Source: Nanobdellota archaeon
GTDB lineage: Archaea > Nanobdellota > Nanobdellia > Parvarchaeales > Parvarchaeaceae
DNA length: 35,799 nt
NCBI GenBank assembly: GCA_021807125.1
Contig: JAKAPK010000002.1
Location: 104,454 to 140,252, forward strand
Direction of reading: 5' to 3'
Part shown: piece after piece, positions 1 through 35,799 of the stretch
How the letters are laid out: each line of letters starts with the position of its first letter
Position numbering within the stretch: position 1 is the stretch's first letter
The notes under the pieces: model-generated
What the model was told of the DNA's origin: nothing
Seen by the model: only the letters and a program-made list of their open reading frames with translations
Database searches by the model: none
Translations under genes and position numbers: made by a program

Positions 1-1
1 T

Positions 2-868
2 CAGGACGGTGATGTTCGAGTTAGAGCTCGTGTAGCTTGGCACGAAGATGTAAGGCGTAGTCTTCTCACGCTGCTGGATGCTGTCGTATGTGACGTTCCA
101 ATTATATCCTGGGGGCAGACCGTACTCAACAAAGGTAGTGTTACACGGGGAAGAATAATTTATGGTCTTTGAACCTCCATTGACAAGATAGCCGATTTTT
201 GGCGCAGTCGAGAAGCTTTTGCGGCATGTCGCATTTAAAAGCGGAAAATTTGGTGTGGAGACATTGAACGAATAGTTGCCCGTTATACCTGTGAAGGAAA
301 TCTGAAGAGCTGAAGAATTCTGAGTCTGTCCGTCCCATGTCACAGCCCAGAATGTTCCTGTCGGTAGACCTGTCTCTGTGAAGGTCGTTACAGAAGAAGC
401 TGAATTGGAAGGTACTCCCAGCAGTTGGACTTCTATCCTTCCGTTGGATAATTCTAGAGATGGTGCGCCCATTCTTATTATCGTATAAGCTACGTTCACT
501 ATTGCCGTTAAGGGACTTGATGACAGCGATAGCGAGGAAACGTTGCAGACGTTATCCTGGCCGGGGCTCATTATTTTCAACGTGCAGGATGCTTTGTACA
601 TGCTGTTTCCCAGCTGTATAGTCGTATTGGTGATGTTTACAGAGTAACCTACCTGGTTCGACATCGTGAATTCCAAGAAAGTATAGTTTGCATGTGCTGA
701 CGTTACAACTATCCCGGAGAATCCTGTTTCTGAGAAAGGGAGGTTAAATGATGAAGATGGGTTGAATAAGCCCATAGTGTACATTATCAGTACTACTATC
801 ACTATAATAAGAATAGCCCAGCCGTAAGTCATTATGTACTCTAGGGCCGACTGTCCTTTGTTATTCAT
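2..868 (-). CDS. Surface/pilin-like protein with class III signal-type N-terminus, 3' end off the window edge
   Basis: Not in the ORF track. The reverse strand from ATG at 868 is open to the window edge: MNNKGQSALEYIMTYGWAILIIVIVVLIMYTMGLF... (KGQSALEY + hydrophobic helix), with two ETGLPxGxxWxVT-type motifs (TFTETGLPTGTFWAVTWDG; TFVEYGLPPGYNWNVTYDS). Confidence 0.8.
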   Translation of the reverse strand, partial: MNNKGQSALEYIMTYGWAILIIVIVVLIMYTMGLFNPSSSFNLPFSETGFSGIVVTSAHANYTFLEFTMSNQVGYSVNITNTTIQLGNSMYKASCTLKIMSPGQDNVCNVSSLSLSSSPLTAIVNVAYTIIRMGAPSLELSNGRIEVQLLGVPSNSASSVTTFTETGLPTGTFWAVTWDGQTQNSSALQISFTGITGNYSFNVSTPNFPLLNATCRKSFSTAPKIGYLVNGGSKTINYSSPCNTTFVEYGLPPGYNWNVTYDSIQQREKTTPYIFVPSYTSSNSNITVL

Positions 869-878
869 ACAATAAAAT

Positions 879-954
879 TAGCGGGGGCCGGATTTGAACA
901 CGGCGACCTTCGGGTTATGGGCCCGACGAGCACTCCTGGCTGCTCCACCCCGCT
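879..954 (-). tRNA. Initiator tRNA-Met (CAT), atypical
   Basis: AGCGGGG TG GAGC AGCCAGGAGT GCTC G TCGGG CCCATAA CCCGA AGGTC GCCGTG TTCAAAT CCGGC CCCCGCT A. Perfect 7-bp acceptor with A1-U72 and a GGG/CCC anticodon stem, both initiator traits. CCA not encoded. Confidence 0.9.
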
Positions 955-1024
955 ATCATAAACATAGGTATCTTTTAATACCTTATAAGCGTTAAGATTA
1001 ATAGCCTAAAAGTAATCGTTATTT

Positions 1025-1684
1025 GTGGAAGAAAAAGAACCGATAGTAATTTCTCTTGGCGGTTCGTTCATATTCAACAAAAGTGAAGAATTAAAGGAAC
1101 TTAAGCGCGTTATAGATTCATTTCACAGAAATGTTACTATAGTCGTCGGCGGCGGGCGACTGTGTAGAGATTATATTTCGTTCGCTAAGTATCTTGGTTT
1201 AAGCACAAATGAACTGCACATAGTCGGCATAAAGGCTACCATACTAAATGCATTTGTAATCTCACGAGCATTAAAATATAAATTTTACAACGGCTCACCA
1301 GACAAGACGCCGAAAAAAGGGGTAAACGTGATGGGTGGGTTTTATGGTGGAAAATATAGACCTGGTAACACCACGGATGTTGTTGCTGCTATCGCTGCTA
1401 TTTCAGTTAATTCAAAAACTTTGCTAAATCTATCAAAGGAGAAGGGAGTATATGATAAGGACCCTGAAAAGCACAAAAATGCAAAACTCTTAAAAAAAAT
1501 TTCATTTGATACATTTTTGTCTAAGACAAAAAACGCAAGAAAACCCGGTATGAATTTCATATTTGATCCAAAAGCTGCAAGAATGTGTAAAAAGGCAAAT
1601 ATACGAGTAATTGTAACGAGTGATCTGAAAGATATTAAGAAAGTATTGAACAAGGAAGAAGTAAATGGCACCGTCTTAAGTTGA
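1025..1684 (+). CDS. pyrH: Uridylate (UMP) kinase, archaeal amino-acid-kinase fold
   Basis: IVISLGGSFIF, VVGGGRLCRDYI, TPKKGVNVMGGF, TTDVVAAIAA motifs; GTG start. Confidence 0.85.
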   Translation: MEEKEPIVISLGGSFIFNKSEELKELKRVIDSFHRNVTIVVGGGRLCRDYISFAKYLGLSTNELHIVGIKATILNAFVISRALKYKFYNGSPDKTPKKGVNVMGGFYGGKYRPGNTTDVVAAIAAISVNSKTLLNLSKEKGVYDKDPEKHKNAKLLKKISFDTFLSKTKNARKPGMNFIFDPKAARMCKKANIRVIVTSDLKDIKKVLNKEEVNGTVLS

Positions 1685-1693
1685 GTTCTAAAC

Positions 1694-3004
1694 CTAAGAA
1701 CTTACATTTCCTGAAATTTCTCCGGAACCGGTGTAGTTAATGCCTTCTAACGTATAGATATAATCTATCTTAGCATCGTATTGCACACCTTTTGTTTGAC
1801 ATGGACTTGTGCCGTTAGTTTTTATGACAAATCCAGTCGTTGGACGCAGAGTAAGCGACTCATTGAATAACGGGATTAGTTGCAGGTTATGATTGCCGGA
1901 CAGATTCGTGCTTTGGATTATTGAAGGGGATACGCCTGGAATTTCCCAGATAGTTACATTTACGTTATTGTCATTTCTTAAAGGTATGGTTATCCCAGAT
2001 ACAGCGGAACACTCTGCTCCAAATGTTGGAGTGAACGGGACGAATCCAGAAACTGCTTTGTTCTGTCCATTGCTATTTCCTAAAAATTCGTTGCTAAGAT
2101 TTGTAAAAACTGATCCGCTTGGTAAATCGATTATGCCTGAGGCTGAAACTACCGTAGGTGCTGAATTAAAGGATATCTGGATAGTGACTATAACTTCAGA
2201 GTTCGAATAATTCGTAAGTTTTACCTCTGTAGTATAATACAGAGGCAGTCCTATCGTATTTGAAAAACAGAACTGGCTATACAAAGAATACGCGATACCG
2301 CCTACTAAATCTGATTCGTTTGTTGACATCAAAGAGCATTGTTCGCCACTGTACGTTCGCGTTCCTAAATATTGAAAACTGGCGTTGCCAAAATGTGAAA
2401 TTAGGGAAAAACTATTTGAAAATATCGTGGTGTTTGAAAGCCGGTTCCACTGCTGCACTGAGCTAACATTGAGCAGTTCTGCATCGTATTGGCAGCCAGT
2501 GCCGTTGCCGATATTGACGCACCCGATGTCGCCTGTACCGTTGTATATGTCCCACAACTTTATCAAGTTAGATAGTGCCGGTATGCGTGGCATTGTATAG
2601 CCCGGTAAACTATTGTAAATAAAACCTAAAGAAGGCAGGATGAGACTTGCTATTTCACTTATATTTACACCTGTATATGATCTTAAAAAATTCCCATATT
2701 TGGAAATTGAGTAGGTTGCGGGTATGGATATCGCGCTTAAAGATGCGTTGAATTTGTTTGTTATCGCAGGCCCTAATGTTATCATAAACCCTCCTGAATA
2801 GGATAAATTGAAGTTATTGTTTTCTATCCCTAGGCTTACTTCATTCTCCACTTGCTGACCCGTAGAGAGCCCTTGAAAGGACAGGCCAGAAGATGATTTG
2901 CTTCCTGTTATGTAAGACATGCCGCTGGCAAATAACAGATACATTGTAACTGCTATGATTATCACAACCACAATAATCGCAAGGAATAGCTTGTTAAAAG
3001 CCAT
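1694..3004 (-). CDS. Membrane-anchored surface protein of unknown function
   Basis: 436 aa; single N-terminal TM helix (FLAIIVVVIIIAVTMYLLFASG) and a long Ser/Asn/Thr-rich ectodomain with many N-x-S/T sequons. Confidence 0.75.
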   Translation of the reverse strand: MAFNKLFLAIIVVVIIIAVTMYLLFASGMSYITGSKSSSGLSFQGLSTGQQVENEVSLGIENNNFNLSYSGGFMITLGPAITNKFNASLSAISIPATYSISKYGNFLRSYTGVNISEIASLILPSLGFIYNSLPGYTMPRIPALSNLIKLWDIYNGTGDIGCVNIGNGTGCQYDAELLNVSSVQQWNRLSNTTIFSNSFSLISHFGNASFQYLGTRTYSGEQCSLMSTNESDLVGGIAYSLYSQFCFSNTIGLPLYYTTEVKLTNYSNSEVIVTIQISFNSAPTVVSASGIIDLPSGSVFTNLSNEFLGNSNGQNKAVSGFVPFTPTFGAECSAVSGITIPLRNDNNVNVTIWEIPGVSPSIIQSTNLSGNHNLQLIPLFNESLTLRPTTGFVIKTNGTSPCQTKGVQYDAKIDYIYTLEGINYTGSGEISGNVSS

Positions 3005-3074
3005 AATTCACATTAGGGTAACTCTTCTAGTATTTTAATACGTTTTATAACTAAATGAGGTTAAAAGTCGGGTA

Positions 3075-4373
3075 GTGTATTATTTAATCGATATGAGAAC
3101 CAGCTCTGCGTGGATGTCGTCTATATTACCGATTTCTGCTGTTTCACAGGGCTTTGGAATGATAATACCGTTATATATCCTCTATTTACATGGAACTGTC
3201 TTTAATATAGCGATAGCTACAACACTATACAACCTTGTCGGCATACCGGCCTCTCTGTTTTGGGGAGATATGACTGACCGATTCAAAAGAACAAAACTCT
3301 TCATAGTGTTGTCAGTTCTTGGGGTATTCCCCATAATAATGATAATATATTTTCTTGCGTTTGTGCCTGTTTTAGAGTACGCGTACGGAATATTCGCTTT
3401 CATAGCCACTGCCGCTTCACCAGCATTAAATATACTAGTCATGTCTGGAAAAACCAATCCTAAGTTGCCGAAATATTTCAGTAGATATAGCATAATATCT
3501 TTGGCCGGTTCTTTGGTAGGGCTGGTGCCCGGTCTGTTCATAGACAACGGCTATATTGGTTTATATCTGATATTCCTACTGCTTCTTAATGTTTCTGCCT
3601 TAATATTAGGTCTTATTTTCTTGGAAGAGCGTATCCCAAAAACAGTAGCCAAAGATAAAATTGAAACAAGCATAAAGTCCTTTCCAGTACTGAACATGCT
3701 TAGCACAATGCCACAGATACTAACTGGACAAAGACTCGTCGAGACGCTGCATAAAAATTTCATGAATCCTGTACGCAGAAAGGTTTACACGTTGCTCATA
3801 GTTATTGCTGTGTTCGAGATAGGGATGAGCCTTTTTAACACTTCTTATATCCCATATCTTATACATTATGGAGTAAGCTATTACAATGTTTTTTTCATAC
3901 AAATCGCTAACACTATAGGTCAAATATCTGTATATTTTATTTTCATATTTTTCCTAAGCGAAAAAAGGATGCACACGTATTACCGTTTTTCTACATTACT
4001 AAGAGGTACAGCATACACAATCGCATTTGTTCCTATTTTCTTTTTCTTGAACGGTTTCCTCTACGTTAATGTATTGGCTTATCTCATAGGTGGATTAGCA
4101 TACGCGCTGTGGAATATCGCATCTTCCGTACTTATCTTTGGACACATCAAAAGACTAAAAAAAGGACATTATATAGGGTTGTGGACGGCTATAATCGGTG
4201 TGTCCGCCGTTCTAGGCTCGTTTATGTCGGGGATAATATCATCTTATTCTAGTTATCTTTATACGTTCGGCCTTGGAATAGTGTTCACTGCATTGTCCTA
4301 CGTTCTTTTCAACAAAATATACGAATCCGGCGAACGAAAGAAATATAAGACTGCATCGTCGCAAACAGACTAA
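3075..4373 (+). CDS. Major facilitator superfamily transporter
   Basis: About 12 hydrophobic segments with the MFS-like loop FWGDMTDRFKRTKLFI. ATG at 3093 (MRTSSAW) may be the true start. Confidence 0.75.
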   Translation: MYYLIDMRTSSAWMSSILPISAVSQGFGMIIPLYILYLHGTVFNIAIATTLYNLVGIPASLFWGDMTDRFKRTKLFIVLSVLGVFPIIMIIYFLAFVPVLEYAYGIFAFIATAASPALNILVMSGKTNPKLPKYFSRYSIISLAGSLVGLVPGLFIDNGYIGLYLIFLLLLNVSALILGLIFLEERIPKTVAKDKIETSIKSFPVLNMLSTMPQILTGQRLVETLHKNFMNPVRRKVYTLLIVIAVFEIGMSLFNTSYIPYLIHYGVSYYNVFFIQIANTIGQISVYFIFIFFLSEKRMHTYYRFSTLLRGTAYTIAFVPIFFFLNGFLYVNVLAYLIGGLAYALWNIASSVLIFGHIKRLKKGHYIGLWTAIIGVSAVLGSFMSGIISSYSSYLYTFGLGIVFTALSYVLFNKIYESGERKKYKTASSQTD

Positions 4374-4404
4374 TTTATATAGTATAATGTAACAAATTAA
4401 TAAA

Positions 4405-6474
4405 ATGCAAGTAATAATAGCAGAAAAAAGTACTGCCGCAGAGACTATAGCAAAAAATATAGGCGAGAGCAAATTAAAAAGCAAGGAATTCGGTCCTGTT
4501 AAAATCTGGTTTACAAAAATAAATGGCAAGGATTCTGTAGTAATACCCTTAAAAGGGCACATAATGAACGTGAAATACCCTGAAAAGTTCAAAAAGTGGG
4601 ATGAAGCAACTCTAGTAAAAATGATTGATGCTGGATTATTGTACGAGCCGGATGCAATAGCGAATATTGATGTGATTAAAAAATACGCAAAGGACGCCGA
4701 CGAAGTAATAATAGCCACAGACTACGATACTGAAGGAGAGTCTATAGGCTTTGAAGCAATATCTGTGGTAAAGGAAGTCAATAAAACTGCAAAGATATAT
4801 CGCAGCGTGTTCTCTTCTTTAACTTCAAAGGAACTTGCAGATGCCTTTAATAAACTGCAAAAACCGAATAAGAACCTAGCAGACAGTGCAGATTCCAGAA
4901 GAGAAATAGACCTTATATTGGGTGCGGTACTTACGCGTTTTGTATCTTTGTCAGCAAATAGACTTGGAAACGCTTTCCTTTCTGTTGGTAGAGTGCAGAC
5001 GCCAACCCTTACATTAATAGTTGACCGCGATGCTGAGCGAAGAGCGTTTAAACCACAGAAATACTGGAGATATGTTGCTGAAATTGAATCGGGCAGTGAA
5101 AAATTCGTCGCAGAACATTCTGAAGGCAAGATTTTTGACGAAAAAACCGCAGAAAAACTGAGAAAACTTTTGAAAGAAAAACATGCAAAAATAAAATCTA
5201 TAACCAAAAAGGTGAGGGAAGTGTCCCCGCCAAAGCCATTTAATACAACTGGTTTCTTAAGAAGTGCAGCATCTATCGGATTTAGCGTTCCAAATGCAAT
5301 GAGGATAGTGCAAGGTTTATATATGAAAGGATATGTATCATATCCACGAACGGACAGCGAAGCGTATCCCCCTACTTTGGATCTTAAAGACATATTATCT
5401 GAACTTTCAAAAAGCCAGAGTTATAAAAAACACACGGACAAAATCCTCGCGGCTGGTGAAATAATCCCGACAAAGGGAAAAGAAGCGAAGGACCACCCTC
5501 CTATACACCCAGTAAAACTTCCAGAAGAAAAACTATCGTCGCAGGAGAACAGAGTATTCGATTTAATAACACGCAGGTTTTTGGCCACGCTTTCCAAGCC
5601 GTCTAAAGAAGAAGTCATAAATGTGAAACTGGATATAAAAGGCAACGAATTTGTAGCCAGGGGTTCCAAAATAATAATACCCGGGTGGAGAGAAGCCTAC
5701 ACTTATTCAAAATATGAAGAGAACATTCTGCCAGAACTTGAAGAAGGAAAGCAGTTAAAAATTTTATCTTTTAAAGAGGAAGAGGATCAAACTTCTCCCC
5801 CATCGCATTTTTCACAAGGGGGCTTACTGAAAATAATGGAAGACCTGCGTCTTGGAACGAAGGCCACTAGGCCGGAAATCTTAAAGAAACTCATGGAAAG
5901 ACGTTACATATCAGCTAGTAAGACCCTTATACCGAGCGAAGTCGCGTTCGCAGTCACTGAGAGTCTCAAGAAAATATCGGAAGAGCTAACCGGGCCAAAA
6001 TTAACTGCGCACATAGAAGAGGAAATGAAAAGTGTAGAGTCGGGAGAAAAAACAAAGGACGAGGTAGTAAACGAATCACGAAAATTAATCAAAGACATAT
6101 TATCCGAACTTTTCAAGAAGAAACCTGCAATAAAGGAACTTATGCATAAAGCGTTGTTACAGCAGTATGTTTTTGGGGTGTGCCCAAAAAGCGGTGGAAA
6201 ATTAAGATTAATAGTGTCGAAAAAAACGCACAAACGATTTGTCGGATGCGGCGACTATCCGAAATGTCATTTTGGACTTCCATTGCCACAGTCCGGTTAT
6301 ATGTTTATATCGCCACAGACTTGTCCAAAGTGCGGGATACACATGGTCGAGTGGCACGGAAAAGAAAGCAAGCGAACGTATATCTTCTGCGTTAATCCGG
6401 CATGCAAACCTCCTAAGAAGGAGGAGAAGGCAGTCGCCAAGCCTGCTAAACAAGACGAAAAAAAGCAGTCGTAG
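4405..6474 (+). CDS. topA: DNA topoisomerase I (type IA)
   Basis: N-terminal Toprim (IIAEKSTAAETIA...IIATDYDTEGESIGFEA), active-site region GYVSYPRTDSEAYP, C-terminal Cys-rich zinc modules (CPKSGGKLRL..GCGDYPKC; CPKCGIHM). Confidence 0.95.
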   Translation: MQVIIAEKSTAAETIAKNIGESKLKSKEFGPVKIWFTKINGKDSVVIPLKGHIMNVKYPEKFKKWDEATLVKMIDAGLLYEPDAIANIDVIKKYAKDADEVIIATDYDTEGESIGFEAISVVKEVNKTAKIYRSVFSSLTSKELADAFNKLQKPNKNLADSADSRREIDLILGAVLTRFVSLSANRLGNAFLSVGRVQTPTLTLIVDRDAERRAFKPQKYWRYVAEIESGSEKFVAEHSEGKIFDEKTAEKLRKLLKEKHAKIKSITKKVREVSPPKPFNTTGFLRSAASIGFSVPNAMRIVQGLYMKGYVSYPRTDSEAYPPTLDLKDILSELSKSQSYKKHTDKILAAGEIIPTKGKEAKDHPPIHPVKLPEEKLSSQENRVFDLITRRFLATLSKPSKEEVINVKLDIKGNEFVARGSKIIIPGWREAYTYSKYEENILPELEEGKQLKILSFKEEEDQTSPPSHFSQGGLLKIMEDLRLGTKATRPEILKKLMERRYISASKTLIPSEVAFAVTESLKKISEELTGPKLTAHIEEEMKSVESGEKTKDEVVNESRKLIKDILSELFKKKPAIKELMHKALLQQYVFGVCPKSGGKLRLIVSKKTHKRFVGCGDYPKCHFGLPLPQSGYMFISPQTCPKCGIHMVEWHGKESKRTYIFCVNPACKPPKKEEKAVAKPAKQDEKKQS

Positions 6475-6634
6475 TCCCTCTAACAAGCGTCAAATCAATT
6501 TAACGCAAATCTGTTCTTTGGCGGAAGATTCTTTTTTTAGAAATGTACTTCTGAAAAAGACATATGATGTCAGTATACGCATGCCTAGCTCTGACTATAT
6601 GGAACTATGCGCTTAGGACCGTATATACGAAGGT

Positions 6635-7912
6635 TTATTCTTTCTTAGATACAACGAGATCTATACAACGACCGGCCGCTACTGTTAAGCCCATATCTCT
6701 TATAGCGAAGCCCGCTAATTGAGGTATATTGTCTGCTTTTTCTATCGAAAGTGGCTTAAGAGGCTGAAGCTGAACTATCGCTGCATCACCCTGTTTGATA
6801 GTCGCTGGATTCTCTTCGACTACTGCACCCGTCTTTGGATCAAGTCTCTTTAGTATTTTAACAAATTTTATTGGTACTTGTGCGGTGTGGGTGTGCAATA
6901 CTGGGCTATAACCTGCAGCTATAGCTGTTGGGTGTTGCAAGACTATTATTTGCGCTGTAATCTCAGATGCGACTGTTGGGGCCGATGAAGCGAGACCCGC
7001 TACATCTCCTCTGCTTATTTGATCCTTTTCTATTCCTCTAACGTTAAAACCTATATTGTCTCCAGGGAGTGCTTGATCTAGTTTCTGGTGGTGCATTTCA
7101 ACTGATTTGACTTCACCAGTAACATGCGAGGGCTCAAATATTATTTTGTCGCCTGGTTTCATTATTCCGCTTACTACCTTACCAACTGGAACTGTTCCTA
7201 CTCCTTGTATAGAATAAACGTCCTCTATTGGAACTCTAAGAGGGAGTTGTGTCGGTCTATCAGGTAATGGCAGTGCATTAAGAGCTTCGAGCAGGGTCGG
7301 TCCTTTGTACCAAGACATCTTTTCCACTCTTTTAACAAGATTTGATCCTTCCTTTGCCGATATCGGTACGTAGTTGAATGACTCTGCGTTAGGATAAGAC
7401 ATCTTTACAGCCTTGATTATTTCATTCTTTACATTGTTGTATTTAGTTTCATCATAACCTAAAAGGTCCATTTTGTTTATTGCGATTATTAAGCTCTTTA
7501 TACCGAAAACCCTTGCAAGGTAGGTGTGCTCTCTTGTTTGTGTCATCACTCCTTCTTTACCGTCTACTACTAGTACTGCGGCATCCGCTTCAGACGCACC
7601 GGTAATCATGTTCTTTATAAAGTCTACGTGACCGGGTGCATCGATTATAGTAAAGTCATATTTTTCGGTAGAGAGCTTCTCGTGACTCAAGTCTATAGTT
7701 ACTCCTTTCTTTCTCTCTTCTGCAGATTTATCTAAGAAATAAGCGAACTCAAATTCTACCTTTCCTAAGGTCTCTATCTCCTTCTGAATCTTAGCCTTAT
7801 CCTGCTCGCTGTAGCTGCCCGTCTGAAACAAAAGTGTCCCGACTGTGGTAGATTTACCCGAGTCTACGTGACCTATAAAGATCAAATTCATGTGTGGTTT
7901 TCCTTGCGCCAT
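6635..7912 (-). CDS. tuf: Translation elongation factor 1-alpha
   Basis: FIGHVDSGKSTTVGTLLFQTG, DAPGHVDFIKNMITGASEADAAVLVVD, INKMDL; SD-like AAGGTGAT upstream of ATG. Confidence 0.97.
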   Translation of the reverse strand: MAQGKPHMNLIFIGHVDSGKSTTVGTLLFQTGSYSEQDKAKIQKEIETLGKVEFEFAYFLDKSAEERKKGVTIDLSHEKLSTEKYDFTIIDAPGHVDFIKNMITGASEADAAVLVVDGKEGVMTQTREHTYLARVFGIKSLIIAINKMDLLGYDETKYNNVKNEIIKAVKMSYPNAESFNYVPISAKEGSNLVKRVEKMSWYKGPTLLEALNALPLPDRPTQLPLRVPIEDVYSIQGVGTVPVGKVVSGIMKPGDKIIFEPSHVTGEVKSVEMHHQKLDQALPGDNIGFNVRGIEKDQISRGDVAGLASSAPTVASEITAQIIVLQHPTAIAAGYSPVLHTHTAQVPIKFVKILKRLDPKTGAVVEENPATIKQGDAAIVQLQPLKPLSIEKADNIPQLAGFAIRDMGLTVAAGRCIDLVVSKKE

Positions 7913-7963
7913 TTTTTATCACCTTTTTACATTATTATATAGTTATTAATAAGCGTTTCTACA

Positions 7964-7974
7964 CATATATAAAT
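7964..7974 (-). promoter_or_regulatory. Probable archaeal TATA box for the EF-1A gene
   Basis: Reverse strand ATTTATATATG about 50 nt upstream of the EF-1A ATG. Confidence 0.45.
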
Positions 7975-8088
7975 CTTTCTATCGCTTAACAATGAAGTTT
8001 GCTATTCGCAGTTATTCTGCGGTATTTAAGCAAAATCGACGACAAAATTATAGGATTAATATTTTAATGACATACGCGTATTCATATT

Positions 8089-9222
8089 ATGGCTAACTTT
8101 GTTTATCCTGAGTATTCTAATAACATTTATTCGCTTTCGAACAGCATATTACAAACTTTTGGTATAGACACAAATAAACCTTCTATATACCTAAATGTGC
8201 CGAGTAAAAAGAAAGTGTGCTTAATAGTCTTGGACGGGCTAGGTCTTGACATGTTATCGCACTATGAAAACGGCGCCGAAGTGGAATTAAGAAAAATGAC
8301 TACTGTATTTCCATCGACTACGGCTACGGTCCTTGCCAGCCTTTTGCTTAACATGTCTCCTGGAGAACATGGAATATTAGGTTACAAAACTTTCTATAAA
8401 CGAGCTGCCGGAATAATAAAACCGCTGGAGTTCACGTATGCTGCTATACCGCGCCCGGGTGCACTTGGACCCATTGGGGAAGCTCGGGATTTTTTCCCAT
8501 TTATGAATCTATTTACCAAGCTATATAGAAAAAGACGCGTTAAAAGTACTGTAATAACTCCTATAGAAATTTCACACTCCGAATACAGCGAGTTAATTAT
8601 TTCGGGAGCAACAAATGTGATTGGCTACCACAACATATGGGATAGCTTTGAAATGCTGGAAAATGAACTGCGCGTGGGCAAATCACGTTTTGTATATATG
8701 TATATACCTTACATAGATTCTTTAGCTCACAATTACACGAAAAATGACAACTCCGTAAGAAACGCTACACGCTTTATCTATAATGGCATAAAAGAGATAT
8801 TTGGCCGCAATTCTAATCGCGTATTCGGAATGGTCACTTCAGACCATGGACATTCAAGTGTATCGAACACCGTAGAATTAGAAGAAGACTATGCGCTAAT
8901 GGATAAGTTGGAAATCCCCCCCTATGGGGATTCGAGAGCATTGATGTTAAGGACTAGAAATGATATAAGACAGGACCTGTCTAAGTATAATCTAAGAGTA
9001 TTTTCTAAGGATGAAAGTCTAAAGCTTTTTGGGGATGTGAATGAAAACACGTATAAGGTTCTGCCGGACTTTGTGGCCGTGCCGGCTGACAACACGGCAT
9101 ACAGCTATGATTATGATCTCAGAGATAAAAAGAACAATAAAAGAACAGTGCACCTTAAATCACACCATGGCGGACTATCGAAAGAGGAAATGGAAATACC
9201 TTTAGTTATATTCGATTCATAG
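8089..9222 (+). CDS. Alkaline-phosphatase-superfamily / nucleotide pyrophosphatase-phosphodiesterase-like protein
   Basis: IVLDGLGLDML, nucleophile region TVFPSTTATVLASLLLNMSPGEHGILGY, YIPYIDSLAHNY, MVTSDHGHSS. Confidence 0.85.
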   Translation: MANFVYPEYSNNIYSLSNSILQTFGIDTNKPSIYLNVPSKKKVCLIVLDGLGLDMLSHYENGAEVELRKMTTVFPSTTATVLASLLLNMSPGEHGILGYKTFYKRAAGIIKPLEFTYAAIPRPGALGPIGEARDFFPFMNLFTKLYRKRRVKSTVITPIEISHSEYSELIISGATNVIGYHNIWDSFEMLENELRVGKSRFVYMYIPYIDSLAHNYTKNDNSVRNATRFIYNGIKEIFGRNSNRVFGMVTSDHGHSSVSNTVELEEDYALMDKLEIPPYGDSRALMLRTRNDIRQDLSKYNLRVFSKDESLKLFGDVNENTYKVLPDFVAVPADNTAYSYDYDLRDKKNNKRTVHLKSHHGGLSKEEMEIPLVIFDS

Positions 9223-9284
9223 GCTGCCGAATTTACGTTGTTGGTTGATTATCAATTTATTTAATGAGATAACTGTATATTTAA

Positions 9285-9737
9285 ATGACAACCAGCAAAA
9301 AACGACTTGCAGAAATAATACTTTCTTCATCATTAAAAGCATCGGTAAGTTTAACACATATTGGTGACGCCGCACAGGAAAAACAAATACGTGTACTGCC
9401 TTACTACAGCCGAGTAAAATGCAATGCTTATATCACAACAGAAGCGGAACTTAAAAATAAGCGATTATTGGTAAAAAATCACCTCTGGCGATTTAAAAAA
9501 GACAACATGTATTTCACTTCTTTGCTTGGGGGTTGGTTTGGCGCGTACATCTTTATGGACGACGGCAGCGTTTACCTAATACGCCCATATGGACTATACC
9601 ACAGGGATGACGCGAATAACGTTAAAGACATTATGGTGCCCAAGGTTGACATAACTGCAGCACTAAACGATTATGAGAGCCTTTTTCCAAGACTTATTTT
9701 ATTAAAAAAATATAAAACCGGCGGAGATTGTACGTAA
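9285..9737 (+). CDS. Hypothetical protein (150 aa)
   Basis: Long ORF with no competing strand; family not recognised. Confidence 0.55.
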   Translation: MTTSKKRLAEIILSSSLKASVSLTHIGDAAQEKQIRVLPYYSRVKCNAYITTEAELKNKRLLVKNHLWRFKKDNMYFTSLLGGWFGAYIFMDDGSVYLIRPYGLYHRDDANNVKDIMVPKVDITAALNDYESLFPRLILLKKYKTGGDCT

Positions 9738-9921
9738 AGTAAAAACAATTACTTAAAAACATTAAAAGAACTGTTTGGTAAATACGCATAAATCGCTGGT
9801 GCTTTGACGCAAATAGTGGTTCTGTTACAGTCGAGGATGCAGTAAAGGAACTACAAACATTATGTAGCAACATCATTAAAGCCTATTAAAGAGTTAAATA
9901 TTTCGACTGGAGGAAATAGAT

Positions 9922-10386
9922 ATGGAGATAGTCCCTGTAGGAACGACTAATATTCAGTATGAGGGCGTATTTGACGACCAGAAGTTCTATAACTTCGCAA
10001 AAGATTCGCTTCAGAGCAACGGCTATAAAGTAAGTGAAAACAAGTATGTGCAGTTCGGTCCGAATTATCATATAGAATGGTCTGCGAACAAACTTATAGA
10101 TGATTACATGGCATACAGAATAAAATTCGTGCTTGATTACAGAAACATGACCGAAACAAGCGCTATGAAGGATGGAAAACCTGTAAAAGTTAAAACCGGC
10201 ACTGTGCAGGTAACTATGGTCTCCGACCTTCTTCTTGATTACCTTGACAAGTGGGCCACCGGCATATCTAAGTTGGTAAGGCCGATATACGATAAAATGA
10301 ATGCAGCGCAAATAGACCAGAGAAAACGCACATTTGACAATGACATACAAAACATAAAAAATACTCTGCAGTCACACTTCGCTTAA
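9922..10386 (+). CDS. Hypothetical protein (154 aa)
   Basis: Good SD (GGAGG) upstream of ATG; charged soluble protein; followed 7 bp later by the next CDS. Family not recognised. The fully overlapping minus ORF is Tyr/Phe/Cys-rich and looks spurious. Confidence 0.7.
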   Translation: MEIVPVGTTNIQYEGVFDDQKFYNFAKDSLQSNGYKVSENKYVQFGPNYHIEWSANKLIDDYMAYRIKFVLDYRNMTETSAMKDGKPVKVKTGTVQVTMVSDLLLDYLDKWATGISKLVRPIYDKMNAAQIDQRKRTFDNDIQNIKNTLQSHFA

Positions 10387-10393
10387 ATAGTGT

Positions 10394-12172
10394 ATGCAAA
10401 ACAGGAGTCTTACCTCTTTTGACCTATTCAGGTTTATAGAAGAACTCGATTATCTACAAGGCGCAGTCATTAGAGACGTCCGGAGCGGAAAAAATGAGAT
10501 ATTTATTGAACTTTATAAAAACCAGACCTTTTGGTTGAAACTCGTACCTGGGAAATATTTTTCTGTATCTAATACTAAACCAAAAGAGAACATAAAATTT
10601 GGATTTACAGAAATGATGAGGTCATCATTCCTGAATAAAAGGATAAATCTGTCTATGCACAGGTCAGACAGAATCCTAGAACTTGATTCACTGGAAAAGA
10701 AATTAGTTGTCGAGCTGTTCTCAAAGGGTAACATCATTCTAACAAACGGCGGAAACATCGAACATGCTCTTTTTACAAGAAATTACGTATCAAGAAATGT
10801 ATCTGAAGGAGAGGTGCTTATTTATCCTCCAGAAAAGTTTGATTTTTTGCATTCAGAAAAGAAAAGTATCCTAGGCGAACTTGCTAAATCAGATAAACAG
10901 ACTGTAGTGAAGGCGCTTGCCGTAGATTTTTCACTTGGGGGCGTGTACTCAGAGGAAATTTGTTATAGAGCGGGTATAGACAAAATGAAAAGCCCTAATA
11001 AACTTTTAGAAGAGGAAAAAAACGCTATCTATTCTGCTATCGAAGCGATATTGCACGAACCACTTAAACCTAATATAGTAAACTCAGAAGTGCTTTCAGT
11101 TATAGATCTGACGCACCTGCACACGGAAAAAGAGTATTTTAAAACCATAAATGATGCAGTTATAAATTTTTTCAGAGAAGAGACGGTTAGATCTAAGCAG
11201 AAAACTACCACAAAGTCACAGCTTGAAAATGAAATAAATAAACTATCTTCGGAAATAGATTTCATAAAGGAAAACTACGAAAAAATATATACTGCTATAG
11301 AGTTGATTAAAAACTCCGACGTAGAGCTAGAAAAAAGGGTCGAGATGCTGACTAAACTGGGGTGGGGACTTAACGGCAAAACAATAACTTTATTATCGGC
11401 GCCGAATTTGTCTATAGACATAACGCGGCCCATACAATTCGGCACAGAGCAAAGATACACAAAAATAAAGAAACTTAAGAATGCGCTTTCTAAATCCAAA
11501 ATTGTAACTGTAAGGGCATCAAAATTGGACTATGTAGACGAATCGGCATGGTATTCAAAATTCAGATGGTCAACTACTTCATCTGGCAAACTATTCATTA
11601 TTGGGAGAGACAATAACCAAAATGTTTCTTTGATAGAAAAACATGTCGAAAAAACTGACGTCATACTACATGCGGACGTTTTTGGCAGCCCATTCTGTAT
11701 ATTGAAATGCAAAGACGTTGAAGTTACTGATTTGGATTTACAAGAGTGCGCAAAGTTAGTCGGCGCATATTCATCCGCATGGAAAGCCGGGGCAAACAGC
11801 ATTGATGTCTATTATGTAAAACCCGAGCAAATAACAAAGACCCCTCCTTCTGGAGAATATTTGAAACGCGGTTCATTTTATATAAACGGAAAAAGAGAAT
11901 ACATAAAAAAGTCTGCGCTGGAGATATATATAAAAATTGAATTCGACCAAGTCCAATACAAAATAATAGTGTTGCCTTACAGGCCGGAAAGTAATTTTAT
12001 AAAATTAGCCCCTGGAAACATTAAAAGGGAAGAAGTATTAAATAGAATACAAAAAGAATGCAGAGAAAACTTGAGCGTTGAGCTTGAAAGGGACAAGCTG
12101 GATCGTGTACTGCCACAGGGACGGTCGAAAATAGAGAAAATTGTTTTCCTTACAAACACAAGAAAAGTATAA
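10394..12172 (+). CDS. rqcH: NFACT / Rqc2-RqcH family protein (ribosome-associated quality control)
   Basis: NFACT-N type start (TSFDLFRFIEELDYLQGAVIRDVRS), coiled coil, NFACT-R region (SKFRWSTTSSGKLFIIGRDNNQNVSLIEKH...DVILHADVFGSPFCILK). Confidence 0.88.
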   Translation: MQNRSLTSFDLFRFIEELDYLQGAVIRDVRSGKNEIFIELYKNQTFWLKLVPGKYFSVSNTKPKENIKFGFTEMMRSSFLNKRINLSMHRSDRILELDSLEKKLVVELFSKGNIILTNGGNIEHALFTRNYVSRNVSEGEVLIYPPEKFDFLHSEKKSILGELAKSDKQTVVKALAVDFSLGGVYSEEICYRAGIDKMKSPNKLLEEEKNAIYSAIEAILHEPLKPNIVNSEVLSVIDLTHLHTEKEYFKTINDAVINFFREETVRSKQKTTTKSQLENEINKLSSEIDFIKENYEKIYTAIELIKNSDVELEKRVEMLTKLGWGLNGKTITLLSAPNLSIDITRPIQFGTEQRYTKIKKLKNALSKSKIVTVRASKLDYVDESAWYSKFRWSTTSSGKLFIIGRDNNQNVSLIEKHVEKTDVILHADVFGSPFCILKCKDVEVTDLDLQECAKLVGAYSSAWKAGANSIDVYYVKPEQITKTPPSGEYLKRGSFYINGKREYIKKSALEIYIKIEFDQVQYKIIVLPYRPESNFIKLAPGNIKREEVLNRIQKECRENLSVELERDKLDRVLPQGRSKIEKIVFLTNTRKV

Positions 12173-12193
12173 ATAATTGATTAAATCTAAGGT

Positions 12194-12562
12194 TTGAGTA
12201 TGTCATACAAGCACCACAGAGACTCTTTGGTTAGCCTGATAAATGACCTATCAAACGAAGATAGTGCCATAATCGTCGTAGAAGGCAAAAGAGACTTTAA
12301 AGCGTTGACGAGTCTTGGCATACAAAAAGAGAGGATACTGCAGTGCGCCCAGCATCCAGAAAGAGAACTAGAGCAGTTTATAATGACGGGCGCAAAGAAA
12401 GTCATACCCTTATTCGATGCGGATCGCACCGGAAGAATACGGGCGCAAAGATTTTCTAGATATTTTCAAGGACAAACGCTCATAGACAGATCGTATGCAC
12501 AGAGACTTATTAACCTCGGTTTCACGTACACTGAAGAAATGGATGATCGTGCAGTGTACTGA
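12194..12562 (+). CDS. Toprim-domain protein (UPF0292-like)
   Basis: AIIVVEGKRDFKALTSLGI ... VIPLFDADRTGRIRAQRFSRYF: Toprim Glu and DxD motifs. ATG at 12200 is an alternative start. Confidence 0.85.
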   Translation: MSMSYKHHRDSLVSLINDLSNEDSAIIVVEGKRDFKALTSLGIQKERILQCAQHPERELEQFIMTGAKKVIPLFDADRTGRIRAQRFSRYFQGQTLIDRSYAQRLINLGFTYTEEMDDRAVY

Positions 12563-12607
12563 GCTTTTTAGTTTATTAATTAAAACTGTGAGCTTATCCT
12601 ATCTCGT

Positions 12608-12730
12608 ATGAACAAAAAGTACTTAATAGAAAGCACGATAGAATTTGTTAAAGAACGCCTTGGTGGAGAATCAAGCGGACATGACTGATGGCATCCGTTT
12701 CGCGTATTTAAGACCGCCATACATATTTAA
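12608..12730 (+). pseudogene. N-terminal remnant of an HD-domain phosphohydrolase (nonsense mutation plus truncation)
   Basis: MNKKYLIESTIEFVKERLGGESSGHD-TGA-WHPFRVFKTAIHI-TAA; matches the (E)FVKxxLxGxSSGHDWWHxxRVxxxA start of HD hydrolases with the first Trp codon read as TGA; the rest of the domain is missing. Confidence 0.75.
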
Positions 12731-12733
12731 AAA

Positions 12734-14434
12734 TCAACCAAGTCGGTATGCAAATATGACGCCATTACTGTAATTACCCCCTGTGTTTGTAGTGCCATAC
12801 AATGTGTTATTATATAACGCTAATGAACCTAAAGGATATTCCCCATCAGGAGATACACCTGTTAAATTATGAAGTATTGTGAATCCTGTGCCGCCTGTAC
12901 TTATACTGAAGATAGTACCACCCCCATCGCTACCCCCATACTTTGTCATACCATATAGAATTCCGCTAGATAATGTAAGAGAACCATAAGGAATTGCTCC
13001 ATCATCTGGATTGCTATTAGCAGAATAATCAGCATTACTGCCATTAAAGCTGTGAAGAATTGTATAATCTGTACCGTTAGTACCAATACTGAAAACTGTA
13101 CCGGCACGGGCGTTGCCTCCAAACTTTGTCATACCATATAGAATTCCGCTAGATAATGTAAGAGAACCATAAGGCTCTGCTCCGTCTGTTTTTACACCGA
13201 CGTAATACGGGTTAGTGCCATTGAAGTTATGGAGAATTGTATAACCCGTACCATTAAGATTAATACTATAAATCGTCCCATCATCGTAGTTGCCTCCTAA
13301 TTCCGTCATGCCATAAAGAGTATTACCTGATAACATCAAGGAACCTATGGGAGCGACCCCGTCCCTGCTATTACCTGTAAAAAGAGGATTACTGCCTATG
13401 AAATTATGAATAGTCGTATAACCTGTACCATTGATATTTACTTTGAATATTACACCTTCATTGGCGCTACCACCGCTTTCTGTCGTCCCATATAAAGTAT
13501 TATCAGATAGTATCAAAGTGCTTTCAGGATTCGCTCCGTCTGTAAGATTGAAAACGTGAAGAAGACTATAACCACTGCCATTGATATAAATTTTGAAGAT
13601 TACTCCATTATTCCCATTGTAGGCCCTGCCACCATCTGTAGTCGTGCCGTAAAGAGTATTACCTGATAACAGAAGAGAGCCATAAGGGTATATACCTTCA
13701 AGCGTAGTGAAATTATAAAGGACCTTATAGTCTGTTCCATTGTCATTAACCCTAAAGATAGTTCCATAGGCACCAAATGTGTAGTTACCTCCACTTCTTG
13801 TCATGCCGTAGAGCACACCGTTCGATTGAAGTAGTGTAGTGTAATACGGATTCGCACCATCATTCGGAGCTCCAATAAACTCGTGCAGAATGCTGTACAC
13901 ATGCGAGTTAGTTTTTGTGGAATTAGATAAATTAGTAGTGCTACTACTGGCGGTGAAATTGACATTAACAGTTATAAAGGTTGACCCTATTAGAACTCCT
14001 GAGGACGGGGACGCCGTATATCTAACTCCGGATACTATTACCGTACTGATTGAATAACTGCAGCCGGTCGGCTGTCCAACAGAATTATATGTCCAGTTAA
14101 ACTCATAGTTTACAAGCATACCTGCTGATACAGAGGGTTCCGTGACTCCATTACAGAAAGTTACTTGCCATGTAGTATTAAATGGGAGGCCGTTTTCAAT
14201 AATTTGAACATTTGTGAGATAAACGGGTTGGTTGGAATTTATTTTTGATGTATTACCTGTAGTGCTTGTATTGCCAGAAGGCGACCCAGTAAGGTTAGTG
14301 CCAGTTGTTGTTACCCCAAACGGTATAATGCCGACGCCAAAAAGAAGCAAAATCACAATTACAACTGTAACTATTACAAAAATAATTAAAATGCGCTTCT
14401 TGTTTGGAGACGATTTGCGTTTTTCACCCGCCAT
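12734..14434 (-). CDS. Membrane-anchored surface protein with tandem GloVer-type (TIGR03803-like) repeats
   Basis: Seven LYG(M/T)T..GG units of the form GTIFxIxxNGTxYxILHNFNG...DGAxPYGSLxLSxxxLYGMTxxGG; N-terminal KKRILIIFVIVTVVIVILLLFG TM and an IIENGLPFNTTWQVTFCNG motif. The track ORF starts at 14479; ATG at 14434 (MAGEKRKSS) is more likely. Confidence 0.8.
   Translation of the reverse strand: MAGEKRKSSPNKKRILIIFVIVTVVIVILLLFGVGIIPFGVTTTGTNLTGSPSGNTSTTGNTSKINSNQPVYLTNVQIIENGLPFNTTWQVTFCNGVTEPSVSAGMLVNYEFNWTYNSVGQPTGCSYSISTVIVSGVRYTASPSSGVLIGSTFITVNVNFTASSSTTNLSNSTKTNSHVYSILHEFIGAPNDGANPYYTTLLQSNGVLYGMTRSGGNYTFGAYGTIFRVNDNGTDYKVLYNFTTLEGIYPYGSLLLSGNTLYGTTTDGGRAYNGNNGVIFKIYINGSGYSLLHVFNLTDGANPESTLILSDNTLYGTTESGGSANEGVIFKVNINGTGYTTIHNFIGSNPLFTGNSRDGVAPIGSLMLSGNTLYGMTELGGNYDDGTIYSINLNGTGYTILHNFNGTNPYYVGVKTDGAEPYGSLTLSSGILYGMTKFGGNARAGTVFSIGTNGTDYTILHSFNGSNADYSANSNPDDGAIPYGSLTLSSGILYGMTKYGGSDGGGTIFSISTGGTGFTILHNLTGVSPDGEYPLGSLALYNNTLYGTTNTGGNYSNGVIFAYRLG
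12940..12991. repeat. 52-bp exact intragenic repeat, copy A
   Basis: actttgtcataccatatagaattccgctagataatgtaagagaaccataagg, identical to 13123-13174. Confidence 0.9.
13123..13174. repeat. 52-bp exact intragenic repeat, copy B
   Basis: Identical to 12940-12991; period 183 bp = 61 codons, one protein repeat unit. Confidence 0.9.
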
Positions 14435-14889
14435 ATAAAAAAGATACCTACATTCCTTAAAAAGTTTATGTATCTGCAAAAGTTTTGGACGCTATACTAT
14501 ACAGCGCAAAAGTCCTATTAGAAGTCGCTTGATTTTTCTTATAGAATGTTATAAACCAATTAGCCGTATTTAGGCTGATCCATCGCTTTTCTATCGAAAA
14601 TAACATTTATCACTAAACCTAACTGATGAATTTAGCATAAAGACCTGTTGACTACGGCGATAAACACTTAGTAAAAAATCATTTGCTTAGCACTTTGCTC
14701 TCTACTAGAAAGCCAGTAGAGCTCAATGTGTGAAAACGCCAATGAACTCTATAAACCTTAAGCAGTAAGCGATTAAAAGCACGCTGTGAAAGCCGACTAC
14801 TTAAGTTTCCATCCTTTTCTTTTTGAAAAACGCCAATGACCAATCCGCCTTAAATCTAGTGTAGATTACTACCAATTGTCGATGAAACT

Positions 14890-15711
14890 ATGCGGAAGTA
14901 CAGCAATGAAGTAAAAACAGAAGCAAGAGAACTGGTAAAAAGTGGACTTTCCAGGAACGAAGCGGCTAGAAGGTTAGGATTAAGTTCGAACTATGTTTGC
15001 AATCTGTGCTTAGACCTTACGCTGAAAAGACCTAATCGTTATCCTCAAGAACTGACAGAAAGAGCAAGAAAACTTGCTAACGAAGGGATGAGTAAGCTAT
15101 TGATATCCAAAGAACTTGGTGTATCTTATCAGTGGGTTAAGGAACATCTTTATGACATAAACGCTTCCAAATCGCTTAGCACGGAAACCATAGAAAAGAT
15201 AAAAGACCTATTTGCACGTGGCGTATCAAAGACTGACATATCCAAAAGACTGCATTTATCGCCTACTACGATAGGAAAGTACACGCCAAGAACGTCTCGT
15301 AAGCAGTACGATAAAGAAACTGACAGAAGGGCTGTTGCAATGGTAAGAGGAGAACTAAGCAGGGAATCTACGGCTGCGATTCTTGGAGTCTCCTACAAAT
15401 TCGTCTGGACTCGGACGAAGAGAATAAAAAGAGACGGAAACGTTATTTTCGGCAAGCGGATGTTCAGAATACTAGGTGAGTTGCTATGTAAGGGATACTT
15501 TTTCGCAAGAAAGAACGAGATACCTGTTTGTAGGTTCATGTCAAACTATCTACCGATAAAACTCGTAGTTTACAGAAGAAAGTTTGTATTCGTGGTGCCC
15601 GGGAGAGAACAATGTGCCGCCTCAGAATTCGTTGCGAGATACTATCATAACCATATCGGATCTAGAAGACTAAAACGAATATCTACATGTTTTGCGCCTA
15701 AAAATGTGTAA
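14890..15711 (+). CDS. DNA-binding protein with four tandem Hin/resolvase-like HTH units and a novel C-terminal domain
   Basis: Repeated ~45-50 aa units: ARELVKSGLSRNEAARRLGLSSNYVCNL; ARKLANEGMSKLLISKELGVSYQWVKEHL; IKDLFARGVSKTDISKRLHLSPTTIGKY; AVAMVRGELSRESTAAILGVSYKFVWTR. Confidence 0.75.
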   Translation: MRKYSNEVKTEARELVKSGLSRNEAARRLGLSSNYVCNLCLDLTLKRPNRYPQELTERARKLANEGMSKLLISKELGVSYQWVKEHLYDINASKSLSTETIEKIKDLFARGVSKTDISKRLHLSPTTIGKYTPRTSRKQYDKETDRRAVAMVRGELSRESTAAILGVSYKFVWTRTKRIKRDGNVIFGKRMFRILGELLCKGYFFARKNEIPVCRFMSNYLPIKLVVYRRKFVFVVPGREQCAASEFVARYYHNHIGSRRLKRISTCFAPKNV

Positions 15712-15716
15712 AAAGC

Positions 15717-15764
15717 GTTGTAGTTAAAATGCCATTAAAACTACAGAAAAAATTAAACTACAAC
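15717..15764. repeat. Dispersed hairpin repeat, copy 1
   Basis: gttgtagttaaaatgccattaaaactacagaaaaaattaaactacaac; ends form a 9-bp inverted repeat GTTGTAGTT/AACTACAAC; 25-nt core identical to copy 2. Confidence 0.9.
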
Positions 15765-15848
15765 ATCAATGAAAAGTTAGGTTATTTATACAATATTATT
15801 AGAATAATAAAACGCAAGCGCAGGTAGGCGTGCTTGAGCGGTAGAACG

Positions 15849-17261
15849 TTATGTGTCTAATGCTAGTTCAGCTAACTTATTCTGTATCTTTCCCATAAAG
15901 GGATATTTTAAATCGACTAGGCGGGGAATAATTTTTAAATCCAATTGCCTTTTCTTTTTAATATAGCTAAATCCTCTCTTATCAGATATTTCACCTAAAT
16001 AAATTTTGTAATTACATTGAGTATGTGCTGGATTTATTCCGAGTTCACCTTTTGGCATAACGCCATTAAATGGTGCAACAACGTCTATATTATTCCAATA
16101 ATTCCATATCTGCAAAGCTTTTGATTGATCAAAATAGAAGTAGAAATCTGGATATCTACTAAAATTTCTTAATTCCCTATGTATTAGGTGACCAAGTAGC
16201 GGGCCTAAATAATCCACCAGTTCGTCGAATTCCCATTTTAATTTATCCCATGGGGGTGAGGATATTTTGCTATTGAAAAACCGCGCATTTACTAAAAATG
16301 ATAATCTATTTTTTATATAATCAAAAAGTTTATCTGGCTCAACATTACTAACTCCCTCCAGTTTGATTGTTTTAATTTCTTTCGCAAGCTGTGGAATATT
16401 TGGATTAAACCGGCCTAGATCAAAGTCTTTTCCTAGTCCTGGATACAAATTAAACATCAATTCTTTATAGCCCCAATTATTAAATTCTCCTAATTCTTTG
16501 TAGGCGTTTGTCATTTTATCGGTAGAGTAGAGCTGTAAGTATTCTGCGACTGCTTCGAAGTAAATATAACCTAATATTGGTAAATTTTGTATCGCGCTAT
16601 TCAAAATGTCGAAAAACTCTTTTGTGCCAATTTTATAATTTTCATAGTGTATTTTATTGCAGATAGCCAAAAATTCTATTGATTTTTTAATTCGCAACAA
16701 TACTACACTTTTTAGTTTATAACGTTCCTCTTGTGAAAGAAGATATTCTAGTTGTTTAAATAATTGTAAATGTACCGCCCCCAATCTTAGATAATCAATT
16801 CCAGCAAGTCTATTAGATACAGATTTCGGTACGTCTATTTCTATAATTAAAGGTTTTATTTCATGCATAGCTTTCGTGTCGGTTAAAAACATATTTAATT
16901 CTTTTTTAAAAATATATCGACCCAGATTATGCAAACGCAAAACATTATCTTCATTTATTAAGGGAGTACAATATATACTACCTACTAAACAGCCACCGCT
17001 TGCGCATAACTTATGTTCGTCCATTACCACATCGAAATGTCTTGTAAAATGCAACAATTGAATTTTTTTCTTTTCTAGTAAATCAAACATGGAATTTTTT
17101 ATGAGAAGCTTGCCATTCGGGCTTTCATCGACTAAGTACTTCCACTGTTCAATTTCATCTCGTTTAGTTAAGCTATCTTTTAAGTAAGAAATTTGGTGTT
17201 TTAGCGCATCATAAAAAACATGCGCATCGGCCCAATTATCCCACAGAGTATCGTTTTCCAT
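15849..17261 (-). CDS. Uncharacterised 470-aa protein
   Basis: Continuous AT-rich ORF; 8-bp spacing to the upstream HD gene (co-directional); no family recognised. Confidence 0.75.
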   Translation of the reverse strand: MENDTLWDNWADAHVFYDALKHQISYLKDSLTKRDEIEQWKYLVDESPNGKLLIKNSMFDLLEKKKIQLLHFTRHFDVVMDEHKLCASGGCLVGSIYCTPLINEDNVLRLHNLGRYIFKKELNMFLTDTKAMHEIKPLIIEIDVPKSVSNRLAGIDYLRLGAVHLQLFKQLEYLLSQEERYKLKSVVLLRIKKSIEFLAICNKIHYENYKIGTKEFFDILNSAIQNLPILGYIYFEAVAEYLQLYSTDKMTNAYKELGEFNNWGYKELMFNLYPGLGKDFDLGRFNPNIPQLAKEIKTIKLEGVSNVEPDKLFDYIKNRLSFLVNARFFNSKISSPPWDKLKWEFDELVDYLGPLLGHLIHRELRNFSRYPDFYFYFDQSKALQIWNYWNNIDVVAPFNGVMPKGELGINPAHTQCNYKIYLGEISDKRGFSYIKKKRQLDLKIIPRLVDLKYPFMGKIQNKLAELALDT

Positions 17262-17269
17262 TTAGATGC

Positions 17270-18031
17270 CTATAAGCTTAATAACACGCTATTTATATTA
17301 TCTTTTCCCATCAGATGCGCCTTTTCACTTTTTACAACCAATTCGTATGCAAAACGCTTTAATTCTATTGGCGCCCGCATCTTAAGAAATTTAGATCTTA
17401 TCCACCATTTCAATTTTGGCAACCTATAACGATCAAGAGCATCTACAACTTTAAGCTCATCAATAATGTCCTTGTTTTTGGCATGCAAACCAAGTCGTAT
17501 TTTATTGAATTGCTCGTATGGTATATCGTGCAAAGCTACCGCTTGTTGGATTAAGCGTCTATCGTTTTTATTTAAAGAAATATTGAATGTCTTAATTACC
17601 TCCTCAAAATTTTCATGAAACCAAAGCGCGGCATTTCTCCCGTGCGGACTCCCTTTATCATCAATCCTACAGACATCATGGATAGCTGCAGCAACGATGA
17701 GATTTATTTCGGCTTTTTTCTCTAAATGGAGTTGCCGCGACAATAAAATGGAATATACTATGCATCTAAAAGTATGTCTTACTCCATGTAGGCTATTATA
17801 TATTTTTGAATTCAAAAACCATTTTTTTGGGACTCTAAACTTTATAACTAATTTTTTAACATCCGAAAAATTAGAAGATAACTTATAATTTTTATTGAAA
17901 TTCGGCTTGTTCTTTATAATCCAATTTAGCGTCTCCGAGTCCATATACTGAAGACTCGGCAAGTTTTTATTGGCTGCTTGTTCGACGAGACTCATTTTTT
18001 GCGGTCCGTTCTGCTCTATATTTATCATCAA
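17270..18031 (-). CDS. HD-domain phosphohydrolase
   Basis: SLHGVRHTFRC ... AAAIHDVCRIDDKGSPHGRNAALWFHE ... VALHDIP ... VVDALDRYRLPKL: H..HD..D metal-binding pattern. Start may be ATG at 17995 (MSLVEQAANKN). Confidence 0.85.
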   Translation of the reverse strand: MMINIEQNGPQKMSLVEQAANKNLPSLQYMDSETLNWIIKNKPNFNKNYKLSSNFSDVKKLVIKFRVPKKWFLNSKIYNSLHGVRHTFRCIVYSILLSRQLHLEKKAEINLIVAAAIHDVCRIDDKGSPHGRNAALWFHENFEEVIKTFNISLNKNDRRLIQQAVALHDIPYEQFNKIRLGLHAKNKDIIDELKVVDALDRYRLPKLKWWIRSKFLKMRAPIELKRFAYELVVKSEKAHLMGKDNINSVLLSL

Positions 18032-18551
18032 TTTCTTTTGTGAACTTTTTTAGTTCCTCATCCGTCATCAACTTTAAGTTTAGTTCTTTTGCTATCGCCG
18101 CTATCTTTTTCTCCGCAGCAGGTTTTTGATCTAGGCTATTCACAACTATTTCAAGCTCTACATGATAACCCCATTCTTCGCTGTATTTAATGGCGAATTC
18201 TACTCCGCTATAAATAAAATTATGTCTTTTTTGGAAAGATTTCTGCACATCTGTAAAACCTAATAACTCAAACATTTTTGCGGAATTTTCAACATCGGAT
18301 TGAGAGATTGGGATTTCTATCTCCTCAAAATTGCTTCCGTGCCCTATTTTATTAAGTTTTAGAACCAACTTAGCGGATCTTTTTGACAGATTATTTACGA
18401 CTTTCAAAAGTTTATCTGGCAATATGAAGAAATATGTTGTCTTATCGTCTTCGCCAAGGTCTTTTTCTGCATGAGCACTTAAGAACTTTAATAATTCATC
18501 GTTTTTCTTTTTATCCACCATCGAACGATATTCTATTTCTATTTGTGGCAT
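17967..18551 (-). CDS. CYTH-domain protein (class IV adenylyl cyclase / triphosphatase superfamily)
   Basis: MPQIEIEYRSMVD ... AKLVLKLNKIG ... FEEIEIPI ... LLGFTDVQKSFQKRHNFIYSGVEFAIKYSEEWGYHVELEIVV: ExExR start and alternating acidic/basic beta-strands. Start reassigned from 18578 to ATG at 18551; the 3' end overlaps the HD gene. Confidence 0.75.
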   Translation of the reverse strand: MPQIEIEYRSMVDKKKNDELLKFLSAHAEKDLGEDDKTTYFFILPDKLLKVVNNLSKRSAKLVLKLNKIGHGSNFEEIEIPISQSDVENSAKMFELLGFTDVQKSFQKRHNFIYSGVEFAIKYSEEWGYHVELEIVVNSLDQKPAAEKKIAAIAKELNLKLMTDEELKKFTKEIDDKYRAERTAKNESRRTSSQ

Positions 18552-18555
18552 ATTA

Positions 18556-19726
18556 TAGCAATCCTCAAAAGTAATCATACACTCCTTCCTTTAATAACTT
18601 TCTGAGTGGATTCAGTGAACACACACTCATGACGACTTCGCGTGGCACGGACTTGACGAACTTTGCCATCTCCAATGCCATCTGCTTTGCGGATCTGAAG
18701 AACCTGTTATTGAGAAGTTTCTTCCGAAGGTAGTTCCACCAGTATTCCTGTGGGTTGAGCCGGGGAGAATAAGGAGGCATGAAGACGACCTTGACGTTAG
18801 GATGCCGTTTGAGGAAAGACTTTATCTTCTTAGAGCTGTGTACGCGGAAGTCATCCATGAATAGGATCATCTTCTCCCCTGGAGACTTATCGATTATTCT
18901 TTTAAGGAACCTTATGAAAGCGGGAGTCTTCGCGCTCCTTGAAGAGGACTGTATGATGTCTCCCGTCAACGGGGAGACCGCACCGAAGACGTTGGACCTC
19001 TCCACGTGATAAGCGGGAGCTTTGACCTCCAACCTTTCGCCGAAAGTCCACCCGTATCCTTTCCTCAACGATCCTCCAGCGGACATCTCGTCCTCGAAGA
19101 GGGCGATTGTGCCGTCCCTGTAAGCCTTCTCCATGGCTTTCAGGGCCTTTTTAGCGAACTTCTGCTGTCTTTTCTTATCAGCCTCCGAATACTCGTGGAC
19201 TGCCTTGACGTAATGCCCGCCCAGGGACAGCAGCATTCTACGTATAGCCTCCCTTGAGACCTCGATCCCTTCCCCCTCAAGGTAAAGCTGTAAGCCCTTC
19301 GTATCCCACATTGTAGTATTGTAACGTGCTTCGATGGGTCGTTTTCCTCAACCAGCTTCTTGAGTTCCTTCTTTTCCTTCTCCCGAAGGAGAGCGACCTT
19401 CCCTCCTTCGGCTTGTCAGCAAGCCTCTTCTCGTGCTTCCATTCCAGTATCCAGTCATAGACTGTAGAACGGTCAACAAGAAAGCGTTTTGCTGTATCAG
19501 AAAGCGTATCACCAATGCTTATCGCATGGAGAGCAAAGTACCTCATCTTCTCATTGGGGTTCCTGCACTCCTTTGCCTTTCTTCTGAGCAACGCTTCGTC
19601 TTCTTCTAACATCTGGGAAATCTCCTCGTCCGACTTCCCTCCACTCCTTACGTATTATAGAACGTTACTTCCCGAAATACTTTTCGGTTAACTATTTTGG
19701 TGTCGGATTACTTATGTGGAGAGCTA
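18556..19726 (-). mobile_element. IS630-family-like insertion sequence
   Basis: Imperfect terminal inverted repeats TAGCAATCCTCAAAAGTAATC... / ...GGATTACTTATGTGGAGAGCTA, flanked by TA on both sides (TA target duplication), enclosing an IS630-like transposase. Confidence 0.75.
18565..19612 (-). pseudogene. IS630-like transposase in three reading frames (two shifts)
   Basis: HTH part in ORF 19277-19612 (DTLSDTAKRFLVDRSTVYDWILEWK...DKPKEG); linker KVALLREKEKKELKKLVEENDPSKHVTI in a second frame; DDE part in ORF 18565-19311 (LFEDEMSAGG, ILFMDDFRVHSSKKI, FMPPYSPRLNPQEYWWNYLRKKL) in a third. Confidence 0.8.
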
Positions 19727-19816
19727 TAATTTAGAGAAAACTATATTTATATATTTATGTAAAATTACATTTAATGAATTAAATATCAGGTTTGTAGAAA
19801 CCGTATAAAAATTAAA

Positions 19817-20554
19817 ATGAAAAACGCAACAAACGATTTGGATAATCTTGAAGAAACCCTGGATAAAATAATAAAGAGTAAAAATTTTACTTATGGATTA
19901 GGAAGAGCATTAAGACATATAAAAAAAGAGATTTTTCTATACAAAAACCACGTAGCAGGCATTAAGAAATGGGGAATGAATAAAAATGGCTTAAGCACAG
20001 AAAAAATCCAAGTTGGTGGTGGCGACCACCCACTAAACGGCTTTTTAAATATCGATATCGTGCCGCCAGCAAATCTTATCTGTGATTTAAGAGAAGGGAT
20101 ACCGCTTCCTGATAAATGTTGCAGCTTAATTTTTAATGAGCATTTTTTAGAACATTTAGATTATCCTACGTCCGCAGAAAAGATAATTAGTGAATTTTCA
20201 CGTATTCTAAAATATAACGGAAAATTAATAATCGGCGTACCAGACGCCGAACTTCTAATAGAAAAATATTTTAGGAGAGATAATAAATTTTATAAAACCG
20301 CGGTTAATCACTGGTTTGGAAAAAGAAATTTGCTCCCGTATATAAAAACTTACATAGATCTTTTGAATTATGGTCTTAGAGACCAAGATGATGATAAAGT
20401 TTATACTCCTCACCTCTGGGCTTACGATTATGAAAAATTAAATTCTTTATTAATATTCGCTGGATTTAGAAAAGTAAATAAGTGGAACTTTGATAAAAAA
20501 CTAGCAAACCCGAGAAGAAAATTTGGTACTTTATACGTTATCGCCACCAGATGA
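19817..20554 (+). CDS. SAM-dependent methyltransferase (COG4627-like)
   Basis: IQVGGGDHPLNGFLNIDIVPPANLICDLREGIPLPDKCCSLIFNEHFLEHLDYPTSAEKIISEFSRILKYNGKLIIGVPDAE. Confidence 0.8.
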   Translation: MKNATNDLDNLEETLDKIIKSKNFTYGLGRALRHIKKEIFLYKNHVAGIKKWGMNKNGLSTEKIQVGGGDHPLNGFLNIDIVPPANLICDLREGIPLPDKCCSLIFNEHFLEHLDYPTSAEKIISEFSRILKYNGKLIIGVPDAELLIEKYFRRDNKFYKTAVNHWFGKRNLLPYIKTYIDLLNYGLRDQDDDKVYTPHLWAYDYEKLNSLLIFAGFRKVNKWNFDKKLANPRRKFGTLYVIATR

Positions 20555-21202
20555 ACCATTTCTTATCTGATTCATAAAATTAATCACTAATTGAGCGGAT
20601 TCGACTACTTTCTTCTCATTGTCAGTAGCGACAAAGCTATCACTATTGTAAATTTCACAATATGGTATTCTTCCTTTAAATTGTGTTATTACTAATCTAT
20701 CCCATTCTCTATTAGCGGCACTTAATTGCAATCCGACCTCATCAATTGTAAATTGTCCCCTGTCTCTTTCATCATAGTTGTGTCTTCTTCTCCATATGCT
20801 ATCTAGATTTGCGGTTAGATACGCGGCGCCATCTAAAACTGTTTTATACCAATCTCTTTGCTTCTCGATATATAAGTTTAGCTTTTTAAGGCGATCTCGT
20901 TTTAAAAGAACGACATGAAATGTTGCTATAATCTTCGGATTTATATTTTTCAAAGCCCGAAGATATTTTGGGAAATAGTTATCAGTTATAAAATCCGCTT
21001 CTGATTGTGATAGATTCTCAAGCGCAACATAGCATTCTTTTTTTGGTACTTCTGGAGATAAAGGATCTACATCGTAACCCATAGCCAACATAAAAACTTT
21101 AGAACTTCTAACGAAAAGAACCGTTTTATCTAGTTCTTGCATTTTTCTTATTACTGTATCTTTACCAGAACAATTAATACCGAATAAACCTATTAATGTC
21201 AT
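20531..21202 (-). CDS. P-loop nucleoside/nucleotide-kinase-like protein
   Basis: N-terminal Walker A LIGLFGINCSGKDTV; 223 aa; 3' end overlaps the convergent methyltransferase by 24 bp. Confidence 0.65.
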   Translation of the reverse strand: MTLIGLFGINCSGKDTVIRKMQELDKTVLFVRSSKVFMLAMGYDVDPLSPEVPKKECYVALENLSQSEADFITDNYFPKYLRALKNINPKIIATFHVVLLKRDRLKKLNLYIEKQRDWYKTVLDGAAYLTANLDSIWRRRHNYDERDRGQFTIDEVGLQLSAANREWDRLVITQFKGRIPYCEIYNSDSFVATDNEKKVVESAQLVINFMNQIRNGSSGGDNV

Positions 21203-21353
21203 ATAGTCACATTTTTACAAAATTTAGAACTCAACTTATTGACTCTATAATCAGAAAAAAATACCATATAATTAATCTAATTGTATTCCATTATTTTATC
21301 CTTTTGTCTAGAATACTATATAATACTTGCCATTACAAATTTAATTAAAACGG

Positions 21354-21405
21354 CATTGTAATTGAAATGCCATTAAAACTACAGAAAAACAATTAAGCTA
21401 CAATG
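21354..21405. repeat. Dispersed hairpin repeat, copy 2
   Basis: cattgtaattgaaatgccattaaaactacagaaaaacaattaagctacaatg; ends CATTGTA/TACAATG inverted; 25-nt core identical to 15727-15751, same orientation. Confidence 0.9.
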
Positions 21406-21631
21406 CTCGTTTTTTGCAAAACTATATCTGGGCTTCCTGGCAGATTTTTTACATTAAGCGCATAATTTTTATCCCGTAGTCTTTAAGAACTTTAAGAAAT
21501 GACTTTTCTATGTCACTATTCTTAGCCTTATTGGCTTTCATCACATTTGAAATCGAAATATTTTTAGACTTTGGTGGCGCCCCTAGTTTTGGTATCGTAC
21601 TATCCTTTCTCTTTTGCGCATCGATTTCCAT
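21406..21631 (-). pseudogene. Vsr-like (very short patch repair) endonuclease remnant, frameshifted and C-terminally truncated
   Basis: ISNVMKANKAKNSDIEKSFLKVLKDYGIKIMRL (cf. Vsr MSxIKxKNTKPExxLRKAL) then, after a 1-nt shift, KNLPGSPDIVLQKTSI (cf. Vsr KDLPGKPDIVFPK); the expected following GCFWH block is absent. Confidence 0.7.
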
Positions 21632-21652
21632 AGAAGGATGCCGTTTTCAAGG

Positions 21653-21790
21653 TTAATTCTTTTTTGGCTTATCCCAATATGGACTTTTACAGCGTGGACA
21701 TACTTTCGGATACTCTTTGCTTCTGGGTGCCCATCTGTGGTGGCAGCGTTCGCATTGATATCCTTTTACCGTTAAGGTTATTTCCGACAT
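21653..21790 (-). CDS. Small zinc-ribbon protein (45 aa)
   Basis: Not in track: MSEITLTVKGYQCERCHHRWAPRSKEYPKVCPRCKSPYWDKPKKN; two CxxC knuckles, the archaeal CxxCxHxWxPR...CPxCKSPYWDxP type. Confidence 0.85.
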   Translation of the reverse strand: MSEITLTVKGYQCERCHHRWAPRSKEYPKVCPRCKSPYWDKPKKN

Positions 21791-21848
21791 AGTATATTAC
21801 TAGTAAAGTAAAGTATTTATATCTATCTTACCTTAGTAATAATATACT
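21791..21848. promoter_or_regulatory. Imperfect inverted repeat in the divergent zinc-ribbon/transposase promoter
   Basis: AGTATATTACTA ... TAGTAATAATATACT around the central TATTTATATCTAT. Confidence 0.5.
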
Positions 21849-21863
21849 ACATAAGGATATACT

Positions 21864-23444
21864 ATGAAAGCGCTAACATTAAACGCAAAGGATAGACATA
21901 AGATTACAGCTGATATCTACAAAGTAACCGAGCTAAATCCAAAGCGGCTATCAAAAATTTTACGTAATTTAACTTTAGACGACACGATAAGAAAACGCTA
22001 TGAAGTCTCTAAAGATGCTCTGCTTAAGCTGCTAATACTGGGTAAGCTCAAGGGAATAAAGTTCGATATAAAATTAGTAGATTATCTAAAAACGCGTCCA
22101 GACGAAGCTTTAGACCTTGGGTTCTATAAAGGTGAGAACGGTAATGTAAAACTACCAGATAGGCGTACGCTCGGTTTGTTTAGAAAGAACCTTACTAAAG
22201 ACGAATCGGCACTGGTTGGTTTCGTGGCGAAAACTATAGAAGACGCGCTTTACACTAAGGGCACGTTTTTAGATCTTAGCTGTGCAAGGCAAGAACCAGA
22301 AAAAGAAGTTCTTAGTAAATCTGCTATTTACAAAGCTACGCAGGAGAAAACAAAGGAATTGAGCAGGATGATAAAGAAGACTTTGCTTAAACAACTAAAA
22401 GACCGTACTAAATACAATTCCATATACAAAGACGAGGAATTCCTTGATTTGCTGATACATATCTCGCTTTCGCAGGATTTCGCAAAAGAAGGCGCAAAAG
22501 TGCTCAGGACTTTGAAGGATTCTAAGGTGCCAGTCGGCGCTACTTTGTTCTATTATCTGAAGAAATATAGCTTAGAGGAAGTCTCGAATGTATTTGCGAA
22601 GATATTCGACATAACTTTTTCTATGGCTGAGAAGGCTGGCCTATTGTCTAGAATGACCAAGCACACGATAGCTATAGACTGTCATGAATGGTTCTATTAC
22701 GGCAAGCAGATAGAAGGCGGTTTCGTAGTAGGTAAGAAACCTGGGAGAGGGACTTTAAGATGCTTTAAGTTCATCACGCTTGACATAGTCGACAAAGAAT
22801 GTAGGTTTACGTTGCTCGCATTGCCAGTGATAAAATCTAAAGACGAACAGGTCACACAGGTAGACCTTGTGAAACGCTTGATAGAAAGAGCTTTGGGCAA
22901 GATAAAGATATGGCGTGTCCTTATGGATAGAGGCTTCCTTGGTGCCGATATTATAAATTTCCTTAAATCTAAAGGCCTTGAATTCATAATCCCTGCTAAA
23001 TCAAGCAACAAAGCGACAGTCAATTCTAAACTGCTTGAACCAAACCCAGTAGCTGTGATAAAAGGCGAAATGATGGGTAATTCTAGAGTAAACCTGATAG
23101 TCATAAAAGAATATGGCCACAGATACGGTTTCTTTACGAATATAGAGACTGGTCTAGACGACGATAAAATGGCGATGGGGATAGCAGACTTTTATTCTAG
23201 ACGCTGGCAGATCGAGACCGGTTATCGCGTAAAGAAGTACGCGTTCAGAGGCAAGACTACCTCGAGAAAATACATAATACGTTATATTTATTTCATGCTT
23301 TCTGTCGTATTGTATAACTTCTGGATCCTGATAAACGGCTTGCTTATTTTTGAGCTAAATCTAAAGGGCGACAAGCCGATTTTGTCTGCCAAAGTATTCG
23401 ACGCGATTCTTTACAAGACAAGGGCGTTAGAAGACATTACATGA
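21864..23444 (+). CDS. DDE transposase, IS4/ISH3-like
   Basis: TIAIDCHEWFYYG, VLMDRGFLGADIINFLKSKGLEFIIPAK, YSRRWQIETGYRVKKYAFRGKTTSR...YFMLSVVLYNFWILIN. Confidence 0.8.
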   Translation: MKALTLNAKDRHKITADIYKVTELNPKRLSKILRNLTLDDTIRKRYEVSKDALLKLLILGKLKGIKFDIKLVDYLKTRPDEALDLGFYKGENGNVKLPDRRTLGLFRKNLTKDESALVGFVAKTIEDALYTKGTFLDLSCARQEPEKEVLSKSAIYKATQEKTKELSRMIKKTLLKQLKDRTKYNSIYKDEEFLDLLIHISLSQDFAKEGAKVLRTLKDSKVPVGATLFYYLKKYSLEEVSNVFAKIFDITFSMAEKAGLLSRMTKHTIAIDCHEWFYYGKQIEGGFVVGKKPGRGTLRCFKFITLDIVDKECRFTLLALPVIKSKDEQVTQVDLVKRLIERALGKIKIWRVLMDRGFLGADIINFLKSKGLEFIIPAKSSNKATVNSKLLEPNPVAVIKGEMMGNSRVNLIVIKEYGHRYGFFTNIETGLDDDKMAMGIADFYSRRWQIETGYRVKKYAFRGKTTSRKYIIRYIYFMLSVVLYNFWILINGLLIFELNLKGDKPILSAKVFDAILYKTRALEDIT

Positions 23445-23514
23445 CTTCTAGACTACGGCTTTCTTGAATAGTCCTAGTCGTACTTATAAAAGAAAACTAA
23501 AAATTTACTCTTCT

Positions 23515-23572
23515 CATCGATTTTTATTACGCTAGGTTCAAGCGTTATCTAAGACTGGTTCTAAAATCGATG
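23515..23572. repeat. 10-bp perfect inverted repeat enclosing a second hairpin
   Basis: CATCGATTTT (23515-23524) / AAAATCGATG (23563-23572); internal ACGCT-AGGTTCA-AGCGT. Confidence 0.75.
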
Positions 23573-23638
23573 GATTTATTGAATACTTGATAAGTCGATT
23601 TAAGAGCTATTGGCACTTTTCGCTCTACTGGAAAGCTT

Positions 23639-23710
23639 AGCCTCGGGCGAGGATCGAACTCGCGACCTTTTCCTTACCAAGGAAACGCTCTACCACTGAG
23701 CCACCGAGGC
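23639..23710 (-). tRNA. tRNA-Thr (GGT)
   Basis: GCCTCGG TG GCTC AGTGGTA GAGC G TTTCC TTGGTAA GGAAA AGGTC GCGAG TTCGATC CTCGC CCGAGGC T; complete cloverleaf. Confidence 0.97.
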
Positions 23711-23755
23711 GTATATTTTTAGGATAAAGCAGACTTTACTTATAAAGAAAGAATC

Positions 23756-23971
23756 TTAACCTGCGTATTCTATCACAAACGCTTCAATTTTCTTATCTTT
23801 TGCGAGACGGGTTATGTAGCCGGCTATCTTATTCCTTGTAGTTTTATCCGTACGTATCAAAGAAGTAAGTATTTGTTTATTAGTATCAAAATTATCACTA
23901 AATTCATCCTTATATTTTTTGAGTATATCTACCGTGTATCTCCTTATACTCCTTCCTCTTATCCTTCCCAT
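23756..23971 (-). CDS. rps17e: Ribosomal protein S17e
   Basis: MGRIRGRSIRRYTVDILKKYKDEFSDNFDTNKQIL...RNKIAGYITRLAK. Confidence 0.92.
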   Translation of the reverse strand: MGRIRGRSIRRYTVDILKKYKDEFSDNFDTNKQILTSLIRTDKTTRNKIAGYITRLAKDKKIEAFVIEYAG

Positions 23972-24043
23972 TTGTCTATTTAAAAATAGGTGAATATTTA
24001 AGCCTTTGTATCGCTTGCAGTTATCGATATCCTGTATGCGGAT

Positions 24044-24316
24044 TTAAACTATGTCCTCTTCCGCCACTACAACGAAATCGCCAACAGAAATAACTGAATT
24101 ATATGGTATTTCTTGGTTTCCAGTTTCGTCCTTTTCGAACTGAAATGAATTAGCGTATGACGTTGGATTTTTTATAGATAAATAGACTATTTCTCCTGTC
24201 CTAACCTCATATACCAGATCAGCAACAACTCCTATTTTTTTACCGCTCTTGCCGACCACGGTCTTGCCAACCATCGAGCGTGCATCAACACGTTCCCCTT
24301 TTGTTATGCCTGTCAT
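24044..24316 (-). CDS. PRC-barrel domain protein
   Basis: DARSMVGKTVVGKSGKKIGVVADLVYEVRTGEIVYLSI ... IPYNSVISVGDFVVV. Confidence 0.85.
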   Translation of the reverse strand: MTGITKGERVDARSMVGKTVVGKSGKKIGVVADLVYEVRTGEIVYLSIKNPTSYANSFQFEKDETGNQEIPYNSVISVGDFVVVAEEDIV

Positions 24317-24408
24317 AATGCCTCCGTCACAGGTGTGGGTTTATTCAACCACTCGAAACACCCTTCATACCTATACTATACGGAGAAGGTTTTAAAGCTT
24401 TTTTGGCG

Positions 24409-24900
24409 TTAAACTGAGAATATGAATACTTTATCATTTTCTATCTGTAATACTGAAAATGGGTTTAAATATGAGAGGTCGATTCCAGATCTCTCTAATA
24501 CAGAGATTACGATCTTTCCGCCCGGCTTTGCAAAAAGTAGTGCCTTGTTTATGCACGTACTTCTCTGAGACTCGTCCATGTCCTGCAGTACGGTTATGCA
24601 AAAAACTTTATCAAATTTTTCATTTGAAAAAAACTTTTCTATAGGTTCTCTTACTATCTTTACGTCGATCAGTTTCTTTTCCAGTAACTTTTCCGCAAGC
24701 CTAGATGGTTCTACTGCGGTTATATTATATCCCTGCAGCCGCTCTTCAAGTATACCTGTTCCGGCACCTATATCAAGTATATTGTCGCTCTTTGTTACAT
24801 TAACTAATTCTAGGATTCTATCAACTTTTTTTTCCTGCTCTGCCCGGTATAGCGGCTCGTAGCTATTTGCTATAACGTTGTAATACTCAACTGCATCCAT
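24409..24900 (-). CDS. Class I SAM-dependent methyltransferase
   Basis: NILDIGAGTGILEERLQGYNITAVEPS ... FDKVFCITVLQDM ... GGKIVISVL. Confidence 0.85.
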   Translation of the reverse strand: MDAVEYYNVIANSYEPLYRAEQEKKVDRILELVNVTKSDNILDIGAGTGILEERLQGYNITAVEPSRLAEKLLEKKLIDVKIVREPIEKFFSNEKFDKVFCITVLQDMDESQRSTCINKALLFAKPGGKIVISVLERSGIDLSYLNPFSVLQIENDKVFIFSV

Positions 24901-24903
24901 CTT

Positions 24904-26343
24904 TCAGTAAGACTGTCCAAAATAGGCGTTGTATTTTGCGTCATCTCCGCAAAAAGTGCATTTATCGCTTATCAATTTCTCGTTTTCCAACGGTATAACT
25001 CTGGATGTTGCACCGGTTTTTTCCTTTATTGTCTCCTCACATTTTTCTGTGCCGCACCACGAAGTCTTTACTATCGCACCTGCTGACTTTAGTATAGAAA
25101 TAACATTTTTCGTGTCTTTTTCTATAATAATTCTGCTCTCCATTGACTTGCGCGCTTCTTTAAGCATGTTTGCCTGCATTTCATCCAATGCTACTTTAAG
25201 CATTTTTATGTTCTTTAGCTCCAGTGTCGTCTTTTCTTTTTCGTTTCTTTTCTTCACCGAAACCTTTGCTGCTGACGCTTCTTTGATCCCTATTTCAAGC
25301 CTTATAGGCACACCTTTCAATTCATACTCGTTAAATTTCCAGCCAGGCGTGTATCCTTCTCTGGAATCTAATTCACATCTTATGCCGTCCGATTTTATTG
25401 CTGAGACTACATCGTTGGCGTACTTTAGTATCATCTTATCGTCTTTACCATTGAGTATAGGTATGGCTACAACTTGTATCGGGGCTATTCTAGGAGGCAA
25501 TATCAATCCTTTATTGTCGCCATGGACAAGAAACATTATCCCAAGTGCTCTCATTGACATACCCCAAGAAGTTTGGTACACATAGTTCCATTGATTGTTA
25601 TTATCGATGAATTTTATCTCAAATGCTTTCGAGAAATTCTGCCCTAAGTTATGAGAGGTTGCGGCCTGGGAAGCGAAATTGTTAGATAATACGGTCTCCA
25701 CAGTATATGTTGCTACTGCTCCTGCGAATTTTTCGGCTTCGCTCTTTCTTCCAACAAGCACTGGAACTGCAAGTAATTCTTCCATTGCTCCCTTATAGAT
25801 ATTCAGCATGTCCAGAGTATTCTCCTCTGCGCTTTTGTTGTCTGCGAACGCACAGTGTCCTTCCTGCCACAGCACTTCTCTGCCCCTTAAGAAAAGGCGC
25901 GTCTCTTTCGTTTCCCACCTTACAACTGTATTCCATTGGTTTAACAGGATAGGTAAATCCCTGTAACTCTTCACCCACCGAGAATAGCTGTCGTACATTA
26001 TAGTCTCGGATGTTGGTCTAACGGCAAGCTTAACGTCTAAATCCCTATCTCCTCCCTTTGTGACCCATGCTACTTCGGGGGCAAATCCCTTTATGTGGCT
26101 GGCCTCTTTTTTGAGTAGATATTCTGGAATAAGAAGGGGAAAGTATGTATTTTTTACGCCTTTTGCCTTGAATTTGACGTCTAAATATTCTTCTAGAACT
26201 TCCCACATGGCATAGCCATATGGTCTGTATACAGTAAAACCTTTCGCTTCCGAAAAATCCGCCACTTCCGCATTGAGTACTACTTCATTGTACCATTCTA
26301 TCAGGTTCGATTCCCTCATATTCTTCAGTTTTTCAGCGCACAT
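24904..26343 (-). CDS. proS: Prolyl-tRNA synthetase (archaeal/eukaryal type)
   Basis: VRPTSETIMYDSYSRWVKSYRDLPILLNQWNTVVRWE, FLRGREVLWQEGHCAF, C-terminal zinc-binding region. Confidence 0.95.
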   Translation of the reverse strand: MCAEKLKNMRESNLIEWYNEVVLNAEVADFSEAKGFTVYRPYGYAMWEVLEEYLDVKFKAKGVKNTYFPLLIPEYLLKKEASHIKGFAPEVAWVTKGGDRDLDVKLAVRPTSETIMYDSYSRWVKSYRDLPILLNQWNTVVRWETKETRLFLRGREVLWQEGHCAFADNKSAEENTLDMLNIYKGAMEELLAVPVLVGRKSEAEKFAGAVATYTVETVLSNNFASQAATSHNLGQNFSKAFEIKFIDNNNQWNYVYQTSWGMSMRALGIMFLVHGDNKGLILPPRIAPIQVVAIPILNGKDDKMILKYANDVVSAIKSDGIRCELDSREGYTPGWKFNEYELKGVPIRLEIGIKEASAAKVSVKKRNEKEKTTLELKNIKMLKVALDEMQANMLKEARKSMESRIIIEKDTKNVISILKSAGAIVKTSWCGTEKCEETIKEKTGATSRVIPLENEKLISDKCTFCGDDAKYNAYFGQSY

Positions 26344-26352
26344 AATAAAGTT

Positions 26353-26640
26353 TTAAGTTCCTCCTATAAAAACGTAATTGCCATATGCTGCTTTGGAAAA
26401 ATTGCGTGATATAACCCAAAAAGAGTACTCCCCAAATAATGATAGAGACAACGCTTTTTTATACTCAAAGCGCACCATATGTAAGTTCACAAGTAGCCTG
26501 AAGTTGAATTTCAAAGTTGAAAGCGGAATATTATGTGAACAAGATAGCCCGTTCAATAGCGCAGTCGCAGTCAATTTGTTGTTTCGTGATATTGCTTCAA
26601 GAATTATGAATTGGTTTTTGTTTATGGCTTTCGCTATCAA
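26353..26640 (-). CDS. Probable winged-helix/HTH protein
   Basis: 95 aa, FIILEAISRNNKLTATALLNGLSCSHNIPLSTLKFNFRLLVNLHMVRF; co-directional, 10 bp after the proS start. Confidence 0.55.
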   Translation of the reverse strand: MIAKAINKNQFIILEAISRNNKLTATALLNGLSCSHNIPLSTLKFNFRLLVNLHMVRFEYKKALSLSLFGEYSFWVISRNFSKAAYGNYVFIGGT

Positions 26641-26781
26641 TGAGCGTAATTCCCTATCAAACTTACTGGCCGGACGCGACCATCTCCTTTTGCCATATCA
26701 TCTCCTTCTAATCTATAAGATTAAGCACGTTTTTAAACCTTTTGGGCAACTTAACTTGCCCGGCACACGAGTATTTAAAAG

Positions 26782-27921
26782 TTAATTGCCGAATTTCTTG
26801 AATGAATATTTTTTAGCTGCGGTTTCCAATGCGTTCTTGTCTAGACCCTTTGCGTTGCACAATTCGCTTATTTCATTTTTTAGGGGACTACCAAAAATGC
26901 CGTAGTCATCTGTACACAGTACGAAAGGGATACCGATGTCAAGCAGCCTGTCAATAGGGTGGTTTTTAATGCTCTTCAACCCGAGATGTGCGACTATGTT
27001 TGATGTAGGGCATACTTCTATAGGGACTTCTGAATCCTTTATTTCTTCAAGCAGCTTCTCCTGCTTCCTTGTCAGAACCTCAATTCTGCTTTTATCGTAA
27101 ACCCTGCCATGTGCGTCCTTTTTGCCGATATAAACATCCAGTGGCATATAAGAGACTATCGCGTGACCTAGTCTGTTCGCGCCCAGTGCCAGTGCATCAG
27201 TAACGGTTTCCATGTTTTCTTCCAGGCTGTCGCTTGTGCATTCACCCACGTGCGGGCTCAAACCCAGATTATATGACTTTGAAAGGTCAAAAAAGGGCTT
27301 TAAATCCCGTATAGCTACGTCCTCTTTATTAACAGCGTCCAAACCCACTATCGGCAGATCGTCACATTCGTCCAACAATTTTCTGGTTTGCTCTGCTGCA
27401 AAATCTATCTTTTTAACATCCACTCCAGAACCATTTTTGTATCTGTGCTTTGCCAATCCTATTATAAATCTAAAATCTAACGAAGATTTTTTAAGGCCGT
27501 CGTGAAACTCTCTCAATTTCTCAGCTCCCTCCTCGGCGGTTTGATTTTTAGTCGACGAAAACGGGTCTATTCGCCATTCCACGTAGTTTGTGCCCGCATT
27601 TTCCATGCCTTTCGCGACAATCTCGCCAACCGTCTTCAGCATGCTCTTGTCCAACCCCAAAATATAGCTTATTAACACAAATCTCTGCATGATTTCATCG
27701 AATCTCTGCGTACCATTTGGACGACAGACATACAATTTAGAGAATTTGCGTTTTGCTGAAACGACATTCTCAGAAATCGCATCTCCTAACTTTATGCCTA
27801 TCGGGCTTGTAAGCGAATTTATTCTTTCTCTTTCGGTTTTGAAAACGCCGCTATTGTATATAAGCGAAAATAAACCTTCGCCAGTTATTGAGCCTGTAAG
27901 GTGGGCGTGAAGATCATACAT
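26782..27921 (-). CDS. add: Adenosine deaminase family protein
   Basis: YDLHAHLTGS, GLSPHVGE, RLGHAI, IEVCPTSNIVAHLG, FVLCTDDYGIFGSPL. Confidence 0.88.
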   Translation of the reverse strand: MYDLHAHLTGSITGEGLFSLIYNSGVFKTERERINSLTSPIGIKLGDAISENVVSAKRKFSKLYVCRPNGTQRFDEIMQRFVLISYILGLDKSMLKTVGEIVAKGMENAGTNYVEWRIDPFSSTKNQTAEEGAEKLREFHDGLKKSSLDFRFIIGLAKHRYKNGSGVDVKKIDFAAEQTRKLLDECDDLPIVGLDAVNKEDVAIRDLKPFFDLSKSYNLGLSPHVGECTSDSLEENMETVTDALALGANRLGHAIVSYMPLDVYIGKKDAHGRVYDKSRIEVLTRKQEKLLEEIKDSEVPIEVCPTSNIVAHLGLKSIKNHPIDRLLDIGIPFVLCTDDYGIFGSPLKNEISELCNAKGLDKNALETAAKKYSFKKFGN

Positions 27922-27928
27922 ATCTTAA

Positions 27929-28537
27929 TCAGATTTTTCGGACTTTAAGTACATTATCACAATAAGCCCTAAACTTTGCATCAGATTCGTAAAAGGGCTT
28001 GAGTTCTTCTGATAAAGGAAGCTTTGGCATGACATTCAGCTTTGGTTTTATTTCCCTTATTTTTACAGAAGGGTATATATCAAAGCCCTTATCAGTATTG
28101 AAGAGCTCATTTAGCCTTATAGAGTACTTTACATTTCCAGAAACGTCTGCAACAACTATCTGCAGATATGGGTGTGTAAACTCTAACAGAGTACCCCAGC
28201 AATGAAGGGGGCATGCCGGAAATATTTCCACTTCGTCATGCCCTGCATCCTGGAATATCTCTATCATTCTCTTGAAGTCTGTACCGTGATATCCTGCAGA
28301 GAGCGCGTTTATGGTGGCAACCTCCTCCGCATGATAGCCTTTGTGTGCATAAGTCTCTATATTAAATCCTGGAAAAATTGTACCATCGTACATTTGCATT
28401 GCTATACCAACACTCGAACGAAATGTTTTTGCGTTTTTTCTGGCTTCGATAGCGACATTTATGGCTTTTTTCAGCTCTTCCACATCGGTGCCGAGTATGG
28501 AATCTAGGTTGTTTGAGGGCGTCTGTTCGTCTGTCAT
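27929..28537 (-). CDS. Cytidine-deaminase-like protein
   Basis: VGIAMQMYDGTIFPGFNIETYAHKGYHAEEVATINAL (HAE motif) and PACPLHCWGTLLEF (Cys pair); 7 bp upstream of add. Confidence 0.8.
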   Translation of the reverse strand: MTDEQTPSNNLDSILGTDVEELKKAINVAIEARKNAKTFRSSVGIAMQMYDGTIFPGFNIETYAHKGYHAEEVATINALSAGYHGTDFKRMIEIFQDAGHDEVEIFPACPLHCWGTLLEFTHPYLQIVVADVSGNVKYSIRLNELFNTDKGFDIYPSVKIREIKPKLNVMPKLPLSEELKPFYESDAKFRAYCDNVLKVRKI

Positions 28538-28632
28538 AACTATTTAGTGAATATATGATTGAATCTGATATAAATAACTTTTTGGCTATTATAAACCATT
28601 TTATATTAAAGGCTTAGGAAACGTTCCTTATT

Positions 28633-29160
28633 ATGAGACTGCGTGATTCGGCAGTGATAATGACTATAGGTCATTCTACAAGGAAAGCAACGGAACTTCT
28701 CTACCTTATAGAAGAAAATGGGATAGACTTGTTGGTAGATATCCGGGCTATCCCGATGTCAAGACACAATCCTCAGTTCAATGAAGAAAGGCTTAAAAAA
28801 TTCCTTAAAAAACATAATATATCATATAAACACATGCCTGAGCTGGGTGGTCTAAGACATACAAAAAAGGGCTCTAAAAACTGCGGGTGGAAAAACGCTT
28901 CTTTTCGCGGCTTTGCGGACTATATGCAGACGCCTGCGTTCAAAAAAGGCATAAATTCTCTTTTAACACTACATAAAAAACATAAATTAGTTTTGATGTG
29001 CGCAGAAGCGTTACCGTGGAGATGCCATCGTTCTCTTTTAGCGGATGCATTAATCATCCGCGGAATAAAGGTATGCCACATAGTCGGAAAAAACTCCAAA
29101 AAGGAACATAGGATGACTAGTTTCGCAAAAGTAAAAGGAAAGAATATAACTTACCCATAG
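28633..29160 (+). CDS. DUF488 family protein
   Basis: TIGHSTRKATELLYLIEENGIDLLVDIRAIPMSRHNPQFNEERL ... LMCAEALPWRCHRSLLADAL. Confidence 0.9.
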   Translation: MRLRDSAVIMTIGHSTRKATELLYLIEENGIDLLVDIRAIPMSRHNPQFNEERLKKFLKKHNISYKHMPELGGLRHTKKGSKNCGWKNASFRGFADYMQTPAFKKGINSLLTLHKKHKLVLMCAEALPWRCHRSLLADALIIRGIKVCHIVGKNSKKEHRMTSFAKVKGKNITYP

Positions 29161-29190
29161 TTTATTTATTATCTGATAACATAGGTTCAT

Positions 29191-31932
29191 ATGGTAAAAT
29201 ATGAGCCCAAGGCGATAGAAAAGAAATGGCAAGATATCTGGGCTGCGAGTAAACTATTTGAACCAGAAATAAACAGTGCGCTTAAAAAGTTCTTCATAAC
29301 GGTGCCAATCCCGTACCCGGATGGGTTCATACATCTTGGTCATCTATATACGTGGACGCGCGCAGACATATACGCCAGATTCATGCGAATGAATGGTTAT
29401 AACGTACTTTTTCCACAGAGTTTTCACGTCACTGGCGGTCCTATAATAGGGATGTCCAATAGAATAAACAGTGGCGATGAAAAAACAATTAATGTACTAA
29501 AGGAACAAGGTGTAAATGATAAAGAATTAGGTCTTTTTGGAAAAAACCCTAAATTTTTAGCAGAATATTTCATAAACACTTTCAAACGCGATTTTGCGGA
29601 TATAGGTATGTCATTCGACTGGAGAAGGACATTCGTTACAACCAGTCTGGAACCTTATTTTTCACGTTTTATAGAGTGGCAGTTCAGGAGGCTTAGAAGT
29701 CTTGGCTTAATAACGCAGGGATCTCACCCCGTAGTGTGGTGTCCGCACGAAAACACGCCGTTAGGGGACCATGATAGGCTTGCTGGAGAAGGGGAATCCC
29801 CTGTAATGTTCACAATAATAAAGTTCAAATGCGGTGAATATGTCTTCCCTGCAGCTACATTGAGACCGGAAACGGTATTTGGTGTAACAAACATATGGAT
29901 AAACCCTAATGTCCGTTATTGTGCTGCTACAATGGAATCTGGAGAAAAATGGATAATAACCGAAAATGCGCAGGACAAGCTTAAGAATCAATTAAAACCT
30001 GTAAAAACTTGTGAGATTCTCGACATTAAGAGTTTCATAGACAAAAAATCCGTAAATCCCATAGACGGGAAAGAAGTACCAATACTACCAGCTGATTTCG
30101 TTGACGCTGATATTGGCACGGGTGTAGCAATGAGTGTGCCTATGCATGCACCATTCGATTATAATGGATTGGACGTTCTAAAAAAGAAGGACTCTATAAA
30201 ATACGGAAATATTGTACCTATAAAAATAATAGACGTTGTAGATCAGAAAGACCTATTAAAGAACGCAATGAATGCGTTCGGGACAACGAAGGATGGTCTT
30301 GAGAAAGCAACGAAGTTTGTATACAAAAAGGAATTCAATCAGGGCGTCTTAAACGAAAACGCTGGAACAATGAACGGGATAGCGGCTAAGCTAGCGAAAA
30401 ATAACATAATAGACTTGTTGAAAGAAAGAAAATCTTATGATTACATGTTTGAATTAGAAGGAGAAGTAGTGTGCAGATGCGGCACACGTGGTGAAGTAAA
30501 GGTGCTAGAAAACCAGTGGTTCATAAGATATTCCGATAAAGACTGGAAAGCAAAGGCAAGAAAAGAAATAGAAAAGATGACTGTGTACCCTGATGAAGTA
30601 AAACTTCAGCTGTTGAATACTCTGGATTGGCTTGAGGACAAGGCTGTTGCAAGAAAAGGCGGGTTGGGCACGCCTTTGCCATGGGACCGGGAATGGCTTA
30701 TAGAGCCATTAAGCGATTCGACGATATACATGGCGTATTATACTATAGCGCATCTAATAAAGAACTTCGATTTGAACGAAGTGAACGATGAGCTTTTCGA
30801 TTACATTTTCATGAATAAAAGGGGAAAAAATATCAAAAACTTGAGCAGACTTGAAAAAATGAGGGCCGAATTTGAATATTGGTATCCGCTTGACATGAGA
30901 ATAAGCGCTAAAGAATTGGTACAGAACCACTTTCTGTTTTTCATACTTAACCACGTAATACTATTCGATGAGGACAAATGGCCAAAGGCAATAGGTATAA
31001 ACGGGTGGTTAAGAATACAGGGACAAAAGATGTCCAAGTCAAAGGGTAATTCACTAACTATACACAAAGCTCTTGAAACTTATGGTGCAGATCAATTAAG
31101 ACTACTGGCAACCGCCGGCAACGGAGTTGATGATGAGGAGTGGAGCACTCTGAACATATCTGGATTAAATCAACGGATCGAAGACATAATGCAGATTATA
31201 GAGATCAAAGATAGTTTCGGCGAAGAGGAGATAGAACTTGACAGATACTTAAAATCAAAACTAGCAAAGATAATAAACTCTGCAACCGATAACTATAAAA
31301 AACTAAGATATAGGAGCGCGGTTTTCTCGGCGCTGTTCGAATCTGTATCGGAACTTAAATTTTACATAAGCGCCGGTGGAAGAAACAAAAATTTGATAAT
31401 GGAATATTTAGAAACTATATTGAAACTTAATCATCCTATATTCCCACATATAACAGACGAACTTTTCTCGTATCTTGGTAACACAAAGATGTTAGAGGAA
31501 ACTACATGGCCGATATACGACGAAAATGCGATAGATAATATAATGGAATCCGAGGTCGAAGTCGTGAAAGCCACTGTAGAGGATATAAGAAACATAATCT
31601 CTAGGATAAAAAAACGCCCTACTAAAATAACTATTGGCATCGCGAATTCCGCGCGTTTCGAATTATATAATAAGGTATTTATGGAAACAAAACACAGCAG
31701 AAATGTGAATGAAATAAGAAGAACTTTGAGAATAAACGATCCTATAATAGACAAGTTACTTAAGAACCCACAAAAATTACCAGAAAAGGAACTTAAACAG
31801 GACGTCGAAGCTAAAACTTTTACAGAGTTAAAGCAATTTATAGAAGGCGCCTTTGAATGCCAAGTTCAAATAATACAAAAAGATAAGGATGAAAAGGCTA
31901 TGCCAGGTAAGCCATCTGTAGAAATAGAATAA
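29191..31932 (+). CDS. leuS: Leucyl-tRNA synthetase (archaeal type)
   Basis: PYPDGFIHLGHLYTWTRADIYARFMRMNGYNVLFPQSFHVTGGPI, KMSKSKGNSLTI. Confidence 0.96.
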   Translation: MVKYEPKAIEKKWQDIWAASKLFEPEINSALKKFFITVPIPYPDGFIHLGHLYTWTRADIYARFMRMNGYNVLFPQSFHVTGGPIIGMSNRINSGDEKTINVLKEQGVNDKELGLFGKNPKFLAEYFINTFKRDFADIGMSFDWRRTFVTTSLEPYFSRFIEWQFRRLRSLGLITQGSHPVVWCPHENTPLGDHDRLAGEGESPVMFTIIKFKCGEYVFPAATLRPETVFGVTNIWINPNVRYCAATMESGEKWIITENAQDKLKNQLKPVKTCEILDIKSFIDKKSVNPIDGKEVPILPADFVDADIGTGVAMSVPMHAPFDYNGLDVLKKKDSIKYGNIVPIKIIDVVDQKDLLKNAMNAFGTTKDGLEKATKFVYKKEFNQGVLNENAGTMNGIAAKLAKNNIIDLLKERKSYDYMFELEGEVVCRCGTRGEVKVLENQWFIRYSDKDWKAKARKEIEKMTVYPDEVKLQLLNTLDWLEDKAVARKGGLGTPLPWDREWLIEPLSDSTIYMAYYTIAHLIKNFDLNEVNDELFDYIFMNKRGKNIKNLSRLEKMRAEFEYWYPLDMRISAKELVQNHFLFFILNHVILFDEDKWPKAIGINGWLRIQGQKMSKSKGNSLTIHKALETYGADQLRLLATAGNGVDDEEWSTLNISGLNQRIEDIMQIIEIKDSFGEEEIELDRYLKSKLAKIINSATDNYKKLRYRSAVFSALFESVSELKFYISAGGRNKNLIMEYLETILKLNHPIFPHITDELFSYLGNTKMLEETTWPIYDENAIDNIMESEVEVVKATVEDIRNIISRIKKRPTKITIGIANSARFELYNKVFMETKHSRNVNEIRRTLRINDPIIDKLLKNPQKLPEKELKQDVEAKTFTELKQFIEGAFECQVQIIQKDKDEKAMPGKPSVEIE

Positions 31933-31945
31933 ATTAAGACATAGT

Positions 31946-32788
31946 ATGTTTAAAAAACGCCCTTCACTAATGCGATTGGGATTCGATGCAATCGGTAGCA
32001 TTGCTGTGATAAAGAGTCCAATCGGTATAAAAATAAATGATGAAAAAAAATTAGCAAAGGAAATAATCGTAAAAAACAAAAATATAAAAACTGTCTTAAA
32101 AAAGATAGGAAAAACAAGCGGGGCTGAACGCGTATTTAAAGTTAAGTGGATAGCTGGGGAAAAAACCAGCCTTGCATTGCACAAGGAAAACGGAATAAAC
32201 TTGTTGGTAGACATAAAAAAGGTGTTCTTTACGCCACGACTTGCAAATGAGCGATTGCGAATATACAATGCTGTCCATAAAAATGAGTCTGTACTCGACA
32301 TGTTTGCCGGCGTAGGTCCATATTCCATTCTTATCGCAAAAAAAGCGAAAAAGGTAGTTAGTGTCGACATAAACCGGGAAGCAATCAAGTTGCTTGAAAA
32401 AAACATAGTAGCAAATAAGATAAACAACATAGAACCGATATGTGGAGATGCTTTAAAGGTCGTGCCGAAGATAAAGTCCAGCTTTGACAGGATAATAATG
32501 AATTTTCCCCTAGATTCATACCGGTTTCTTAAGGCTGCTGTCGATGTAGCTGCTAAAGATGCCGTAATACACCTGTATACTTTTATAAAAGCGGGTGACG
32601 ATCAGAAAACTGCAGTAACTTCTGCTATTGAAACCGCAAAAAGCAAAATCGGCAAATCGGTGCTGATAAAAGAGGCAGCTGTAAACCGAGCAGGAGAAGT
32701 TGCCCCTTACGTCTTAAGAATATGCATTGATATAAAAATACACAAAACAGCCTCTAATCATAATAAAGTTTCCAATCTGGTGCGGTGA
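31946..32788 (+). CDS. trm5: Trm5/Taw2-family tRNA (guanine37-N1)-methyltransferase
   Basis: VDIKKVFFTPRLANERLRI, VLDMFAGVGPYSILIAKKAKKVVSVDINREAI, IIMNFPLDSYRFL. Confidence 0.85.
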   Translation: MFKKRPSLMRLGFDAIGSIAVIKSPIGIKINDEKKLAKEIIVKNKNIKTVLKKIGKTSGAERVFKVKWIAGEKTSLALHKENGINLLVDIKKVFFTPRLANERLRIYNAVHKNESVLDMFAGVGPYSILIAKKAKKVVSVDINREAIKLLEKNIVANKINNIEPICGDALKVVPKIKSSFDRIIMNFPLDSYRFLKAAVDVAAKDAVIHLYTFIKAGDDQKTAVTSAIETAKSKIGKSVLIKEAAVNRAGEVAPYVLRICIDIKIHKTASNHNKVSNLVR

Positions 32789-33725
32789 AGGACAACGTAG
32801 GCCTGGTGTTATCGGATATAACTGATATCGCTGTAGTAAGCTCCGTACGTATGTATTTGATGAGACCCCAATTCTGCGCGCGTATTTTGCGTATTAGTAT
32901 ATCTGCAAACGCTAGCCTTTCGAACGCATCGTTTAATGCTCTTCCCTTGAAGCTAGGATATATCTTGTCCGCTAACCATATCTCGAAAAGCCTTGCATCG
33001 CTGTCCGACGACAGATAGAACTCACGAAATATGTCCTTTCCCGAGAATATCGCCAACAGCCTTTCGAATATGGAATCTTCAGACGACCTGGGATTGAATA
33101 GAACGCTGCCCGTTATACGCACGGTATCTATATCTGTTATCGCGCTAGTTACATTACCTCTTGAGTTTTCAATTATCTTATTAAGCGAATAGGAGTCCAA
33201 ATTTATTTGATTCATCGATAATATGGATAAAACTAGCGAACGCAACACATTATCCTTAAGTTTGTAGAATCTTATTATCTTGTACGCGCCGGTAAATCGT
33301 TTGTTTTTGCCTTTGAAAATTTCTCCAGATTCGGATTCGAATATTATTATCGCTGCGGTTTTTTCCAATTTCTTTAATATGGATGAATCCACCCTGAATA
33401 TTTTATCAATATCTTCTATATAGATTACTTTCTTGCTCTGCGAAAGTAGCGACGTTGATTCTGCCGCATTCATTATCCTTTTGAATATCATGTCTGAAAC
33501 CCGTATGTCTTCTATATCCTCGAGAGTGTACAGGTTTATTTTTTCGAACGAAGCGCCGATTTCGTTTGCCACGCATTGTGCCAGAAAACTTTTTCCCGTG
33601 CCTGCTGGTCCGTTGAAAACAAAATTGTTAGCGCCGCGTTTTATCTCAGAAAGGACTTCTGTGCTTATTCTGTTTCCATAGTTATCGAGGAAGCTGGCTA
33701 TTCTGGCCTGTGGCAGTTTTAGCAT
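32754..33725 (-). CDS. rfcL: AAA+ ATPase, minimal replication factor C large-subunit-like protein
   Basis: FNGPAGTGKSFLAQCVANEI, KVIYIEDIDKIF, SRGNVTSAITDID (sensor-2-like); immediately downstream of rfcS. Only 323 aa. Confidence 0.7.
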   Translation of the reverse strand: MLKLPQARIASFLDNYGNRISTEVLSEIKRGANNFVFNGPAGTGKSFLAQCVANEIGASFEKINLYTLEDIEDIRVSDMIFKRIMNAAESTSLLSQSKKVIYIEDIDKIFRVDSSILKKLEKTAAIIIFESESGEIFKGKNKRFTGAYKIIRFYKLKDNVLRSLVLSILSMNQINLDSYSLNKIIENSRGNVTSAITDIDTVRITGSVLFNPRSSEDSIFERLLAIFSGKDIFREFYLSSDSDARLFEIWLADKIYPSFKGRALNDAFERLAFADILIRKIRAQNWGLIKYIRTELTTAISVISDNTRPTLSFTAPDWKLYYD

Positions 33726-33729
33726 ATCA

Positions 33730-34677
33730 TCAACGTTTTAGTGTGGACAGGAACGCTAGGAAGGCTTGGAATTGAATGAACGGAGTGGCGCCCTCCACTA
33801 TCCTATAATCCGATTCCGCGAGTTTCTCTATAACATATGGTTTTAATTTTTTGTCAACCAAGTTATCTGATGACATTATTATCTCAAATATTTGATTTAT
33901 CAATTCTTTAGTATTTACCCCACTTTCAATAAACTTACTGAATATCTCCTTTGACTTTTGATAGTCTCCCTCTATTGCGGATTTTATACCCTCTCTTATC
34001 TTCTCTATGTCCGTGACGCCCCCGTTCTTGTAGACAAGATCTGCCGTTATCGTCTTTGATATACTGGCGAGAGACTGCAAAAGATTTGCAAGTGCTCTCA
34101 AGTCGCCTTTCGAGATATAACTGAGCGCTTCCTTAGCAGCGGCATCCAGATTTAAGCCCTCTTTTTCTCCCACCCTGTCAATAAACTTGTGAAGATCCTT
34201 TTCTGACAGGGGCTGGAAACGCAATATCGCACATCTTGATTGAAGCGGTTCTATAATGTTATTTTGGTAATTTACACTGAAGACGAATCTGCACGTCGCG
34301 CTGTATTCCTCCATCATGCGTCTTAAAGCCTGTTGCGCTTCAGTAGTCAAAGAATCTGCTTCATCAAAAAGTATCATCTTAAACGGGGCGTCAATCGGTC
34401 TTGATCTCGCAAACTCTTTTACTTTGCCCTGTATAACGCTAAGTTTCCGGTCATCAGACGCATTTAGTTCTATGAAATTCTGATTCCACGTAGTTCCAAA
34501 CACCGATTTGGCAAGTACTATTGCGGACGTAGTTTTTCCCACTCCGGGCGGGCCCGACAAAATCATATGTTGAACATCCATTTTATCGGCCATTGCTCTG
34601 AGCTTCTTGATGCTATCTTCCTGCCCAATTACGTCATCGAACGAGTTAGGTCTGTATTTTTCGACCCAAAGTGCCAT
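33730..34677 (-). CDS. rfcS: Replication factor C small subunit
   Basis: WVEKYRPNSFDDVIGQED, LSGPPGVGKTTSAIVLA, LFDEADSLTTEAQQALRRMMEEYS, SRCAILRFQPL. Confidence 0.95.
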   Translation of the reverse strand: MALWVEKYRPNSFDDVIGQEDSIKKLRAMADKMDVQHMILSGPPGVGKTTSAIVLAKSVFGTTWNQNFIELNASDDRKLSVIQGKVKEFARSRPIDAPFKMILFDEADSLTTEAQQALRRMMEEYSATCRFVFSVNYQNNIIEPLQSRCAILRFQPLSEKDLHKFIDRVGEKEGLNLDAAAKEALSYISKGDLRALANLLQSLASISKTITADLVYKNGGVTDIEKIREGIKSAIEGDYQKSKEIFSKFIESGVNTKELINQIFEIIMSSDNLVDKKLKPYVIEKLAESDYRIVEGATPFIQFQAFLAFLSTLKR

Positions 34678-34684
34678 ATCTAAA

Positions 34685-35389
34685 TCACGTCATTTCAGTA
34701 AACAACTCTGCATTAGGATAAATAACTATGCCTTTGGGCGTTATTTCTAATGGGCAGAACTTCGTAAGGTGTTCCGTACCGCGCATCTTTACTACGCGAA
34801 GTGCTCGTATGAACGTGTCTTGTTTCTCAACCAAATAAAGTGCTATTACACCATCAGAAGCGAACTCTTCCACTCCAAAAGAGGATAACTTATTCTCGCC
34901 GTAGGGTATTTCACCTATTATGAATGTCGCGACTTCCTTTGATTTAAGCATTGTAGAAAGTTCCATTATCGCTTTTCTTATTGACATTATATCGGAAAAG
35001 AACATCTGTAGATACGTTACGGAATCTATAACCACTCTCTGTGCTGACATTGCGTCTATTTCAGCACTCACCAACGATTTAAATGTTTCGTAATCAGTAA
35101 GCGGAACAGAGACCACTTTCAATCTTCCAGAAGCTATAAGGCTCCTTATAGATGGATCAAAAACGGAAAACCATGTAACCATGTCGTTTGGGTTCTCTTC
35201 TAAAGTAAAGTATATCCCTGATTCGCCAATTTTTGCGCCATGCGCTAAAAACTGCATCGCCAAAGTAGTTTTCCCTGAACCTGTTGAGCCGGTTAAAAGG
35301 ACTATGTCTCTGCGGGGTACTCCTCCCTTTAAAACTTCATCAAATCCCTCTATACCAGATTTTACTCTCTCTACACCAGTATTTTCCAT
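34685..35389 (-). CDS. KaiC/RecA-superfamily ATPase
   Basis: VKSGIEGFDEVLKGGVPRRDIVLLTGSTGSGKTTLAMQFL, VVIDSVTYLQMFF. Confidence 0.88.
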   Translation of the reverse strand: MENTGVERVKSGIEGFDEVLKGGVPRRDIVLLTGSTGSGKTTLAMQFLAHGAKIGESGIYFTLEENPNDMVTWFSVFDPSIRSLIASGRLKVVSVPLTDYETFKSLVSAEIDAMSAQRVVIDSVTYLQMFFSDIMSIRKAIMELSTMLKSKEVATFIIGEIPYGENKLSSFGVEEFASDGVIALYLVEKQDTFIRALRVVKMRGTEHLTKFCPLEITPKGIVIYPNAELFTEMT

Positions 35390-35392
35390 CTA

Positions 35393-35799
35393 TTAAGCCT
35401 CCAGTATCATCTCCCCAACAAGAGGGTACTTTATCTTTATTAGGTCGCTAACGCTTAAAACCTTAGCCCAACGCTCTACGAGTGACTTATCGTAGCCAAG
35501 TTCATGAGCTAAATCCGAAAGATTTATAGACTTCCTTGCTTTTATTAATTTAAGCATATTTACGAGCGGATTTTTGCTATCTGTCTCTTCGAGATTTATG
35601 TTTGTAAGTAATGTCGGTTGCTCCTGCGAGGTTGCCGTCTTTAGTGGAGCAAGAGATTTAGGCGGCGAAAGCGCGGTTTGCTCCACTTTTTTTAGTTTTT
35701 CTTCTTCTTTATTAAGTTCCTCTTCGGTATTTTTTTTCTCCTCTTTAGCTATAACCGGCTGTGCGACCATAGACATCGCTTCTGATTCTTCATCTTCCT
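35393..35799 (-). CDS. Hypothetical protein with acidic/Lys-rich N-terminus and C-terminal winged-helix-like domain; N-terminus may extend off window
   Basis: LKLIKARKSINLSDLAHELGYDKSLVERWAKVLSVSDLIKIKYPLVGEMIL; the frame stays open (EDEESEA) to the window edge beyond the track start at 35776. Confidence 0.6.
   Translation of the reverse strand, partial: EDEESEAMSMVAQPVIAKEEKKNTEEELNKEEEKLKKVEQTALSPPKSLAPLKTATSQEQPTLLTNINLEETDSKNPLVNMLKLIKARKSINLSDLAHELGYDKSLVERWAKVLSVSDLIKIKYPLVGEMILEA

Follow-up and report, generated by a model that had tools for sequence, protein, structure and literature searches.

The window, a 35,799-nt stretch of DNA from a 653-kb MAG (79% complete) of a Nanobdellota archaeon, contains a mobile 4.5-kb cassette with an IS630 element inserted within it. 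Its five genes encode a P-loop kinase, a methyltransferase, a CYTH protein, an HD protein and a 470-aa protein named P470 (Table 1). The cassette probably carries a small metabolite pathway, or else a defence trait, that crossed between domains. Our preferred, still tentative reading is that the genes of this mobile accessory operon make up a short pathway for a small molecule that is phosphorylated and modified, and that would most likely be derived from a nucleotide or nucleotide sugar.

Table 1. Features of the cassette in window coordinates (L003, cassette copy of a second archaeon)
Feature	Position	Strand	Basis or remark
Cassette	15714-21409		P-loop kinase, methyltransferase, CYTH, HD, P470 (470-aa protein)
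Terminal palindromic (MITE-like) repeat	15714..15766	.	Outer end AGCGTTGTAG
P470, core protein of a new family, 470 aa	15849..17261	-	ORF and homologues; without known domain or fold
HD-superfamily phosphohydrolase (HD-like), 253 aa	17270..18031 (TTG) or 18028 (ATG)	-	Overlaps the CYTH 3' end
CYTH / triphosphate-tunnel protein, 194 aa	17967..18551	-	Pfam CYTH E=2.9e-7
IS630-type insertion within the cassette	18556..19726	-	Homology break against L003, where it is absent; junctions
Class I SAM-dependent methyltransferase	19817..20554	+	Pfam Methyltransf_11; divergent from CYTH-HD-P470
P-loop protein, nucleotide-kinase-like	20531..21202	-	GINCSGKD loop; weak Pfam AAA_33/AAA_18 matches
Terminal palindromic (MITE-like) repeat, other end	21352..21407	.	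Outer end AGCATTGTAG on the minus strand

The initial annotation had described the CYTH, HD and 470-aa ORFs as a cluster of co-directional genes in an AT-rich accessory segment. These ORFs are real and intact, all on the minus strand, and the cassette segment has a G+C content of 32.2% compared to 38.7% for the window. The three genes do form a conserved recurring unit, but the full unit is larger and includes the methyltransferase, the P-loop kinase and terminal repeats.

The length of the CYTH protein was counted from the ATG used in the uninterrupted L003 copy; a 203-aa ORF starting at 18578 begins within the inserted IS630. The IS630 sits 4 nt upstream of the CYTH start codon, and its transposase is spread across two frames that overlap (18565-19311 and 19277-19612, with DDE_3 and HTH). 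The insertion cuts the CYTH-HD-P470 operon off from its native upstream region. Because it lies between that region and the CYTH start codon, expression of the operon may need read-through from IS630.

The source genome and 95 related genomes were searched for the cassette. P470 and HD were present together in 2 of these 96 genomes, the source genome and Candidatus Parvarchaeota isolate JOPF222; other DPANN genomes contained only more distant CYTH homologues, with neither HD nor P470. The JOPF222 cassette (L003) lies on a short MAG contig and is uninterrupted, with the P-loop kinase, the divergent methyltransferase, CYTH, HD and P470 all retained. Positions 338-4864 of L003 are 96% identical in DNA to 21409-15714 of the window, and the alignment ends at both cassette edges. 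In contrast, a NEMF-like housekeeping protein shares only 48% identity between the two genomes, which indicates that the cassette moved recently. The dN/dS values between the window and L003 were 0.07 for CYTH, 0.08 for the methyltransferase, 0.11 for both the P-loop gene and P470, and 0.18 for HD. Therefore, all five genes are under purifying selection as proteins (0.07-0.18).

Solo copies of the terminal repeat were found in JOPF222, with 10-bp inverted ends of the AGCGTTGTAG type. One copy (L068:1763-1818) is 56 bp long and shows a perfect 9-bp target duplication, GTCGGCTAT. Another, at the L070 end and L069:1-76, is 76 bp long with the perfect 9-bp target duplication TAATCTTCT. These short solo copies with inverted ends and target duplications show that the repeat is a MITE-like element, and similar elements occur in congeners. 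No target duplication was found around the whole cassette, and the flanks differ in both genomes; thus, the cassette may owe its formation or its movement to recombination between repeats.

Two other origins of the repeats were considered and rejected. For an IS200/IS605 element, the Y1 transposase PF01797 was absent from the source genome, JOPF222 and three congeners (incomplete genomes); PF01797 was detected in 5 of 14 control genomes. The core consensus of integron attC sites is GTTRRRY/RYYYAAC, from which the repeat ends GTTGTAG and CTACAAC depart, so an integron cassette was rejected as well. Some further repeat-associated arrangements were observed. JOPF222 contigs C79 and C71 are apparently joined through one MITE-like element. 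The element in L069/L070 is flanked by two related saccharopine-dehydrogenase-like genes, with aminotransferase- and aldehyde-dehydrogenase-like genes nearby (all read by eye). In genome G016, a 1.45-kb stretch (L075:1501-2956) with a 139-aa ORF and similar repeat ends is possibly another cargo unit.

The earlier expectation that the triad would recur in other genomes was borne out, as the same order was found in the second archaeon and in two prophage-like IMG/VR contigs. These contigs (L032 and L033, 67-68% G+C) carry CYTH, HD, P470 and the methyltransferase in that order, with the methyltransferase homologue directly after P470. Identities to the archaeal proteins were 44-46% for CYTH, 35-39% for HD, 45-46% for P470 and 45% for the methyltransferase. 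The L033 CYTH homologue gave no Pfam CYTH match at E 0.01, and the P-loop gene was not found in the prophage loci. Judged from sequence, CYTH-HD-P470-methyltransferase is a cross-domain operon. It is very improbable that these are chance neighbours, trapped between two mobile repeats and lacking a joint function. Repeats do bound the unit, and the archaeal methyltransferase runs opposite to its orientation in the prophage loci. However, these four genes lie next to one another not only in two archaea but also in two divergent prophage-like contigs, and all genes show low dN/dS; the repeated order and the low dN/dS place the cluster beyond chance.

The surroundings of L032 and L033 contain a nucleoside diphosphate kinase (NDK) gene upstream and two NUDIX genes further upstream, and an ABC-transporter gene lies 3' of the methyltransferase in L033/L044. 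Downstream, the prophage-like loci contain phage genes for DUF6093, an HK97-gp10-like protein and a major tail protein that shares 41% identity with a tail protein of Streptomyces phage ZL12; an actinobacterial host is therefore likely for these contigs. A literature search for a CYTH-HD operon in phages found none.

P470 homologues were found in two Parvarchaeota, in Streptomyces and Nonomuraea plasmids and in seven IMG/VR contigs. The plasmid homologues show 30-34% identity, two of them with HD directly upstream, and their neighbours are annotated as dTMP kinase, NUDIX, epimerase and glycosyltransferases. In five further IMG/VR contigs and several plasmids, P470 lies between UDP-glucose dehydrogenase and GT4, accompanied by TauD and GT2. 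Seven such Streptomyces-type loci (L045-L049, L029 and L030) conserve the order TauD-GT2-UDP-glucose dehydrogenase-P470-GT4 without CYTH or HD, and in L047 a phage portal gene follows this cluster. Across these relatives, P470 stays constant and HD accompanies it most often; CYTH together with the methyltransferase marks one subtype.

This gene content also bears on whether the genes form a modification pathway for nucleic acids or for cell-surface or virion glycans, borne by phages and later captured by the archaeon. P470 has glycosyltransferases, a TauD dioxygenase, UDP-glucose dehydrogenase and nucleotide kinases as neighbours and occurs in prophage late regions, which would suit such a role. 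The archaeal cassette, however, lacks glycosyltransferases, phage genes and any recognised DNA-binding protein, and Pfam and PHROG gave no known modification enzyme. We regard this explanation as quite unlikely.

The CYTH protein passes the Pfam CYTH cut-off (30.9 vs 23.2 bits), so its family identity was upheld. Residues E5, E7, R9, K50, K65, R109, E132 and E134 are invariant across the archaeal and prophage proteins, and most of the tunnel charges are retained as judged from alignments. Its nearest PDB relatives are the archaeal structures 1yem, 2een and 2dc4. The score against the NCBIfam equivalog of class IV adenylyl cyclase (CyaB) was 30.6 bits, below the cut-off of 57.95. The archaeal CYTH protein studied so far, SaTTM, is a triphosphatase (PMC8233210), and the true class IV cyclases fall into one small cluster, which is bacterial (PMC8233210, PMC8646023). 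By sequence resemblance, the cassette CYTH looks phosphatase-like rather than cyclase-like. The make/break signalling pair proposed for CYTH and HD was therefore not supported; furthermore, no PADLOC defence model matched, and the unit also holds the methyltransferase and the nucleotide-kinase-like gene.

The HD protein reaches E=4.6e-4 in Pfam HD with 20.9 bits, slightly under the gathering cut-off of 22. It is accordingly described as HD-like rather than as a certified member, although the E-value and the intact motif suggest homology. The metal ligands H86, H118-D119 and D197 show no variation among six homologues, in agreement with the H..HD..D residues first noted. The predicted structure (pTM 0.73) weakly resembles HD phosphodiesterases (E about 0.1).

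P470 matched no family in Pfam and other profile searches and no known fold. No known housekeeping enzyme was found for it, and the initial annotation was right to leave it unassigned. An alignment of 12 sequences contains about 85 invariant columns, many of them polar; so many invariant polar residues suggest an enzyme. As no fold or catalytic signature was detectable, P470 is treated here as a candidate enzyme. A match in G206, from a distant phylum, was discarded as noise (E 7e-4 over 44 positions, with an internal stop codon). The P470 structure, predicted from nine sequences, consists of a strand-rich N-terminal part, a long, dominant helical part and a C-terminal sheet (pTM 0.75, pLDDT 72). 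Foldseek searches of this model against PDB and BFVD gave no match below E 0.2. We also considered a divergent ADP-ribosyltransferase (ART)-like enzyme with a large helical insert, based on a strand LLHxTR followed by GCLVGxxYC and PKGEIGINP. The conserved H71, Y97 and E406 and the strand pattern of the model recall the ART layout as a visual impression. Neither Foldseek nor profiles matched an ART, however, and the helical insert would be unusual, so that this assignment appears distinctly improbable.

The cassette is located in the NEMF-ProRS interval near tRNA-Thr (window 12172-24904). This gap measures 12.7 kb here, compared to 1.3-2.5 kb in many congeners (L050-L058), and G001 carries type I restriction-modification genes at the same place; the interval is a variable hotspot in the genus. 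Two further proteins are encoded in this region. A 273-aa protein with several tandem helix-turn-helix units (14890-15711) adjoins the cassette end, and a 581-aa protein (12734-14479), which combines a membrane segment at its N-terminus with repeated LYGTTxxGG-type motifs, lies beside the island.

The position as mobile cargo in a hotspot shared with a type I restriction-modification system, the prophage copies next to portal or tail genes and the patchy spread over 2 of 96 genomes would be expected of an anti-phage or anti-element conflict system. In such a system, CYTH and HD would regulate a nucleotide-type signal or drain nucleotides, and the effector or sensor part would be P470 with the methyltransferase. 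However, CYTH, HD, P470 and the kinase had no PADLOC match, and the methyltransferase matched only at E=0.018. CYTH is not cyclase-like (PMC8233210), P470 occurs without CYTH or HD in glycosyl and sugar-nucleotide clusters, and no effector domain is recognisable. A conflict system is thus rather unlikely, though a defence role is possible. For the 470-aa protein, the sugar-nucleotide and glycosyl-transfer neighbours fit a metabolite pathway at least as well as an orphan effector.

The metabolite pathway is favoured since it accounts for the co-occurring kinases and NUDIX genes, the methyltransferase and glycosyltransferases, the sugar-nucleotide enzymes, the dioxygenase and the transporter seen in one locus. 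P470 would be its core, a previously undescribed enzyme. A kinase, namely the P-loop protein in archaea and the NDK beside the prophage copies, would charge a precursor, which the methyltransferase would then modify. HD and CYTH would strip phosphate, pyrophosphate or triphosphate from an intermediate or by-product. Gene content and order, conservation, mobility and purifying selection are observed; the enzymatic roles, the order of steps, the substrate and the product are what we infer from the gene set. The pathway is consistent with the joint occurrence of CYTH, HD, P470 and methyltransferase across domains, the nucleotide enzymes near the prophage copies, the invariant polar columns of P470, the likeness of CYTH to archaeal phosphatase-type members and the purifying selection. 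On the other side, P470 offers neither a detectable fold nor a catalytic signature, partner genes vary between clades, and a cargo position next to late genes of phages, in a hotspot where the sister genome G001 has type I restriction genes, would suit defence as well.

It is unusual for a DPANN archaeon and actinobacterial prophages to have a conserved multi-gene unit in common. The present one includes a large, strongly conserved protein family to which no domain, fold or function has been assigned. Together, the archaeal and phage copies provide a small set of genes that lends itself to testing. If the metabolite pathway is correct, a new phosphorylated compound would be made in both domains; if the genes serve defence, they would constitute a new conflict system. 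The bracketing by short repeats points to a way in which such units may move although they lack a transposase of their own. A bolder proposal, which we consider unlikely, is that P470 represents a new enzyme family with a new or strongly embellished fold that makes a novel phosphorylated nucleotide-type metabolite. The movement of the operon between actinobacterial phages and DPANN archaea would then be due to the role of this metabolite in conflict with viruses or hosts.

Compared to known systems, the cassette CYTH resembles SaTTM and 1yem/2een/2dc4 in the ExEx(K/R) start, the paired C-terminal glutamates and most tunnel basic residues. It differs from them in its ExExR rather than ExExK N-terminus, although R is also common in DPANN relatives, in K-x-V/T for the R-x-R of relatives (SaTTM numbering mapped by pattern) and in its place in a mobile operon. 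The cassette HD shares H..HD..D with known HD phosphohydrolases and phosphodiesterases, and its all-helical model is weakly like class I PDEs. It stands apart as its own subfamily, below the Pfam cut-off, with the extra motifs HG, HDxP and LDRYRLP.

The cassette resembles MITE-bracketed composite transposons in its short palindromic repeats with 10-bp outer inverted ends, the solo copies of which duplicate 9 bp. Unlike these transposons, it has no transposase of its own, only that of the inserted IS630, and no target duplication of the whole unit. Archaeal integron cassettes are small gene units with palindromic-repeat flanks that are exchanged across domains (PMC9668308). Palindromic flanks and cross-domain exchange are shared, whereas the present cassette is multi-gene with a divergent gene, and its repeats lack the attC core consensus. 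In Streptomyces coelicolor, SCO0381 encodes a glycosyltransferase, SCO0382 a UDP-glucose dehydrogenase and SCO0383 a hypothetical protein (PMC2000904, PMC2267785), and the SCO0381-0401 deoxysugar/glycosyltransferase cluster responds to bldA, AdpA and AfsS (PMC2000904, PMC4021200, PMC2267785). The order of SCO0381-0383 is of the GT2-UGD-P470 type; by this likeness in gene order, SCO0383 is a candidate P470 relative, and a link between the two is possible.
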